Assembly: GCF_003385775.1 (NCBI RefSeq)
Contig: NZ_QRDP01000004.1
Span: 1,411,763 to 1,475,762 of the forward strand
Direction: 5' to 3'
From: Parasphingopyxis lamellibrachiae
Lineage (GTDB): Bacteria > Pseudomonadota > Alphaproteobacteria > Sphingomonadales > Sphingomonadaceae
DNA length: 64,000 nucleotides
Part shown: positions 1-64,000 of the stretch, piece after piece
Layout: each line of letters begins with the position of its first letter
Numbering within the stretch: the first letter of the stretch is position 1
Translations under genes and position numbers: made by a program
The notes under the pieces: model-generated
The model's input: only the letters and a program-made list of their open reading frames with translations
Database searches by the model: none
Told to the model about the DNA's origin: nothing

Positions 1-210
1 GTTCTGCTTCCCGATCAGGAAAAAGCGGTGCGCATGTGGCAGGCGCTGCTGGAACAGGGCCTGTATGTGAACATGGCGCGCCCACCGGCAACCCCGGCCG
101 GCGTCTATCTGCTCAGATGCTCGCTATGCGCAGAACACACTGCCGAGCAGGTTGAACAGATTCTCGACATGTTCGAGGCGGCGGGCAAGGCCACGGGATC
201 GATTTCGTAG
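1..210 (+). CDS. spt: Serine palmitoyltransferase, C-terminal end (partial)
   Basis: Only the last 69 codons are present; the reading frame is open from base 1 and stops with TAG at 208-210. The segment NMARPPATPAG followed by LLRCSLCAEHT is typical of the C-terminal end of alpha-oxoamine synthases (PLP-dependent class II aminotransferase fold), where a Pro-rich loop precedes a strand and a final helix. In this family serine palmitoyltransferase condenses serine with an acyl thioester to start sphingolipid synthesis; KBL and AONS are the alternatives. The bCerS-like gene and lipid kinase nearby favour Spt. The catalytic lysine lies outside the window, so the assignment leans on context. Confidence 0.7.
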   Translation, partial: VLLPDQEKAVRMWQALLEQGLYVNMARPPATPAGVYLLRCSLCAEHTAEQVEQILDMFEAAGKATGSIS

Positions 211-300
211 CATTTCGCAGGCTCAACCGATCCTGATCGGAGGACGAATGCAACTGTCCTGCTATCCCGCACCGCCTGAACGCTGTATAGTCGCGGCGCT

Positions 301-2265
301 ATGACAGAGGGATTGGAACGGACGAGCGGGTTCGATTCTTCCGGCAATGAAGTTTGGGGTAGCGGACTCGCCAGCGCGGCGGCGCTTGTGCTTGCAGTGC
401 TGTTCGCGGCGCTCATCTATCTCGTCACCGAATCTAACAATGAGCGTGACGCCGCGGCGCGAAGCGAACGGCAGAGTTTCGAAATCATCATGACTGCGCG
501 GAGCATCGAGCAGTCGATTGCGCGATCGGAAGCGGCGCTTGGCAGGTTCATTATCAACGGCGACGAAATTCCGGCGACACTGTATCGCAACGAATGGCGC
601 GAAGCCGGTCGGCAGATTGAGCAACTCCAGCGTATTCTTCGCAGAAACCCGTCGCAAGCGGCGAGAGCGGAAGCGCTTGAAACGCTGTATATCGACTATG
701 GAAGCGAGCTTGTCGTAGCCGCTCGCTTGGCGGCCACCGGAGAAAATTTCGATGCCCTTGCGCGATACAACAGCGTTGCGAACAGCCAGAATGGCGTGTC
801 GGCGATCCGGACTCTCGAACAGATAACCGAACAGGAACGGGAATTGCTCAGCGAACGTTCGGCTGCCCGCATCGAAACCAACGATCGCGCCCGCCTGCTG
901 GCGACATTGCTGACGGTAGCGGGGATTATCCTCGCCTTCGCGGCCCTGTTTCTCGCCTACACGACCGTCCAGGCGTTCCGCCAACGATCGCACGCCGATC
1001 AGCGTGCGGATGAACTGGAAGATGCGGTCGCCCGGCGCACCGCTGAGCTTGAGGCGCTGAACGCCCAGCTGCGCGCCGAGATGGCCGAACGCGCAGCGGC
1101 CGAAGAGAAACTGAACCAGGTCCAGAAACTGGAAGCCGTCGGTCAGCTGACAGGCGGAATCGCCCATGATTTCAACAATATGCTGGCGGTCGTCATCGGC
1201 GGTCTCGATCTGGCGAAGCGCAAGCTTCTCAAACAGCCGGACCGCGCCAATGCACATATCGAAAACGCGCTTGAGGGCGCCAATAGGGCGGCCGCCCTTA
1301 CCCGGCGTCTGCTGACCTTCGCACGCGCCGAGCCTTTCCTGCCGGAAGGAACCGACGCCGCTGAACTGATTGCATCCATCACCGATCTCCTCCGCCGTTC
1401 GATCGGCGAACGGGTTTCCGTTTCCATCGTCGCCGATGACGAAGTTTGGCCGGTCTGGGTCGATCCCCACCAGCTGGAAAATGCCGTGCTGAACCTGGCC
1501 GTAAACGCGCGCGACGCGATGGATGGCAAAGGCGAGTTAACAATCGCAATCTGCAACCGGAAGCTCACAGACGGGGAAATCGGCCAGATCCCCTCTGGCG
1601 ACTATCTGCAGATCGCCGTCACGGATACGGGGTGCGGGATGGATGCGGATGTGATCGACCATGTCTTCGAGCCCTTTTTCACGACCAAGCCGGTCGGCAA
1701 GGGCACGGGCCTTGGCCTAAGCCAGATATTCGGCTTTGTCCGTCAATCGGACGGCGATGTCGACATTGATTCAACCCCGGGCGAAGGCACGACCGTGTCG
1801 CTCTTCCTGCCACGCTTCAACGGCGACGTTACAGCCCGCAAACCCGCTTCATCCGGCAACGGATATGTCGGCGACGACAAAGCCAATGGTGCGTGCACCA
1901 TAATCATGGTGGAAGACGATCAGCGTGTACGCAGGTCGACAGCCGCGAGCCTGAAAGAACTCGGCCATACCGTTCTTGCCTGCACCAACGGCCAGACAGC
2001 GATCGAAATCCTTGCCGAACGCCCTGATGTCGACTTGCTTCTCACCGATGTTGTGATGCCCGAAATGACCGGCCCGGAACTGGTTGCGAAGATCGCGAAC
2101 AGCCACCCTGCCCTGCCGGTCCTGTACGTCACCGGATATGCCGGCGAAGCAGCGGATAGCGAGCAATTTTCCGGGCATGGGGTCCTGCGCAAACCGTTTA
2201 CCATCGCCGCCCTTGCCGACGCTGTGGAAATGGCGACTTTGGACTCTTCGGAATCGGAAGGTTGA
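301..2265 (+). CDS. CHASE3-type hybrid sensor histidine kinase/response regulator
   Basis: A 654-residue membrane sensor kinase with a fused receiver. A transmembrane helix (about 23-43) is followed by a helical periplasmic domain of CHASE3 type (about 44-195), a second transmembrane helix (about 198-222) and a coiled coil. The HisKA H-box is GGIAHDFNN with His289. The HATPase domain has an N-box (NLAVNARDAMD), DTGCGM and GTGLGLS. The C-terminal receiver (about 530-650) carries LLLTDVVMPEMTG with phospho-acceptor Asp583 and a KPF lysine near the end. All catalytic elements look intact. It lies 90 bases downstream of spt and converges on the nucleotidyltransferase-fold gene with a 20-base gap. 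No DNA-binding domain is present, so phosphotransfer to another regulator is likely. The ligand is unknown. Confidence 0.88.
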   Translation: MTEGLERTSGFDSSGNEVWGSGLASAAALVLAVLFAALIYLVTESNNERDAAARSERQSFEIIMTARSIEQSIARSEAALGRFIINGDEIPATLYRNEWREAGRQIEQLQRILRRNPSQAARAEALETLYIDYGSELVVAARLAATGENFDALARYNSVANSQNGVSAIRTLEQITEQERELLSERSAARIETNDRARLLATLLTVAGIILAFAALFLAYTTVQAFRQRSHADQRADELEDAVARRTAELEALNAQLRAEMAERAAAEEKLNQVQKLEAVGQLTGGIAHDFNNMLAVVIGGLDLAKRKLLKQPDRANAHIENALEGANRAAALTRRLLTFARAEPFLPEGTDAAELIASITDLLRRSIGERVSVSIVADDEVWPVWVDPHQLENAVLNLAVNARDAMDGKGELTIAICNRKLTDGEIGQIPSGDYLQIAVTDTGCGMDADVIDHVFEPFFTTKPVGKGTGLGLSQIFGFVRQSDGDVDIDSTPGEGTTVSLFLPRFNGDVTARKPASSGNGYVGDDKANGACTIIMVEDDQRVRRSTAASLKELGHTVLACTNGQTAIEILAERPDVDLLLTDVVMPEMTGPELVAKIANSHPALPVLYVTGYAGEAADSEQFSGHGVLRKPFTIAALADAVEMATLDSSESEG

Positions 2266-2285
2266 AGCAACTTGCCCGTTTGCGC

Positions 2286-3206
2286 CTAACGCACGGCTCC
2301 GCGCATAAGCAGCCGCGGCAGGAGAAATGCCGCCCCAAGCAGTGGCCAGCGCCTTTGCCAGGGCCTGACTGCGATCTGCGTACCCGCATGCCGATTGATC
2401 TTCCACGCCAGATAGTCGACCCCGCCCGCATAGGTCGCGCTCGCCTTTGCGAGCCGGACCAGGGTCAGTAATTTGCCTTCAGTCCGGCGGCGCACCCATG
2501 TCCATCGTGCGGCACGGCTCGGCTTGTGAATACCAAGCGGGAGCGGTTCATCCTCTTCGACTTCGACATCCATGCCCAGCGCCGCCAACGCAGGAGCGGT
2601 GAAGCGGAGGTAGCGATCAGGATCGAAATCGACGACCGAGGCGGCCCTGCCCTGCCGTTCGGCGCGCAGTTCCGCAGCGTAGGTCAGGGCGAAAGCCCGG
2701 CGCCACAGATCAAGCGCGCTGACATCGCCTTCCGCCATCGGCAGCGCGGCTTCCAGCAGCGCGGGAGCAGCCAGCGAGATTGCCGAGACAGCTCGTTCGG
2801 TAGCATCCATATCATGGCTCCATACGAGCCGGGCCGGTTGGGCAAAACGGGCCCAAACGGAAACATTGCGCGTCCGCGATGACGCCAACCGCGCAAAATC
2901 GCTCTCGCTCAATACCGCATATTTCGCCTGGAGCCCGTCATGCTGGACGGGAAAGACATTGGGAGGAATCAGCCGGTTGGCCATTGCCAGCCAACGCTTG
3001 CCGTATGCCGCTCGATAATCGGATACGATGACATAGAAATCGAGCATCTGGCCTTCGAGTTCGGTCGTTCGCAGGCAGGATCCATAGAAAAGGACCGCCC
3101 GAGCGGAATCGCCGAACAGTTCAGCCACATGTTCCGCAAAGGCAGCAACGCGCGCGTCCACCGGAGCAGAAAGCTCCTCGCGCACCAGATCCTGAAGGGG
3201 CGTCAC
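2286..3206 (-). CDS. Nucleotidyltransferase-fold protein, possibly Tam41-like, in lipid operon
   Basis: A 306-residue soluble protein of unproven function. Residues 38-61 read as a nucleotidyltransferase strand-turn: VLFYGSCLR (Gly42-Ser43), then MLDFYVIVSDY with Asp56. The order of a YGS motif, a single acidic D-(F/L) motif, a later KYAV segment (about 114-117) and a W-x-RFxQP segment recalls mitochondrial Tam41 (CDP-diacylglycerol synthase). That similarity is from memory, not an alignment. The start is GTG at 3206, overlapping the lipid kinase stop by 4 bases (GTGA), so the two are probably translationally coupled. The context suggests transfer of a nucleotide to a phosphorylated lipid made by the kinase. 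A phosphate-metabolism role outside lipids cannot be excluded. Confidence 0.6.
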   Translation of the reverse strand: MTPLQDLVREELSAPVDARVAAFAEHVAELFGDSARAVLFYGSCLRTTELEGQMLDFYVIVSDYRAAYGKRWLAMANRLIPPNVFPVQHDGLQAKYAVLSESDFARLASSRTRNVSVWARFAQPARLVWSHDMDATERAVSAISLAAPALLEAALPMAEGDVSALDLWRRAFALTYAAELRAERQGRAASVVDFDPDRYLRFTAPALAALGMDVEVEEDEPLPLGIHKPSRAARWTWVRRRTEGKLLTLVRLAKASATYAGGVDYLAWKINRHAGTQIAVRPWQRRWPLLGAAFLLPRLLMRGAVR

Positions 3207-4177
3207 GCGGCCAGGGAAAGAAACGGCACAGGCAGGGTCGGGGTCAGCACAATCGGATGTTCGGCCCGTGCCTCGAACAGTTCACCATCCAGAATGACGT
3301 TCGATCGGTCGCCTTCGATGCGGATTTCATTGCTGTGGCTGAGATGGACGCCGGAAAGCTGAGAACCCTCGAGCCGGCCGAAAAGGCTTGCCCATAGCGC
3401 GCGCAGCAAGGCGAGCGGTTTTTGTTCAACCATCATCAGCTTGAGCGGCCCCGATGTCGTCGACCCCAGATTGGTCTGGCTGTTGAGCAGCAGGCGTTCC
3501 AGCGTCGTCACCATCAACAGTGCGAACTTGCCCTGAATTTCGCCCTGGTGGATGAGGGTAACGCTAATCGGCCGTGTCTGTGGCGGCAGGAAACGAGCCT
3601 TGATCCTGAACAGGGCCGAAAACACGACGGCAATCGCCGTGATGACATGGCTAAATCCATTGGGCAGGCCGAGCGGGTAAATCTTGTGCCGACAATACAG
3701 GATCGAATCGGCAAGCCCCGCCCCGCCGAGGAACATGCCCAGAACAGGCCGGCCATTCGCGTTGCCGCCGGTCAGCGCGATCAGTTCCCGGCTCACGATA
3801 TGATCGGTGAGATCCGACCGGGCGAGCTCCATAATCCGCTTCAGCGCCTCGATAGGATCGCCTTCGGCGCCGAGATCGAGGGCAATGAGATTGGTCTTGC
3901 CGTTGGGTAGCACGGCAACGGGCGGCGGCGTATCGGCAAAATGCTTGCCGTGATGCAGCTCGGTCAGCGTTGCCTGCACCGTCCCGTCGCCACCGTTGAT
4001 CACCAGTATCTGGGGGTCGACCCTCGCAATGGTCTGCAGCGCATCGCCGATCTGGCTCACATCCTCCACCTCGTAGTGGAAAATGTCCGCCCGCTGCGCG
4101 CAAAATTTGCGAATGCGCGGCAACATGGCGACATTCCCCGTCGAGCGGGGGTTGGAGAGAAGGGCGACGCACACCAT
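3203..4177 (-). CDS. Diacylglycerol/ceramide kinase family lipid kinase
   Basis: A 324-residue protein of the DAGK catalytic (LCB5/YegS) superfamily. Its ATP-binding motif GGDGT is at residues 62-66, followed by VLPNGKTNLIA, equivalent to the family PxGTxN(D/L)xA loop with Lys-Thr in place of Gly-Thr. A C-terminal ILDGELFE matches the family's (V)DGE motif. It phosphorylates a lipid hydroxyl group. The ceramide kinase CpgB of Caulobacter belongs to this superfamily, and the spt and bCerS-like neighbours make ceramide a credible substrate; diacylglycerol or undecaprenol remain possible. It lies 4 bases downstream of the DUF2141 gene and overlaps the nucleotidyltransferase gene by 4 bases, forming a three-gene minus-strand operon. 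Confidence 0.8.
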   Translation of the reverse strand: MVCVALLSNPRSTGNVAMLPRIRKFCAQRADIFHYEVEDVSQIGDALQTIARVDPQILVINGGDGTVQATLTELHHGKHFADTPPPVAVLPNGKTNLIALDLGAEGDPIEALKRIMELARSDLTDHIVSRELIALTGGNANGRPVLGMFLGGAGLADSILYCRHKIYPLGLPNGFSHVITAIAVVFSALFRIKARFLPPQTRPISVTLIHQGEIQGKFALLMVTTLERLLLNSQTNLGSTTSGPLKLMMVEQKPLALLRALWASLFGRLEGSQLSGVHLSHSNEIRIEGDRSNVILDGELFEARAEHPIVLTPTLPVPFLSLAA

Positions 4178-4181
4178 CGCG

Positions 4182-4694
4182 TTAGCTGATCGGTTCCACT
4201 GATGTGCCTTGCATATAATTCAGGACAACATTGATGCGCGTAACGCCACGACCGGCGCGAAATGAGACTTCGTCGAAATCCGGCTGGAGATTGAACGGGA
4301 AGGACAGATCCGGATTGCGGGAGAAACCGCCGCCGTCGCGCCGGTCGGAACTGTTGTTACCGTTCGAATCATGCCGGACGGCAATGCCGTAGGTTCCGGG
4401 GCCCGGCAGCGGCAGGCAGACGGTCATGTTGCGGCTGCGGGGCTGGGCGGGCACATCGACCCGGTGAAGCCATTGCCCACGCTCCAGCCAGCTGCTTTCA
4501 CCGCCATAGGATTGGACGCGCACGCGCCCATTGGCATCGCGGAAGCCCACGACACGCACAAGTGCTGCCGTTCCGGTCGCACCGGCGCGGCATTGCGAAA
4601 GATCGTTGGCAACCCGCGTTCCCGCGTCGGCCGAAGTTGCGATTGCCGCCATGGACAGAGCCGCAGCCACCGGAATAATCTTGCTTACGAACAT
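4182..4694 (-). CDS. DUF2141 family exported protein
   Basis: A 170-residue secreted protein. The chosen start at 4694 gives a clear signal peptide (MFVSKIIPVAAALSMAAIATSADA) and has a GGAG ribosome-binding site 8-12 bases upstream; the reading frame extends 21 codons further upstream but lacks these features. The mature part has the DUF2141 pattern of a beta-rich domain with GTYGIAVRHDSNGN and a C-terminal region predicting extracellular display. The function of DUF2141 is not known. It is the first gene of an apparent operon with the lipid kinase and nucleotidyltransferase and is divergent from lptF, which suggests an envelope role. Family assignment rests on motif memory only. Confidence 0.7.
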   Translation of the reverse strand: MFVSKIIPVAAALSMAAIATSADAGTRVANDLSQCRAGATGTAALVRVVGFRDANGRVRVQSYGGESSWLERGQWLHRVDVPAQPRSRNMTVCLPLPGPGTYGIAVRHDSNGNNSSDRRDGGGFSRNPDLSFPFNLQPDFDEVSFRAGRGVTRINVVLNYMQGTSVEPIS

Positions 4695-4827
4695 CAAATT
4701 GAACTCCAAGGATATCTGCCAGGCCCATTTGCCCAGATCAGGCATGGCAAAAGTCAAACTAATCCCCTATTTCTGTTGGATATCCCCAATGCTTGCGGCC
4801 AAATTATGGTCACGGAGCGTCTGAACT

Positions 4828-6033
4828 TTGCAAATTTTTACTGCCACCGATCGATATATGTTCCGGCTGATCGTCGTGCCGCTTGTCGCAACGCTGATTA
4901 TCGCTGCGATGCTGCTCGTGCTCGACAAGATGTTGCGCCTGTTCGATTTCGTCGCGCGCGAGGGCGGGCCAGTGAACGTCGTGTGGCAGATGCTGGCGAA
5001 TCTGGTGCCCGAGTATCTGTCTCTCGCCATTCCGGTTGGGCTGATGCTGGGCATCCTCTTTGCGTTTCGCAAGCTTGCCCTGTCCTCGGAACTCGACGTT
5101 TTTCGCGCCTGCGGGATCGGCTATCGCAGGCTGCTTTTCGTCCCCTATCTCTTCACGATCGGGTTCGTGATCCTGAATCTGCTGATCGTCAGCTATTTTC
5201 AGCCCATAGCGCGCTATTCCTACGAAAACCTGCAGTTCGAGCTGCGCTCCGGTGCCCTTGGGGCGTCGATCAGCGTCGGCGAGTTCAATAATCTCGGCAG
5301 CAATATGACGCTCCGGGTCGAGGAAAGCACGAACAACGGGCGCGACCTTTCCGGCATCTTCGTCCGTACGGTCTCCCCGCAAGGCCGCGAGCTCTCGGTT
5401 TCAGCCGACCATGGCACATTCATGGCGACGGATGAGGAAGACACCATCCTCCTGCGCCTCACCAACGGTCGGCTGATCCATAACCAGGCCGATTTCGAGA
5501 GCCCCCGCGTCCTCAGTTTTGAAAGCCATGACCTGCCGATCGACCTGCCAAGGATCGAACAATTCCGGGGCCGTGGCGGGGAACATCGCGAACTCACCTT
5601 GTTCGAACTGGCCGAAGTGGGAGGGGACGCCTCGGCGTCCGAAGAACTGCGTCTCGCCAGCCGGGCGAATTTTCACTACCGAATAGCCGAGGTCCTCATG
5701 ATGTTCCTGCTGCCCCTGCTGGCGGTTGCGCTTGCGGTTCCACCCAAGCGATCGACATCGGCGCTTGGCGTGTTTCTGTCGGTTGTGATGATCACGACCT
5801 TTCACAAGATATGCCAATATGGTGAAGACGTCGCCGCGCTGGGCCGCGTCGATCCCCTCGTATCGCTCTGGCTGCCATTTCTCTTGTTCGCGGCCCTGAT
5901 TGTCTGGATGTACTACCATATCGCCTATGTGCCCGGCGGGCAGCCGATCGGCGCCCTCGAAAAGGGTTTTTCAAAACTGGCGACGCTTGTCAGGCGATTG
6001 TTCCTGCGCCGGCGACGGCCCATCGGGAACTGA
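4828..6033 (+). CDS. lptF: LPS export permease LptF (YjgP/YjgQ family)
   Basis: A 401-residue inner-membrane permease subunit of the Lpt ABC transporter. The N-terminal TDRYMFRLIVVPL, then LDKMLRLFDF and VPEYLSLAIPVGLMLGILF, match LptF transmembrane helices 1-2 and the conserved proline-rich region. A periplasmic beta-jellyroll (about 130-260) is followed by three C-terminal helices including LLPLLAVALAVPPKRS. The TTG start at 4828 is chosen because it retains the conserved TDRY segment and has GGAG 10 bases upstream; the ATG at 4858 would cut into it. lptG follows after 3 bases. LptF and LptG form the channel that extracts lipid from the inner membrane. In sphingomonads the cargo is presumably glycosphingolipid rather than LPS (inference). 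Confidence 0.92.
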   Translation: MQIFTATDRYMFRLIVVPLVATLIIAAMLLVLDKMLRLFDFVAREGGPVNVVWQMLANLVPEYLSLAIPVGLMLGILFAFRKLALSSELDVFRACGIGYRRLLFVPYLFTIGFVILNLLIVSYFQPIARYSYENLQFELRSGALGASISVGEFNNLGSNMTLRVEESTNNGRDLSGIFVRTVSPQGRELSVSADHGTFMATDEEDTILLRLTNGRLIHNQADFESPRVLSFESHDLPIDLPRIEQFRGRGGEHRELTLFELAEVGGDASASEELRLASRANFHYRIAEVLMMFLLPLLAVALAVPPKRSTSALGVFLSVVMITTFHKICQYGEDVAALGRVDPLVSLWLPFLLFAALIVWMYYHIAYVPGGQPIGALEKGFSKLATLVRRLFLRRRRPIGN

Positions 6034-6036
6034 TCC

Positions 6037-7140
6037 GTGAAAACTCCGCAGCTTCAATTCTTCCCGTCGCGAACCATCTCGCTCTACATGGCCAAGATGT
6101 TCCTGACCCGCACATTCGCGGTTCTGGGCGGCCTGGTCGTAATACTCATGACCTTGGATCTGCTTGGCGAGTCCGGCAAAATTCTGGCGCCGGAAGGCAA
6201 TGGCGAGGCCGAACTCTGGTTCTATGTTTCACTGCGCGTCCCCCAGCTTATCGAGCGCTTTCTGCCCTTTTCCGCCTTGCTGGGAACCCTGATCGCGCTC
6301 GGATCGATGAACGCCAACAGCGAGATCATCTCGATGAAAGCGGCCGGAGCGTCCGCCCATCAGATTCTCGCGCCGCTGATCCTCACCAGTTTCATAGTCG
6401 GCGTCGGGCTGTTCATCTTCAACGAACGTGCGGTGGCACCGGCCTATGGTACGCTGACAGCTTGGGAGGCAGTCGATTATGGCCCCATTCCGAACGAGCG
6501 CGCCGGTGCGACCAATGTCTGGGTGCGGGACGGGAACGATCTCATCAATGCCCGAAGCGTTTCCGGACGAGGCGATACCACCCGGCTGGAAGGTGTTACG
6601 GTTTATGACCGGACGGGCGGCGTGATCGAATTCCTCGTCAGCGCCGAACGCGCAACCTATACAGGATCGGGTTGGCAGCTCGATAACCCTCGGCAATTCG
6701 ATGTTTCCGCCGTCGAACAAACAAGCCCGGAATCGATTGTCATCGCCGAAGGCGTAACGCCGGATCAGTTCACGCTCGCCAATGTCGAAGCGCGTTCGCT
6801 GAATTTCTTCGAACTGCGCCAGGCGATCGCGGATCTCGAAGCGGCCGGGCGTTCTACCAGTTCGCTCGAAGCCGGGCTCTGGCACAAGATTTCCGGGCCG
6901 CTCTCCACACTATTGATGCCGCTGCTGGGTGCGGTTGCCGGTTTTGGTCTCGCGCGCTCGGGGCAGCTCTTCATCCGTGCTATCATCGGAATGGCGCTGG
7001 GCTTCACCTATTTCGTCGCCGACAATTTTGCCCTCGCAATGGGAAATATCGGCGCATACCCGCCATTGCTTGCGGCATGGGCTCCCTTCGTCCTGTTTCT
7101 GCTCATCGGCGAAGCCGTGCTGATTCGAACCGAGGAATAA
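6037..7140 (+). CDS. lptG: LPS export permease LptG
   Basis: A 367-residue partner of LptF. It starts at GTG 6037, 3 bases after the lptF stop, so the two are surely co-expressed. Features include SLYMAKMFLTRTFAVLGG at the first helix, PQLIERFLPFSALLGTLIALG, then SEIISMKAAGAS (the conserved coupling-helix region that contacts the LptB ATPase). A periplasmic jellyroll (about 130-255) follows, and C-terminal helices with GPLSTLLMPLLGAVAGFG. LptB and LptC are not in the window. Length and topology are ordinary for the family. Paralogue identity (F versus G) is taken from gene order and length. Confidence 0.92.
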   Translation: MKTPQLQFFPSRTISLYMAKMFLTRTFAVLGGLVVILMTLDLLGESGKILAPEGNGEAELWFYVSLRVPQLIERFLPFSALLGTLIALGSMNANSEIISMKAAGASAHQILAPLILTSFIVGVGLFIFNERAVAPAYGTLTAWEAVDYGPIPNERAGATNVWVRDGNDLINARSVSGRGDTTRLEGVTVYDRTGGVIEFLVSAERATYTGSGWQLDNPRQFDVSAVEQTSPESIVIAEGVTPDQFTLANVEARSLNFFELRQAIADLEAAGRSTSSLEAGLWHKISGPLSTLLMPLLGAVAGFGLARSGQLFIRAIIGMALGFTYFVADNFALAMGNIGAYPPLLAAWAPFVLFLLIGEAVLIRTEE

Positions 7141-7189
7141 GGCGATAACGCAAGGCCAGACCAACGGGACGACGGTCGATCGCGGCGAT

Positions 7190-8671
7190 GTGGCCAAGGG
7201 TGCTGCGATGGCGGCAATGGCCCGGATGGGCGCACTGATCGAAGTCGTCGCACAGCCTATCTATACTTGGCTGTTCGGCATCGCGACCTATGGCCTTTAC
7301 ATAGTCTTCTGGTCTGCCGTGAACATGGCCGAGAAGGTTGTCGACCTGTCGCTGACCCAGGCCTTGCAACGGATTGTTCCGGTCGAAAATGAAGAATCCG
7401 CGCATGGCGCCGTAAAATTCGCGCTGCTGGTAACAGTGATCCCGGCCTTGCTCATCGCCGCACTCATAGCCTTTTTTTCGCCGCAGATCGCTGGCTGTAT
7501 CTCTGCCGCACCAGAAGACGCCGCCCGGCTTCCGCAAATGATAGCCCTGTTCGCTTGGGCCCTGCCGCTCTGGACTTTTGTCGAAGTGGCGACATCGGCC
7601 GCCCGCGCGCGCCGCGCCTTCGGGCCGGAAATCCGCTTGCGGATATTCTGGGAACAATGTGCACGGCTCGTTTTTGCCATCGGCTTTTTCTTCGCCGGAT
7701 GGACCAGTATCGGCCTGCTCCTCGCGCATCTCTTGTCGCTGTTTCTCGTGGCGATCCTCTCCCTGCGGTTGCTCGGCCGCTATTATGATCTGCGCCTGAT
7801 GATGCGCGTGCCGGTTCCGGCGGCGCTGCGCCTCCATATCCTGCTCTCCGGCATAGCCTTGTCGCCAAGCGCCATTGCCCGCCGCATATTGAACGATCTC
7901 CCGCCGATCATCCTCAACCTGATCCTGCCCGGTGCCCAGGGCGCCACGGCTGCCGGGTTGTTCGGCATTGCCCGCAAGGTCGCATCGGTTCCGCTGATCG
8001 TACGGCAGGCCTTTCTCTATGTACTCGCCCCACTCAGTTCGGCACAGGCCGCGCTGGACCGCGCCAAGATAGCACCTCTTTATGCCTTTTCCTCCCGCCT
8101 TTCGGTTGCGCTTGTTATGCCGATCGGCGGTCTCCTGATCCTTCTCGGTTCCGACATATTGAGCCTGTTCGGCCCGGGCGCGGAAACCGCGATGGTCGCG
8201 CTTGTCATATTGACACTCGGGCGCATGGGCGAAGCGGTAATCGGGCCGGCAACGCCAATCGTCGAAATGACCGGCCACCGCCTGTTACCGCTGATCAACA
8301 GCATGATCGGAGTTTGTGTCTGGGCGGTTGTCAGCTGGATGTCGGTTGCCGAGCACGGGCCGGAAGGAATGGCGCTCGCCGTCAGCTGCGGGGCCGTAGC
8401 CATTGCCCTTGCCGCCGTGATTGAACTTCAATTGAGCGACGGCCTCCATCCGTTCGACTTCGCCTTTCTGCGCGGGCTGGTTGCCGGCAGCGTGGGCGTC
8501 GCATTACTAACTCTGTTCGGCATGGTTTTCGAGCCGCTGGGAGCTCCGGTTCGGGCCATTGCTCTGTTTGTCTTGATCGCCCCACTGTGCTGGGTGACAT
8601 TGCGTCTTGGACTCGATCAGGGAGACCGCGAGGCGCTCGGCGCTTTCGCGCGGCGGACCGGCCTCATCTAA
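7190..8671 (+). CDS. Polysaccharide/lipid flippase-like MATE/MVF-family membrane protein
   Basis: A 493-residue, very hydrophobic protein with roughly 12-14 predicted transmembrane helices. It has the layout of the oligosaccharidyl-lipid flippase (Wzx/MVF) superfamily: paired six-helix halves, with a polar linker around RLHILLSGIALSPSAIARR in the middle. Such proteins move lipid-linked saccharides across the inner membrane. The GTG at 7190 is used; ATGs at 7208 and 7217 are alternatives, and no strong ribosome-binding site decides between them. It lies 49 bases after lptG on the same strand, so it is probably part of the same transcript. A plausible cargo is a glycosphingolipid or its sugar precursor. 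The substrate is inferred from position only. Confidence 0.7.
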   Translation: MAKGAAMAAMARMGALIEVVAQPIYTWLFGIATYGLYIVFWSAVNMAEKVVDLSLTQALQRIVPVENEESAHGAVKFALLVTVIPALLIAALIAFFSPQIAGCISAAPEDAARLPQMIALFAWALPLWTFVEVATSAARARRAFGPEIRLRIFWEQCARLVFAIGFFFAGWTSIGLLLAHLLSLFLVAILSLRLLGRYYDLRLMMRVPVPAALRLHILLSGIALSPSAIARRILNDLPPIILNLILPGAQGATAAGLFGIARKVASVPLIVRQAFLYVLAPLSSAQAALDRAKIAPLYAFSSRLSVALVMPIGGLLILLGSDILSLFGPGAETAMVALVILTLGRMGEAVIGPATPIVEMTGHRLLPLINSMIGVCVWAVVSWMSVAEHGPEGMALAVSCGAVAIALAAVIELQLSDGLHPFDFAFLRGLVAGSVGVALLTLFGMVFEPLGAPVRAIALFVLIAPLCWVTLRLGLDQGDREALGAFARRTGLI

Positions 8672-8818
8672 CCGGTACGCCGAGTCGGTCTGTCCGGCAC
8701 CAGAAGCGCTCGATTTTCGTCGCAAAGCTGCCTCATTGCCTGTTCATATGCGACTCAATAGAGCAGTCCGCAGCCCGGCTACGGACCCATAAAGGTCAAT
8801 GAACAAAGGAAGTTAGAC

Positions 8819-9586
8819 GTGAGAGCCTTAGCAACATCGCGGCCAGGAATCTGGAAGCGGTCACATTATCTGGACAAGATGACGCTAAAAGAACTCGTTG
8901 TCGCATATTTTCAGTATCCGGCGATCATCGCCTATCTGGTTCTCGCCGTCGTCTCCTTTGGCGTCTATGCATGGCAGCCTGTGCCCCTAGTCCAGACTGT
9001 GGCGAGCATCGTTTCGGCGATCGTCCTCTACCCGCTGGCCTGGTATATTCTCCACCGCTGGGTGCTGCACGGCCGCTGGATGTACAAGACCAAGGTCTTC
9101 GCATCGGTCTGGAAACGTATCCATTATGATCATCATCAGGATCCGAACCATCTCGAAGTGCTTTTCGGCGCGCTCTACACGACTCTGCCGACCATCATCC
9201 TGTTCCTCACCCCCGTGGGGTATCTGATTGGCGGTATTGGCGGCGCAGCTGCGGCTGTCGGCACCGGCCTGCTGATCACCTGTTTCTATGAGTTCTGCCA
9301 CTGCATCCAGCATCTGAAGTACAAGCCCCGCAATCCGTGGCTTGCGAAGATGAAGGCGCGGCACATGGCCCATCATTTCCATGATGAGAACGGCAATTAC
9401 GGCATCACCAGCTTCCTCTGGGACAAAGCGTTCGGCACATTCTACGAACGTCCGGACCGGAAGGAAAAAAGCCCGACGGTGTTCAACCTCGGTTACACGC
9501 CCGAGGAAGCGAAGCGCTATCCATGGGTCAGCGAGCTGTCGGGCGGGGTGGCCACCGGGCATCCGAGCCAGCGCACGCAGGGCTAG
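8819..9586 (+). CDS. Fatty acid hydroxylase superfamily (sterol desaturase-like) enzyme
   Basis: A 255-residue membrane di-iron enzyme. The histidine boxes of the fatty acid hydroxylase superfamily are intact: His79-x4-His84 (HRWVLH), HYDHH at 102-106, HCIQH at 161-165 and HMAHH at 182-186, spread over four hydrophobic helices. The GTG start at 8819 has AAGGAAG about 7 bases upstream. It lies 14 bases before the bCerS-like gene and is probably co-transcribed with it. Sphingomonad sphingolipids carry 2-hydroxy fatty acids, so hydroxylation of the ceramide acyl chain is a reasonable inference. Carotenoid or ornithine-lipid hydroxylation are alternatives in the same fold. Confidence 0.8.
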   Translation: MRALATSRPGIWKRSHYLDKMTLKELVVAYFQYPAIIAYLVLAVVSFGVYAWQPVPLVQTVASIVSAIVLYPLAWYILHRWVLHGRWMYKTKVFASVWKRIHYDHHQDPNHLEVLFGALYTTLPTIILFLTPVGYLIGGIGGAAAAVGTGLLITCFYEFCHCIQHLKYKPRNPWLAKMKARHMAHHFHDENGNYGITSFLWDKAFGTFYERPDRKEKSPTVFNLGYTPEEAKRYPWVSELSGGVATGHPSQRTQG

Positions 9587-9600
9587 CCAGCCCCCGCCGC

Positions 9601-10755
9601 ATGACCATGAAAATTGCTGTTCGTCCAGTCGCCGGCAAGGCAGACTTCAAAGCCTTTGTCGATTCGGCCTATCAGTTGAACGCCAATGACCCGCACTGGG
9701 TCCCGCCATTGCGCAGCGATGTCGCGGAGTTGCTTACACCGGGCAAAAACCCCTTTTATGAGCATGCCACCGTACAGCTGTTTGTCGCATGGCGCGGTGA
9801 ACAGCCGGTGGGGCGAATCTCTGCACATATCGATCATCTCGCCCTGGAGCAGCCCCCGGAGCAGGGTATGGGGCCCGGCACCGGCAATTGGGGTCTGTTT
9901 GAGGCAGCGGATGAAGATGTAGCCGCCGCATTGATGCAAGCGGCTGAACAGTGGCTCCGCAAACAGGGCATGACCCGCGCACTGGGGCCTCTCAGCCTGT
10001 CGATCTGGGATGAGCCCGGGCTCCTGACCAAGGGTCATGATCACAGCCCGATGATCATGATGGGACATCACAACCCGGCCTATCAGCAATGGATCGAAGC
10101 GCTGGGCCATCAGGAAGCCAAGAAACTCCACACCTTTATCGTTCCGGTGAAGGGCGGTTTTCCGCCAATCATCGATCGGATTGTGAAATCCGGCATGAAG
10201 AATGGCCGTATTGTGATCCGGCCAATCGATATGAGCCGGTATGAGGAGGAAGCGGCAACGATCCTGTCGTTGCTCAACGAAGCCTGGAGCGCAAACTGGG
10301 GCTTTGTTCCTCTCACCGACAGCGAAGTGCAATATGTCAAAAAGAAGCTGAAACCCGCGATCATTCCAGAGGTTAACCTGATTGCGGAATATGACGGCGA
10401 GCCCGCTGCATTCATGCTGGCACTTCCCGATATCAATGAGGTCCTCAAGACCAGCGGCGGCTCTTTGCTGCCATTCAACTGGGCGAAGCTGCTTTACGGG
10501 CTCTGGAAGAAGCACTGGTCGGGCTATCGAGTGCCCCTCATGGGTGTCGCGCAAAAGCACCAGAACAGCCGGCTTGCGAGCCAGCTGGCTTTCATGATGA
10601 TCGAAACGATCCGCGAACGCGGCGTCAACAATTATGGCGCGGACCGGGCTGAGGTCGGTTGGATCCTCGAAGACAATCAGGGCATGAACGCCATCGCCGA
10701 TGCTATCAATGGCGAGATCAACCGAACCTATTCGATCTTCGAAAAGGCCCTGTAG
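9601..10755 (+). CDS. bcerS: Bacterial ceramide synthase-like acyltransferase (bCerS/YghO family)
   Basis: A 384-residue protein of the GNAT-fold family that contains the Caulobacter ceramide synthase bCerS and E. coli YghO. Family marks from the N-terminus are DPHWVPPLRSDVAELL, KNPFYEHATVQLFVAWRG, PVGRISAHIDH, a WGLFEA segment, GPLSLSIWDEPGLL and NPAYQQWIEALG. bCerS acylates the long-chain base (or keto-base) in bacterial ceramide synthesis. Start 9601 (ATGACCATGAAA) is chosen because the open frame upstream overlaps the hydroxylase gene and lacks family sequence. It follows the hydroxylase after 14 bases. Family membership was judged from remembered conserved segments, but several agree in order and spacing. 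Substrate specificity is unproven. Confidence 0.75.
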   Translation: MTMKIAVRPVAGKADFKAFVDSAYQLNANDPHWVPPLRSDVAELLTPGKNPFYEHATVQLFVAWRGEQPVGRISAHIDHLALEQPPEQGMGPGTGNWGLFEAADEDVAAALMQAAEQWLRKQGMTRALGPLSLSIWDEPGLLTKGHDHSPMIMMGHHNPAYQQWIEALGHQEAKKLHTFIVPVKGGFPPIIDRIVKSGMKNGRIVIRPIDMSRYEEEAATILSLLNEAWSANWGFVPLTDSEVQYVKKKLKPAIIPEVNLIAEYDGEPAAFMLALPDINEVLKTSGGSLLPFNWAKLLYGLWKKHWSGYRVPLMGVAQKHQNSRLASQLAFMMIETIRERGVNNYGADRAEVGWILEDNQGMNAIADAINGEINRTYSIFEKAL

Positions 10756-10771
10756 CGCAGCCCAAAAAGGC

Positions 10772-11545
10772 TCATTCGGCGAGCATGATCCATACTGGCG
10801 TATGATCGGAGGCCTTTTCCCGGCCGCGATACTCCTTGTCCACGCCGGCATCGACGAGGCGGTCGGCGGCAACCGGGCTCAGCATCAGGTGATCGATCCT
10901 CAGCCCCGCATCGCGTTGCCAGGCCCCGGCCTGATAGTCCCAATAGGTCCAGATCTTGCCCGAAGGGAAGCGCGCCCGGAGCGCATCCGTCCAGCCCATC
11001 GCTCCCAGCCGCCGAAATGCAGCGCGGCTTTCCGGCTGGGTCAACGCGTCATCTTCCATCGCAGCCGGCGAATGGACATCATTGTCCGTGGGAATGACGT
11101 TATAATCTCCAGCGAGTATTACCGGCCGCTCAAGCGCATACAGTTCCTCAGCGCGCGCCAGCAACCGCTCCATCCAAGCCAGTTTGTAATCGAATTTCGG
11201 TCCCGGCTGCGGATTGCCGTTGGGCAGGTAGATGGACGCGACGATGACATCGCCGATCTCCGCCTCGATATACCGGCTCTGTACATCCTCCGGATCTCCG
11301 GGAAGGCCGCGCTGATATTCCCGCGGATCGCCGCCCGGCGTGAGAATCGCAACGCCGTTGAAACCCTTCTGCCCCATCCAGACGCCGCCATAGCCGGCTT
11401 CCTCTATCGCCTTGATCGGCAGACGGTCGCCATCGCCTTTCAGTTCCTGCAAACAAACCACATCAGGTTTCTGTTCATCCAGCCATTCGATGAGCCTGGG
11501 CAAGCGGGCGTTGATACCGTTTACATTGTAGGTCGCAATTTTCAT
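10772..11545 (-). CDS. xth: Exodeoxyribonuclease III
   Basis: A 257-residue AP endonuclease/3'-5' exonuclease of base excision repair. It shows the EEP-superfamily motifs in order: TYNVNGINAR, CLQELKGD (metal-binding Glu), ASIYLPNGNP, LAGDYNVIPTDND, WTYWDYQ, LRIDHLMLS and KASDHTPVW (catalytic His). The ATG at 11545 (MKIATYN) matches the usual N-terminus; a GTG three codons upstream is possible. It converges on the bCerS-like gene with a 16-base gap and is divergent from the GNAT gene, whose likely start is only 52 bases away. Confidence 0.95.
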   Translation of the reverse strand: MKIATYNVNGINARLPRLIEWLDEQKPDVVCLQELKGDGDRLPIKAIEEAGYGGVWMGQKGFNGVAILTPGGDPREYQRGLPGDPEDVQSRYIEAEIGDVIVASIYLPNGNPQPGPKFDYKLAWMERLLARAEELYALERPVILAGDYNVIPTDNDVHSPAAMEDDALTQPESRAAFRRLGAMGWTDALRARFPSGKIWTYWDYQAGAWQRDAGLRIDHLMLSPVAADRLVDAGVDKEYRGREKASDHTPVWIMLAE

Positions 11546-11597
11546 GGCGAACACTTATGCCTTGTCGAAACACGAACAGCCAGTGGGAAGGCAGAAT

Positions 11598-12095
11598 ATG
11601 GCGATCAGACCTGCCGAGCATGCGGACATCAGAGAGCTTGCAGCAATTGAACTATCGGCAAGCGAGCTGTTTCGCGGCACCGTTATGGAATTCGCCATGG
11701 ACGATCCGCCATTGGACCGCGCCACGCTGGAGCGCGCATTGTTGTGCAGCACCCTCTGGGTTGCCGAGCATGAGGGCGAATGCGCGGGTTTTCTGTGCGC
11801 TACCCCGCTCGAAAGGCTGCTCTATATCGATGAACTGGCAGTGGCGTCTGAATATCAGGGGCACGGCCTGGGCCGGGCGTTGATGGAAACGGGCATCAAG
11901 GAGGCGCGCGGGCGGTTCGACCGCATAGCGCTGACGACAGACCGGGAGTTGGCCTGGAACGGGCCCTTTTATGCGCGGCTCGGTTTTGAGGAATGGCCCA
12001 GTCCACCAGCGGCCATCACAGCCGAGCTGGAAGAGGAAATCGCACATGGGTTCGATGCTGGCCGCCGCTGCGCCATGCAGCTCGGTTTAAGCTAG
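11598..12095 (+). CDS. GNAT family N-acetyltransferase
   Basis: A 165-residue single-domain acetyltransferase. The N-terminal MAIRPAEHADIRELAAIE is a typical GNAT beginning, and YQGHGLGRALM is the acetyl-CoA pyrophosphate-binding motif A (Q/RxxGxG/A). A late WNGPFYARLGF matches motif B. The start at 11598 has GGAAGG 6 bases upstream; an upstream extension to 11544 would overlap the xth start and lacks a ribosome-binding site. Its stop shares the CTAG at 12092-12095 with the convergent erpA stop. The acceptor substrate cannot be told. Confidence 0.85.
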   Translation: MAIRPAEHADIRELAAIELSASELFRGTVMEFAMDDPPLDRATLERALLCSTLWVAEHEGECAGFLCATPLERLLYIDELAVASEYQGHGLGRALMETGIKEARGRFDRIALTTDRELAWNGPFYARLGFEEWPSPPAAITAELEEEIAHGFDAGRRCAMQLGLS

Positions 12096-12427
12096 ACCGA
12101 GAAACTGGTCCCACAGCCGCAGCCCGACTGGGCATTGGGATTGTTGACCTGGAACGCCGCCCCACCGAGATTTTCAACAAAATCGACCGAACTGCCGCGC
12201 ACGAGATCAAGGCTGATCGTATCGACAACCAGCTGCACGCCATCGCGTTCAGTGAGGACATCGTCATCCGTCACGCCGTCGGCAAGCTCGAAACGATACT
12301 GGAAACCGGCGCACCCGCCACCGTCCACAGCCAACCGCAATATTGCCGGCTTGCCCTGGCGATCCGCAATAGCAGCCACGCGCGCTGCGGCAGACGAGGT
12401 CAAATCAATGGTGGGAGCGTCTGTCAT
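12092..12427 (-). CDS. erpA: Iron-sulfur cluster insertion protein ErpA (HesB/IscA family)
   Basis: A 111-residue A-type Fe-S carrier. The three conserved cysteines are present: Cys39 in GGGCAGF and Cys103, Cys105 in SGCGCG near the C-terminus, which together bind and hand on a cluster to apoproteins. The start at 12427 (MTDAPTIDLT) is preferred to one 10 codons upstream. The length is normal. It is the last gene of a minus-strand series (glnE, bcp, DUF455, M23 peptidase, erpA) and converges on the GNAT gene with overlapping stop codons. Assignment as ErpA rather than IscA or SufA is by sequence style. Confidence 0.88.
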   Translation of the reverse strand: MTDAPTIDLTSSAAARVAAIADRQGKPAILRLAVDGGGCAGFQYRFELADGVTDDDVLTERDGVQLVVDTISLDLVRGSSVDFVENLGGAAFQVNNPNAQSGCGCGTSFSV

Positions 12428-12441
12428 GTCCCCAAAATAGG

Positions 12442-12480
12442 GAAAGGGGCCGCCCACGACAAGCAGGCAACCCCTTTTTC
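12442..12480 (-). terminator. Candidate hairpin terminator between M23 peptidase and erpA
   Basis: Arms GAAAGGGG (12442-12449) and CCCCTTTTTC (12471-12480) can pair around a 21-base loop. It lies in the 76-base gap after the M23 peptidase stop. The T-run is stronger on the plus strand than on the minus strand, so it may be a weak terminator or attenuator on the transcribed strand. Confidence 0.4.
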
Positions 12481-12503
12481 TCTATTCCCGGAACAGGAGA
12501 GCG

Positions 12504-13166
12504 TTACTGGCCGGCACCAACGGCGACCGGACCATCTGCCGGGCTGCTCGTCGCGGGCAATGAAGCAAGATAGTCGCCGGATGTCAGGAAAGGCACGGGA
12601 TTGACCGGGCGCCCGGAGATACGCACTTCATAATGCAGATGGCTGCCAGTCGAGCGACCCGTCGATCCCATCCGACCGATCAGTTGTCCGCGCGTGACGC
12701 GTGCGCCTGGCTGGACCAGAATTGCCGACATATGGCCGTAGCGAGTCTGGATCTCGCCGCCATGATTGATTTCCACATATTTGCCGTAACCGCCAACCCA
12801 TTGTGCACGGCCAACAATGCCATCTGCGGTTGCATATATCGGCGTACCGATCGGGCCGGCCATATCGAGACCGTTGTGCATCCGGCGACCCCGGCGGAAC
12901 GGATCGCTCCGCGTGCCATAGCTACTCGTCAGGCGATAGCCTTCGACAGGCTGTAGCGACGGAATAGCCATCACACCGCGGCGTTGGCGCTCATCCTGCC
13001 GCCAGCTTGCGAATAATGCCCGAACGTCGGAACTTTCGACGCTGGCAGATGTTGTAGTCTGAGCAGAAGCCGGTGCTGAAACGGCACAGACGGCCAGAAC
13101 AGCGGCGAAAGCAAAAGCAGGAACTGAAACACAGCGTCCGGCGAATGCGAAAAATCGTGAAATCAT
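12504..13166 (-). CDS. M23 family metallopeptidase (LytM domain), exported
   Basis: A 220-residue secreted peptidoglycan endopeptidase. The N-terminus has a signal peptide ending near APASAQ (about residue 36). The LytM/M23 zinc motifs are complete: HNGLD with His97 and Asp101, GHM with His145, and HLH with His176 and His178. Such enzymes cut peptide cross-links in the periplasm. The start at 13166 (MISRFFAF) is chosen to place the signal peptide at the N-terminus; the frame extends 23 codons further upstream without a signal. No coiled coil of EnvC/NlpD type is present, so it is a short catalytic form. Confidence 0.88.
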   Translation of the reverse strand: MISRFFAFAGRCVSVPAFAFAAVLAVCAVSAPASAQTTTSASVESSDVRALFASWRQDERQRRGVMAIPSLQPVEGYRLTSSYGTRSDPFRRGRRMHNGLDMAGPIGTPIYATADGIVGRAQWVGGYGKYVEINHGGEIQTRYGHMSAILVQPGARVTRGQLIGRMGSTGRSTGSHLHYEVRISGRPVNPVPFLTSGDYLASLPATSSPADGPVAVGAGQ

Positions 13167-13295
13167 AATGGTTTTGCGACCCGTTACTAGCGGTCTGCAG
13201 CGCCATCCGACGCGCAAACCAGAAAAATTGCTCATCCCGGAGACGGTATTGTGCCTCCCCGCTTCCGGTGTGAGGCGACATTGTTAACGAAGTGT

Positions 13296-14093
13296 CTAAC
13301 TGGCAAGCGACATATAGAAATCCCGGGTCAAACCGGCTTGTCGGCGCGCTGAATCGTTGAATGGCGGCTTTAGCTGTCCGGCAAAATAGCGTGAAACCAA
13401 CCTTTTCCACTGTTGCTGCGGCGCAACATCGAGCGTTTCACAGCATGATTCAAACCATTTGACGCCGAATCCGACATGCCGGATTTCGTCATCCATGATC
13501 CGCGCCAATATGTCCGCCGACGCCCCGTCCCCGGCCTGAGCGAACCGTTCTATCATCGCAGGGGTCACATCCAGCCCGCGCGCCTCCAGCACCATCGGTA
13601 TGATAGCCAGCCGGGCGGAAGCGTCATGCGCCGTCGTTTCGGACGCTTCCCACAGGCCGTCATGGGCCGGAAGCACGCCATATCCCGACCCGAGCGCTTT
13701 GAGACGGCGGTCAAGCAACGCGAAGTGCATCGCTTCTTCCGCGCCGACACGCATCCAGTCATCCACAAAGGTTGCCGGAAATTCGGCGCCGAAACGGCCA
13801 ATCATGTCGAATGCCAGGTCGATCGCGACAAATTCGATATGCGCGATTGCATGGAGCATCGCGATACGCCCGCGCTCCGATCCTCCCTTTCCGCGGCGGG
13901 GCATCTTCGCGGGCGGAAGCAGTTCGGGCCGGGGCGGGCGAGCGGGCCTGTCCGGCATCGGTTCGTCGAACAGATGGGCCAGATGCCCGCGCCGCCAAGC
14001 CCTTGCCGTCGATCGCGCCGCAAATATCTTCGCTTTGGGGTCCGCCGTCCTCAGAACGCCGGCCACGGCCGAAGCGAGGCTGGGTTGCGTCAC
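13296..14093 (-). CDS. DUF455 family ferritin-like protein
   Basis: A 265-residue protein of the DUF455 (COG2833) family, which has a ferritin-like helical bundle. Putative metal-binding residues lie in HAIAHIEFVAIDLAFD, GAEEAMHFALL and MDDEIRHVGFGVKWFE, the E...ExxH pairs of di-iron ferritin-like proteins. The N-terminal stretch RPPRPELLPPAKMPRRG is the conserved proline-rich lead of the family. The start is GTG at 14093, 8 bases after the bcp stop, implying co-transcription with glnE-bcp. The biochemical role of DUF455 is not established; some relatives are annotated as rhamnosyltransferase by error. Confidence 0.85.
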   Translation of the reverse strand: MTQPSLASAVAGVLRTADPKAKIFAARSTARAWRRGHLAHLFDEPMPDRPARPPRPELLPPAKMPRRGKGGSERGRIAMLHAIAHIEFVAIDLAFDMIGRFGAEFPATFVDDWMRVGAEEAMHFALLDRRLKALGSGYGVLPAHDGLWEASETTAHDASARLAIIPMVLEARGLDVTPAMIERFAQAGDGASADILARIMDDEIRHVGFGVKWFESCCETLDVAPQQQWKRLVSRYFAGQLKPPFNDSARRQAGLTRDFYMSLAS

Positions 14094-14101
14094 AGGAGCC
14101 G

Positions 14102-14563
14102 TCAGAGCGCCTTGACCTCTTCGAGCACGGCTTCGGCATGCCCGGCGACCTTGACCTTGGGCCAGACGCGGGCGACCTTGCCGTCGCTGTCGATCAGAAA
14201 GGTTGCGCGCTGGATTCCCATATATTTCCGGCCATACATATTCTTCTCGACCCAGACGCCGAAACTCTCCGTCACCGAACCATCTGCATCGGTCGCGAGA
14301 GTGATTTTGAGGTCATGTTTGGCGGCAAATTTCACATGTTTCGCCGGCGGGTCCTTCGAAACGCCAATTATGGTCGCGCCGGCCTGTGCGAATTCGTCTG
14401 CAAGATCGGTAAAGGCGATAGCTTCCTTGGTGCAGCCCGGCGTATCGTCCTTGGGATAGAAATAAAGTATCACGGGCTTGCCGCGATAGGCACTCAGTTT
14501 TGCTTCGCTCTCATCCGACAGCTGCAATTTCACACCCGGTGCCATCTGGCCTTCTTCAATCAC
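14102..14563 (-). CDS. bcp: Peroxiredoxin, BCP/PrxQ type, lacking the usual resolving cysteine
   Basis: A 153-residue thiol peroxidase. The active-site segment is FYPKDDTPGCTKEAIAF, with peroxidatic Cys44 and the PxxxTxxC context. Many BCP proteins have a second, resolving Cys five residues later; here that position is Ile49 and there is no other cysteine in the protein, so it should work as a 1-Cys type needing an external thiol. The start is GTG at 14563, overlapping the glnE stop by 4 bases (GTGA), so translation is probably coupled. It reduces hydroperoxides in the cytoplasm. ATG 14545 is a possible alternative start. Confidence 0.93.
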   Translation of the reverse strand: MIEEGQMAPGVKLQLSDESEAKLSAYRGKPVILYFYPKDDTPGCTKEAIAFTDLADEFAQAGATIIGVSKDPPAKHVKFAAKHDLKITLATDADGSVTESFGVWVEKNMYGRKYMGIQRATFLIDSDGKVARVWPKVKVAGHAEAVLEEVKAL

Positions 14564-17274
14564 TCATGATCTCCCTGTTGCTGAATCATGGCAAGCCTGT
14601 GCCATTCCGTGGTCACGCATTGCCTTGCCCGGGCATAGTCCGCAAGCAGCGCGTCCCAGTCCGCCATGCCGCATCGCCGGGCAACAAGTTCCCGGCTCGC
14701 CTTGTCGATGTTTTTCGAGGTTGGAGCGACCAGCCGCAACGTCACGAGCATCCGCGTGAGAAGATCGTGCGCCGCACCCAATCCGGCATCGAGCGAACCC
14801 GCAGCAACAAGCTCAGCGATGGCTTTGGAAAGCTGAGGATGAAGTCCGGCATGATCGCGCAGCTGGATCAGGTGAACGCAGAATTCGAGATCGACGAGTC
14901 CGCCTTCGATAAGCTTCACGTCGAACGGCCCCGCCGCGGGTTTGTGATCGGCGATCCCTTCTCGCATCTTGCGGATATCGGCGATCAGAGGCCCGGTTTC
15001 CCGCTCCCGGCGCAGGATCGCAGCTATCATCCCCCTCAAAGCAACCTGCGCGCCTTGCGACCCATAGACGGGCCGTGCACGCGCCAGGGCCATATGTTCC
15101 CATGTCCAAGCATTGTCGCGATGATAGGCTTCGAAACTGTCGAAGGAGACAGCCAGCAACCCCTGCGCCCCCGACGGCCGCAACCGGGTGTCGATCTCAT
15201 ATAAGGGCCCAGCGGCCGTCGGCACGCTGAGCGCGGCCGTAACCCGCTGCGCCAGCCGCTGGAAATAGCTGGTCGCACCCAGCGGCCGCTCTCCATCGGA
15301 TCGCGCTGAATGATCTCCGGTAAACAGATAAACCAGATCGAGATCGGAAGCATGAGTCAGCGCCTCCCCGCCCAATCGGCCAAGCGCCAGTATCACGAGC
15401 TCGCAGCCGTCGATCCGGCCATGCACGGTTTCAAACTCGGCAACTGCCGCATCGGCGAGTATTCTGAGCGCGGCTTCGGCAACGCGCGAATAGCCGGCGG
15501 CAACGTCGAGCGGGTCGCTTCGCCCTTCGATCAGCTGCACACCCAGCGCAAAACGCTCCTCGCCTACCAACCGCCGCATATTGTCGAGACGCCGTTGATA
15601 ATCCGCCGAAGCGCTGCGACTTTCCAGCAGCTCGGTCAATTCGTCCAGGGGCTCGGGCGAATCAAGCGCCGTCGCATCGATCAGGCCATCGAACAGCTCC
15701 GCATGACGCGCGAGTTCGTCGGCAAGCGCCGGCGCGTGGCTGAGCACCGCAACCAGCATATGCGACAATCCCGGACGGGCTTCGAGGAGGCGGAACAGGT
15801 TTACGGCGCTGGGCATGCGATCGAGCAGCACATCGAACCGGTTGATCACGCCGGTCGGGTCCGGCGATTTGCCCATTTCGGAAATAAGGGACGGCAATAC
15901 CGCCTCCAGCGCCTCGCGCGCCACCGAGGATTGGGTCGAACGCAGCCGCCCCGCGCGCCATCCATCGATCCGGTGCCGCGCGTCCCGGGGCTCTGCGAAA
16001 CCCTGTTGCTTCAATGCATGTTCGAGACGGCCCTGATCGCCAGGCAACCTCTCCTGCCGTTCGTCGTCCAGCTGATCGTAGAGCGTACCGACATAATCCA
16101 CCGGCCCTGACAACGTTTCGAGCAAAGTCGCGCCATCCGCCATGGCGTGGAGCCGCGCGATCTGGTCCAGGGCCGCCTGATCGGTGGGCAGGCTATGCGT
16201 TTGCTGATCCTCGATCATCTGCAAGCGATGCTCGATCGTCCGAAACAGGCGATAGGCATCCGCCAACTGCATACTGTCTTCCGCCGCAATCTGGCCGGCC
16301 TCTCCCAGCACTGAAAGAGCATCGAGCGTGGCAGGCGCGCGCAACTCCGGCTCACGCCCGCCGTGGATGAGCTGATGGATCTGGGCATAGAATTCGATCT
16401 CGCGAATGCCTCCCCGCCCCCGTTTGAGATCGAAGCCCGGGCCAAACTTCTGGCCTTGTGCATAATGGTCCCGAATACGATGGGACATGGCCCGGATCGC
16501 ACGGATCGCCCCGAAATCCAGCGATCGCCGCCAGACGAAGGGCTGGATGGCATCAAGGAAGCCCTGCCCTAACGCGATATCCCCGGCAGCTGCGCGCCCC
16601 CGAATGAAAACGGCACGCTCCCAGGGCTCGGCGCTGGTTTCATAATGCGCAATCGCAGCACCGATCGTCAGCACGATGGGCGTTACCTCCGGCGATGGCC
16701 TGAGCCGCAGATCAACCCGGAATACATATCCGTCGCCCGTGCGCTGGTTCAGGATCTCGGCGACCCGCCGTCCGATCCGGACGGCGGCCTGCTGCGCCTC
16801 CTCTTTCGGCCTGCGCGGCATGGTTTCGGGATCGAAGAGAAACAGCAGGTCGATATCCGAGGAATAGTTCAATTCGCGGCTGCCATGCTTGCCCAGTGCG
16901 ATGACCGCGAAACCGGCAGGCACCTCTCCCGGCATGCGCTCGTCAAAAGCGGCTGCAATCGCCGCGTCCAATGCATAATCGGCGAAATCGGAGAGCAATC
17001 CGACGGTATCCTCAAGCGTGAACTGGCCCGACAAGTCCCCGATTGCGGCGTACAGCGCCAACGTCTGCCGGTTGCGGCGAAGTTGCTGCATCGGATTGCC
17101 CTGCACCGGCTCCAGGCGCTGTAAAAAGTCACTGGACCGCTCTGAAAAATCGCCTGTTTCAAGCTCTGCAACAAATTCGGGATTGGCTTCGATCAGGCGA
17201 TTGAGAAACGGGGCATGGGCCCGGGCGCGACCAAGTGCATCAACGATCCGGTTTTTTGCGGAAATGTTCAGCAT
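14560..17274 (-). CDS. glnE: Bifunctional glutamine synthetase adenylyltransferase/deadenylase
   Basis: A 904-residue regulator of glutamine synthetase. It has two nucleotidyltransferase domains, each with a G-S/E...DxD signature: GKHGSRELNYSSDIDLLFLF in the N-terminal (deadenylating) half and GGEALTHASDLDLVYLF in the C-terminal (adenylylating) half, joined by helical bundles. GlnE adds or removes AMP on a GlnA tyrosine in response to PII protein and glutamine. The length is normal (about 900-1000 residues). It heads the series glnE-bcp-DUF455. Start ATG 17274 lies 67 bases from the divergent NepR-like gene. Confidence 0.95.
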   Translation of the reverse strand: MLNISAKNRIVDALGRARAHAPFLNRLIEANPEFVAELETGDFSERSSDFLQRLEPVQGNPMQQLRRNRQTLALYAAIGDLSGQFTLEDTVGLLSDFADYALDAAIAAAFDERMPGEVPAGFAVIALGKHGSRELNYSSDIDLLFLFDPETMPRRPKEEAQQAAVRIGRRVAEILNQRTGDGYVFRVDLRLRPSPEVTPIVLTIGAAIAHYETSAEPWERAVFIRGRAAAGDIALGQGFLDAIQPFVWRRSLDFGAIRAIRAMSHRIRDHYAQGQKFGPGFDLKRGRGGIREIEFYAQIHQLIHGGREPELRAPATLDALSVLGEAGQIAAEDSMQLADAYRLFRTIEHRLQMIEDQQTHSLPTDQAALDQIARLHAMADGATLLETLSGPVDYVGTLYDQLDDERQERLPGDQGRLEHALKQQGFAEPRDARHRIDGWRAGRLRSTQSSVAREALEAVLPSLISEMGKSPDPTGVINRFDVLLDRMPSAVNLFRLLEARPGLSHMLVAVLSHAPALADELARHAELFDGLIDATALDSPEPLDELTELLESRSASADYQRRLDNMRRLVGEERFALGVQLIEGRSDPLDVAAGYSRVAEAALRILADAAVAEFETVHGRIDGCELVILALGRLGGEALTHASDLDLVYLFTGDHSARSDGERPLGATSYFQRLAQRVTAALSVPTAAGPLYEIDTRLRPSGAQGLLAVSFDSFEAYHRDNAWTWEHMALARARPVYGSQGAQVALRGMIAAILRRERETGPLIADIRKMREGIADHKPAAGPFDVKLIEGGLVDLEFCVHLIQLRDHAGLHPQLSKAIAELVAAGSLDAGLGAAHDLLTRMLVTLRLVAPTSKNIDKASRELVARRCGMADWDALLADYARARQCVTTEWHRLAMIQQQGDHE

Positions 17275-17307
17275 GATGTTTGGGGCAACCCCATATTTTG
17301 AGCGCTA

Positions 17308-17333
17308 GGAAACTATTTCGCGCCTCTTACGTT
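17308..17333 (+). promoter_or_regulatory. Candidate sigma-EcfG promoter of the NepR-like gene
   Basis: GGAAA (17308-17312), 17 bases, CGTT (17330-17333) matches the sigma-EcfG consensus GGAAC-N16/17-CGTT at 8 of 9 positions. The expected transcript start, 6-8 bases on, falls at or next to the ATG at 17342, so the mRNA may be leaderless. Confidence 0.55.
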
Positions 17334-17341
17334 GTTGGAGC

Positions 17342-17527
17342 ATGAGCGACAATTCGCCTCGTCCTCAATCAGGTTCGCGCAATCACGCCGATAGCCGGGC
17401 CCGTCTCGATTTTCGGCCGAATGAAGCGGGTTTGATCGGCAATTGCCTGCGCAGGGCGTTTGAAGATGACGATCTGGAAGTAAAGCGGGGCGACAGGATA
17501 GACGAACTGCTCAACTTGCTGAAATAG
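17342..17527 (+). CDS. Small NepR-like protein (putative second anti-sigma factor)
   Basis: A 61-residue protein. After a polar N-terminus, residues from about 31 on read LIGNCLRRAFED and then RIDELLNLLK. This is the two-helix pattern of NepR anti-sigma factors (IGxxLRxxYD and a later DLLxxL helix), but more diverged than the canonical NepR at 19478. It converges on ecfG with 9 bases between stops. A sigma-EcfG-like promoter lies just upstream. There is GGAG only 1 base from the ATG, too close for a normal ribosome-binding site, which fits a leaderless message. It could bind EcfG or PhyR, or be an unrelated short helical protein. Confidence 0.55.
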   Translation: MSDNSPRPQSGSRNHADSRARLDFRPNEAGLIGNCLRRAFEDDDLEVKRGDRIDELLNLLK

Positions 17528-17536
17528 GCCAACAAC

Positions 17537-18184
17537 TCAGCGACTGCTGAGATCGTCCACTTCATTCATGATTTCCTGGATCGCCGTCTTCTCATTGTCG
17601 CTTTCCTGCGTTTGCCGCGGCGCAAGCTTCCCGTCTTCCATGATTTCCTCAAGCGCGGTCCGGCCGCGCGCAACGCGGCTTTTGATTGTGCCGACAGCGC
17701 ATCCGCAAATTTCGGCAGCCTCTTCATAGGCAAAACCGCCGGCCCCAACCAGAATCAGCGCCTCGCGCTGCGTCTCGGGCAATTCCATCAACGCTCTCTG
17801 CAAATCGCCCAATTCGACGTGACGATCCTGGCTAGCCGGTGCGGCGAGCAGTTTGTCGGCGGCAAGATCGTCCCACTCCCCGGTGAACTTTGATCGGCGC
17901 ATCTGCGAGAGAAACAGGTTGCGAAGGATGATGAAGGTCCATGCACGCATGTTGGTGCCGGCCTGGAACCGGCTGCGGGCCGACCAGGCCTTGAGCAATG
18001 TTTCCTGGACAAGATCGTCGGCCGTGTCCCGATTCCCCGACAATGACCGGCCGAAAGCCCTGAGATGCGGGATGACCTCGGCGAGCTGATCTTTGAAATC
18101 GGAATCGCTGAGCGGTTCGGATTCCGCTGCCGCATCATTTGAACTGTCCGCCTTTGAAATTGCAGTACCCCCCGGTAAACTCAT
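17537..18184 (-). CDS. ecfG: General stress response sigma factor EcfG
   Basis: A 215-residue ECF sigma factor of the EcfG group. Region 2 (about 30-100) includes HLRAFGRSLSGNRDTADDLV, the conserved DDLVQET turn and RAWTFIILRNLF. Region 4 (about 125-185) includes LPETQREALILVGAGGFAYE, GTIKSRVARGR. Both end segments are longer than the minimal sigma factor. In alphaproteobacteria it directs stress genes and is held by NepR until phosphorylated PhyR releases it. The AT-rich 5' flank has no clear ribosome-binding site; ATG 18184 is the only good start. The gene lies two genes downstream of phyR on the same strand. Confidence 0.93.
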   Translation of the reverse strand: MSLPGGTAISKADSSNDAAAESEPLSDSDFKDQLAEVIPHLRAFGRSLSGNRDTADDLVQETLLKAWSARSRFQAGTNMRAWTFIILRNLFLSQMRRSKFTGEWDDLAADKLLAAPASQDRHVELGDLQRALMELPETQREALILVGAGGFAYEEAAEICGCAVGTIKSRVARGRTALEEIMEDGKLAPRQTQESDNEKTAIQEIMNEVDDLSSR

Positions 18185-18271
18185 TTACTGAACGTATAAT
18201 TTCACAATTAAATCAATATCTTACGTGATATTCGATATTTTCTGCATGCGCATACACGGATCGCGCCGAAA

Positions 18272-18406
18272 TTACCATGCCCAAAACAAAATTCCGAATA
18301 CCGCAACGATGAGCGCAAGCGAAACGACCAGAACTGTCCGGGTCATTTTCGGGGTCGTTCCGGCACGCGCGTCATTCTTGGACAAATGGGGTCGGCTATC
18401 AGGCAT
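18272..18406 (-). CDS. Small single-pass membrane protein between phyR and ecfG
   Basis: A 44-residue open frame on the minus strand. ATG at 18406 has AAAGGA 6 bases upstream; the stop is TAA at 18272-18274. The first 23 residues are polar and basic (MPDSRPHLSKNDARAG...), followed by one hydrophobic helix (VLVVSLALIVAVFGILFWAW) that ends at the C-terminus, so it should be a tail-anchored inner-membrane protein. It lies 68 bases after phyR and 87 bases before ecfG, in the same direction. No function is known to me. Position suggests a role in, or control by, the general stress response. Confidence 0.6.
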   Translation of the reverse strand: MPDSRPHLSKNDARAGTTPKMTRTVLVVSLALIVAVFGILFWAW

Positions 18407-18474
18407 TTGTATCCTTTTCGTCCCATCTCGGCGTTGTGTAGCATCAATCAAATCAACTGATACGGATAACGGAT

Positions 18475-19281
18475 TTAGGCAGGCACAGTTGTTTTGTTGA
18501 AGAACAGCGCCTGGGCGATAGCAGTCTTCACCGTCGCATTCTGAAACGGCTTGGTTATCAGAAACGCCGGTTCCGGGCGCTCGCCGGTAAGCAAGCGCTC
18601 GGGAAAAGCGGTAATGAATATGACGGGAACGTCGATTTTCGCCAATATGTCCTGGACGGCGTCAATACCCGAACTGTCATCGGCAAGCTGGATGTCAGCG
18701 AGAACCAGTCCCGGCGTGCGGTTCGCCGCGTCCGCAACGGCTTCGTCCCGCGTCACCGCGATACCCGTTACCGAATGGCCAAGATCCCGAACAATGGATT
18801 CCAGATCCATCGCGATGATCGGCTCATCCTCAATAATTAGAACCTCGGTTTTCAACTGCGCTTCGATCTCGGCGCGCGCCTCCGCGATCAGCGATTCGAC
18901 ATCGCTTTCCGCGCGACCGAGAAGATAGGCGGTTTCCGAATTCGAGAAACCCTCGACCTCGATCAACAACAGCGCCTGTCGTGAAACTTTGTCGATCATG
19001 GCAAGCCGCGCATTGGCGATCGCTTCGCTCTTATGATCGCCTTCCGCCAGCTGCGCGACCGCATGCTCCGCATCTTTGGTCGATGCCCAGATCTCCAGAA
19101 AGGCCCGGTACAGACCAAGTCGCGGATCGACATCTTCGGGAAATGCGCCGGGTTCGGCGACAATCGATTCCAACGTTCGCCTGACGAACACATCGCCCTG
19201 TTTCTGATCGCCGGTCAAAGCACGTGAGAAACGCCTCAAGAGAGAAAGATGTGGCGCAAGCTGCTCACCCAATGACGCCAT
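18475..19281 (-). CDS. phyR: General stress response anti-anti-sigma regulator PhyR
   Basis: A 268-residue response regulator with the PhyR architecture: an N-terminal sigma-like output domain (about 1-140, with ECF region 2 and 4 features such as LLLIEVEGFSNSETAYLLG) and a C-terminal receiver (about 145-260). The receiver has EDEP acid pocket residues, phospho-acceptor Asp196 in LADIQL and FITAFPERLLTG, the FATGUY-type motif, with KPF Lys244. Phosphorylated PhyR binds NepR and frees EcfG. ATG 19281 has GGAGGA as ribosome-binding site. It is divergent from nepR-phyP across 196 bases. Confidence 0.96.
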   Translation of the reverse strand: MASLGEQLAPHLSLLRRFSRALTGDQKQGDVFVRRTLESIVAEPGAFPEDVDPRLGLYRAFLEIWASTKDAEHAVAQLAEGDHKSEAIANARLAMIDKVSRQALLLIEVEGFSNSETAYLLGRAESDVESLIAEARAEIEAQLKTEVLIIEDEPIIAMDLESIVRDLGHSVTGIAVTRDEAVADAANRTPGLVLADIQLADDSSGIDAVQDILAKIDVPVIFITAFPERLLTGERPEPAFLITKPFQNATVKTAIAQALFFNKTTVPA

Positions 19282-19413
19282 TCGCGATTCCTCCGTTGCA
19301 CTATTGCCGACCTGACTAGGCGGTTCGACCGAACGAACTCAAGAGCAAAATTCGATTTTCACGCCAATTGGAATTGGCTAATATTATCAAACATCCGGTC
19401 GGTTTGAAAGAAA

Positions 19414-19439
19414 GGAACATCGGCACAGTATTCGCAGTT
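19414..19439 (+). promoter_or_regulatory. Candidate sigma-EcfG promoter of nepR
   Basis: GGAAC (19414-19418), 17 bases, AGTT (19436-19439): 8 of 9 matches to GGAAC-N16/17-CGTT, placed 38 bases before the nepR start and oriented towards it. Autoregulation of nepR by EcfG is common in this system. Confidence 0.6.
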
Positions 19440-19477
19440 GCGAAACCCGCGACTAAAAGGCTAGGAGGGGCACGGTC

Positions 19478-19681
19478 GTGAGTATGACGGGAATTGAGAT
19501 CTTGGCTTCAGTTGGCAAAAATCTGCGCAAGCCAGACAAGAAAAATATCGGCACAGCTGCGGACACCTCCAAGGACAAGGACGGCGCCGACATTGGAGAT
19601 GCCCTGCGCTCTGCATATGACGAGGCCGTCAGCGAGGATATTCCAGAAGAGATGCTGGATTTACTCGGCAAACTCAATTGA
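19478..19681 (+). CDS. nepR: Anti-sigma factor NepR
   Basis: A 67-residue protein with the canonical NepR core near its C-terminus: IGDALRSAYDEAVSEDIPEE (helix 1 and linker) and MLDLLGKLN (helix 2). NepR binds EcfG in unstressed cells and is taken away by phosphorylated PhyR. The start is GTG 19478 with AGGAGGGG 7 bases upstream; ATG 19484 is the next candidate. phyP follows after 30 bases on the same strand. The N-terminal 35 residues are polar and probably disordered. Confidence 0.9.
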   Translation: MSMTGIEILASVGKNLRKPDKKNIGTAADTSKDKDGADIGDALRSAYDEAVSEDIPEEMLDLLGKLN

Positions 19682-19711
19682 TCCCTGAGTGGCAATTTTG
19701 AAGCCAATCCG

Positions 19712-21265
19712 ATGACCAGCCGAACCGACAGCCCTCAAAAGCGCCTCAGAAGACTTCCCACCAGTATCAAGACACTTGTCCTGCTAGGTCTCGCGCTTCT
19801 GCCGCTGGGCGCTGTTGCGGTCTTTTCATCGATCAACGCCGCCAACGGAGCCAGAGACAGCCGCTTCGCCGAAGTGAAACTGCTGGCCGAGGTTGGAGCC
19901 AGGCACCTGTCCACCGCGATCTCCCACACGGAGTTCAGCCTGCGATCGACTTTGACAACGCTATCCAGAAGCGAGAATATCGAACGCCAGTGTCAGGACA
20001 CATTGGACGCGGCCGTCGCCGTCGACACCCGAAAACCAACCTTCGCCCTGCTGGACCGGCAAGGCCAACAGATTTGCGCCACCGATGGGTTTATGTCCGG
20101 CCTGATCGAAGACCTGCCGGACAACGGAACCGCCAAAGTAACGCTGGATGCCGACCACGGTCTGATTTTGTTGGCGGAGACAAGCGCCGACGGAAGCCTG
20201 ACCGGGGTTGCCGAACTGACGCGCGAATCTCTTGCCCTTCTGCCGCGCCCCTCGATGCTGGACCGCAATTTCCAGATCGCTTTGTCGCACGATGACGATA
20301 TGATCCTGGTGCGGCCATGGTCCCAAACCGTTTCGGGCGATGCCATTGTGAGTGCGGCCCAACCCGTCGACGGCAGCACTTTTCTGCTGACCGCAAGCTT
20401 TGTGCGCGCGCCGCTGACCTCGGCGGAATTGTTCGGGATCGTGCTTCCGATACTGATGTGGGGCATCGCCGCCTTTCTTGGCTGGATTGCAGTTGTTCAG
20501 CTTCTGATCCGTCCGCTCAAACAACTGCGTCGTGCCGTGGTCCGCCATGCTGAAGGTGAAACTGATTTTGAAATTCCGACGTTTCGGATCTCCGCGATTG
20601 AAATTCAGCAACTCGCACAAGCCTTCGAAAAGGCTTTCGACACGCTCCGCAGTCACGAAGAGCAGCTTGCCATCGGCCTGAAAGAACAAACCCGCCTCAC
20701 CCGGGAGGTCCACCACCGGGTTAAGAACAATCTGCAAATCATCGCCAGCCTTTTGAGCCTACATGCGCGCGCCGCCAAATCCGAAGACAGCGCCGCCGCG
20801 TATGCGTCAATCCAGCGCCGGGTTGATGCACTGGCGATCGTCCAGCGAAATTTGTTTTCCGAACTCGATACCGACAATGGATTGCTGATCCGGCCGGTCA
20901 TTGCGGAACTCGCTTCGGGCCTTCAGCAAAGCGCTCCGCCGAACGTCGAGGTTGCGATCACCCTGGATGTCGACCCGATCCGCGTCAGTCAGGATATCGC
21001 AGCACCGGCGGCGTTCCTCATCACCGAACTGGTTGAACTCGCCATGCTGTCCGGCGGACGGCTCGAAATCGCCCTTTCCGTCCAGGCATTGCCGGATCAG
21101 TGCGCCCGGCTGTCGGTTCGTTCTGCGGCCCTTGCCCGGGCATCGGAACGAAGCTCGTTTCCACGGTATCGGAGGGTATTAACCGGTATGGCGCGTCAAC
21201 TGCAGGCCAGCCTGGACGAAGACGAGTCCGGCACAATATATGCGATATTGATCCCGATATTGTAA
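19712..21265 (+). CDS. phyP: PhyP-type HWE/HisKA_2 sensor protein with degenerate ATPase domain
   Basis: A 517-residue membrane protein. Transmembrane helix 1 (about 22-42), an extracytoplasmic domain, helix 2 (about 245-265), a HAMP-like segment and a HisKA_2 dimerisation domain with EVHHRVKNNLQIIASLLSL (His334/His335) follow in order. The ATP-binding domain is damaged: the N-box reads FLITELVELAML with Leu443 where Asn is expected, and no DxGxG or GLGL box can be seen. PhyP of Sphingomonas is encoded in the stress locus and acts as a negative regulator (phosphatase) of PhyR, which fits a protein that cannot bind ATP well. Position next to nepR supports the call. Confidence 0.82.
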   Translation: MTSRTDSPQKRLRRLPTSIKTLVLLGLALLPLGAVAVFSSINAANGARDSRFAEVKLLAEVGARHLSTAISHTEFSLRSTLTTLSRSENIERQCQDTLDAAVAVDTRKPTFALLDRQGQQICATDGFMSGLIEDLPDNGTAKVTLDADHGLILLAETSADGSLTGVAELTRESLALLPRPSMLDRNFQIALSHDDDMILVRPWSQTVSGDAIVSAAQPVDGSTFLLTASFVRAPLTSAELFGIVLPILMWGIAAFLGWIAVVQLLIRPLKQLRRAVVRHAEGETDFEIPTFRISAIEIQQLAQAFEKAFDTLRSHEEQLAIGLKEQTRLTREVHHRVKNNLQIIASLLSLHARAAKSEDSAAAYASIQRRVDALAIVQRNLFSELDTDNGLLIRPVIAELASGLQQSAPPNVEVAITLDVDPIRVSQDIAAPAAFLITELVELAMLSGGRLEIALSVQALPDQCARLSVRSAALARASERSSFPRYRRVLTGMARQLQASLDEDESGTIYAILIPIL

Positions 21266-21309
21266 CGGACGAAAAAAAGAATTTTCCATTAAATAATTGA
21301 ATTATAACG

Positions 21310-21345
21310 TTTTTTGGATTTTTTTCCTCTTTTTCCGAATTTTTT
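21310..21345 (+). other. Phased T-tracts (candidate curved DNA) upstream of a sigma-EcfG promoter
   Basis: Four T-runs of 5-7 bases at 21310-21315, 21319-21325, 21330-21334 and 21340-21345 have centres about 10 bases apart, the helical repeat. Phased A/T tracts bend DNA. They end 2 bases before the promoter -35 element at 21347. They may also aid termination of phyP transcripts. Confidence 0.6.
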
Positions 21346-21346
21346 G

Positions 21347-21371
21347 GGAACCAATCGCGCCGTTCCTCGTT
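21347..21371 (+). promoter_or_regulatory. Perfect sigma-EcfG promoter in the phyP-PLD intergenic region
   Basis: GGAAC (21347-21351), 16 bases, CGTT (21368-21371): a full match to the sigma-EcfG consensus, on the plus strand. The only downstream gene is convergent, so it does not serve a protein gene; it should drive a short RNA ending at the hairpin at 21424-21467. Confidence 0.7.
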
Positions 21372-21377
21372 CTGCTA

Positions 21378-21476
21378 GTCGGATAGTGACCTTTTTGCCC
21401 CCCGCTCTCGCTATCCAAAAATTAGCCCGGAAGCGCCTCCATCCCCCCCGGAAGGCGCTTCCGGGCTTAATAATTT
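21378..21476 (+). ncRNA. Candidate stress-induced small RNA (GsrN-like by analogy)
   Basis: An inferred transcript of about 100 bases from the perfect sigma-EcfG promoter to the 15-bp terminator hairpin. Hairpin 1 pairs 21381-21389 with 21408-21416 and exposes a loop with a run of six C. The terminator hairpin (21424-21467) has a 14-base loop with a run of seven C. There is no good open frame. Caulobacter GsrN is a sigma-T-dependent RNA with a C-rich loop that base-pairs with G-rich mRNA leaders; similarity here is in design, not alignment. Ends are estimates: the start is taken 7 bases after the -10 element. Confidence 0.55.
21424..21467. terminator. Bidirectional 15-bp hairpin terminator
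   Basis: Arms AGCCCGGAAGCGCCT (21424-21438) and its exact complement (21453-21467), loop of 14 bases. On the minus strand it is followed by TAATTTTT, terminating the PLD gene (tat operon end). On the plus strand it is followed by TAATAATTT, ending the candidate small RNA and any phyP read-through. Confidence 0.8.
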
Positions 21477-21535
21477 CCCCGCCCAAACCGCGATAATAAC
21501 CGTCGTTAGAGACCGGCGTTCCCAACCGGAAACGG

Positions 21536-23236
21536 TCAGACCATATTGTCAGGCACATAGAGACGCGAACCGCCGAAGCGGCACGCCCGACCACGTTGAT
21601 AGGGCACGACGAACCCGCGCCGCTTATCCGGCTCGGCAAGGCGGTTTTGCTCCGCCAGGCTGCGCCAGTCCGCCAGCCCGGATGTACCGGAAAGCGCGCC
21701 GTCTGAAAGGCGTGACCACAGCCGGTCGCGGAAGCCCGCAATAACCGCATCCTCCTGCGACCATAAAAAGCCCAGCTCGGTATCCCATTCGAAGCTCCGC
21801 CCGTTGATATTGGCGGAGGACATCAGGCATGCCTGCGTGTCGGCGATCAGCAATTTGGCATGGATATATATGATCCCGGAGCCAAAGGCGGTTCCCCGGC
21901 TGCCCGCGTAATCATGCTCGGCATCGTCGGCCGGTTCGTCGCGAACCAGCGTAAACAGCCCCACCCGGTCCGGGCCAACAGCTTTGAGGAGACGACTCAG
22001 AGCCGTGGCCTGGAGATATTCGCCATGACGATGGGCGGGATTGTCGCCAGCGCCCAGGAAGGCGATTTCCTCTGGCACATTGGCTATCAGGATAATGACA
22101 TCGAGCCCGGGATTACGGCGTAGGCTCTCGATCACCCAATCTGCGGCCTCCCGCGACCGGAAAAATTGCGCTTCGATATAGAGCAGATTCTGGGCCGAAC
22201 GGATCAGGTTGCGATGAGCTGCTTTGAGTTCGCGGATGTCGGGAACCGGCCCGAGCGCGAATATGGATGTCGCATCGCGCGACCGCGTCCGCAGGAGCTG
22301 GGTAGTGGCCTTGCCTTCGCTCAGCGATTCTCCCTGTTCCGGTGCTATCGCCTCGCTGAGCGGACCGGCCGCAATAGTGCGTGACGCATCGCTGGTCCAC
22401 TGGTCGACAATCTCGCGAAAACGCGGCAGTTCGAGATTCCAGAGCTCGGTGAAATTGCGGGCTGCGTCAGCGGCCAGCGGCCCTGCGACAAAGGCTGAAA
22501 GATCGTGCCAGGTTTCGTCTGCCGGTCGATCATGCTTGGCATCGTCCCAGCGACGTTCGTCCAGGTCAAGCCCGCCGATAAACGCGGTTTTCGCGTCAAT
22601 TATCGCGCTTTTCTGATGATAGGTTGCCGGCCACAGTCTCGGCGGCGGCCCGGACTTCCATCCGGCTGGTCGGTCGCCTTCCCAGTGCAGCCATCGCCAC
22701 AAGCCCGGGCGCACTTCGAAAGCGTGTCGCACATGGCTGGATTTATCCAGAAGGTGCCGTATCAGTTTGCGGACCCGCTTGCGCAGGGCGAACCGCAATA
22801 TCTGCCGCCAGAACCATCCGATTTCACCGGCATGCTGGACAACTATGATCTGCAGCTGTTCCTGTTCCGCTTCGGTCAGTGCCGAGCGTACATCCTGGAT
22901 CTGATTAAAACTGCTCCAGGATCCCGCATGAAGGTCATTCGCCATTACGGGTTCGAAATCCGCCAGCAGCATCCGAACTTCGACACCGCGTTTTACCGTG
23001 TCGCGGATGAGCCCCGCCCAATCTTCGAGCCCCTTGGCGCGCGCTGCATCGGATCGCAGTTTCGTCGATGGGTCGAAGATGCGGAATGCCAGCCAGACAC
23101 TGCGCTCCGCGGCGAGCATTTCTTCTTCGAGCCTGGGATACATTTCCGCCGAATCGATCAGCGGTTTCACCCGGCACCCGTCGCGAACCGGAAAACCCTC
23201 CCCCTGCTCGCGTAGGAAGAGCAAGTCGCGGTTCAA
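21536..23236 (-). CDS. Phospholipase D-like/cardiolipin synthase family protein
   Basis: A 566-residue protein with two PLD phosphodiesterase motifs. The first is HQKSAIIDAKTAFIGGLDL, around residues 230-250; the second is IHAKLLIADTQACLMSSAN, around 465-485 with following NGRS. HxKxxxxD is intact in both. There is no long hydrophobic N-terminus, unlike typical cardiolipin synthase A. It would transfer phosphatidyl groups or hydrolyse phosphodiesters at the membrane surface. The start is TTG at 23236, overlapping the tatC stop by 4 bases, so it is probably the last gene of the scpA-scpB-tatABC transcript. The substrate is unknown. Confidence 0.82.
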   Translation of the reverse strand: MNRDLLFLREQGEGFPVRDGCRVKPLIDSAEMYPRLEEEMLAAERSVWLAFRIFDPSTKLRSDAARAKGLEDWAGLIRDTVKRGVEVRMLLADFEPVMANDLHAGSWSSFNQIQDVRSALTEAEQEQLQIIVVQHAGEIGWFWRQILRFALRKRVRKLIRHLLDKSSHVRHAFEVRPGLWRWLHWEGDRPAGWKSGPPPRLWPATYHQKSAIIDAKTAFIGGLDLDERRWDDAKHDRPADETWHDLSAFVAGPLAADAARNFTELWNLELPRFREIVDQWTSDASRTIAAGPLSEAIAPEQGESLSEGKATTQLLRTRSRDATSIFALGPVPDIRELKAAHRNLIRSAQNLLYIEAQFFRSREAADWVIESLRRNPGLDVIILIANVPEEIAFLGAGDNPAHRHGEYLQATALSRLLKAVGPDRVGLFTLVRDEPADDAEHDYAGSRGTAFGSGIIYIHAKLLIADTQACLMSSANINGRSFEWDTELGFLWSQEDAVIAGFRDRLWSRLSDGALSGTSGLADWRSLAEQNRLAEPDKRRGFVVPYQRGRACRFGGSRLYVPDNMV

Positions 23237-24027
23237 GTCTCTTTGTCCTTTTTGCCGCGCCTGTCCGTGAACCAGATAATCACGAGGGTCATTTCAAAGA
23301 GCAGCAATAGCGGAACAGCCAACATCAGCTGGGTAACCGGGTCGGGCGGCGTGAAGATCGCGGCGATGACGAAAACGCCCACGATGATATATTTGCGTGC
23401 GCGGATCAGCTGCGCCCGGCCGACAAGGCCCGCGCGGTTGAGCAGCAGCAGCAGCACCGGCAGCAAAAACGCCAGTCCGAAAACGATGATGAACCGCATG
23501 ACCAGAGACAGATATTCTCCTATCGCTGGCAGCGCCTCCTGATCCAACCCGCTCACCTCCCCTTGATAATCAAGGAAAAATTCAAATGCCAACGGCATGA
23601 CGACGAAATAGGCGAGCGCCGCACCAAGCGTGAACAGGACGGGCGTCGCAAACAGAAAGGGTAAAAAAGCGCCACGCTCATTCTTGTACAGGCCGGGCGC
23701 GACGAACAGCCATATCTGACAGGCGATCAGCGGAAAGGCGATGACGAACGCCCCGAAAATGCCGACCTTTATCTCGACGAAAAACGCCTCGTAGAGCTGG
23801 GTATAGATCAGCCTGCCCTGCCCGGGCGGAAAGGCTTCCTGCAACGGATGCACGAGAAAGGCGAAAATCTCCGTCGCGAAATAGAAGCAGAAGCCGAATG
23901 CGATGATGAAGCCGAGCACACACCATAAGAGGCGATTCCGCAATTCGATCAGATGATCGAGCAGCGGCGCCGTGCTGGCATCGACTTCGTCGATCTCTTC
24001 GGGTTCGGTCTGCAATTCGCTGCTCAT
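23233..24027 (-). CDS. tatC: Sec-independent protein translocase TatC
   Basis: A 264-residue polytopic protein with six transmembrane helices. Conserved marks are LLDHLIELRNRLLW at the N-terminal cytoplasmic segment, the periplasmic FVEIKVG and the FVAPGLYKNER loop, and TPPDPVTQLMLAVPLLLLFE near the last helices. TatC receives twin-arginine signal peptides. ATG overlaps the tatB stop by 4 bases. An acidic 18-residue N-terminal extension precedes the conserved start. Confidence 0.97.
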   Translation of the reverse strand: MSSELQTEPEEIDEVDASTAPLLDHLIELRNRLLWCVLGFIIAFGFCFYFATEIFAFLVHPLQEAFPPGQGRLIYTQLYEAFFVEIKVGIFGAFVIAFPLIACQIWLFVAPGLYKNERGAFLPFLFATPVLFTLGAALAYFVVMPLAFEFFLDYQGEVSGLDQEALPAIGEYLSLVMRFIIVFGLAFLLPVLLLLLNRAGLVGRAQLIRARKYIIVGVFVIAAIFTPPDPVTQLMLAVPLLLLFEMTLVIIWFTDRRGKKDKET

Positions 24028-24515
24028 GACTTGCCACCGAACAGATCGATCTGCGACGAATCCTCCGCCGTACCGGCACCGGGCTCTGCCGATGGCTGCG
24101 GCGCAGATGCCGCTTCGCCCGAAGAAATCTCTCCCGATTCGTCCGTGGCAATCGGCTTGAGCGGCTTCATCGCCCCTTCCCCCCCGTCATCGCCCGGCGA
24201 TACGGTATCCTGCGCTGCGGGAGCCTCGTCGCGCGGCTGGCCCTGCATTTCCTGACCGGAATCGGGATCGCCCTCGCTGTGCGGATGTTTCGCCATGATA
24301 TCGGCATTGCGCTGCGCCCATTCCTTTTCCTGGCCCTCCATCTCTGCCTCGCGGATCATGGAATCCAGGCTGAACCGGAACTGGCTGGTAAAGCTGCGCA
24401 ACTGCCCCATGACCCGCCCGACGCCGCGCAGGGCCGCTGGCAGATCTTTTGGACCGATAACGACAAGCGCCACTATCGCGACAAGCAGGAGTTCGGCTGC
24501 ACCGATATCGAACAT
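24024..24515 (-). CDS. tatB: Sec-independent protein translocase TatB
   Basis: A 163-residue protein with the TatB pattern: a short N-terminal helix MFDIGAAELLLVAIVALVVI, the GPKDLP hinge, an amphipathic helix (about 25-60) and a long acidic and proline-rich tail with no fold predicted. TatB pairs with TatC for substrate recognition. Gene order tatA-tatB-tatC and the 4-base overlap with tatC confirm the role. Confidence 0.95.
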   Translation of the reverse strand: MFDIGAAELLLVAIVALVVIGPKDLPAALRGVGRVMGQLRSFTSQFRFSLDSMIREAEMEGQEKEWAQRNADIMAKHPHSEGDPDSGQEMQGQPRDEAPAAQDTVSPGDDGGEGAMKPLKPIATDESGEISSGEAASAPQPSAEPGAGTAEDSSQIDLFGGKS

Positions 24516-24580
24516 AGGCGCTTCGCTACCTCAATGGCCGGAATTCACGCAGCCCGACCGGGCGTGCGCAAGACACGGTG

Positions 24581-24832
24581 TCAGCTGGCGCTGTCTTCGC
24601 GCGTGGCTTCCACTGTCGTTTCCGAAGCCGGCGTTGCGGGCGGCGAAGACGAAATACGCGGCGCTTCCGACGAGGAGGCGCTGGTATCGCTCTCGTCGGT
24701 GTCCTTCAGGCCGCGTTTGAAGCTGGTGATACCCTTACCGAGATCACCCATCATGCCCGAAATACGGCCACGGCCGAACAGCACGATGATAACGATGGCG
24801 ACAATTGCAATCTGCCAAATACCTGGCGACAT
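24581..24832 (-). CDS. tatA: Sec-independent protein translocase TatA
   Basis: An 83-residue protein: N-terminal helix MSPGIWQIAIVAIVIIVLFG, the FGRGRI hinge, an amphipathic helix (GDLGKGITSFKRGLKD) and a Ser/Thr/Glu-rich tail. TatA oligomers form the pore for folded proteins. ATG 24832 has AGGAGAA 6 bases upstream. It follows scpB after 26 bases and precedes tatB by 65 bases. Confidence 0.96.
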   Translation of the reverse strand: MSPGIWQIAIVAIVIIVLFGRGRISGMMGDLGKGITSFKRGLKDTDESDTSASSSEAPRISSSPPATPASETTVEATREDSAS

Positions 24833-24858
24833 AATAGTTCTCCTATTTACACGCCTAG

Positions 24859-25437
24859 TTAGTCATCCTGTTCAGCAGATTCCAGCTCGAGTTCTTCGAG
24901 CGCGGTATCCACAGGATCGAGCAGCCCGGCAGCTTTCAGATCGTCAAGCCCGGGTAGGTCGCGCCGAGTCTCTAACCCGAAATGCGAAAGAAAAACAGGG
25001 GTTGTTGCATAAATTAACGGTCTTCCCGGAGTTTCACGGCGACCGGCGGGGCGCACCCAGCCCGCTTCCATCAGAACATCGAGCGTACCCTTGGATATCT
25101 GCACGCCGCGAATGGACTCGATTTCGGCCCGGCTGACCGGTTCGTGATAGGCGATGATCGCCAGTGTTTCGGTTGCCGCACGGCTCAATTTCCGGGGTTC
25201 TTCGCGTTCACGGCGCAAAACATGGGCCAGGTCCGGGGCGGTTTCGAAATGCCAGCGCTTGCCGCGCTCGACCAGGCCGATGCCCCGTCCGGCATAATGG
25301 CCCGTAAGCTCTTCCAACGCAGCCCGGACATCGACATCCTCACCAACCGCCTGGGCAATATCATTGAGCGTAAGAGCTTCTTCGGCCGCAAAGAGCGCCG
25401 CTTCGACCGCGCGGACATCGTCTGATATTTCGGTCAT
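24859..25437 (-). CDS. scpB: Segregation and condensation protein B
   Basis: A 192-residue protein with two winged-helix domains, as in ScpB dimers that bind the ScpA kleisin of the SMC condensin. Recognisable segments are VEAALFAAEEALTL at the N-terminus, ETLAIIAYHEPVSRAEIESI and GRPLIYATTPVFLSHFGL. The C-terminal tail is acidic. Start ATG 25437 overlaps the scpA stop by 4 bases. tatA follows, the usual alphaproteobacterial order nagZ-scpA-scpB-tat. Confidence 0.95.
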   Translation of the reverse strand: MTEISDDVRAVEAALFAAEEALTLNDIAQAVGEDVDVRAALEELTGHYAGRGIGLVERGKRWHFETAPDLAHVLRREREEPRKLSRAATETLAIIAYHEPVSRAEIESIRGVQISKGTLDVLMEAGWVRPAGRRETPGRPLIYATTPVFLSHFGLETRRDLPGLDDLKAAGLLDPVDTALEELELESAEQDD

Positions 25438-26204
25438 TTACCTGTTCTCACCATAAGGTCGGAGAAATGATCTTCCTGCCGAAGTTCCGCCTTGCCCTGC
25501 CGCGCCAGCTCAAGGGCCGCGACGAAGCTCGAAGCAAGAGCCGACTTGCGATAGGCATTGTCAGCGCTTTGTGGGAGGAAACTTTCCAGGGTTGCCCAGT
25601 CGACCGACTGGCCGATCAGCCGTTCAAGCCGCTCCAGCGCCGCATCGAGCGTCATCACCGGACGATGCGCGACGATATGAACGGCCGGTTCGGTGCGCGC
25701 CCGCAATTGGCCATAGGCCGCGATCAGATCGTACAACTCGGCCTGCCATCGGCTTTTCCGGACAACATGAATGCCCTCGGGCGCGCCGCGGAGGAACACG
25801 TCGCGTCCGATCCGGTCACGCGCCATCAGCCTCGCTCCGGCTTCCCGCATCGCGTTGAGGCGCTGCAACCGTAGCTGAAGCCTGAGCGCCAGCTCTTCGG
25901 GGCTGGGGTCCTCCTGCTCGTCCTTGGGCAGCAACAGGCAGGATTTGAGATAGGCAAGCCAGGCCGCCATCACGAGATAGTCGGCCGCGATCTCGAGTTT
26001 CAGTGCCTTGGCATCGGTGATGAAGGCCAGATATTGCTCGACCAGTTCCAGGATCGAGATTTCCCTGAGATCGACCTTCTGCGTGCGCGCAAGGCTAAGC
26101 AGCAAGTCGAGCGGGCCTTCCCAGCCGTCAAGATCGAGCGTCAGCCGTTCCGCCACCGCGATTTCCGGCGCATCGTCAAATTTATCGTCGTTCGCTTCGC
26201 TCAT
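25434..26204 (-). CDS. scpA: Segregation and condensation protein A (kleisin)
   Basis: A 256-residue kleisin. DGWEGPLDLLLSLARTQKVD is the family's N-terminal SMC-binding helix (about 26-45), followed by LEIAADYLVMAAWLAYLKSC. The C-terminal winged helix contacts the other SMC head (VAALELARQGKAELRQE). It bridges SMC heads for chromosome condensation. It overlaps nagZ upstream and scpB downstream by 4 bases each. Confidence 0.95.
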   Translation of the reverse strand: MSEANDDKFDDAPEIAVAERLTLDLDGWEGPLDLLLSLARTQKVDLREISILELVEQYLAFITDAKALKLEIAADYLVMAAWLAYLKSCLLLPKDEQEDPSPEELALRLQLRLQRLNAMREAGARLMARDRIGRDVFLRGAPEGIHVVRKSRWQAELYDLIAAYGQLRARTEPAVHIVAHRPVMTLDAALERLERLIGQSVDWATLESFLPQSADNAYRKSALASSFVAALELARQGKAELRQEDHFSDLMVRTGK

Positions 26205-27208
26205 GCCAGAGCCAACAGGCTATCGCGTTTGTCGAGCAGCGCGTCGAGCGCGTCGGCCGTACGGGCGGGCCCGATACTCTCCATCGCGCGGTCGAGACGC
26301 GCCCGCGACGCTGCCGAGATATCGTCGAGCAGCGCGACGGTCGCTTTCATCTCGTCCATCCGCGCCCAGCAATTGAGCGCGATATCGCATCCCGCCTCAA
26401 CGACCGCAGCTGCACGGCGCGCGGGATCCCCGTCAAGTGCCTGCATGTCGAGATCATCTGAAAAAAGCAGCCCGTCAAAACCGATCTCGCCGCGAATGAT
26501 GGTGTTGATGATCGTCGGTGAGAGCGTTGCGCAGCGATCGCCGTCCCAGGCCTCGAAAACAATATGCGCGGTCATCGCCATCGGCGCGTTTGCAAGAGCT
26601 TTGAACGGAGCGATATCGGTAGCCAGCTCTTCCGCAGACGCCGTCACGCGCGGTAAAGCCTTATGCGTATCGACCAGCGCGCGGCCATGGCCCGGAATAT
26701 GTTTGACCACGCCCGCCACCCCGGCATCGCCAAGCCCGTTAAGCACGGCGCGGCCAAGTGCGGCCACCCGCAACGGTTCGAAACCCAATGCCCGATCACC
26801 GATCACGTCATGGGCGCCGGGCTGGCGGACATCGAGCAGCGGCAGGCAATCGACGTTGATCCCGCATTCGGCCAAGGTCAGCCCGATCGCGTGCGCATTG
26901 CTGCGTGCCGCTTCAATCGCCGAGATAGGAGCTATGTCGTATAACGCGTCGAACTTCGCCCAAGGCGGAAATTCGGGCCAGGCCGGCGGTTTCATCCGCG
27001 TCACCCGGCCGCCCTCCTGATCGATTAGGATAGGGACATTTCCGCGACCCGACACCTCGCGAAGATCGTCGGTCAGCGCGCGGAGCTGGTCGCGATCCGC
27101 AATATTGCGGGCAAACAGGATATACCCTGCCGGATCGCAGTCACGAAACAGCGCGCGTTCTTCGTCATTCAGCGTTTCCGCGGCAATGCCAAAGACTACG
27201 GGCTTCAT
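26201..27208 (-). CDS. nagZ: Beta-N-acetylhexosaminidase NagZ (GH3)
   Basis: A 335-residue GH3 glycosidase. Family landmarks are LIDQEGGRVTRMKPP (about 100-114), LPLLDVRQPGAHDVIGDRA, VVKHIPGHGRALVDTHK with the catalytic-loop His, and LLFSDDLDMQAL, where the first or second Asp is the nucleophile. It removes GlcNAc from anhydro-muropeptides in cytoplasmic cell wall recycling. The gene ends in a 4-base overlap with scpA and begins 47 bases after the SPOR gene. Confidence 0.95.
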   Translation of the reverse strand: MKPVVFGIAAETLNDEERALFRDCDPAGYILFARNIADRDQLRALTDDLREVSGRGNVPILIDQEGGRVTRMKPPAWPEFPPWAKFDALYDIAPISAIEAARSNAHAIGLTLAECGINVDCLPLLDVRQPGAHDVIGDRALGFEPLRVAALGRAVLNGLGDAGVAGVVKHIPGHGRALVDTHKALPRVTASAEELATDIAPFKALANAPMAMTAHIVFEAWDGDRCATLSPTIINTIIRGEIGFDGLLFSDDLDMQALDGDPARRAAAVVEAGCDIALNCWARMDEMKATVALLDDISAASRARLDRAMESIGPARTADALDALLDKRDSLLALA

Positions 27209-27255
27209 TCGGCTCTCTTAGTTGACGGTCTTGTTCACGGCCAAACGGCCACAGG

Positions 27256-28023
27256 TCAATTGACCACCACGCTGCACGGTTGCCCGGCATTGCGCAAGCT
27301 GGAGCAGAGCGATCGGGCCACGTCGCGCGAGCGGGCAGCGGCGCGAAGACGATAAAGTGTCCGCCCTCCCGCCTGGACCGGTGTGACCGATTTCGTCAAT
27401 GAACTCAGCGTTCTGTTCTGCGATACCATTTGCGTCCACGCCCTGTTGGCAGCCGCCTCGCTGGAAAATGCGCCAAGCTGGATAAGTCGTCCGCTGGCCG
27501 CCGTAGCGCCGCCCGCTGAGGCTGCTGCATTGTCGCCCGACGTTCGCGGCGCAGACTCGGCAAGCTGCCTGTTGCTCGCCGGGATTCGCGCGCTTGCCGC
27601 ACCGGTTGGCTGGCCATCGGCGTCATTGCCGGAGTTTTCGCCCGCCGTTGCCGCAACCCGGGTTCCGGTGACCGGTTCTTCGGGCGTTGCGCTGCGGTCG
27701 ATCCGGCCTTCGGGGCTCCCGCCCTCACTTGCGGCAAAGGCGGCGTCGCCTTCGCCTTCCACTTCCATGCCGCCGGCCTCACTGGGCCGGACGCGGTAAT
27801 CCTCTTCGGGTGCCGCGATCAGTTCCGCGCCATCGGGCGCAGCGCCATCCTGGCCGCGCAACCAAAGGATGCCGCCGATAACCAGAGCAATGACCACGAG
27901 AACACCCAGGATACCGCCGATCAGCGTCAGAAGGCCAACGCCTTCGTCTTCATCCTCTTCGACCGCTTCCAGCCACGGCAGACGATCTTCCTCGCTTGCG
28001 TCCAGCGCGTCCTCGTTACCCAT
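27256..28023 (-). CDS. Single-pass SPOR domain protein
   Basis: A 255-residue bitopic membrane protein. An acidic cytoplasmic N-terminus is followed by one helix (about residues 34-56, GVLVVIALVIGGILWL), a long Ala/Ser/Glu-rich periplasmic linker, and a C-terminal SPOR domain (about 180-255, RLIQLGAFSSEAAANRAW). SPOR domains bind denuded glycan at the septum. ATG 28023 shares one base with the argS stop (TGATG), with GAGGAG upstream. Two cysteines near the end (CSSLRNAGQPC) may form a disulfide, as in FtsN-like SPOR domains. Confidence 0.9.
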   Translation of the reverse strand: MGNEDALDASEEDRLPWLEAVEEDEDEGVGLLTLIGGILGVLVVIALVIGGILWLRGQDGAAPDGAELIAAPEEDYRVRPSEAGGMEVEGEGDAAFAASEGGSPEGRIDRSATPEEPVTGTRVAATAGENSGNDADGQPTGAASARIPASNRQLAESAPRTSGDNAAASAGGATAASGRLIQLGAFSSEAAANRAWTQMVSQNRTLSSLTKSVTPVQAGGRTLYRLRAAARSRDVARSLCSSLRNAGQPCSVVVN

Positions 28024-29753
28024 CACTCCATCTCCTCGACAGCCTCAACCCCCATGATTGCAAGGCCGTTGCGTATGATTTGCCCGATTCCGGCCGCCAA
28101 GGCCAGACGTGCACGTGTCAAACCGGGATCATTAACCACCAATAGGCGTTTGTCAGGATGATCGTTGCCGCGGTTCCAGAGTGCGTGGAATCCGGCGGCA
28201 AGATCGAACAGGTAAAAGGCAACCCGGTGCGGTTCATAAGCCCCCGCCGCGGCCTCCACGATGCGCGGGAATTGCGCGGCGTGCCTTACCAGCGCCAGTT
28301 CCGCTCCATCGAGCAGGCCAAGATCCGCCTCGCCGGAGATATCGATCCCTTCGGCCGCGGCCTTGCGATGCACGGACCGTATCCGCGCATGGGCATATTG
28401 GACGTAGAATACCGGATTGTCCTTCGATGCCTCCACCACCTTGGCGAAATCGAAATCCATCTGCGCATCAGCCTTGCGCGTCAGCATGGTGAAGCGCACG
28501 ACATCCTTGCCGACTTCCTCGACGACATCAGCCAGCGTCACGAAACTGCCCGAGCGTTTGGACATTTTCACCGGCTCGCCATCGCGGAGCAGCCCGACCA
28601 TCTGGACGAGCTTGACGTCAAACTCGGTCTTGCCGCCGGTCAGCGCCTCAACCGCCGCCTTGATCCGCTTTACCGTTCCCGAATGATCGGCGCCCCAGAT
28701 ATCGACCAGCACATCGGCCGTCTGGCTTTTCTGGAAATGATAGGCGAGATCGTTGCCGAAATAGGTCCATGACCCGTCCGACTTGCGGATCGGCCGGTCC
28801 TGATCGTCGCCGAATTCGGTGGACCTGAACAGCGGCAGTTCGACCGGTTCCCAGTCGTCCGGCGTCTTGCCCTTGGGCATCTCAAGCTCGCCGTCATAGA
28901 CAAGGCCGCGCGAACGGAGTTCCGCCTCGGCGGCCTGCGGCTTGCCCGCTGCCTGCACATCGGCTTCCGACGCAAAGATATCATGGCGAATACCGAGCAG
29001 AGCGAGATCGGAGCGGATCAGCTCCAGCATCGCCGCCACGGCGCGCTCGCGGAACAGCGTCAGCCATTCGCCCTCTTCGGCTTGCGCATAGGAATCGCCA
29101 AATTCGGTAGCCAGCGCTACGCCAACCGGCTTCAGATAGTCGCCCGGATACAGACCATCGGGTATCTCGCCGACATCCTCGCCCAGGGCCTCGCGGTACC
29201 GGATATGCACCGAGCGCGCGAGAGTATCCACCTGCCCGCCCGCATCGTTGACATAATATTCGCGGATCACCTTATGGCCCGCATATTCAAGAAGATTGGC
29301 CAGCGCATCGCCGACCACCGCACCCCGGCAATGGCCCATATGCAATGGGCCCGTCGGATTGGCGGAGACATATTCGATGTTGACCGTCTTACCGGCACCG
29401 ATAGCCGATTTGCCGTAATCCCCACCTGCAGCCGCTATCGTGCGCAGCTCATCGCGCCAGGCATCTTCGTCCAGCCGGATATTGATGAAACCGGGCCCGG
29501 CAATCTCTGCGCCGGACACACCGTCCAGCCGCGCAAGCTTGGGTGCTATCAAGGCCGCCAGTTCGCGCGGGTTCTTCCCAGCCGGCTTGGCCAGCACCAT
29601 GGCCGCATTGGTCGCGAGGTCGCCATGCGAAGGATCGCGCGGCGGCTCGACGGCCACATTCTTGCGGTCGATCCCGGCGGGGATGTCGCCCGCAGCCTCG
29701 AGCCGGTCGAGAATCGCGCCGATATGCTCGGCAAACTGGGTGTAGAGGGTCAC
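28023..29753 (-). CDS. argS: Arginyl-tRNA synthetase
   Basis: A 576-residue class I synthetase. The HIGH motif appears as HMGH in NPTGPLHMGHCRGAVVGD and the KMSKS motif as VKMSKRSGSFVTL. The N-terminal Add-1 domain and C-terminal anticodon-binding domain (DALR type, ending LALAAGIGQIIRNGLAIMG) are present. The start is GTG 29753. It charges tRNA-Arg. The SPOR gene follows with a 1-base overlap. Confidence 0.96.
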   Translation of the reverse strand: MTLYTQFAEHIGAILDRLEAAGDIPAGIDRKNVAVEPPRDPSHGDLATNAAMVLAKPAGKNPRELAALIAPKLARLDGVSGAEIAGPGFINIRLDEDAWRDELRTIAAAGGDYGKSAIGAGKTVNIEYVSANPTGPLHMGHCRGAVVGDALANLLEYAGHKVIREYYVNDAGGQVDTLARSVHIRYREALGEDVGEIPDGLYPGDYLKPVGVALATEFGDSYAQAEEGEWLTLFRERAVAAMLELIRSDLALLGIRHDIFASEADVQAAGKPQAAEAELRSRGLVYDGELEMPKGKTPDDWEPVELPLFRSTEFGDDQDRPIRKSDGSWTYFGNDLAYHFQKSQTADVLVDIWGADHSGTVKRIKAAVEALTGGKTEFDVKLVQMVGLLRDGEPVKMSKRSGSFVTLADVVEEVGKDVVRFTMLTRKADAQMDFDFAKVVEASKDNPVFYVQYAHARIRSVHRKAAAEGIDISGEADLGLLDGAELALVRHAAQFPRIVEAAAGAYEPHRVAFYLFDLAAGFHALWNRGNDHPDKRLLVVNDPGLTRARLALAAGIGQIIRNGLAIMGVEAVEEME

Positions 29754-29825
29754 GTTACAATCCGATCTTCAAACCAAGCCCGGGCGGATAGGCGATATCG
29801 ACGGGCATTTGAAGCGCGAAGGACA

Positions 29826-29852
29826 AAGCCCGCCCGGGGCCTGCGCAGGGCT
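29826..29852 (-). terminator. Candidate terminator after the ferritin-like gene
   Basis: On the minus strand AGCCC (29852-29848) can pair with GGGCT (29831-29827) around a GC-rich loop, followed by TTTG. A second hairpin with arms CGTCCGG/CCGGACG occupies 29857-29879, just before it. Both lie in the 131-base gap between the EncFtn-like stop and argS. Confidence 0.4.
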
Positions 29853-29884
29853 CGCGCGTCCGGACCGACGGACCGGACGTGCCG

Positions 29885-30190
29885 CTAGCTGGTCGCAACC
29901 TCTTCCAGGGCCGCGATATCGCCCTCGGTGAACAGATACTCTTTCAATTCCTTGGCGAAATCGTCGCTGTTGCGGCGCAGCCATTCGATGATCATCGCGG
30001 CATGCTCTATCTCTTCGCGCATATTGTGCATGAGAATGCCCTTGAGCGCCGCATCTTCGCAATCATCGGCCCGCTGCTTGTACCAGTCGGCGGCTTCCAG
30101 CTCCTCCATCAGCGACACGATCGCGTGATGCATGGCCAGCGTTTCCTTGGAGAGCTTCTCGCGCGGGGCATGCAATGTATCGCTGGCCAT
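29885..30190 (-). CDS. EncFtn-like encapsulated-ferritin family protein without cargo tag
   Basis: A 101-residue two-helix ferritin. It resembles the encapsulated ferritin of Rhodospirillum rubrum: HHAIVSLMEELEAADWY (about 21-37), then HNMREEIEHAAMIIEWLRRN (about 55-74). Glu30, Glu60 and His63 correspond to the metal ligands Glu32, Glu62 and His65 of EncFtn. The C-terminus ends EEVATS with no encapsulin-targeting tail, and no encapsulin gene is adjacent. It probably oxidises iron in a decameric ring. ATG 30190 has GAGGTG 8 bases upstream. The correspondence is from memory of the EncFtn sequence. Confidence 0.75.
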   Translation of the reverse strand: MASDTLHAPREKLSKETLAMHHAIVSLMEELEAADWYKQRADDCEDAALKGILMHNMREEIEHAAMIIEWLRRNSDDFAKELKEYLFTEGDIAALEEVATS

Positions 30191-30286
30191 AATTTCACCT
30201 CATCTTTTGGTCGAATGGATTATCGGTCGTACGATATGCCCGGGGCGTGGCCGAAGCAACCGTCGCCGGGGCCATTGCCGACGCCC

Positions 30287-31465
30287 CTAAAAACCCTCGG
30301 GCAGCGCGACGGGGCCAACCGTCTCCCGGTAACAGTGAATCGCATAGCTGTCCGTCATTCCCGCAATGAAATCAGCGATATGGTGCGCCCGGTGCGGCTC
30401 GTCGTCCGGCAGAGATCGACGCCAGTTTTCCGGCATCAGCGACGGCTCATCGCGATAGGCCGCATACAGGCCGGCGACGACATCGCACACCGCATCGGCC
30501 ACCTCGACCTGCTTGGGGTGCTCGTACATATGGGCATAGAGAAAGGCCTTGAGGGATCGCTCATGCGCGGCAATTTCGGGCGAAAAGACCGCCAGAGACC
30601 GCCCCGCCCCGCGGACATCCTCGACGCTTCGGGCACCGGATTCGGCAATGGCGCGCTCGGTCTCTTCGATCAGGTCGTTGACCATCAGGCCGATCTGCTC
30701 GCGGATCACTTCGGAGGCGAGAAGATCGGGCCCGGCATCGGGAAACCGGGCGGCGGCACGCGTCCATATCTCCGCTATGCCCGGAATCTCCATCAGGGCA
30801 TCGACCCCGAACAGCCCAGCGCGCAAGCCGTCATCGATATCGTGATTGTCATAGGCAATATCGTCGGCAAGCGCCGCGACCTGCGCCTCCAAACTGGCGT
30901 AGCTGCCCAGTTCGAGAGGGAACTCATCGTCGACATCCCGCAGGGCCCAGGGCGGGGCGGCGACCGGGCCGTTATGCTTGGCCAATCCCTCCAGAGTCTC
31001 CCAGCTCAGATTGAGCCCGGCAAACAGGGGATAACGATGTTCGAGCCGGGTCAGCATGCGCAATGTCTGCGCATTGTGATCGAACCCGCCTGCATCGGCC
31101 AGCGCGGCCTGCAGCGCGTCTTCCCCGGCATGGCCGAACGGCGGATGGCCGATATCGTGCGCCAGACACAGGGCTTCGGTCAGATCCTCGTTCAGCCCGA
31201 GCGCACGCGCTATGGTGCGACCGATTTGCGCGACTTCCAGACTGTGAGTCAGGCGAACGCGAAAATGATCGCCATCGGGCGCGACAAATACCTGCGTCTT
31301 GCGGCGCAAGCGGCGAAAGGCGACGGAATGGATAATCCGATCGCGGTCGCGCTGAAACGCATCGCGCGGCCCCCTGACCTCGACAGGCAGCGCAACCCGG
31401 CCTTCGTTATGCAGGCGGCCGCGCGAATGGGCGGGATCGGATGCGAAAAGCGCGAGCGTCGTCAT
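30287..31465 (-). CDS. dgt: Deoxyguanosinetriphosphate triphosphohydrolase-like protein
   Basis: A 392-residue HD-domain dNTPase. Metal-binding residues occur in RVRLTHSLEVAQIGR and ALCLAHDIGHPPFGHAGED (HD pair), and a later DDIAYDNHDIDDG supplies the distal Asp. It cleaves dNTPs to deoxynucleosides and triphosphate. Its ATG overlaps the stop of the upstream TPR/SPOR gene by 4 bases. A 96-base gap separates it from the ferritin-like gene. Confidence 0.93.
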   Translation of the reverse strand: MTTLALFASDPAHSRGRLHNEGRVALPVEVRGPRDAFQRDRDRIIHSVAFRRLRRKTQVFVAPDGDHFRVRLTHSLEVAQIGRTIARALGLNEDLTEALCLAHDIGHPPFGHAGEDALQAALADAGGFDHNAQTLRMLTRLEHRYPLFAGLNLSWETLEGLAKHNGPVAAPPWALRDVDDEFPLELGSYASLEAQVAALADDIAYDNHDIDDGLRAGLFGVDALMEIPGIAEIWTRAAARFPDAGPDLLASEVIREQIGLMVNDLIEETERAIAESGARSVEDVRGAGRSLAVFSPEIAAHERSLKAFLYAHMYEHPKQVEVADAVCDVVAGLYAAYRDEPSLMPENWRRSLPDDEPHRAHHIADFIAGMTDSYAIHCYRETVGPVALPEGF

Positions 31466-33591
31466 CGGCGGTTGAGACGTTCTATCTCTTGTCCTTCGGC
31501 GCTGCGGAAGGTCAGACCCTGGATATCGCCCTCTTCTGACGCCGCATTGAGGAAGGCCTGCGCTTCCGCACGGCTCTCGAACGGACCGACCAGCAGCCGG
31601 TTCGTGGCATTAAGCGGCGTGAACCAGCCAGTCTTGCCCTCGAACGCCTGCGGTGCACGGCGCGAGAACTGGCGATAGGTGAAGCGCAGCGCATCGACCT
31701 GCTGGCCGATGGCAACCTGCGCCCAGTGGCGTGCCGGATGCGAAGGTGCTGCCGACAGAGCCTCTGCGGCCGGAGCGGACATGGTCGATCCCGCGGCCAT
31801 GGCGGCTTCGGTAGGCTGGGGAGAAAGCCCTTCCCTGTAGAGGCGCACGATCGCCTGCCCTTCCGGACTGCGCCAGCGAAGCGCTTCGATTCCGACTTCG
31901 GCCAGTGTGTTGATGAATTCCTGTGCTGCCGCGCCGCTCGCGAAAGGGCCGACCAGCAGCCGGTTGGTCTGTCCGAGCGGCGTTGTCCAGCCCTCCTGCC
32001 CGGCAAAAATCGCATTGGCCCGCGCATAGCGCCGATAGGTAAACCGCATCCCCTCCTCGGTCGGACCGGTTGCAAGCTGCACCCAGCTGCGCGCGGGTTC
32101 GGCCTGTGCTGCCGAGGCGGTCGTTTCAGCCGGCGTCTCGGCCTGAGCGGGAACGGGAGCAGACTGTGGCGGTGGCGGTGGCGGTGGCGGTGGCGGTGGC
32201 GGTGGCGGTGGCGGTCCGGGCGTGATCGCAGCGAGCGCCGCCGGCAAGAGCGATTCTGGTGCAGGGCCCTGGGCCTGTTGCGTCTCCTCAACTTGCTCGC
32301 GCTGCGCCCTGCGGCGCAGATCGGCCTCGAGATCGGCGAGCGAAAAACTGCTCGGCGTCACCGGTACATTGCCGTTCTCGACGTCAGCTGCCACTGCGGC
32401 CTCCACGGGAGCCGACGGCTGCGAAAAGCCGGGTCGAGGGCCCAGAGTTTCCGGCATGTCAGGCTCTGTCTGCTCCACCGCAACTGACGGCGGTGGAGGC
32501 GGAGGTGTAGGTGGAGGTGGCGGCGGAGGAGGTGGTGGCGGAGCCGCTTGCGCGACTTCGACCGGTGCGCTGCTGCGGCCCGGACGGCGGCGGGACTGGG
32601 TTTCGCGTGCGGCCAGCCTGCGGGCAACCGCCTCGCGACGTTCGCGGCGGCGTTGTTCGCGCGCCGTGTCGCGACGAATTTCGGCTGGAGAGCGCGCGCC
32701 CAGCGCGGCTCCCTGCGGCACCAGACCGGCGCCCGGCGTTCCGGCGGCCGCCAGTTCCGGAAAATCGCTCAATGCATAGCGTGGCCCGTCTCCGCTTGCC
32801 GGGAAATTCCCGAAATGGACCGCTTGCGCCTTGCCGGCATTGCTCATGCTCGACAATCGCCCGAGATAGGGCGTCAGGATCTCCAACTCGCGGCGCGGCA
32901 TGGCGATGGCCGCAGCCTCGACCGCTTCACGAACATCCTCGCCGGTCAATCCGATGACAAAGGCGCGGGTTCGCCAAGCCGTCATGTCTTGAGCGCGCAA
33001 CAGGGGGTCAAGCGTCTGGAGCGCCGCGTTCCGATCGCCCGAGATCGCCTGGCTGATTGCCAGTCGCTTCAGAAGTTCCGGCGTCGATCGCTGCGCGATG
33101 GCGACTCTGTAATCGGCTTGGGCCAGTTCCGGCTGGCCGAGCAGATCATAGGCAAACCCGCGATCCGCAGCATATTCCGAAAGGCGGACGCCCAACCGCT
33201 CGGCCTCGCGAAACTGCTGCATGGCCGCCAATGGCCTTTCGAGGCGTACCAGAGCCCCGCCAAGGCCAGCCTTCACCTGGCCATTTCGCGGGCTCAGGTC
33301 GTTGGCACGAACGAACAGGCCGAGCGCGGCATCCGCATCACCAATATCGAGCGCCGCGCGCCCCGCGCCGACAAGCGCCTGTGCATTGTTGGGATTATCC
33401 GCCAGCATCGTCAGATAGCGGCCCAGATTCTGCGCCGGCGTTTGCCCGTCGCTCGCGCGATTCATAAACGGGAAAGCGTCGCTCTGCTGGGCCTGGACGG
33501 GCAGCGCGGTACCCGCCAGCAGGGCTAACAAGCACAGGGTGCGGGCACGCCGGACGCTGCGCGGCTTAGATACGGAATTTCGGTGAACCAT
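31462..33591 (-). CDS. Exported TPR protein with proline-rich linkers and two SPOR domains
   Basis: A 709-residue periplasmic protein. A signal peptide (about 15-35, ending LPVQAQ) is followed by TPR-type helical repeats (about 55-230, for example ALVGAGRAALDIGDADAALG). A basic linker with two long proline runs (about 350-370 and 465-485) leads to two C-terminal SPOR domains, about 515-595 and 625-705; both contain TNRLLVGPF. The proline runs are coded by GGTGGC hexamer repeats. A septal glycan-binding role is likely for the SPOR pair. ATG 33591 is preferred to GTG 33594. It sits just downstream of ftsZ and is co-directional. Confidence 0.82.
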   Translation of the reverse strand: MVHRNSVSKPRSVRRARTLCLLALLAGTALPVQAQQSDAFPFMNRASDGQTPAQNLGRYLTMLADNPNNAQALVGAGRAALDIGDADAALGLFVRANDLSPRNGQVKAGLGGALVRLERPLAAMQQFREAERLGVRLSEYAADRGFAYDLLGQPELAQADYRVAIAQRSTPELLKRLAISQAISGDRNAALQTLDPLLRAQDMTAWRTRAFVIGLTGEDVREAVEAAAIAMPRRELEILTPYLGRLSSMSNAGKAQAVHFGNFPASGDGPRYALSDFPELAAAGTPGAGLVPQGAALGARSPAEIRRDTAREQRRRERREAVARRLAARETQSRRRPGRSSAPVEVAQAAPPPPPPPPPPPTPPPPPPSVAVEQTEPDMPETLGPRPGFSQPSAPVEAAVAADVENGNVPVTPSSFSLADLEADLRRRAQREQVEETQQAQGPAPESLLPAALAAITPGPPPPPPPPPPPPPPPPQSAPVPAQAETPAETTASAAQAEPARSWVQLATGPTEEGMRFTYRRYARANAIFAGQEGWTTPLGQTNRLLVGPFASGAAAQEFINTLAEVGIEALRWRSPEGQAIVRLYREGLSPQPTEAAMAAGSTMSAPAAEALSAAPSHPARHWAQVAIGQQVDALRFTYRQFSRRAPQAFEGKTGWFTPLNATNRLLVGPFESRAEAQAFLNAASEEGDIQGLTFRSAEGQEIERLNRR
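32166..32215. repeat. GGTGGC hexamer microsatellite encoding a proline run
   Basis: About eight copies of a 6-base unit in 50 bases, in frame within the TPR/SPOR gene; each unit encodes Pro-Pro on the minus strand. A second, imperfect glycine/valine-rich GGN tract lies at about 32487-32547. Copy-number change would alter linker length by two residues without a frameshift. Confidence 0.85.
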
Positions 33592-33683
33592 CACCGGTCG
33601 ATTATAGACGGCGTGTTTTCCGAACGCACGGCCCTGATTGCACCGTTACGCGACAAAGCGTTGTCCTTTGACGGCGAAGAGGA

Positions 33684-33727
33684 AAAGACCGGCATTCCCC
33701 GACACCAAAGTGGCGAGAAGATGCCGG
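33684..33727 (-). terminator. Candidate terminator downstream of ftsZ (end of dcw cluster)
   Basis: On the minus strand CCGGCAT (33727-33721) pairs with ATGCCGG (33695-33689), followed by TCTTTTCC. It lies 10-50 bases after the ftsZ stop. The loop is long (25 bases), so it may be weak. Confidence 0.45.
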
Positions 33728-33736
33728 AATTATCCG

Positions 33737-35392
33737 TTATTGGTTGTTCTGACGGTTCAGAAACTGCGGAATGTCGAGCGAATCGCGATCGCCGCCGGAG
33801 GCCGCTTTCTTCTCTCCGCTATCCACCTTGGCCGCGCCGCGCGCGATGTTAGACATCCGCTCGAACAAGGTTCCGCCCGAACGAGCCGGCTTGGCCGCAG
33901 GGGCCTCTTTCGCAGCGCCTTCCTCTGAAATCCATTTGCTGGAAGCGGGGACCGCTTCCTTGTCGGGCGTATCCGACGAGGACACGATATTGCCGGCATC
34001 GAGCAAAAGCTCGTCTTCATCTGCATCGGCCGCCGCCTGAGCGTCTGCCGACATCTGGCGCGGCTCTTCGCCCGCCGCGCGAACCGTGAAGGTAGGCCTG
34101 GTGCGTACTGGCGTCCGTTCGGATACAATCGGCGCCGTATCGTCGAATACCAGCGTCGCCGGTTCAGCCTCTGCTTCGGCAGGCGTTTCCGGAGCAGCCT
34201 CTTCGGCAACAGCTTCGACCTCTGCCGCATTGTCTTCGGCCGCAATTTCTTCGATTTCCGGCTCGGCCGGTTCGGCGATCTCCGGTTCATCCTTTGCAAG
34301 CGGAGCCATCTCTTCAACCGTCTCTTCGACCTGCTCGGCTGTTTCGGGCTCTGCTTCCTCTGCCTTGTCGCGAGCTGACGGGAAGGTGAACACCTTCGCA
34401 GGCAGCGGCTTGGCTTCGCCACCGGCTTCGGCCTCGATACCGGTCGCCACGACCGAAACCCTCAACTTGCCCTCCAGATCGTCATTGAACGCCGAACCCC
34501 AGATGATGTTCGCATCGGGATCGACCAGTTCCTTGATATGGTTGGCCGCTTCGTCGACTTCCATCAGGCGCATATCCTCGCCGCCGGTGATCGAGATGAT
34601 AACGCCCTTCGCACCCTGCATCGAAACACCATCGAGCAGCGGGTTGGCGATTGCTTTTTCGGCAGCTTCGCGGGCGCGATTATCCCCCTCGGCTTCGCCG
34701 GTACCCATCATCGCCTTACCCATTTCTTCCATCACGGAGCGGACATCGGCAAAGTCGAGATTGATCAGGCCGGGCATAACCATCAGGTCGGTGATCCCGC
34801 GCACACCCTGCTGGAGAACCTCGTCGGCCATTTTGAACGCGTCCTTGAACGTCGTGTCTGGGTTGGCGATCAAGAACAGATTCTGGTTGGGGATGACGAT
34901 CAGCGTATCGACATGCTTTTGCAGTTCTTCGATGCCGGAATCGGCCGATTTGGACCGGCGCGAGCCTTCAAAACTGAACGGCTTCGTAACGACGCCAACC
35001 GTAAGAATGCCTTTTTTGCGGGCCGCTTCGGCAATTACCGGAGCAGCGCCAGTACCCGTGCCGCCGCCCATGCCGGCGGCGATGAAGCACATGTGCGAGC
35101 CATCGAGCGCATCGTCTATCGAGGCAAGCGTTTCCTCCGCTGCGGCGCGGCCGATTTCCGGACGCGATCCGGCACCGAGGCCCTCGGTGATCTTCGGTCC
35201 GAGCTGAATGCGCGTGTCCGCATCGCTGTGGTTGAGTGCCTGAGCGTCGGTATTGGCAACGATGAAATCGACGCCCTGCACGTCCGCATCGATCATGTTG
35301 GCAATCGCATTCCCGCCAGCGCCACCGACACCGATCACGGTGATTTTCGGGCGTAATTCGCTAACTTCAGTACGGGTGAATTCGATGCTCAT
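33737..35392 (-). CDS. ftsZ: Cell division GTPase FtsZ
   Basis: A 551-residue tubulin homologue forming the Z ring. The GTPase core (about 1-320) has the signature [10 protein letters not shown], preceded by GVGGAGGNA, and the T7-loop [12 protein letters not shown] very long acidic, Ala/Glu-rich linker (about 325-530) follows, and the C-terminal FtsA-binding peptide is [10 protein letters not shown]. coli FtsZ has 383 residues, so the linker is the difference, as often in alphaproteobacteria. ATG 35392 has AAGGGGGAGA upstream. It is the last gene of the dcw cluster, separated from ftsA by 122 bases that probably carry its own promoter. Confidence 0.98.
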
Positions 35393-35456
35393 GACTTGGT
35401 CTCCCCCTTGCGATTTCGCATCCTGATCAGAGTGTTAACCTTTACTACAACAGAAT

Positions 35457-35491
35457 GACTCGGCGAAGCCAGCGAAAAAGTGGTGCGACTC
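35457..35491. promoter_or_regulatory. Pair of GANTC sites (CcrM-type) upstream of ftsZ
   Basis: GACTC at 35457-35461 and 35487-35491, spaced by 30 bases in the ftsA-ftsZ gap. In Caulobacter, CcrM methylation of GANTC sites is needed for normal ftsZ transcription. Whether this organism has that control is inferred, not shown. Confidence 0.45.
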
Positions 35492-35514
35492 GTGGATAAA
35501 GCTCGCTTTATCGC

Positions 35515-36774
35515 TCAATACTCACTCTTGAACGCGGTCATGAATCGGCTCCACAGTCCGCTTTTCGCCGTTCGGTGCACAAGCTGCGCCTCATCCTGCA
35601 TGACCCGCAGGTCCACCGGCCCCTCGGCCGCGAACCTGGCAAGCCCGGCAAGCGTCGCAAAAGCCGGTCCCGAATGCGCTTCCGGCAACCCGGCGAGCGC
35701 TATCGGCCGGCCCGTCCGCACGGTCCGTCCAAGCGCCCCTTGTGCAAAATCGGCTATGCCTTTCAGCTCGGCACCGCCGCCGGTCAGCACCACCTGTCGG
35801 CCGACCGGGCCGGCAAAGCCCATCGCGTCCAGAGCCTTGCCGACTTCCGCCATAAGGTCTTCGAGCCGTTCGCGGATGACGGCGATCAGCTGGGCGCGGG
35901 TAATACGCGGCGTATCGCTGCTTTCCTCATCGGAATTGCCCGTGATGTCGATCATGTCATGATTGTCGCGCGGGCTGGTTGTGGCGGAGCCATGGAAACA
36001 CTTGATCCGTTCCGCCTGGGCCCGCGGCATTGCAAACTGGGTTGCAACGGCATCGGTGATGTCGGCTGCGCCAATCGGAATGGACGTCAGCCCGACGAGC
36101 ATCCCGCCCGCGAAAAGCGAAACATTGGTGACCCCGGCGCCAAGTTCGACCAGCGCCACGCCAAGCTCGCGCTCCTCTTCGCTGAGACAGGCATAACCGG
36201 TGGCGACCGGCGAAGCGACGATGCCCTCAACGCCGAGATAGGCGCTGCGCACACAATGATCGAGATTGCGCATTGGCGAACGTTCGGTCAGCACGGCATG
36301 GATGTCGACGCCGAGCTGATCGGCATGGAGACCGAGCGGATTCTTGACGCCTTCGAGCCCATCCAGCGTATACAGCGTCGGATGGGCATGGAGAATTTCC
36401 ATGTCTTCGGGGTCAATCGCATTGAGTCCGGCTATATGCAGGTCGCGAATATGCGCATCTTCGATCCGATAACCACCGAGATCGGCTTCGATCGTGGTGA
36501 CCTTGCTGACCAGGCCACCGGCAGAAAAGCCGACCCAGGCGCTGTCGATATTGATCCCGGCTATACGTTCTGCCTGTTCGACCGCAGCGCGGATCGCCGC
36601 CTCGGTCTGTTCCATATCGGCGATATAGCCGCGGCGGATTCCTCGGCTTTCGCGCTGGCCGGTGCCCAGCACCTGCAAATCGCTGCCTTCGGGATTGCGG
36701 ACGATCATCGCGCAGATCTTTGAAGACCCGATATCGAGCACGGTGATCAGATTGTCGTTGCGGCCCTGTGCCAT
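35515..36774 (-). CDS. ftsA: Cell division protein FtsA
   Basis: A 419-residue actin-like ATPase that anchors FtsZ to the membrane. The phosphate-1 motif is VLDIGSSKICAMI (about 10-22). The 1C domain, phosphate-2 (ELGAGVTNVSLFAGG) and adenosine (VVLTGGGAELKGI) motifs follow in order. The C-terminal amphipathic membrane helix is SGLWSRFMTAFKSEY. It lies 18 bases after ftsQ. Confidence 0.97.
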   Translation of the reverse strand: MAQGRNDNLITVLDIGSSKICAMIVRNPEGSDLQVLGTGQRESRGIRRGYIADMEQTEAAIRAAVEQAERIAGINIDSAWVGFSAGGLVSKVTTIEADLGGYRIEDAHIRDLHIAGLNAIDPEDMEILHAHPTLYTLDGLEGVKNPLGLHADQLGVDIHAVLTERSPMRNLDHCVRSAYLGVEGIVASPVATGYACLSEEERELGVALVELGAGVTNVSLFAGGMLVGLTSIPIGAADITDAVATQFAMPRAQAERIKCFHGSATTSPRDNHDMIDITGNSDEESSDTPRITRAQLIAVIRERLEDLMAEVGKALDAMGFAGPVGRQVVLTGGGAELKGIADFAQGALGRTVRTGRPIALAGLPEAHSGPAFATLAGLARFAAEGPVDLRVMQDEAQLVHRTAKSGLWSRFMTAFKSEY

Positions 36775-36792
36775 AGTCCCCGTTCCCCCTGT

Positions 36793-37710
36793 TCAGATCG
36801 TATCGGAATCCGCGCTGTCATCGGATTGCGCCGGCGCGGCTTCGGCCTCGCGCGCGACGCGCACGACGAAGCGATCGGGCACCCGCATGTCGAAGCGGCG
36901 AAAACCCTCGCCCAACAATCCGTTCTGGCTGTCCATCCGCGCAAAATTCAGCAGCGCCCGGCCGGCATCTTCTTCGCCTTCCGGCAAGGCCAGCGTCTCG
37001 CCCGACTGGAAGCGCAGATCCCAGCGCCGGTTGCCGACCCATGTCGCACCAGACAGCATCGGGCGCAGTGCGGGTGCGCGATCCATCAGCAGTTCGAAAC
37101 TGGCAACCTGGCGATTGGCGGCCGGGCCAATGATGAGCGGCAGGTCCGGCATCGCATCGAGCGCCACTTCCTCAAGCACCTCGCCCTCGCTGTCGACGAG
37201 ATAGAGCGTCTGGTCATGCTGCCAGATTGCCGTCGGCGTGCGTTCGGTAATCGAAACGACGAGCGTATCGGGCAGGCGGCGCGTCACGCGGGCCGACTGG
37301 ACCCACTGGAACGCTTCCACCCGCGCGCGGATCGCGGCGATATCGACATTGGGCATGGCCATGGATGGCTGATCGAGCGCGACGGCATATACGGGCAGGC
37401 GCTCCATCTGGTCGATCCCCTGGATCTCCACACGCTCGACCGTAAAGCCGAGACGGCCGACGCCTTCACCCAGCTGCCATGCGGCGAGCTGCGGCAGACG
37501 CAGGATCATCGCCGCGCCGATCACCAGCGTTGCCAGAAGGGCAATCACCATCCAGCCTCCGGTACGGCGGATCGTGTCTTCCTGCATCGGAAGAACCGTG
37601 GCGAGCTGCGCAGACATGGGCTGGCGCTGCGCTTTCCTGGCCGGTTTGCGTTTTACGGTGGCACGCTTCTTGGGCGCAGCTGTCCGGCGTGGTTTTCGGG
37701 TCTGGCTCAT
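36793..37710 (-). CDS. ftsQ: Cell division protein FtsQ
   Basis: A 305-residue bitopic divisome protein. A very basic cytoplasmic tail (about 1-50, many Lys/Arg), one helix (WMVIALLATLVIGAAMILRL, about 53-72), a POTRA domain (GFTVERVEIQGIDQM onward) and the FtsQ beta domain follow. ATG overlaps the ddl stop by 4 bases. It links FtsL/FtsB with the divisome. The length is at the upper end of the usual range owing to the basic tail. Confidence 0.94.
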   Translation of the reverse strand: MSQTRKPRRTAAPKKRATVKRKPARKAQRQPMSAQLATVLPMQEDTIRRTGGWMVIALLATLVIGAAMILRLPQLAAWQLGEGVGRLGFTVERVEIQGIDQMERLPVYAVALDQPSMAMPNVDIAAIRARVEAFQWVQSARVTRRLPDTLVVSITERTPTAIWQHDQTLYLVDSEGEVLEEVALDAMPDLPLIIGPAANRQVASFELLMDRAPALRPMLSGATWVGNRRWDLRFQSGETLALPEGEEDAGRALLNFARMDSQNGLLGEGFRRFDMRVPDRFVVRVAREAEAAPAQSDDSADSDTI

Positions 37711-38627
37711 AAGGCTTCCTCCACTATCCGCTGGACGAGCTCGGCATAGCTCAGTCCGACATGTTTGGCCTGTTCGGGCACGAGGCTGAGCGGCGTCATC
37801 CCCGGCTGGGTGTTGACCTCGAGCAGGAACAATCCGTCCACGCCTTTGGTGTCATCCCAGCGATAATCCGAGCGGCTGGTGCCGCGGCATCCGAGCAGCC
37901 GGTGCGCCTTGAGCGCGATCTCCCTGCAGAGCCCGGCAATGTCGTCGGGAACGTCCGCCGGGCAGATATGCTCGGTCATGCCGTCGGTATATTTCGCATC
38001 ATAATCGTAGAAGCCGCTTTTCGGCACGAGCTCAGTCACAGCAAGGGCTTCGTCGCCGATCACCGCCGTTGTCAGTTCGCGCCCGCGAATGAAGGGTTCG
38101 GCGAGCAGGGTCTCGAACTCCTGCCAGGGTCCGACCGTATCTCGGCCGATCGGCGAACCGTAATTGCTCTCATCGTTTACAATCGCGACACCGACCGAGG
38201 AGCCTTCATTGACCGGCTTCAGAACATAGGGCCGCGGCATCGGGTCTGCCGTGTACAGGCTTTCGCTCTCGACGATCAGCCCGCCGGGCATGGGAATGCC
38301 GTGCGGCATCAGCACTTGTTTGGTCAGCACCTTGTCGATCGCAACAACCGAGGTCGCCATACCCGAATGGGTATAGGGAATCTGCATCAGATCGAGCATG
38401 CCCTGCACCGATCCGTCTTCGCCGGGTGTACCGTGCAGCGCGTTGAACACGATGTCGGGCTTCACACCGTCCAGTACCAGCGCGATATTGCGATCCATAT
38501 CGACGCGCGTCACCCTGTGGCCCAGACTTTCAAGCGCATCGGCAATGCCCTCTCCGCTCATCAGCGAAACCTCGCGCTCGGCAGACCAGCCGCCCATCAG
38601 AACCGCGATATGAAGCTTGCCCGTCAT
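37707..38627 (-). CDS. ddl: D-alanine--D-alanine ligase
   Basis: A 306-residue ATP-grasp ligase. The N-terminal MGGWSAEREVSLMSG and KPVNEGSSVGV (ATP-binding lysine loop), CRGTSRSDYRWD and FLLEVNTQPGMTP are all present. It makes the D-Ala-D-Ala dipeptide for MurF. Start 38627 (MTGKLHIAV) is chosen because its ATGA overlaps the murB stop and it gives the normal N-terminus; the frame extends 10 codons upstream. Confidence 0.96.
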   Translation of the reverse strand: MTGKLHIAVLMGGWSAEREVSLMSGEGIADALESLGHRVTRVDMDRNIALVLDGVKPDIVFNALHGTPGEDGSVQGMLDLMQIPYTHSGMATSVVAIDKVLTKQVLMPHGIPMPGGLIVESESLYTADPMPRPYVLKPVNEGSSVGVAIVNDESNYGSPIGRDTVGPWQEFETLLAEPFIRGRELTTAVIGDEALAVTELVPKSGFYDYDAKYTDGMTEHICPADVPDDIAGLCREIALKAHRLLGCRGTSRSDYRWDDTKGVDGLFLLEVNTQPGMTPLSLVPEQAKHVGLSYAELVQRIVEEAL

Positions 38628-39532
38628 TCGGCATCTCCCACGCGCTGGATTTCCCATTCAAGCTCGACACCCGAATGCTCGAAAACCCGGCGGCGAACCT
38701 CATCGCCCAGAGCTTCGATATCGGCAGCCGTCGCCCCGCCGATATTGAGCAGAAAGTTGGTGTGTTTTTCGGAAACCTGGGCGCCGCCGATCGTTAGTCC
38801 GCGACATCCGGCAGCATCCACGAGCTGCCACGCCTTCCCGCCGGGCGGGTTTTTGAAGGTCGAGCCGCCGGTGCGCGAACGCAGCGGTTGGGAGGCCTCG
38901 CGCTCGGCCGCGATCCTCTCCATTTCGGCACCGATCGTTTCGGGATCGCCCGGCACGCCTTCGAACAGCGCCTCGACAATAATAGCGCCGGCCGGAACGG
39001 CAGAATGGCGATAGCTGTATTCGAACCGCTCGAGCGGCCAGACCTCGACCGTGCCGTCCCGCATCACCAATGTCGCCTCGACGAGTATGTCTTGCGCTTC
39101 GCGGCCGTAAGCTCCGGCGTTCATCCGCACCGCGCCACCCGCTGTACCTGGTATGCCGCGCAGGAACTCAAGGCCCGCGATCCCGGCATCGCGCGCCTTG
39201 CTGGCAACCGTAATGCCCATGGCCGCACCGCCGGCGCGAACGCGATTGCCCTCTTCGATGGTGATTTCGGCAAAGCTCTTCGGCAGACGCACAACCACGC
39301 CCCGAACACCACCGTCGCGTACGATGAGATTGGAGCCCACGCCAACCGCCAGCACGGAAATGGCGGGATCGAGCTGGCTCAGAAACTGGGACAGGTCTTC
39401 GACATCCGTCGGGCGAACCAGCCATTCCGCGGGACCGCCGCAGCGGAACCAGATGAAATCGGCCAGGCTGCCGCCACGTTTCACCGTGCCCTCGAGCGGA
39501 GGAACGCCGGTGCAGGTGTCCGTCATGTTCAT
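38624..39532 (-). CDS. murB: UDP-N-acetylmuramate dehydrogenase
   Basis: A 302-residue FAD enzyme that reduces UDP-GlcNAc-enolpyruvate to UDP-MurNAc. FAD-binding segments [20 protein letters not shown] and [18 protein letters not shown] are clear; the proton donor Ser lies in GGSTFKNP and the C-terminal catalytic Glu in SGVELEWEI. It is a type II-style enzyme by length. Start 39532 overlaps the murC stop (ATGA); ATG 39526 is two codons later. Confidence 0.96.
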
Positions 39533-40935
39533 GCGCGCACCTCCCCAATATTGTCGGCCAGCCGGGCCGCCCATCGGGTAATGTCGCCCGCCCCAAGGCA
39601 GATGATCATGTCGCCGCTTGCGATCGCTTCAGCGAGCGCCCCCGCCAGTTCGGCTTCATCGGCAATCGCTTGTACCGAACGGTGGCCCCGTTCTTTGAGG
39701 CCATTGACCAGCGTGTCGGCTGAAATCCCCTCAATCGGCTCCTCGCCAGCGGCATAGACCGGGGTCACGAAAACGGAATCGGCATCGTTGCAGGCAATTT
39801 CGAAATCGGCGAGCAGGTCGCGCAGGCGCGTAAAACGATGCGGCTGGACAACCGCGAACACACGGCCCGCACTGCCCTCGCGCGCTGCCGCCAGTGCCGC
39901 TTTGATTTCCACCGGATGATGGCCATAATCGTCGATCACCGCCACGCCATCGATCTCGCCGACCTTGGTGAAGCGCCGCTTCACCCCACCGAATGCGGCA
40001 AAACCCTTCGCGATCACTGCGTCGTCGATGCCAAGCTCCAACGCCGCACCGATCGCGGCCAGCGCATTCTGCACATTGTGGCGGCCCGCCATCGGGAGAT
40101 AGATGCCGTCTATCCGGCGAGACTCCCCGTCCCGATCCCGCACCACGACATCGAAGCGATTGCCGCCATTTTCCGCTTCGATATTTTCGGCCCGGATATC
40201 CGCCTGGGCGGTGAAGCCATAGGTAACGATCCGGCGGTCGCGGACGCGCGGAATAATCGCCTGCACCTCTGGGTGGTCGAGGCACAGCAGGGCCACACCG
40301 TAAAAGGGCACATTCTCTACAAATTCGACAAAGGCGTCCTTGACCGCGTCGAACGAGCCATAATGGTCGAGATGTTCCGGATCGATATTGGTGACGACGG
40401 CGATCGTGCCATCGAGCCTGAGGAAACTGCCATCGCTTTCATCGGCTTCGACGACCATCCAGTCGCCCTCGCCGACCCGCGCATTGGCACCATAAGCATT
40501 GATGATACCGCCATTGATTACCGTCGGATCCAGCTCGCCGGCATCCAGCATCGCGGCGACCAGCGAGGTTGTCGTCGTCTTGCCGTGGGTACCGGCTATC
40601 GCAACGGTTGCTTTCAGCTTCATCAGCTCGGCCAACATCTCGGCCCGGCGGACGACCGGGATGCGCCGCTCAAGCGCGCTTTCGACTTCTGGGTTGCCGC
40701 GCTGAATCGCAGTCGAGGTTACCACCACCGCCGCATCGCCCAGATTTTCTGGGCTATGGCCGACAAACACGGTCATGCCCTTTTCGCGCAACGCTTCCAC
40801 GGCCGGGCCTTCGGCGATGTCAGACCCCTGCACCGTATAACCGAGATTGTGCATCACGCGGGCAATACCCGACATGCCGATGCCGCCTATCCCGATGAAA
40901 TGGATGATTCCGATATCGGTTCCGAATCCGTGCAT
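39529..40935 (-). CDS. murC: UDP-N-acetylmuramate--L-alanine ligase
   Basis: A 468-residue Mur ligase adding the first amino acid of the stem peptide. The N-terminal [15 protein letters not shown] binds UDP-MurNAc, [14 protein letters not shown] is the ATP P-loop, and [10 protein letters not shown] plus [10 protein letters not shown] mark the central and C-terminal domains. The start shares one base with the murG stop (TGATG). Confidence 0.97.
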
Positions 40936-42095
40936 CAGGACGCTCCCTGCACTGCTGTGCGCAGGCCGGAAGGCTGGCCAGCCGGTATCGCTTCGCCGCC
41001 CAGCCCCTGACCGAGCCGTTCGACAAGATCGGCAAGATCGCGCGTGGCGTTGGGATATCCGGCATTGCGTGCGCGCCCGGCAGCATTCATCAGCGCTTCC
41101 GGTTCAAGGCCGAGCTTCTGCATCTGCTTGGCCAGTTCGGCCGGGGTAAAATGGCTCTGCTTGATCACCCGCGCGCCGCCGCTGGCCTCCATCTCGCGCG
41201 CATTGGCGGTCTGGTGATCATCGGTGGCGATCGGCAGCGGAACGAGAATCGCCGGACGACCCGCGGTAGTAAGCTCGGCTATTGTCGAGGCCCCTGCGCG
41301 CGCAATCACGATATGCGCCCAGCCAAGCCGCTCAGGCAGGTCCGGCAGATAGGTGGCGAGATCCGCCGGGATTGCGAGATCGGCGTACCGATCCCGCACG
41401 CGTTCGATATCTTCCTCGCGACATTGCTGGGTAACCTGCATGCGGCGGCGGAAGGACAAGGGGAGCAAGGCCAGCCCGTCGGGCACGACATTGGAGAGGA
41501 TGCTCGCCCCCTGGCTGCCGCCGGTCACCAGAACCCGGAAAATTCCCTCCTCGCTGAGCGCGGGAAAAGGCTGAGAACGCAGGATCGAAACCTCTTCGCG
41601 GACCGGATTGCCGATTAGATGGGTCTTGCCCAGATATTTGTCCTTGAGGCGGCCCACCTGCTTATAGGCGGCGGCGATCGCATCGACTTGGCTGGCAAGC
41701 AGACGGTTGACGCGGCCGAGCACCGCATTCTGCTCATGCACGGCGCAGGGAATATCGTCCTTGAGCGCGGCGAGCACGGCGGGCAGCGCCGGATAACCGC
41801 CAAAACCGATAACCGCTTCCGGGTTGAAGCTTTCGTAAAGCCGCCGTGCCATCGCCCGGCCGCGCCAGATATTCTGCGCCGCGGCAAACCAGCCGAGCGG
41901 GTTTTTCGTGAAGCGGCCGGCAGGCAGGATATGTTTCTCATCGCCTTCGAACGTGCCAGGAATCGCCGCGCCCCGTTCATCGGTGATCAGCGCGACATAA
42001 TGGCCACGCTTCTTGAGCTCGGTCGCCAACGCAAAGGCCGGGATGATATGCCCGCCCGTGCCGCCTGCTGCGAGAACGAAGTGCCTTTTGCCCAT
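40935..42095 (-). CDS. murG: UDP-GlcNAc:lipid I transferase MurG
   Basis: A 386-residue GT-B glycosyltransferase that converts lipid I to lipid II on the inner face of the membrane. Motifs: [16 protein letters not shown] (N-terminal G-loop), [16 protein letters not shown], and the C-terminal donor site [20 protein letters not shown]. The start shares one base with the ftsW stop (TGATG). The C-terminal 20 residues extend beyond the usual fold. Confidence 0.97.
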
Positions 42096-43303
42096 CAGAG
42101 CCTCTTGTCCAAAGCGGGAAGATGCGGATTGCGCCGGGTAAAGGCGAGCAACAGGCCGAAGCCGATCGACAGCGCGATAATCGACGATCCGCCATAGGAA
42201 ATGAAGGGCAATGTCATGCCCTTGGAGGGTGCCATATCGAGATTTACTGCCATGTTAATGAGCGCCTGAATGGCGAATTGGGTGGCAAGGCCGGCGGCCG
42301 CAAGTACATAGAAGATATTCTCTTCGTTGATCAGCTTCACAAAGACCCGCACCACGATCGCCCCGAAAAGCAGGGCGATGGCAAAACAGGCGACGAGACC
42401 GAATTCCTCGCCGATCACGGAGAAGATGTAATCGGTGTGGGGCTCGGGCAGGCGGTATTTCATTTCGCCGTCGCCCGGCCCGGTTCCGAAAAAACCGCCA
42501 TTGGTCAGCGTCCGCATCGCGTTGTCGACCTGATAGCTGTCGCCATCAGCGAAGAGGAAATTGTTGATCCGCGTCGTCGCCACCGGATAGAAAAAATAGG
42601 CGGCGGCAAGACCGCCAACGCCGAGCGCGGAAAGCCCGCCAAGCAGCTTGGTCGACACGCCCGAAATCATCAGCATCACGATCCAGACCGAACCGAAAAT
42701 CACCGTCTGGCCGAAATCGGGTTGCCGCATCAGCAGCAGCGCGATCACGCCGGTCACGATGGCCGTGGCGGGAACGACGGGCAGCGTATGATCCTGCGTC
42801 ACGCGCAGGGAAAGCAACCAGGCGATCGCGACGATGAAGAAGGGCTTGAGGAATTCCGAAGGCTGGAGCGTGGCCATGCCATAACCGATCCAGCGCCGCG
42901 CGCCGTTCACTTCGTTTCCGAGAAACGGCACGAAAACCAGCAAGACGAAGAAACAGACCGCACCGGCAAGTGCGAAGCGCTTGGCCAGTTCCTTGGGCAT
43001 GGTCGAGATGACGAGCATGATCGGAATGCCGACGCTGAACCAGATGATCTGGCGATAGAAATAGTGAAGCTGCTGGAACTGAAAGCTGTCACCCGAATAG
43101 CGCTCGGCGGCGGCGGGCGATGCCGCGGCGACCGCGATCAGCCCGATCGAAATCAGGATCGTGACCAGCAGCAGCAGGACGCGGTCGATTTCCCAAAACC
43201 ACTCGCTGAGCGGGCCCTGATGGGAACGGCCGATATAATCGCCAAGCGGGCGGCGTCCGGTTTTCGCGATGCTGGCTTTCACGACGGTGGCCTCCATATT
43301 CAT
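42095..43303 (-). CDS. ftsW: Peptidoglycan glycosyltransferase FtsW
   Basis: A 402-residue SEDS protein with about 10 transmembrane helices. Conserved: GARRWIGYGMATLQPSEFLK, MRQPDFGQTVIF, PEPHTDYIFSVIGEEFG and the final MTLPFISYGGSSI. It polymerises septal glycan with FtsI. A polar N-terminal tail of 35 residues precedes the first helix. ATG 43303 overlaps the murD stop by 4 bases; ATG 43297 is an alternative. Confidence 0.97.
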   Translation of the reverse strand: MNMEATVVKASIAKTGRRPLGDYIGRSHQGPLSEWFWEIDRVLLLLVTILISIGLIAVAAASPAAAERYSGDSFQFQQLHYFYRQIIWFSVGIPIMLVISTMPKELAKRFALAGAVCFFVLLVFVPFLGNEVNGARRWIGYGMATLQPSEFLKPFFIVAIAWLLSLRVTQDHTLPVVPATAIVTGVIALLLMRQPDFGQTVIFGSVWIVMLMISGVSTKLLGGLSALGVGGLAAAYFFYPVATTRINNFLFADGDSYQVDNAMRTLTNGGFFGTGPGDGEMKYRLPEPHTDYIFSVIGEEFGLVACFAIALLFGAIVVRVFVKLINEENIFYVLAAAGLATQFAIQALINMAVNLDMAPSKGMTLPFISYGGSSIIALSIGFGLLLAFTRRNPHLPALDKRL

Positions 43304-44577
43304 GACAGCCCTCCAACTGCGGCGCGGAAATCGTCGCCACGTTCTTCAAAATCGCGATACTGGTCGAACGAAGCGCATGCCGGAGAGAGCAGCACCGTTT
43401 CTCCGGGCCGTGCGGCCTGGGCAGCGATCTGCACGGCCTGTCGTATCGTTCCACAATTACTGACCGGCATCCATGGCGTGAGCAGTTTTTCGAACGTGGC
43501 CGCCGTCTCGCCGACTGTGTAGGCCGCCCGCACATGGCCAAAATACGGTTCGCACGCATCAAGGTCATCCGCCTTCGCCCGGCCGCCCACTATCCAGTGG
43601 ATCGCCGGATAGGCGGCGAGCGCAGGCGCCGTCGATGTCGGGTTGGTCGCCTTGCTATCATTGATAAACAAGACGCCGCCCCGGTCTCCGACCCGTTCCA
43701 TACGGTGCGGCAATCCGGGGAATGTCCGCAGCGCTGCCTCGATCGCCTCTTCGCCTATGCCGAGCCGGCGCGCGGCGCTCATCGCGGCGATGGCGTTCTG
43801 GGCATTGTGCGGCCCCTGCAGCGCGGGCCAGTTGGACTGGTCCATGCACCCACCCGCTGAAATCTGCATGACGGCCCCTTCGGCCCCGGCGGCGATAGCC
43901 TGACTCGGCGCGTCGTCGATCGCGATGATCTTCGCATGGCCGGCCGACTGCATTTCAAACAGCCGGGCCTTGGATGCGGCATAGGCTTCGAAATTCTCGT
44001 AGCGATCGAGATGATCGGGCGTGACATTGAGCAGGATCGCGACATCGCAATCCAGGCTCTGGGTCAGGTCGATCTGGAAGGAAGAGAGTTCGAGGACATA
44101 AACGCCGCCCTCTTCCAGCTCCTGTTCGCCGAGGATCGGTTTGCCGATATTCCCGCCGAGCCGCACGGGGATGCCTGCGGTCTTGACGATATGGTGGATA
44201 AGCGCCGTCGTCGTCGATTTGCCGTTGGTCCCCGTGATGCCGACCACCCTGTGCGGCGGCAGTTCGGCGCGGGCCTGGGCGAACAGTTCGATATCGCCGA
44301 TCAGCGGCACCCCCGCTTCGCGCGCCTTTTGCGCAATGGGGTGCCGGTTTATCGGCACGCCGGGCGAAACCACGATGCCGTCGAACTTGCCAAGGTCCAT
44401 GCCGAGCGGGTCGGCCAGTCTTGCCTTGCCCTGCACCTGTTCCCGTGCTTCCTCGCGGTCGTCCCAGGCGACAAGGCTGGCGCTCGAATTCCACAGATAG
44501 TCGACGACCGAAAGCCCGGTCCGCGCGAGACCGAGCACCGCATAGCGTTTTCCGGCAAAGGCGCGCGCTGGCTTCAT
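43300..44577 (-). CDS. murD: UDP-MurNAc-L-alanine--D-glutamate ligase
   Basis: A 425-residue Mur ligase. The P-loop is [15 protein letters not shown], followed by [23 protein letters not shown] and [12 protein letters not shown] (central ATPase and C-terminal domain). It adds D-Glu to UDP-MurNAc-L-Ala. It overlaps mraY upstream and ftsW downstream by 4 bases each. Confidence 0.97.
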
Positions 44578-45644
44578 CTGAGCTTCAACGTCGACAGGCC
44601 GGCCAGCGCCAGCACGAAGGAGATGATCCAGAAGCGGATGACGACGGTCGGCTCAGACCAGCCCATCTGCTCGAAATGGTGATGGATCGGCGCCATCTTG
44701 AAAACGCGCTTGCCGGTCCGCTTGAAGAAGAAGACCTGGATGATGACCGAAGCCGCCTCGAGGAAGAAAAGCCCGCCGACGATCCCCAATACAACCTCAT
44801 GATGGGCGGTGACGGCGATCGCCCCGAGCGCGCCGCCCAGCGCGAGGCTGCCCGTATCGCCCATAAAGACCGCAGCAGGTGGCGCGTTGAACCAGAGGAA
44901 AGCAAGTCCCGCACCAACGGTGGCCGCGCAGATCAGCGCGAGATCGCCTGCCCCTGCGACATAGGGAATACCGAGATAAGTCGCATAATCCTCCCGCCCC
45001 ACAAGATAGATGATCATCATGAAAGCGACCGAGGCGATGATCACCGGCATCGTCGCCAGCCCGTCCAGACCGTCGGTCAGGTTCACGGCGTTGCCGGTGA
45101 AAACGATCACGAGCATCGCGAAGACATAATAGGCATAGCCGATATCGCCGACCGGGCCGTTGAAGAATGGCAGGTACAGGTTCGTGCCCGTCTCGCCGAG
45201 AATGATCCAGCAGGCGATGCCGGCCACGGCAAATTCGGCAACCAGCCGGATCTTGCCGGAGATCCCGGCATGGTGCCGCTTAGTGACCTTGTCGTAATCG
45301 TCGAGAAAACCGATCAGCCCGAAGCCAAGCGTCACAAACAGGCAGGCCCAGACAAGCTTGTTCGTCAGATCCATCCAGAGCAGCAGCGAGACAGTCAGCG
45401 AAACGAGGATCATCAGTCCGCCCATGGTCGGCGTGCCGGCCTTTTTGAGGTGGGTGATCGGACCGTCTTCGCGGATCGGCTGGCCTTTGCCCTGCTTGAT
45501 CCTGAGCCAGCCGATGAAACGCGGCCCGATCATCAGGCCGATCAGCAACGCTGTCGCCGTCGCTCCGCCGGCGCGGAAGCTAAGATAGCGAAACAGGTTG
45601 AACGGTCCCGCATAGTCGAAATAGCTGGCGATCAGATCGAGCAT
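44574..45644 (-). CDS. mraY: Phospho-N-acetylmuramoyl-pentapeptide transferase
   Basis: A 356-residue polytopic enzyme with 10 helices that makes lipid I. Hallmarks are [24 protein letters not shown] (Asp-Asp magnesium site), [25 protein letters not shown] and the [11 protein letters not shown] loop. The start at 45644 overlaps the end of murF by 13 bases. Confidence 0.98.
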
Positions 45645-47017
45645 GTTGTCTTTCCGCTGGCCAGCGCCTCGACGAGACGGGCCAGTCCAATATAGTTGCT
45701 TCCCTTGACGAGCACGGCGTCACCGGCGCGAATCTCCCCCTCGAGACTCGCCAGCGCCGCAGCGGCGTCGGGCACATGAACCAAGTCGATTGTGTTGCCA
45801 AGCGCGTCCGCCAACACCTTCATCGGCGCGCCGACAAGCACGGCCATATCGACGCCGGCACCGGCGATCGGCCCGGCCAGCTGGGCATGATAGGTTTCGG
45901 CGTCCTCGCCCAGCTCGCCCATCGCGCCAAGCACTGCAATGCGGCGCTCGGCCGGTTCGTCGCCCAGAGTATCGAGAGCGGCCGCCATCGACACCGGATT
46001 GGCATTATAGCTCTCGTCGATCAGCAGCGCCTCTCCGTCTTCGAGCGGGATCGCCGACCGCGCACCGCGGCCGGGCAGACCGGCCATTTCGGCCAGGGCG
46101 AGCCCGGCCACCGCAAGGTCGCCGCGGACCGCCTCTACGGCGCCGATCACGGCGAGCGCGTTGGAAACCCAGTGTTCGCCTGGCAGGCCGATGGTGAAGG
46201 TCAGCTCACCCTCCGGCAGGACCGCGCTGACTATCGTGCCGGTGATCTCCCGCGATATCTCGACCGCACGGATATCCGCGCCCTCGCCAAGGCCGAAGGT
46301 CCTGATCCGGGCCGCATACGGGGTTGCCGCCGCGATCAGACGGTCGCGATGCGGGCTGTCATAAGGAATGAGCGCGGTGCCGTCCGGCTCCAGTCCTTCG
46401 AAAATCTCGCCCTTGGCATCCGCGATGGCCTCGATGCTGTCGAAAAACTCGATATGCGCCGGGGCGATCGCGGTCACCATCGCGACATGCGGGCGGACCA
46501 GCCGGGTGAGCGCGGAAAGCTCTCCCGCATGGTTCATGCCCATTTCGAACACGCCGTACCGGCTCCCGGCGGGCATCCGCGCCAGACTGAGCGGCACGCC
46601 GGTATGGTTGTTGTAGCTTTTGACCGAACGATGCGTCCGCCCTTCGGCGGAACGATCGAGCGCGGCGAACAGCGCTTCCTTCGCGCTCGTCTTGCCGACC
46701 GATCCGGTCACGCCGATGATTTTCGCCTCGGTGCGCGCGCGCGATGCAATGCCCAGGGCATCAAGCGCGGCAACGGTGTCGGGGACGCGGATATGGGGGT
46801 GGCCGCACTCTTCGCTGACGATCGCGCCGGCCGCACCGTTGCCGAACGCGCTATCGACGAATTTATGCCCGTCCGTCGCTTCGCCCCTGAGCGCGACAAA
46901 CAGATCGCCCGGGCCGACCTCGCGGCTGTCAAAGGCTACGCCATCGGCGGAAAATGCGCCATGCGCTTCGCCACCGACAGCTGCGGCGATCTCATCCGAG
47001 GTCCAGAGCGCAGTCAC
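45632..47017 (-). CDS. murF: UDP-MurNAc-tripeptide--D-Ala-D-Ala ligase
   Basis: A 461-residue Mur ligase that completes the pentapeptide. The P-loop is [32 protein letters not shown] and [15 protein letters not shown] are MurF-specific. GTG 47017 is preferred: it overlaps the murE stop as GTGA and has GGGAG about 9 bases upstream; a GTG three codons earlier at 47026 lacks proper spacing. The end overlaps mraY by 13 bases. Confidence 0.95.
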
Positions 47018-48435
47018 GCCACGCACTCCCGGGCGACCGTTACGTCGTCGAACGGCAAGGTGCGATCGCCAATTTGCTGCCCCTGCTCATGGCCCTTGCC
47101 GGCCAGAAGGACGATGTCGTCCGGACCGGCCTCGTCGATAGCCGCAGCAATGGCTTCCCGGCGCCCACCGATATCGACGGCACCCGGCGCCCCCATCAGG
47201 ATCGCCTTGCGGATGCCCGCCGGATTTTCAGAGCGCGGATTGTCATCGGTCACAATGACATGATCGGAATATTTCGTTGCGACCGCCCCCATTAACGGGC
47301 GCTTGCCCGTATCGCGATCGCCGCCCGCACCGAATACGGTAATCAGCCGGCCCCTGGCGTGCCAGCGCAACGCGTCGATCGCGGCCTGCAATGCGTCGGG
47401 GGTATGCGCATAGTCGACATATACTGGCGCGCCGGCCCGACTGATGACTGCGCGCTCAAGCCGTCCGCGCACCGGCTGAACCCGTGCGAGATTACTGAAT
47501 ATCGTTGCCAGATCGCCGCCCGTCGCCCAGACTAGGCCGGCCGCGACAAGCGCGTTGTTGGCCTGATAGGCGCCGATCAGCGGCAGCTTGATCGTGAAAG
47601 TCTGGCCCTCGGCCTCGACCACCAGCGTCTGGCCAAGCGGAGTTGGTGCCCGGTCCGCAAGTTTGATCGCTGTACCTTTCGCGCCCACCGAAATGCCGCG
47701 CACACCGCGCCCCTCGATAGCCGCGACGACTTCGGCGCTGGACGGATCGTCTGCCCAGACGATCGCCGTTCCATCCTTGTCGACAACTTCGGTAAACAAC
47801 CGCAGCTTGGCCGTCAGATAGGCTTCCATCGTCAGATGATAGTCGAGATGATCGCGGCTCAGATTGGTGAAGGCCGCCGCGCCGACGGGCAATCCCTCGG
47901 TGCGATACTGGGAGAGACCATGGCTGGAGGCTTCGAAGGCGAGATGCGTGACGCCTTCGCGTTTCAGCCCGGCGGCATTGGAAAGGAAGGTAACGATATC
48001 GGGCGTGGTGAGGCCCGTCTTCACCTGTTCATCGGCCGTCGTGACGCCAAGCGTACCGATCGATGCGGCATTCTGGCCGGCCATGCGCCACAACTGCCGC
48101 GTCAGCTCTACCGTCGATGTCTTGCCGTTCGTTCCCGTCACGGCAACGCTGATATCGGGAAATGGCGCGAAGAATTTTGCCGCCAGCTGGGCAAACGCTC
48201 GGCGCGGCACTTCGTCGGCGATATGGGGAACGCCTTCGACAATCGCCTCGGGGCGCGACACGATGGCGATGGCCCCCGCCGCAATTGCATCGGGGATAAA
48301 ATCCTCGCCGTTAAACTTCTCGCCGCGAAAGGCGCCAAAGATCGTGCCCGGTGCAACCTTGCGATGATCGATGGCGAAACCCGTCACCACCGGACTGTCG
48401 CCGGTTCCCGATTCCGTGAGTGCCGATAGCTTCAT
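47014..48435 (-). CDS. murE: UDP-MurNAc-tripeptide synthetase (meso-diaminopimelate adding)
   Basis: A 473-residue Mur ligase. The P-loop is TGTNGKTSTVELTRQL. The C-terminal motif TDDNPRSENP, the DNPR box, indicates meso-diaminopimelate rather than lysine as substrate. LAGKGHEQGQQI is the other family mark. It overlaps ftsI upstream and murF downstream by 4 bases. Confidence 0.97.
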   Translation of the reverse strand: MKLSALTESGTGDSPVVTGFAIDHRKVAPGTIFGAFRGEKFNGEDFIPDAIAAGAIAIVSRPEAIVEGVPHIADEVPRRAFAQLAAKFFAPFPDISVAVTGTNGKTSTVELTRQLWRMAGQNAASIGTLGVTTADEQVKTGLTTPDIVTFLSNAAGLKREGVTHLAFEASSHGLSQYRTEGLPVGAAAFTNLSRDHLDYHLTMEAYLTAKLRLFTEVVDKDGTAIVWADDPSSAEVVAAIEGRGVRGISVGAKGTAIKLADRAPTPLGQTLVVEAEGQTFTIKLPLIGAYQANNALVAAGLVWATGGDLATIFSNLARVQPVRGRLERAVISRAGAPVYVDYAHTPDALQAAIDALRWHARGRLITVFGAGGDRDTGKRPLMGAVATKYSDHVIVTDDNPRSENPAGIRKAILMGAPGAVDIGGRREAIAAAIDEAGPDDIVLLAGKGHEQGQQIGDRTLPFDDVTVARECVA

Positions 48436-50132
48436 GACCGCTCCGATGGCGCACGCCAGAGCATCGCCCGCAAATTGGCCGTATCGATATCGCGGGTCTC
48501 ACTCGGGATAACGCCAAGTAACGGCCCGATCCGCGACACCACCCGGCTGACCACGGGCGCCGCCGTCCAGCCGGCGGTGGATGCGCCACCCGTCCCGGCA
48601 TCGCCGCGCGGTTCATTGAGCATGATGACGATTACATATTGAGGATCGTCCATCGGGAAAGCCGCGGCAAAGGTTGAGATCAAGGCATTGCGTCGATACC
48701 CGCCCTCGCTGGCCTTTTCCGCCGTTCCGGTTTTCCCGCCCACCCGGTAGCCATCGGCATCGGCGTTGCGACCGGTGCCCTCCTGCACGATCAGGCGCAG
48801 CAGCCCCCGCATCTGATCGCTCGTTGTTTCACTGAACACGCGCTCGCCCTCGGGCACGGCATCGGACGGCAGGCGCATCAGGGTAAGCGGCCTGTACACC
48901 CCGCCATTGACCAGCGTCGCATAGCTGTTGGCGAGGTGGAGCGGAGTGATGGCAATGCCATGCCCGTATCCCGCCGTCATGATCGTCGTCCGCGCCCAGT
49001 ATTCGGGCCAGATCGGCCGGCCGCGCACCGGGAGTTCAAACTCTACGGGATCGTCGAAATGAAGTTCGCGGAACACCGCCTGCATCCGCTCCGCTCCGAG
49101 CTGGTCCGCAATCCGCGCCGTTACGATGTTCGAGCTGTGCACCAGGGTTTCCGGTACATTGAGATAGCGGCGCTGGGGATGATCGTCGCTGATGGTAAAA
49201 CGGCCAATTTCGAGGGGCTCTTCGGCATTGTAGCGGCGCGAAATATCGGTGACGACACCCTCTTCGATCGCCGCGGCCATGGTGATCGGCTTGAATGTCG
49301 AGCCCAGCTCATAAAAGCCCATCGTCGCCTGATTGAAACGTGCGTGGTCGCTCGACCGGTTTGCGGCATTGGGGTTGAAATTAGGGAGCGAGGTCAGAGC
49401 AAGTAATTCGCCCGTATGCACGTCCAGCACGATCCCCGCCGCGCCGATCGCATTGAAGCGGCGCATGGCCGTTGCCAGCTCGCTCTGCACGGCGGCCTGC
49501 ACCCGGCTGTCTACAGAGAGCGCCACGGGTTCGCCGCGTTGTTCAGGATCCATCAGCCGCTCTTCGAGCACGGCCTCCATCCCGGTAACGCCTTCACCGT
49601 CCAGATTGACCCAGCCGAGTACATGGGCCGCCAGATTGGTCTGCGGGTAGAGGCGTTCGGGCTCGCGCAGATATTCCATCGCCGGCTCGCCAAGCGCATT
49701 CACCTGGGCCACCAGCTCGGGCAGCGCGCGGCGGCGGAGATACACAAAAGGCCGGTCCGAATTCAGGATGTCCAGATAGTCTTCGACAGATCGTTCGGGC
49801 ATCAGCGCCTGGAGACGGGGAGCAAGCTCTTCGGGCGCGCTTATCGCCCGGTCGGGATGGATCGCGATGGACCAGGCATCGATAGTGCGCGCCAGGGTGA
49901 CGCCGTTGCGATCGACGATATCGGCCCGGGGAGGAAGGGTGGTGTCGCCGCTTGCAGCATAGGCTTCGCCGCCACTCGATACCGTCAGCCAGCCGATCCT
50001 GACCGTCACTGCAACCACACCGAACAACAAAAGCAGCATCACGATCATCAGCCGCTGCTGGACAATCGGCTGCATTTCCCGTCGCAGGCTCACCTTACGC
50101 ACTTCGGCAGGTTTGGCTTCGAGCCGGCTCAT
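48432..50132 (-). CDS. ftsI: Septal transpeptidase FtsI (PBP3)
   Basis: A 566-residue class B penicillin-binding protein. A cytoplasmic tail and one helix (about 28-48) lead to the pedestal domain and the transpeptidase domain with SxxK (YELGSTFKPIT), SxN (SSN in VHSSNIVTA) and KTG (VGGKTGTAEK). It cross-links septal peptidoglycan with FtsW. The ATG overlaps the ftsL stop by 4 bases. Confidence 0.97.
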   Translation of the reverse strand: MSRLEAKPAEVRKVSLRREMQPIVQQRLMIVMLLLLFGVVAVTVRIGWLTVSSGGEAYAASGDTTLPPRADIVDRNGVTLARTIDAWSIAIHPDRAISAPEELAPRLQALMPERSVEDYLDILNSDRPFVYLRRRALPELVAQVNALGEPAMEYLREPERLYPQTNLAAHVLGWVNLDGEGVTGMEAVLEERLMDPEQRGEPVALSVDSRVQAAVQSELATAMRRFNAIGAAGIVLDVHTGELLALTSLPNFNPNAANRSSDHARFNQATMGFYELGSTFKPITMAAAIEEGVVTDISRRYNAEEPLEIGRFTISDDHPQRRYLNVPETLVHSSNIVTARIADQLGAERMQAVFRELHFDDPVEFELPVRGRPIWPEYWARTTIMTAGYGHGIAITPLHLANSYATLVNGGVYRPLTLMRLPSDAVPEGERVFSETTSDQMRGLLRLIVQEGTGRNADADGYRVGGKTGTAEKASEGGYRRNALISTFAAAFPMDDPQYVIVIMLNEPRGDAGTGGASTAGWTAAPVVSRVVSRIGPLLGVIPSETRDIDTANLRAMLWRAPSERS

Positions 50133-50689
50133 TGATCCGCGCCGTCCTCCTCGCGTTGCTCAACAGCCGCCTGGCCGGCGATGTCACCACGCAGCTGGGC
50201 ATCGAGAAAGGCGATGCGTTCGCCCCGCGCGCTGGCTGCAATACCGTCCGGAACAAGATAGGATGCCTGCTGGACCTGCGGAATATCGCCTGCGTCGGGC
50301 GCTTCGAATACATCCTCGTCGACCTGCCGGTCGTCGGGCGTATCGGCCATGTCATCGGGTGCCGACGCCTGCCGGACGGGCGAGGGAGACTGCGGCCCTT
50401 CGATCAGGCTTGCCAGCGCGAATTCGCCCTCGAGGAACTGGCCGGCGCCGGGCGCTGTCAATATGAAATCCCGGCGATTCCAAACCTCGATCTGGCTCAT
50501 CCTGCTGCGCGTCTGGAACTCTGTGTTGAGCGAGAGAATATCGTCGCGCGCTATCTGGATATCGCGTTCGATATCTTCCAGTGCATTGCGCTCCGCGGAC
50601 ACGCGGTGCGAAATCAGATAGCAGCTGAGCGCAGCCGAAGCGACGGCCGCGGCCCATGCGACCGAGCTGAATTTGCGCGTAATGGTCAT
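50129..50689 (-). CDS. ftsL: Cell division protein FtsL-like, with long C-terminal tail
   Basis: A 186-residue bitopic protein between rsmH and ftsI, the ftsL position. A short N-terminus, one helix (about 8-28, [17 protein letters not shown]) and a coiled-coil periplasmic region ([20 protein letters not shown]) match FtsL. From about residue 100 on the tail is acidic, Pro/Asp-rich and probably unfolded. Typical FtsL proteins have 90-130 residues, so the tail is an addition. Sequence is poorly conserved in this family; the call relies on topology and position. Confidence 0.85.
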
Positions 50690-51651
50690 GCTGGTACCCT
50701 CCTCTGCAACGGCCAGGGTGGCGCTGCACTGCGCCGAGCGCTGCGTAAGGTTGCTGATCGCGAGCGCGGATTGCGGTCGAGCTCGGCCTGACCGGCTCTT
50801 GTCGGTTTGGCAGGTTTGTCGAAACTGGGAGCGGGGCCGTCCTGCACGGCCTCAGGCAGGTGGCGCGACCCGCCAGGCGTCTGCCCGCTGCGTTCCCGCA
50901 GAAACTGTTTGACGATCCGGTCTTCAAGGCTGTGAAAGGTAACGACAGCCAGCCGCCCGCCCGGCGCCAGCACGGCTTCGGCGGCGGCAAGCCCGTCGCG
51001 CAGCTCATCCAGCTCACGGTTCAGGTGAATGCGGATCGCCTGAAAGGTGCGCGTCGCGGGATCTTTGGGTGCGCCGGGGTGATGGCCGACTGCCTTGCGG
51101 ACGACCGCCGCCAACTGCCCGGTCGTTTCGATCGGACGTGCGGCAACGATGGCGCGGGCGATACGGCGCGAACGATGTTCTTCGGCATAGGCATACAGCG
51201 TATCGGCGATCATGCCCTCGTCCGCCGTGTTGATGAAATCGGCGGCGCTTTCGCCCACCTGCTCCATCCGCATGTCGAGCGGCCCGTCCGCCTGGAAGGA
51301 GAAGCCTCGCTCTGCCCGGTCGAGCTGCATCGACGACACGCCGATATCCATGGCCACACCATCAACCCGATCGACGCCCTGTTCCGCAAGCGCCTCGCGC
51401 ATCTCGGAAAAACGGCGCGCAATGAGATGCAGCCGCCCCTCATTCTCTTCGGCAAGCGCCGCACCTTCTGCAATCGCATCCGGATCCCGGTCAAAGGCGT
51501 AGACGACCGCGCCATTGGCCAACATGGCACGCGAATAACTGCCGGCGCCGAAAGTCGCGTCCACATGGATTTCATCCGGCGCGATATCGAGCGCGGCAAT
51601 CACCTCGTCGATCAGAACGGGTTCATGGCGGGGGTCGGTCGTGACGGTCAT
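50686..51651 (-). CDS. rsmH: 16S rRNA (cytosine1402-N4)-methyltransferase
   Basis: A 321-residue SAM-dependent methyltransferase (MraW). Motifs are [27 protein letters not shown] (SAM loop), [27 protein letters not shown] and [27 protein letters not shown]. Start 51651 overlaps the mraZ stop (ATGA); the frame extends 8 codons upstream. Confidence 0.96.
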
Positions 51652-52181
51652 AATGCCACTCCCTTGTCCCGGCACAGGCTTTCGAGAATGCGGATCATGC
51701 GCCGATCCCCGGTCGCCGTGAAATGCGCATGGCCGCGCTCCGGAGACCAGATATCGAAATAGGGGCCGTTGCCGACAAAGAAGGCGTAATCCCCGATCCC
51801 GGCAGCTTCCCGCAGCAGGCCGGACAACACCATCCGGCCGGCCTTATCGAACACGGTCCGCTGGAGCGGCGCGAAAGTTTCTGCACCGCCGCCGTCGCGG
51901 CGAATCAGGCTCTTGCGTCCTTCCTCGCGGGTTTCGCGCGCCCGCTGAGCCCGCAACTCGGCGGCAAGTGAAAAATACTCTGTCTCGTCGAAGCCCGTAA
52001 GGCAGGGCAGCTCTTCGTCTTCGGAGATATAGAGTAGCTTGTCGTCGACCGGCATATTGGCGGCCTTGGCTTGTGCGGCGCGGCGATCGACAGTCGCGCG
52101 CAGATCGGCGGGAAGCGAAACGCGCCCCTTCCCATCCACGGCGTTCAACGCCTGTCCACCAAAGGGAATTGAAAATTCCAC
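51648..52181 (-). CDS. mraZ: Transcriptional regulator MraZ
   Basis: A 177-residue AbrB-fold protein with two MraZ repeats: [17 protein letters not shown] (about 13-29) and [18 protein letters not shown] (about 110-127), each with the DxKGR-type turn. MraZ forms rings and represses the dcw promoter. GTG 52181 has GCAGGAGAGG as ribosome-binding site. It is the first gene of the dcw cluster. It is somewhat longer than the E. coli protein (152 residues). Confidence 0.93.
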
Positions 52182-52303
52182 GCCGATCCTCTCCTGCGGC
52201 GCAAAGCTCTCCCCATCGCTGAATCACGAAAATTCAGCGCCGAAATTGAATGTTGGGAACGCCCTGCCCCTTTACAGGACGATTTGCGTATCAAGGTTAA
52301 CGC

Positions 52304-52339
52304 TGGGTATCAATACCATTTCATGGGTATTTTATGGGT
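52304..52339 (+). promoter_or_regulatory. Candidate MraZ operator: three TGGGT direct repeats
   Basis: TGGGT at 52304-52308, 52324-52328 and 52335-52339, with starts 20 and 11 bases apart, about two and one helical turns. MraZ of E. coli binds TGGGN direct repeats one turn apart upstream of mraZ. The repeats lie about 123-158 bases before the mraZ start. Read from mraZ they are inverted (ACCCA). Confidence 0.45.
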
Positions 52340-52429
52340 TTTTATACCACCCCCTGACTCACCTGACCATCAAAACCGCGCAAATGCAACGATGTTCTTC
52401 TTTTGTCTTGGAGACGGGGTATGCGGCAG

Positions 52430-52456
52430 AAAGCCCGCCCAACCAACCGGGCAGGC
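52430..52456 (-). terminator. Terminator of the cysK-membrane protein transcript
   Basis: On the minus strand GCCTGCCC (52456-52449) pairs with GGGCGGGC (52440-52433), with one G-U pair, loop of 8 bases, followed by TTTCT. It lies about 80 bases after the stop of the small membrane protein gene. Confidence 0.55.
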
Positions 52457-52534
52457 GCGGAATCGACGGGATCTACGGATAGGCAGTGACGGGCGCGGGC
52501 CATCTCCGACTCAGAGCGGCCGGATTCGCGCGAC

Positions 52535-52858
52535 TCAGTTTTCGGGAGAATCGGCAGCCGGGGGCTCGGTGGCGGGTTCCGCTGCCTGATCTTCAGCCGG
52601 GCCGGGGCCAGGAGCCACACCCAGTTCGGCAAGCGGCTCCTGGGGCTGCTCGTCGATCGCAACCGCAGCGCTATCGTCCTGCGCCTGCTCAGCCATGCCT
52701 TCGGGCGTCAATTCCGGTTCATTGCTCGCCGTGCCGGAAAAGGTCGCGGCAAGCAGGACGATCAGGACGATAGTGGCGAGGCCAGTGGCGCCGATCCGTA
52801 TCCGATTGATCCGTTCCTGACGCGGATCGGGGCTATCGTTTGCGGAATTTTCGACCAC
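52535..52858 (-). CDS. Small single-pass membrane protein, function unknown
   Basis: A 107-residue protein. A polar N-terminus with several Arg (about 1-22), one helix (about 23-41, GATGLATIVLIVLLAATF) and a long acidic Ala/Pro/Glu-rich tail (about 45-107). GTG 52858 abuts the cysK stop with no gap, and an AGAGGGGGA ribosome-binding site lies inside the end of cysK, so the two are co-expressed. No domain is recognised. The tail looks disordered. Confidence 0.7.
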   Translation of the reverse strand: MVENSANDSPDPRQERINRIRIGATGLATIVLIVLLAATFSGTASNEPELTPEGMAEQAQDDSAAVAIDEQPQEPLAELGVAPGPGPAEDQAAEPATEPPAADSPEN

Positions 52859-53866
52859 CTAGTCCCCCTCTTCCAGCCATGGCGGAACGGCCAGCCCCTT
52901 TTCGGCCAGCCAATCGGCATTGTACAGTGTCGAAAGATAGCGCAGCCCGCTGTCGCACAGGATGGTGACGATCGTCTTGCCGGGCCCCATCTGCTTGGCC
53001 AGCGCCACCGCACCGGCGATGTTGATTCCGGACGAAAGGCCCAGGCAAAGCCCTTCTTCGGAAAGCATTCGGTGCACCCAGGCCAGCCCTTCCGCATCAG
53101 AAATGCGGAATTGCGTGTCTATCGGCGCGCCTTCGAGATTGGCGGTGACCCTGCCCTGGCCGATCCCTTCCGCCACCGAAGACCCTTCGGACTTCAGCTC
53201 GCCATGGGCATAATATTCATACAGCGCCGCGCCGTGCGGATCGGACAGGGCGATCCGCACATCTTCCGAAAATTCCTTCAGCCCCATCGCGACGCCGGCC
53301 AGCGTTCCGCCGGTCCCGACGGCACAGGTAAAGCCATTCACCTCGCCATCGGTCTGTTCCCAGATCTCCCGGGCCGTGGTTTTGATATGCGCACGGCGGT
53401 TCGCGATATTGTCGAACTGGTTGGCCCAGAGCGCATTGTCGGTTTCCTCGGCGATCCGGCGCGACTGGTGCACGAAATGGCAGGGGCTCGAATAGGGCGC
53501 GGCCGGGACAAGGACGAGCCGGGCGCCAAGCGCGCGCAGCGTATCCATCTTCTCCTTGCTCTGGGTGTCGGGCATGACGATGATCGCCTTATAGCCTTTG
53601 GCATTGGCGACGAGCGCAAGCCCGATACCGGTATTGCCTGCGGTACCTTCGACAATTGTGCCGCCCGGCTTGAGCAGACCCTGCTCTTCCGCCTCTTCAA
53701 CAATGTAGAGCGCGGGCCGATCCTTCACCGAACCGCCGGGGTTCGTAAATTCGCACTTGCCGAGAATGGTGCATCCGCTTTCCTCGGACGGGCCGTTGAG
53801 ACGAACAAGCGGCGTGTTGCCGATAAGCGCGAGGGAATTGGGTATAATGGTCATGTTCGAAGGCAT
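52859..53866 (-). CDS. cysK: Cysteine synthase A
   Basis: A 335-residue PLP enzyme that joins O-acetylserine and sulfide. The start of the fold reads ALIGNTPLVRL; the PLP lysine is in TNPGGSVKDRPAL; EGTAGNTGIGLALVA is the substrate loop and CAVGTGGTLAGVAMGL the phosphate-binding loop. SSGINIAGA lies near the end. ATG 53866 is used; GTG 53884 and ATG 53854 are alternatives. Cystathionine beta-synthase-like activity cannot be excluded, but length and motifs fit CysK. Confidence 0.9.
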   Translation of the reverse strand: MPSNMTIIPNSLALIGNTPLVRLNGPSEESGCTILGKCEFTNPGGSVKDRPALYIVEEAEEQGLLKPGGTIVEGTAGNTGIGLALVANAKGYKAIIVMPDTQSKEKMDTLRALGARLVLVPAAPYSSPCHFVHQSRRIAEETDNALWANQFDNIANRRAHIKTTAREIWEQTDGEVNGFTCAVGTGGTLAGVAMGLKEFSEDVRIALSDPHGAALYEYYAHGELKSEGSSVAEGIGQGRVTANLEGAPIDTQFRISDAEGLAWVHRMLSEEGLCLGLSSGINIAGAVALAKQMGPGKTIVTILCDSGLRYLSTLYNADWLAEKGLAVPPWLEEGD

Positions 53867-54055
53867 ACCCCATGCGGCTTTCACGGAGCAAGCAATCTTG
53901 GCTTGGGGAGCGGATAGCCGTAGCTTTGACCATGCGGCGAACGGAATTTCGAAGGCCGGAAGATGCGGATGCCAAACGGGCCGATATGCAACCGATCCGG
54001 CTTCATTACCGTACGTACCGCGATCGCCTCCGCTTCTACGCTCCGCCTCCGCGGG

Positions 54056-55705
54056 CTATGCGATCGCTTTTTCTTCGGCCTCGAGCGCGGTTTGCTTGAT
54101 CGCTTTGTAATCCAGCTTGCCGTTCGGCGCGCGGCCGACGCTCTCGACATAGACAAAACTGCGCGGCGTTTTGTAGTCGGCGAGCTGGCCGTGCACCCAG
54201 TCGGCCAAAGAAACGTCGCCGGGATTTTCGGCGCCCGGCATCAATTCCACCACGGCACAAATACGTTCACCCCAGCGCGGGTCCGGCAAACCGGTCACCG
54301 CTACATCGCGCACCGCTTCGTGGCGCCGCAACGCTTCCTCTACTTCCTCTGGGAAGATTTTTTCGCCACCGGAATTGATGCATTGCGAACCGCGGCCGAG
54401 AATTTCGAGCGTGCCGTCTTCGTTCACCATCGCCCAGTCGCCGGGCATACTCCATCGTTCGCCGTCGATAACGGGAAAGGTTTTCGCCGATTTTTCTTCG
54501 TCTTTATAATAGCCTATCGGGCAGTAGCCGCCGACCGCAAGCATGCCCTTTTCGCCGGATCCCGGTTCGATACGGCGATGGTCTTCGGTGAAAACGGCGC
54601 ATGTTTCGCCGGTTTCGAACCGGGCTGTTTCAGTTTCGCCCTGCGCATTGGTAACCGACATCCCCATGCCAAGCGCTTCGGACGAGGAATAGCTGTCGAT
54701 CAGGTTGACCTGCGGCATATGACGGATCAGGCCGAGTTTCGTCTCGCGCGTCCACATGGCGCCGGACGATGTCATCAGCAAAAGGCTGGACAGATCCCAG
54801 CGCCCCGGCTCGGCGTCGAGCGCTGCCAGCAGCGGCTGGGCGAAAGGTTCGCCGACGATCGTGCATCGTGTCGCCTTGTGGCGGGCCGCGATGTCGAGCA
54901 TCTCCTCGGCTGAAAATTTGCCGGTCGGCAGCAGAATCACCGTTCCGCCCGAAACCAGTGCAGCAAAGGAAGTGAGCAGTCCGGTCGCATGCATCAATGG
55001 CGGCGCGATCAGCGAGCGCGATTTGATCGGCGAAGCGACGGCGCGGGGGCCGGCATCTTCAGGCCGCTCGAGCGGCGGCACGCCCAGCATGGGCACGGCG
55101 CCGAATTCGCTCTTCGCCAGAAGATCATGAAGCCGCCACATCACCCCTTTGGGCATCCCCGTCGTCCCGCCGGTATAAATCATAAGCAAGTCTTTATTGC
55201 TCCGCCCCCAGGGCGCCTCATAGGGCCGGCTGGCGGGTGCCGTCGCGACGGCTTCTTCATAGCGTGCGGCCCAGTCCGGGCAGTTATCCTCATCGGCGCC
55301 GATCGCGATCCAGCGCGTAACGGTGCCGAGCGTCTCACGCACTTCCTCGATGATCTTCGCATAGGCGATATCGAACAGTACCGCCTTCGCGTCGGCATTG
55401 TCGATCAGATAGGCAAGTTCGGACGAGGTATAACGGTAGTTGATATTGAGCGGCGTCAGTCCGGCCTTGAAGGCCGCGAAATATCCGACAAGGAATTCCG
55501 CGCGATTGGGGGAATAGACGGCGACGCTTGCCCCCTGCTCCAATCCCTGATCGACGAGGAAATTCGCAAGCCCGTCGGCTTGGCGATCGAACTCCCCCCA
55601 GCTCACGGTATCCTCGCCCTGAACAACCGCATTTTCCAGAGGCTGCGCCGCGGCAATCGATTCCCAGATATTGGCATAGTTCCAGATATTGGTGCCGTCG
55701 TTCAT
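54056..55705 (-). CDS. AMP-binding acyl-CoA synthetase
   Basis: A 549-residue ANL-superfamily ligase. The P-loop is LLMIYTGGTTGMPKGVMWR (about 175-193), followed by the adenylate motif SYSSSEALGMGMSV, GDWAMVNEDGTLEILGR and NSGGEKIFPEEVEEAL. The catalytic lysine near the C-terminus is in PNGKLDYKAIK. The start at 55705 (MNDGTNIWNYANIW) has CAGGAG about 11 bases upstream; the open frame continues upstream but antisense to the glycosylase gene. The fatty or aromatic acid substrate is unknown. It resembles FadD3/FadD-like medium to long-chain synthetases. Confidence 0.88.
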   Translation of the reverse strand: MNDGTNIWNYANIWESIAAAQPLENAVVQGEDTVSWGEFDRQADGLANFLVDQGLEQGASVAVYSPNRAEFLVGYFAAFKAGLTPLNINYRYTSSELAYLIDNADAKAVLFDIAYAKIIEEVRETLGTVTRWIAIGADEDNCPDWAARYEEAVATAPASRPYEAPWGRSNKDLLMIYTGGTTGMPKGVMWRLHDLLAKSEFGAVPMLGVPPLERPEDAGPRAVASPIKSRSLIAPPLMHATGLLTSFAALVSGGTVILLPTGKFSAEEMLDIAARHKATRCTIVGEPFAQPLLAALDAEPGRWDLSSLLLMTSSGAMWTRETKLGLIRHMPQVNLIDSYSSSEALGMGMSVTNAQGETETARFETGETCAVFTEDHRRIEPGSGEKGMLAVGGYCPIGYYKDEEKSAKTFPVIDGERWSMPGDWAMVNEDGTLEILGRGSQCINSGGEKIFPEEVEEALRRHEAVRDVAVTGLPDPRWGERICAVVELMPGAENPGDVSLADWVHGQLADYKTPRSFVYVESVGRAPNGKLDYKAIKQTALEAEEKAIA

Positions 55706-55840
55706 TCGCTGATGCTCCTGCAGATGCGTGGGTTGCATAACAGTATGTACGGACAATGGCGCGCTCCGCAATGGGCTGGAAGCGGTCAAACCGGCAGAAT
55801 CGCTCTTGATCCCCCCGCCCGATCGCCGCATCTCCCATCC

Positions 55841-56395
55841 GTGCGCCGCAAAAGCTCCTTTCCTCCGGTCGTCGATCCCCACACGCGGATTTTGATTCTC
55901 GGCAGCCTGCCGGGAGAAGAATCGCTGCGTCAGGCGCAATATTATGCCCATCCGCAAAACAGCTTCTGGGATCTGGTCGGCGGCGCCATCGACACGGACC
56001 TGCGCGGACTTGCCTATCGGGATCGGCTGGAGGCGTTGCTCGGTCGTCACATCGGGCTATGGGATGTGATTGCCGAAGCGCGGCGCACGGGCAGCCTGGA
56101 CAGCGCCATTCGCGACGCGCGCGGCAATGATCTGTGCCAACTGGCGAACTCCCTGCCTTCGCTACAAGCCATTGTATTCAATGGCAGAAAATCCGCTAAC
56201 ATCGGCCGCGAGCAGCTCGGCGAGCTAGGCGGGCGCTACCGCCTCGTCGATCTTCCCTCTTCCAGCCCTGCCTATGCAGCCATGCCATTCGGGGAAAAAC
56301 TCTCTCACTGGGCGGTAATCGGAAGCATGATTGACAAGCCCGAAGATCGCTTGGACAGCCAGAGTGGCACAGAGGATCAGGATCCGAATTTTTAG
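55841..56395 (+). CDS. Hypoxanthine-DNA glycosylase family protein (UDG superfamily)
   Basis: A 184-residue protein of the UDG family 6 type. The active-site strand is ILILGSLPGEESLRQAQYYA, followed by HPQNSFWDLVG. The later VFNGRKSAN and LPSSSPAYAAM correspond to the second UDG motif. It removes deaminated bases, hypoxanthine or uracil, from DNA. The GTG start at 55841 gives the normal length; the frame is open much further upstream but only as antisense of the acyl-CoA synthetase. The two genes are divergent across 135 bases. Confidence 0.82.
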   Translation: MRRKSSFPPVVDPHTRILILGSLPGEESLRQAQYYAHPQNSFWDLVGGAIDTDLRGLAYRDRLEALLGRHIGLWDVIAEARRTGSLDSAIRDARGNDLCQLANSLPSLQAIVFNGRKSANIGREQLGELGGRYRLVDLPSSSPAYAAMPFGEKLSHWAVIGSMIDKPEDRLDSQSGTEDQDPNF

Positions 56396-56496
56396 CGCCC
56401 GAATGGACGGCGTTGATCGAAGGTCAGGCTACGGTCATGGAATTGTCATAAAAACACGGTTGACGAAACATACTGCAATCGCGAAAAGCCGCGCCC

Positions 56497-56937
56497 ATGA
56501 CTAAAATCATATCCCCCCTCGCGGTCGCTCCGGTGGCGGCCCTTATCGCTCTTGCTGCCTGCGGCGAGTCTGAACCCGAAATCGTTGGCGGCATGGCCGA
56601 TCCCAATCACGAAGAGATTGAAGAGCTGTCTCCCGCAGAGTTGCCGCCGATGCGCACGCGCGAAGCCAGCTTCCGCTGTGCCGACAACAGCGTCGTCTAT
56701 GTCAGCTTCTATACCAATGACAGCCAGGTGGGTGTCTCCATGGAGCGGGACGCCATTCAGACCCTGCTTCCCAATGTTGCCATGGCTGCTGCTGAAGAAG
56801 GCGGCGAGGAAGCCGCGGAAGCACCTTCCGGCCCGCCTCGCTATTCCGCGGAAGGCTATACGCTGGTTGGAGAGAGCGACGCGTCGAGCATCCAGTTTGC
56901 CCGCAACGGCGGCGCATTGCAGAGCTGCCACAGCTAA
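56497..56937 (+). CDS. Lipoprotein with MliC-like domain
   Basis: A 146-residue lipoprotein. The signal peptide ends in the lipobox LAAC (Cys22), which is followed by Gly, compatible with outer-membrane sorting. After an acidic spacer, FRCADNSVVYVSFYTND and a later YSAEGYTLVGES, ending in a paired Cys (LQSCHS), resemble the MliC lysozyme-inhibitor fold (YxC...VxF...SGxxY...). The assignment is tentative. A strong terminator follows at 56965. Confidence 0.65.
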   Translation: MTKIISPLAVAPVAALIALAACGESEPEIVGGMADPNHEEIEELSPAELPPMRTREASFRCADNSVVYVSFYTNDSQVGVSMERDAIQTLLPNVAMAAAEEGGEEAAEAPSGPPRYSAEGYTLVGESDASSIQFARNGGALQSCHS

Positions 56938-56964
56938 ACGGGCGCTTGCCTTTTACCATTCACC

Positions 56965-56997
56965 GGGCCGGCCGCCATCGCGCTGCCGGCCCTTTTT
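56965..56997 (+). terminator. Strong intrinsic terminator after the MliC-like gene
   Basis: Arms GGGCCGGC (56965-56972) and GCCGGCCC (56985-56992), 12-base loop, then TTTTT. It separates the MliC-like gene from the next lipoprotein gene. Confidence 0.85.
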
Positions 56998-57107
56998 CGT
57001 TGCGCCCGAATCGGACCGACCTGTCATTGCACGGTTCTGGATAAATGGGCGCAAATCCACTATATCCACGATCTGCGGTTGGGGCATCAGCGGTTTGGGG
57101 GCAACAG

Positions 57108-58364
57108 ATGAGAGGACGGTTTTCAAGGACATCCGGACTTTTGGCGGCGATAGCAATGCTTGGGGGCTGCGTATCCCTGCAAACACCTATCACAGATTTC
57201 GCGACGGACTATAACCGCGTAATCGCCGATACGCGCAATGAGATGATCTTGCTGAATATCTTGCGAGCGCAACACCGGGAACCCCTTTATTACTCAAGCG
57301 TTTCACAGATCGAGGGCGCGATAGCAATCGGGGCCGAAGCCAATTTGGATCTGAGTCTTGTCGGTGACGGCAATCCGGCGACTGACAATGCGAATACCAC
57401 CAAACCATCGCTGGGCGTTAGTATGAGTTCGGAGCCCAGCTTCACGGTAGTCCCGCTCAATTCGAACGACTTTGTCCGAGGAGCGCTGACACCAGTTCGG
57501 CCCGCAACCATCGCCTTGCTTCTGCAACAGGGATGGCGGGAGGACATATTGGCACCCCTGCTCATCGAGCGGATCACCTGTATCGCGGGTGCCGGCGACA
57601 AAGGACAGTCCGGCGGCGAGGCGACTACCTCAACCGGAACGAACGAGATTACGATCGAGAACCACCCCTATACTTTTGCGCAATCGAGACTTTCGCGAGG
57701 CTCGAACCCGGCAACAAGCGATACTGTTGTGCCAGCTGCCATCGACCTGCAGGATTTCGCAGAGATCGACATCGGTATCTCGACCGACAAACGATCGCAG
57801 TTCCTGATCGAGCTGAACGGCAATGATCTGGCGGACATGCTCATGGCGCCGAATTCCAGTCGGTATGAGATCGAGCAGAGCGGTCAGGCTCCGGAACGTG
57901 AAGGCAGCCCTCCCGGCCATATCGTGTCGGTTGAGCGCGACGACGATGTCGAAATCACTTTCGCCTTCCCGGACCGTATCCAAAACGCACTGAGCGGTTG
58001 CGCAGCTTCGGAAAGCGCCACTCTCGGCCGAAATGGCGGAACCGAAGTACATATTCGATCGACACAAGGCATAATTTACTATCTCGGCGAGATTCTCAGG
58101 GCGCGATACACGCCGCTGGTCAGAGATGAAAACGGGTCGACTGTGTTGTTGTTCAATCTGAGACAGGGCTCTGCAAGTGCGGCAGTCAGCGTGAACTATC
58201 GCGGAAACCGGTATTATTTGGACGCCCATGGCGGTCAGTCGGTGCCCACTGCGGCCTATGATGACCGGTCACTGCAGATCATTTCTCTGATAAACCAGCT
58301 ACTGGCTCTCCAGACTTCGACCGAGGACCTGAACCGCATATCGTCAACAGTACGGGTTCGGTAA
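57108..58364 (+). CDS. Large lipoprotein of unknown function
   Basis: A 418-residue lipoprotein. With the start at 57108 the signal peptide ends in MLGGC (Cys at about residue 21); ATG start upstream at 57045 would bury it. The mature N-terminus, TDYNRVIADTRNEMILLNIL followed by RAQHREPLYYSSVSQIEG, resembles a widespread but uncharacterised lipoprotein group (recalled, not searched). The remaining sequence is beta-rich and polar with two internal cysteines (Cys at about 163 and 305). The flanking genes give no clear functional link. It stands alone between a terminator and purL. Confidence 0.72.
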   Translation: MRGRFSRTSGLLAAIAMLGGCVSLQTPITDFATDYNRVIADTRNEMILLNILRAQHREPLYYSSVSQIEGAIAIGAEANLDLSLVGDGNPATDNANTTKPSLGVSMSSEPSFTVVPLNSNDFVRGALTPVRPATIALLLQQGWREDILAPLLIERITCIAGAGDKGQSGGEATTSTGTNEITIENHPYTFAQSRLSRGSNPATSDTVVPAAIDLQDFAEIDIGISTDKRSQFLIELNGNDLADMLMAPNSSRYEIEQSGQAPEREGSPPGHIVSVERDDDVEITFAFPDRIQNALSGCAASESATLGRNGGTEVHIRSTQGIIYYLGEILRARYTPLVRDENGSTVLLFNLRQGSASAAVSVNYRGNRYYLDAHGGQSVPTAAYDDRSLQIISLINQLLALQTSTEDLNRISSTVRVR

Positions 58365-58477
58365 TTCAAACAGGCTGGAAAAGAATATCGCCATTGCAGA
58401 CACGTATCCTGTCATGTGCCCATGGGAGCGCCGTTTCGCTCTAGCTGAATCGCTCCGCCAGCGCTAAGGCGCTTCGC

Positions 58478-60667
58478 ATGTCAGACACCGCCTCAGAATC
58501 GCAACAGAGCATCACCCCAGAAATCGTCGCCGAACACGGGCTCGCGCCCGATGAATATGATCGCATCCTCTCGGCACTGGGCCGCGAACCCAATATCGTC
58601 GAGCTTGGCATATTTTCGGTCATGTGGTCGGAGCATTGCAGCTATAAAAGCTCGCGCCGCCATCTGAAGAAATTGCCGACGGAAGGCCCGCAGGTCATCT
58701 GTGGTCCCGGCGAGAATGCCGGGGTCGTCGATATCGGCGACGGCCAGGCCGCAATTTTCAAGATGGAAAGCCACAACCATCCCAGCTTCATCGAACCCTA
58801 TCAGGGCGCGGCGACCGGCGTGGGCGGTATTTTGCGCGATGTCTTCACCATGGGCGCGCGGCCGGTGGCGAACATGAACGCGCTGCGCTTCGGCCGGCCG
58901 GACCATCCCAAGACACGGCATCTCGTGTCCGGCGTGGTCGCCGGCATCGGCGGTTACGGGAACTGCGTCGGCGTGCCGACCGTCGGCGGCGAGGTCAATT
59001 TCCACTCGGCCTATGACACCAACATCCTCGTCAATGCGATGACGGTGGGGATCGCCGATACCGACAAGATCTTCTATTCGGCGGCTTCGGGCGTCGGCAA
59101 TCCGATCGTCTATGTAGGCTCGAAAACCGGCCGCGACGGCATCCATGGCGCAACCATGGCCAGCGCGGAATTCGACGAAGACAGCGAGGACAAGCGCCCG
59201 ACTGTTCAGGTCGGCGATCCGTTCACCGAAAAGCTGCTGATTGAAGCCTGTCTGGAGCTGATGGCGTCGGACGCGATCGTCGCAATCCAGGATATGGGCG
59301 CGGCGGGGCTGACCTCCTCATCCGTCGAAATGGCGACCAACGGCGAAGTCGGCATCATCCTCGACATGGACAAGGTGCCGTGCCGCGAGGAAGGCATGAC
59401 GCCCTATGAGATGATGCTGTCGGAAAGCCAGGAACGCATGCTCATGGTGCTGGAGCCGGGCCGCGAAGACATGGCCCGTGCCATCTTCGAGAAATGGGAA
59501 CTGGATTTCGCGGTAATCGGCGAAGTCACCGATACGCGGCACATGATCCTCACTTTCGAGGGCGAAACCGTCTGCGATATTCCGCTTGGGCCGCTCGCCG
59601 CAGACGCGCCCAATTACGATCGCCCCCATGTTCCGACGCCCAAGGCTGCCCCGCTAACCGACATCCCGGAAAGCACGGACATCGGCGCAGACCTGCTGAC
59701 GCTCATGGCCTCGCCCGACCTCGCCTCGCGGCGATGGATATGGGAGCAATATGACCATATGGTCATGGCCGATACGATCCAGCGGCCCGGCGGCGATGCC
59801 GCTGTCGTCCGCGTCCATGGCACCAGCAAGGGCCTTGCGATCAGCACCGATTGTACGCCGCGCTACTGCAAGGCCGACCCGGTCGAGGGCGGCAAGCAGG
59901 CGATCGCCGAATGTTATCGCAACCTCTCCGCAGTCGGCGCCAAGCCGCTCGCGACGACCGACTGCATGAATTTCGGCAACCCGGAAAAACCCGAGATCAT
60001 GGGGCAGTTCGTCGGTTGTATCGAAGGCATGACCGAGGCCTGTGCCGCGCTCGATATGCCCATCGTCTCCGGGAATGTCTCACTCTACAACGAAACGACG
60101 GATTCCGACGGCAAGGCTACGCCCGTCCTGCCGACGCCGGCTATTGGCGGCATCGGCCTGCTTCACGATATCGAGAAGATGGCGACCGTGGCTTTCAAGG
60201 CCGAAGGCGAATGTCTGGCCGTGATCGGAGCCAGCTATCCGGATATTGGCCAGTCGCTATGGCTGCGCGAAATCCATGGCCGCGAAGACGGACCGCCGCC
60301 GCGCGTAGATCTGAAGGATGAGAAGCTCCATGGCGATATTGTCCGCCGGCTCATCGATGAAGGCGCGGTGACTGCGGTGCATGACATTTCCGATGGCGGC
60401 CTCCTCGTCGCTGTCACGGAAATGGCGCTGGCGGGCAACATCGGCATCGAACTCGATGCGATGGACGCGGCCTTCGCCTTCAACGAGTGCCAGGCGCGCT
60501 ATCTGGTAACCTATCGCACCGATGCGCCGCTCGATCGCAATGCGGTTCCTTTCGAAAAAATCGGAACGGTTGGCGGCGACGCCGTTCGCGTGAACGGCGC
60601 GGACATCCCGCTCGCCGATCTGCGCGCGGCCAATGAAAGCTTCTTCGAAAATCTGATGGGCCGCTAG
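58478..60667 (+). CDS. purL: Phosphoribosylformylglycinamidine synthase subunit PurL
   Basis: A 729-residue ATP-dependent subunit of the small, three-protein type (with PurS and PurQ, not in the window). Marks include [49 protein letters not shown] and [17 protein letters not shown]. The second half has GNVSLYNET and [17 protein letters not shown]. It converts FGAR to FGAM in purine synthesis. ATG 58478 follows AAGGCG. It converges on coq4 with a 13-base gap. Confidence 0.97.
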
Positions 60668-60680
60668 AGCGGATCGTCGC

Positions 60681-61511
60681 TCAGGCGGGCTGGGCGGATT
60701 CCATGCCGTCCGACGGCCCGCTCTTCGCCAGCAGATCGTATGGATCGCGGCCTTCTTCGCGCAGGATGCGGTGCGCTTCATGATAGGCGCGAGGCACCCC
60801 GATGTTCAGCCGTTCGCGCGCTGCATCAAGGGGCTCGGCGAGCAGTTCGGTGATGTTCATCTCCCACACCCGCGGGCCGGCCTTGCCATGGCGTTTCGCT
60901 TCTCCGATCGCGCGGAAAATCGGTGCCCTTGTCCCGGTCTCCTTCTTCAGGTTGAAGCCGCCAGCATAGGCGATGAAGAGATGGGCGAAAGAGGGATCTT
61001 GGCCATAGGTGAAGGCCAGGACGCACTGTTCGCCCAGGCTATCCCGACCATAACCGGTCAGGACGTGCAGCAGGTCATGCGTATCCCGGTTCCGGTTGCC
61101 ATACCATTGGATCAGATCATTATAGCGCGGCTTGCCCATCTTCTCGCCTTCCGCGACGAGGCCGGCGGCCGTAAGGCCCTCGGCTTCCATGAAATCGCAA
61201 TAGGCATGGGCGACGCTTCCTTCGGGCATGGCGCGGAGCCGATCATGATCGTCGAGAATGGTCGGCAGATAGGGTTCGCTGGCATGGATGGCGCGGCCCT
61301 GCTCGCTGGTCCCGAACCGGACGGCTTCATCGCGGAAGGATTTCCGCGCCAGCGCCTCGAAAATCCAGAAAACCTGTTCCGTATCTTCCTTGTCTTTCAG
61401 AAGTTCGCGGAAATGGTGCAGCGCTTTCAGCGGCCGCTTTCTGAGCCGCGGCCGGTCGGGATGCACGGCAACAGGCATATCCGAGATTGCAGCTATCGTT
61501 TCCATGCGCAT
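60681..61511 (-). CDS. coq4: Ubiquinone biosynthesis protein COQ4 homologue
   Basis: A 276-residue protein with the Coq4 zinc motif HDxxHx11E, here HDLLHVLTGYGRDSLGE. Further Coq4-like segments are YNDLIQWYGNRNRDT just before it and AYHEAHRILREE near the C-terminus. Coq4 acts on the quinone ring during ubiquinone synthesis (C1 decarboxylation and hydroxylation has been shown for the human protein). ATG 61511 is used; ATG 61505 is an alternative. It is divergent from the nitroreductase. Confidence 0.9.
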   Translation of the reverse strand: MRMETIAAISDMPVAVHPDRPRLRKRPLKALHHFRELLKDKEDTEQVFWIFEALARKSFRDEAVRFGTSEQGRAIHASEPYLPTILDDHDRLRAMPEGSVAHAYCDFMEAEGLTAAGLVAEGEKMGKPRYNDLIQWYGNRNRDTHDLLHVLTGYGRDSLGEQCVLAFTYGQDPSFAHLFIAYAGGFNLKKETGTRAPIFRAIGEAKRHGKAGPRVWEMNITELLAEPLDAARERLNIGVPRAYHEAHRILREEGRDPYDLLAKSGPSDGMESAQPA

Positions 61512-61589
61512 GAAATGCTATTTGCTGACATTGATGTCAATAGCAAGCCCGCCCCTTTGCGAGGGCGGCGTCACCGTCTATCAGGCGTC

Positions 61590-62264
61590 ATGACCGACCA
61601 TGATACTGTCCCCTATGCCGATCTTCCCGCCTATCCGGACGAAGAACGAATCGCGCGTGCGAAGAGTTTTTACGAAGCAATCCGGACCCGGCGGACATGT
61701 CGCCAGTTCAGCGATGCACCCGTCCCGCGCGCGGTGATCGAACAGGCCATTCTCGCAGCCGGCACAGCGCCCAATGGCGCGAACCACCAGCCCTGGCATT
61801 TCGCCGTTATCGGCTCGGCCGAGAGGAAGAGGGCGGTTCGCGAAGCGGCCGAGGTGGAGGAGAAAGCTTTTTACGAGACCAAGGCCAGCGATGAATGGCT
61901 CGAAGCGCTCGCACCGCTCGGCACCGATAAGGACAAGCCCTATCTCGAGATCGCGCCCTGGCTGATCGTGATTTTCGGGCAGCGACGCGGCGGGCCAAAT
62001 CCGGGCGACGACAAGCAGAATTACTATGTAACGGAATCGGTAGGCATCGCATCGGGATTTCTTATCGCGGCGCTGCATGATGCCGGGCTGGCAACGCTGA
62101 CCCACACACCCAATCCGATGAAGTTCCTGAACGAGGTGTGCGAACGTCCGGCCAACGAAAAACCGATGATGATTGTCGTTGCCGGCAAACCGGCTCCCGA
62201 CGCGACAGTCCCTACTCATGCACTCAGCAAAAAGCAGCTCGACGCTATAGCCAGCTGGCTATAG
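61590..62264 (+). CDS. Nitroreductase family flavoprotein
   Basis: A 224-residue FMN protein. The N-terminal IRTRRTCRQFSDAPVP and AAGTAPNGANHQPWHFAVIG bind FMN phosphate; ESVGIASGFLIAALHDAGL and THTPNPMKFL complete the site. This pattern is closest to the iodotyrosine deiodinase/BluB side of the superfamily. Its substrate is unknown. The start at 61590 gives the standard N-terminus; the frame is open far upstream but is antisense to coq4. A DUF418 gene follows after 29 bases. Confidence 0.85.
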   Translation: MTDHDTVPYADLPAYPDEERIARAKSFYEAIRTRRTCRQFSDAPVPRAVIEQAILAAGTAPNGANHQPWHFAVIGSAERKRAVREAAEVEEKAFYETKASDEWLEALAPLGTDKDKPYLEIAPWLIVIFGQRRGGPNPGDDKQNYYVTESVGIASGFLIAALHDAGLATLTHTPNPMKFLNEVCERPANEKPMMIVVAGKPAPDATVPTHALSKKQLDAIASWL

Positions 62265-62293
62265 CCTTCGGGGTCGGAGGGGGAATCGTCGCT

Positions 62294-63541
62294 ATGGCCA
62301 GCACTGCATCAACGGACAGCCGTTTCATCAGCCTTGATGTCGTACGCGGTATCGCGGTGATGGGCATATTGCTCATGAACATTGTCGCCTTCTCCCTGCC
62401 AAGCGCCGCTTATTTCACACCGCTTGCCTATGGTGGAGAGAGTCCGGTCGATTTGGCTGTCTGGGCTACGAATTTCGTGCTGGCGGACGGCAAGATGCGC
62501 GGGCTCTTCTCCGTCCTGTTCGGCGCCTCGATGCTGCTCGTCATCCAGCGCGCCGAAGCGAAGGAGCAGAGCCCCGCCCTCACCCATTATTCTCGCATGA
62601 CCTGGCTGCTCCTGTTCGGGGCCATCCATGCCTACGCAATCTGGTATGGCGACATATTGATGCTCTACGCGGTGATCGGTTCGATCGCCTTTTTCTTTCG
62701 CAAGATGGAAACGCATAAACTGGTTGTGCTCGGGATCATATTGATCGCGGTGCAGGCGATCTTTCTCGCCCTGCTGGCCGGATCGATATGGCTGCTGCGC
62801 GAATCGGCTCTGGCGCCAGGCGCCGATGCGGAACTGGTGCGGCAATGGCTGGCGATCGATGCGCAATTCGGTACGATGCCGCCCGATAAACTTGCCGAGG
62901 AACTCGCGCGGTATCGCGGGAATTATGCCGATATTCTCGCCCATCGGCTAGGGCCGGGCTTCTGGGACCCGATACAGGCAAACCTTACCGCCGCGCTCGA
63001 TACGCTGGGGCTGATGCTGCTCGGAATGGCCGGACTGAAGAGCGGCTTCCTGACCGGCGAATGGGATCGGGCCAGCTACGCCCGTTACGCCAGGACAGGC
63101 TATTTGATCGGCCTTCCGCTGCTAACGGGGATTGCCCTGATAACGATGGCAAACGGCTTCGACGCGGTAACGATTTTCGCATTGGACTTCGCCGCACAGA
63201 CCGCCATCAACCCGGCGGTAATCCTCGCCCATGCCGCGCTCATCCTCTACTGGGTGAAATCGTCTGCCGGAAGCCAGTTCATCGCCCGGGTCGGGGCGGC
63301 CGGCCGCGCCGCCTTCACCAACTATATCGGCACGAGCCTCGTCTGCACGACGATCTTCTACGGCTATGGCTTCGGCCTGTATGGCGAGCTGAGCCGCACA
63401 GCGCTCTATATCGTCGTCCTTTGCGTCTGGGTGCTGATCCTGCTCTGGTCCAAGCCCTGGCTCGAACGTTTCCGCTATGGTCCGCTCGAATGGCTCTGGC
63501 GGAGCCTTGCCCGTCGCGAGTTGCAGCCCATCCGTAAATAA
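62294..63541 (+). CDS. DUF418 family membrane protein
   Basis: A 415-residue membrane protein with about 10 hydrophobic helices. The N-terminal RFISLDVVRGIAVMGILLMN is the typical start of the DUF418/YeiB group (also seen in acyltransferase-3 relatives), followed by KMRGLFSVLFGASMLL. The C-terminal AAFTNYIGTSLVCTTIFYGY fits the DUF418 signature. Transport or acyl transfer across the membrane has been proposed for relatives, but the function is unknown. GGAGGGGG lies about 12 bases before the ATG. The gene follows the nitroreductase closely. Confidence 0.85.
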   Translation: MASTASTDSRFISLDVVRGIAVMGILLMNIVAFSLPSAAYFTPLAYGGESPVDLAVWATNFVLADGKMRGLFSVLFGASMLLVIQRAEAKEQSPALTHYSRMTWLLLFGAIHAYAIWYGDILMLYAVIGSIAFFFRKMETHKLVVLGIILIAVQAIFLALLAGSIWLLRESALAPGADAELVRQWLAIDAQFGTMPPDKLAEELARYRGNYADILAHRLGPGFWDPIQANLTAALDTLGLMLLGMAGLKSGFLTGEWDRASYARYARTGYLIGLPLLTGIALITMANGFDAVTIFALDFAAQTAINPAVILAHAALILYWVKSSAGSQFIARVGAAGRAAFTNYIGTSLVCTTIFYGYGFGLYGELSRTALYIVVLCVWVLILLWSKPWLERFRYGPLEWLWRSLARRELQPIRK

Positions 63542-63565
63542 CATGGGCGGGGGTCATTTTTATTA

Positions 63566-63586
63566 TTGCGACTTAATCTCATTAGC
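63566..63586 (+). promoter_or_regulatory. Candidate Fur box upstream of bfd
   Basis: The 21-base site has half-sites TTGCGA and CATTAGC around CTTAATCT, resembling the Fur-box form GCGAATNATTCTCATTCGC at most positions. It lies 14 bases before the bfd ATG. Consistent with iron control of bfd-bfr. Confidence 0.4.
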
Positions 63587-63600
63587 GCTATGGCAGGGCT

Positions 63601-63771
63601 ATGGTTGTTTGCATCTGCAATGCGATTCGCGAAAAAGACCTTCGCGCTGCCGCCCAGAAGGGGGCCGCGACCCCATCTTCCGCCTATGCGCAGATGGGAT
63701 GCAAGGCCCGGTGCGGCCAATGTGTATCCTTTGCACGGCAGATTATACAATCCGAAACTGCGACTGCGTAG
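63601..63771 (+). CDS. bfd: Bacterioferritin-associated ferredoxin
   Basis: A 56-residue [2Fe-2S] protein. The four cluster ligands are Cys4 and Cys6 (VCICNAIRE) and Cys38 and Cys41 (KARCGQC), with a further Cys34. Bfd reduces bacterioferritin iron cores to release iron. It is followed 98 bases later by bfr on the same strand, the usual pairing. The only in-frame start is ATG 63601; the ribosome-binding site is weak (AGGG close to the ATG). Confidence 0.93.
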   Translation: MVVCICNAIREKDLRAAAQKGAATPSSAYAQMGCKARCGQCVSFARQIIQSETATA

Positions 63772-63783
63772 CATCAACATCTG

Positions 63784-63808
63784 AAAGCCCCGAAAACTGG
63801 GGGTTTTT
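63784..63808 (+). terminator. Weak hairpin with T-run between bfd and bfr
   Basis: CCCC (63788-63791) and GGGG (63799-63802) can pair around a 7-base loop, followed by G and TTTTT to 63808, 12 bases after the bfd stop. The stem is short, so it may only partly stop transcription before bfr. Confidence 0.4.
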
Positions 63809-63868
63809 GGCCTTCTCTCCCTCCATCCTTGCCGCTATAACGCCCGGATCAGAACAAGGAGGTCCGGC

Positions 63869-64000
63869 ATGAAGGGCGACGCAAAGGTCATCGAATTCCT
63901 GAACGAGGCGCTCAAGAACGAGCTGACCGCGATCAACCAATATTTCCTGCATTATAGGATGCTCGACAATTGGGGCATCGCGAAGCTCGCGAAGTTCGAA
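63869..64000 (+). CDS. bfr: Bacterioferritin, N-terminal part (partial)
   Basis: The first 44 codons of a bacterioferritin; the window ends within the gene. [20 protein letters not shown] and the following [16 protein letters not shown] match the first helix of Bfr, including the ferroxidase Glu18 (ELT) and the start of helix 2. ATG 63869 has the strong ribosome-binding site AAGGAGGT 6 bases upstream. The heme-ligating methionine near residue 52 and the remaining iron ligands are outside the window. Confidence 0.93.

Follow-up and report, generated by a model that had tools for sequence, protein, structure and literature searches.

A conserved, predicted small RNA gene with an EcfG-type promoter beside the general stress response locus of sphingomonads

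Introduction

The closest described counterpart of the element analysed here is the Caulobacter small RNA (sRNA) GsrN, which activates katG and base-pairs with G-rich sites through its C-rich 5' loop (PMC5869019). According to the main text of the same paper, BLASTn hits of GsrN are confined to the Caulobacteraceae, and the 2018 survey saw no apparent gsrN-like gene in Erythrobacter litoralis; the word 'sphingomonad' does not occur in that text (PMC5869019). For Sphingomonas melonis Fr1, a model organism for the general stress response (GSR), the motif of the sigma factor EcfG has been reported as GGAAC-N17-20-GTT, and the main text of this EcfG transcriptome paper contains none of the terms 'sRNA', 'small RNA' and 'non-coding' (PMC6599016). 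PhyP of the same strain is encoded at the phyR locus and has been renamed PhyT (PMC5898713). Several sRNAs of Zymomonas mobilis, the Zms RNAs, have been detected by Northern blot (PMC6970203, PMC7064620). In the passages of the open-access literature available to us, we found no description of an RNA of the kind presented below at a sphingomonad GSR locus.

Here, we analysed a stretch of 64,000 nucleotides of the Parasphingopyxis lamellibrachiae genome (contig NZ_QRDP01000004.1, positions 1,411,763 to 1,475,762), hereafter called the window. An initial annotation had pointed to a stress-induced regulatory RNA of GsrN-like design, encoded next to its own regulators. Our results suggest that no other explanation accounts for this element nearly as well as a conserved sRNA gene preceded by an EcfG-type promoter.

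Results and discussion

The element and its genomic setting

Pfam searches demonstrated that the window carries a complete GSR locus (Table 1). Position and domains suggest the name PhyP/PhyT for the membrane protein encoded beside nepR, in which Pfam found no match to an ATPase domain. The element lies between this gene and the convergent gene for a phospholipase D. The gap of 270 bases given in the initial annotation was confirmed, extending from 21265, where the kinase-type gene ends, to the phospholipase D stop (21536). The EcfG consensus match proved correct to the base, with GGAAC at 21347-21351 and CGTT at 21368-21371 separated by 16 nucleotides. Likewise, both hairpins were found where they had been placed: the stem of hairpin 1 joins 21381-21389 with 21408-21416 by nine pairs including one G-U and encloses a loop at 21390-21407, while hairpin 2 joins 21424-21438 with 21453-21467 by 15 perfect pairs. 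The runs of six to seven C noticed in the loops are a C6 in loop 1 and a C7 in loop 2 (21443-21449). Folding of 21375-21480 on the forward strand yielded -46.1 kcal/mol (z = -7.2), a value equalled by none of 200 shuffles, and 21379-21470, within the predicted sRNA, reached z = -7.5. Rfam returned no match across the window; a search of the gap only gave four hits with E values of 1.2 to 3.6, every one of them far under the gathering score.

Table 1 Window coordinates of the predicted sRNA gene, its parts and the neighbouring genes.
Feature	Position	Strand	Basis
EcfG-type sigma factor	17537..18184	-	Sigma70_r2, Sigma70_r4_2, PhyR_sigma2; name from phyR-nepR locus position
PhyR anti-anti-sigma response regulator	18475..19281	-	PF22029, PF22233, Response_reg
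NepR anti-sigma factor	19478..19681	+	PF18557, E 9.6e-10
PhyP/PhyT-like membrane histidine-kinase-type protein	19712..21265	+	HisKA_2, HWE_HK
EcfG-type promoter GGAAC-N16-CGTT	21347..21371	+	sequence; 79 of 80 listed named loci; motif only
Predicted sRNA, about 90-100 nt	21379..21472	+	ends inferred from promoter and terminator; fold, model matches, covariation
Hairpin 1 (5'), 9-bp stem, 18-nt loop CCTTTTTGCCCCCCGCTC	21381..21416	+	fold; C run in copies
C6 tract of loop 1, presumed seed	21398..21403	+	invariant columns in 17-sequence alignment
Hairpin 2, terminator-like, perfect 15-bp stem, C7 in loop	21424..21467	+	sequence, fold, covariation
Phospholipase D-like gene, between sRNA and tatC	21536..23236	-	PLDc_2, PLDc
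tatC, recurrent convergent downstream neighbour in relatives	23233..24027	-	PF00902, E 1.2e-72

Distribution and relation to GsrN

A blastn search of 60 relatives detected the element in 17, including all ten genomes of the genus Parasphingopyxis. The initial annotation had also proposed a covariance search within the Sphingomonadales, and this search was productive: model R1 had matches with an E value of 0.01 or better in 139 of the 397 genomes from the order, with the weakest of these matches unconvincing on reading, and the broader model R2, built on an alignment (A4) that includes two antisense rows, matched 94 of 199 sampled genomes of the family (45 of 91 genera). By our count from the listing, 78 of these 94 genomes reached at least 50 bits, while about half of the sampled family genera carry no copy detectable with R2. 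A scan of species genomes for the core of loop 1 yielded at least 120 stretches, of which 80 were listed and serve below as the named loci counted for promoter and neighbours. As an exact pattern of the loop core was used to retrieve them, conservation of the loop is built into this set. Their labels are those of Sphingomonadales genera or broader names of metagenome bins, and many Sphingomonas genomes are represented. The initial annotation had staked its proposal on the conservation of promoter and hairpins in related genomes, and this conservation turned out to be strong.

In 18 genomes of the family that gave no match in the earlier searches the phyR locus is arranged differently. Seventeen of these are absent from the listed R2 matches, and the remaining one (G033) carries a diverged copy elsewhere. 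Some of the 18 may belong to Erythrobacter, which would fit the remark on E. litoralis cited above.

Two further observations concern other C-rich elements. Hits in family f5 of the order (L068-L071) possess a C-rich terminator loop, yet no GGAAC in the upstream bases printed, and were rejected as relatives; they represent a different conserved two-hairpin RNA. In G028, a genome without a match to the window RNA, the bases beside phyR contain a GGAAC promoter and, downstream of it, a C6 tract and a strong hairpin with a T6 tail (L244, oriented position about 7018); this could be a further, unrelated C-rich stress RNA.

Could the RNA be orthologous to Caulobacter GsrN, with the two sequences having diverged past recognition? 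Such an origin would be compatible with our preferred explanation, and promoter class, C6 tract in the 5' loop and the habit of lying at the GSR locus are all as described for GsrN (PMC5869019). Against it, R1 had hits in ten of 389 genomes of the class, four in the RNA's own family and six elsewhere. The best hit outside the family (37.1 bits; L209 in G512, a member of another family of the class) shows two hairpins with C-rich loops, but GGAAC is absent from the 100 upstream bases read. Furthermore, katG (TIGR00198, E 1e-50) was not found in this genome or in the relative G003, neither of which gave a first-look candidate, and none of the two first-look candidates in the draft genome G001 passed the threshold. 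All three Parasphingopyxis genomes carry the RNA, and we therefore do not regard katG as its target here; with katG not found in the genome, the targets should at least partly differ from those of GsrN. Taken together, we regard orthology as possible, though less likely than not. Membership of the GsrN family is unproven, and the likeness appears to be one of design. Of the GsrN-like design claimed initially, the promoter, the 5' loop with six to seven C and the position at the GSR locus hold up, with the qualification on targets just given.

Candidate targets

A sequence pattern for partners of loop 1 matched 63 sites compared to 48 for the reversed control, and a stricter pattern 24 compared to 14, with the RNA's own complement counted in both cases. 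Since these patterns just modestly exceed the control, G tracts are not broadly enriched. Judged by the geometry of open reading frames (ORFs), one of the 24 strict sites precedes a plausible gene by no more than 60 nt; L335, another of them, is located 95 nt before an ORF of 354 amino acids, yet inside an opposing ORF of 459 amino acids. The sole zero-mismatch site for loop 1 besides the RNA itself was rejected, as it falls inside a coding sequence, presumably purU. Among 54 leaders across the window, none contains a G6.

The best candidate target within the genus is the leader of a gene for a presumably secreted protein of 365 amino acids with a signal-like N terminus and a DUF11 match (E 2e-4) under Pfam's cut-off (leaders L303-L308; minus strand of G000:C1 at about 315566), and we consider this pairing plausible but unproven. 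After the leaders had been oriented by script, a block of 17 nt, GCGGACCGGGGGGUGAA, was found to be invariant in all six orthologues. The G6 of the leader, within GGGGGGUGAA, is carried in a conserved hairpin whose stem shows a compensatory two-sided change in one of the six species. Duplexes between each leader and loop 1 of its own species reached -22.9 to -27.6 kcal/mol, values matched by letter-shuffled leaders in 2 to 30 out of 500 trials; part of the G6 is placed in a weak inner helix by the predicted leader fold. At five loci a neighbouring paralogue has a G6 8 or 9 nt ahead of the ATG read as its start. The leader loci L303, L306 and L308 had no family match in Rfam, and the leader motif, searched with two mismatches in 199 family genomes, gave noise among the matches listed. 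The gene occurs in six of the ten Parasphingopyxis genomes and the RNA in all ten, so it would not be the sole target.

We also considered feedback on ecfG. At the ecfG start of the window (about 18165-18175, minus strand) a G6 is complementary to loop 1. This candidate was rejected, as the tract is not conserved: G5 or more occurs in 14 of 85 start regions, which have script-chosen starts, exclude regions below 55% identity, shorter than 80 nt or identical, and include some genera that lack the RNA. The genus itself speaks against the rejection, as two of its five regions (the window and L124 of P. marina) hold a G6, at different positions.

These target statistics are weak, and two C-rich loops in a short RNA would suit repeated protein binding. 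The element might hence be a real EcfG-driven RNA that binds a protein or serves as an RNA sponge instead of pairing with leaders. GsrN, however, uses its C-rich loop to pair with a G tract of katG (PMC5869019), and the conserved G6 hairpin of the DUF11-like leader is complementary to loop 1. We consequently hold protein binding or sponging to be improbable and favour a base-pairing RNA.

A probable independent gene with its own predicted promoter

In 73 of the 80 listed named loci, a PhyP gene lies upstream on the same strand; among the seven others, L132 and L144 offer less than 200 nt of upstream sequence. Downstream and on the opposite strand, tblastn identified tatC in 66 of the 80, with some of the others cut by the end of the stretch. 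A phospholipase D gene at this spot, as in the window, was found in three of the 80 loci and also in L399. Elsewhere the upstream gene encodes MgtE (L048), an amidohydrolase (L049, L065) or a cell-wall hydrolase (L067). At these four loci tblastn (threshold 1e-4, stretches reaching up to about 8 kb to either side) detected no GSR gene, yet tatC is still in place, together with the two hairpins and a GGAAC promoter. Promoter, hairpins and tatC likewise remain in L398 and L401. Because promoter, RNA and usually tatC persist without the GSR genes, we regard the element as an independent gene and neither as the tail of phyP nor as a mere terminator. Adjacency to the GSR locus is common, not universal, and tatC is the other recurrent neighbour. 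The initial claim that the RNA lies next to its own regulators thus holds for the window and for most of the named loci, and fails in some relatives.

Genomes of genus g6 harbour a second copy at another site, where it has a GGAAC promoter of its own (L057, L390, L391). An apparent paralogue of the same two-hairpin C-loop design, again with its own GGAAC promoter, was observed at another locus of G021 (L392). In three AT-richer genomes of genus g25 (L395-L397; about 2.1 Mb, with 44-47% GC in the stretches analysed), probably Zymomonas, a much diverged copy is flanked by a PhyP-like gene and tatC.

The promoter pattern with spacings of 15-18 matches five times in the window compared to a shuffle mean of 1.62, and five matches were reached in 4 of 100 shuffles. 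Taken alone, the pattern is weak evidence. Among the listed named loci, GGAAC-N17/18-GTT occurs upstream in 79 of 80, ending 24-29 nt before the loop core; the corresponding shares are 0.5% for shuffled upstream regions and 1.3% for other 90-nt windows from the same loci. The single exception, L135, has GGAAC without GTT at the required spacing.

In a structure-blind alignment of 17 sequences, 13 of 24 pairs vary on both sides and pairing is intact in 96.5% of cells, levels of covariation and pairing reached by none of 500 shuffles. Twelve of the covarying pairs belong to the 15 of hairpin 2, one to hairpin 1. A larger, structure-fitted alignment (A2), which as counted included three antisense rows, shows two-sided variation in 22 of 24 pairs, with the reservation that such alignments favour the structure. 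One sampling covered 95 sources, picked to thin near-duplicates and including 61 of the 80 named loci; 94 of the 98 rows of A2 are usable after removal of the three antisense rows and the truncated L163. Conservation is also high within stem 1 (mean top-base fraction 0.84 compared to 0.80 for loop 1), and the upper part of stem 2 is most variable. As covariation mostly concerns hairpin 2 and stem 1 is conserved, the structure of hairpin 1 is less independently supported.

Close relatives hold the C tract of loop 1 within UUUUGC6-7GCUC. For a recount of the C tracts we set aside 60 of the 94 usable rows and kept the 34 that had not been fetched by the loop pattern; a C run of at least six was present in loop 1 of 32 and in loop 2 of 32 of these copies. 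Diverged copies (L048-L050, L054, L057, L065) have kept the C tract while the surrounding bases changed.

These results bear on the simplest alternative, namely that the element is nothing more than a 3' untranslated region with a bidirectional terminator shared by the two convergent genes. Besides the convergent genes, the flanks of hairpin 2 in the aligned copies speak for it, being A-rich on the 5' and T-rich on the 3' side. The better T run after the stem is that of the minus strand, so hairpin 2 may terminate both convergent transcripts. On the forward strand the tail of the window copy (UUAAUAAUUU) forms a poor U tract, the tails of the 94 aligned copies have on average 3.7 T in the first eight bases and the strict terminator scan did not include hairpin 2 among its sites; of the 15-bp terminator hairpin claimed initially, the hairpin stands, with these qualifications on its terminator role. 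A terminator would need neither an EcfG-type promoter at a near-fixed distance, as in 79 of the 80 listed loci, nor a separate 5' hairpin and a persistent C tract, and the element persists beside other upstream genes. We therefore judge this alternative very unlikely and return to the sRNA gene. A chance match, to which the five occurrences of the promoter pattern in the window might point, is contradicted by conservation and covariation and can be dismissed.

Proposed function and comparison with known RNAs

We consider it likely that the element is an independent sRNA gene of the GSR, predicted to give rise to an EcfG-driven base-pairing RNA that works like GsrN. Upon stress, PhyR would release EcfG from NepR, following the pathway established in relatives. 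EcfG would then transcribe an RNA of about 95 nt from the predicted promoter, and folding and covariation suggest that this RNA forms a 5' hairpin with the tract of six to seven C in its loop and a 3' hairpin with a C-tract loop. As reported for GsrN, the C-rich loops may pair with G-rich tracts of mRNA leaders, and by the same analogy the pairing may alter translation or stability of the target mRNAs. In Parasphingopyxis, the DUF11-like leader with its GGGGGGUGAA hairpin would be the best candidate partner. A more specific proposal is that the sRNA with its two C loops constitutes a post-transcriptional, mainly repressive arm of the GSR, tatC-anchored, katG-free and represented in some genera by a second EcfG-driven copy, which silences surface-protein genes of Parasphingopyxis via the G6 leader hairpin; this we put forward tentatively, as a speculation with less in its favour than against it. 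A conserved RNA at a single locus with a predicted promoter and seed makes post-transcriptional control of the GSR directly testable.

How does the RNA compare with described systems? Zymomonas mobilis belongs to the same family; its Zms RNAs are detected sRNAs, whereas the window RNA is a predicted one, and one of them could be the same RNA as the diverged g25 copy. Unlike GsrN, the sphingomonad RNA keeps a C tract in the terminator loop, adjoins tatC and occurs in a genome in which katG was not found. Further traits of GsrN in Caulobacter are processing to a stable 5' isoform, stabilisation of the full-length RNA by Hfq and a stress survival phenotype. GsrN-like RNAs predicted in Rhizobiaceae and elsewhere share with it the EcfG site, the proximity to the GSR locus and an exposed C-rich 5' loop, and some of them are backed by transcription data, in contrast to the window RNA with its predicted status (PMC5869019). 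As stated in the main text of that paper, GsrN homologues mostly lie near ecfG-nepR-phyR, like the window RNA, with C. crescentus as the exception (PMC5869019). Of the features described for GsrN-like RNAs, three were found in the window, namely an EcfG-type promoter motif, closeness to the GSR locus and a 5' hairpin with a C6 loop. With GsrN of Caulobacter crescentus itself, the predicted RNA shares an EcfG/SigT-type promoter and a 5' loop with six tandem C (PMC5869019), suggesting that the C-loop design recurs in genomes missing katG.
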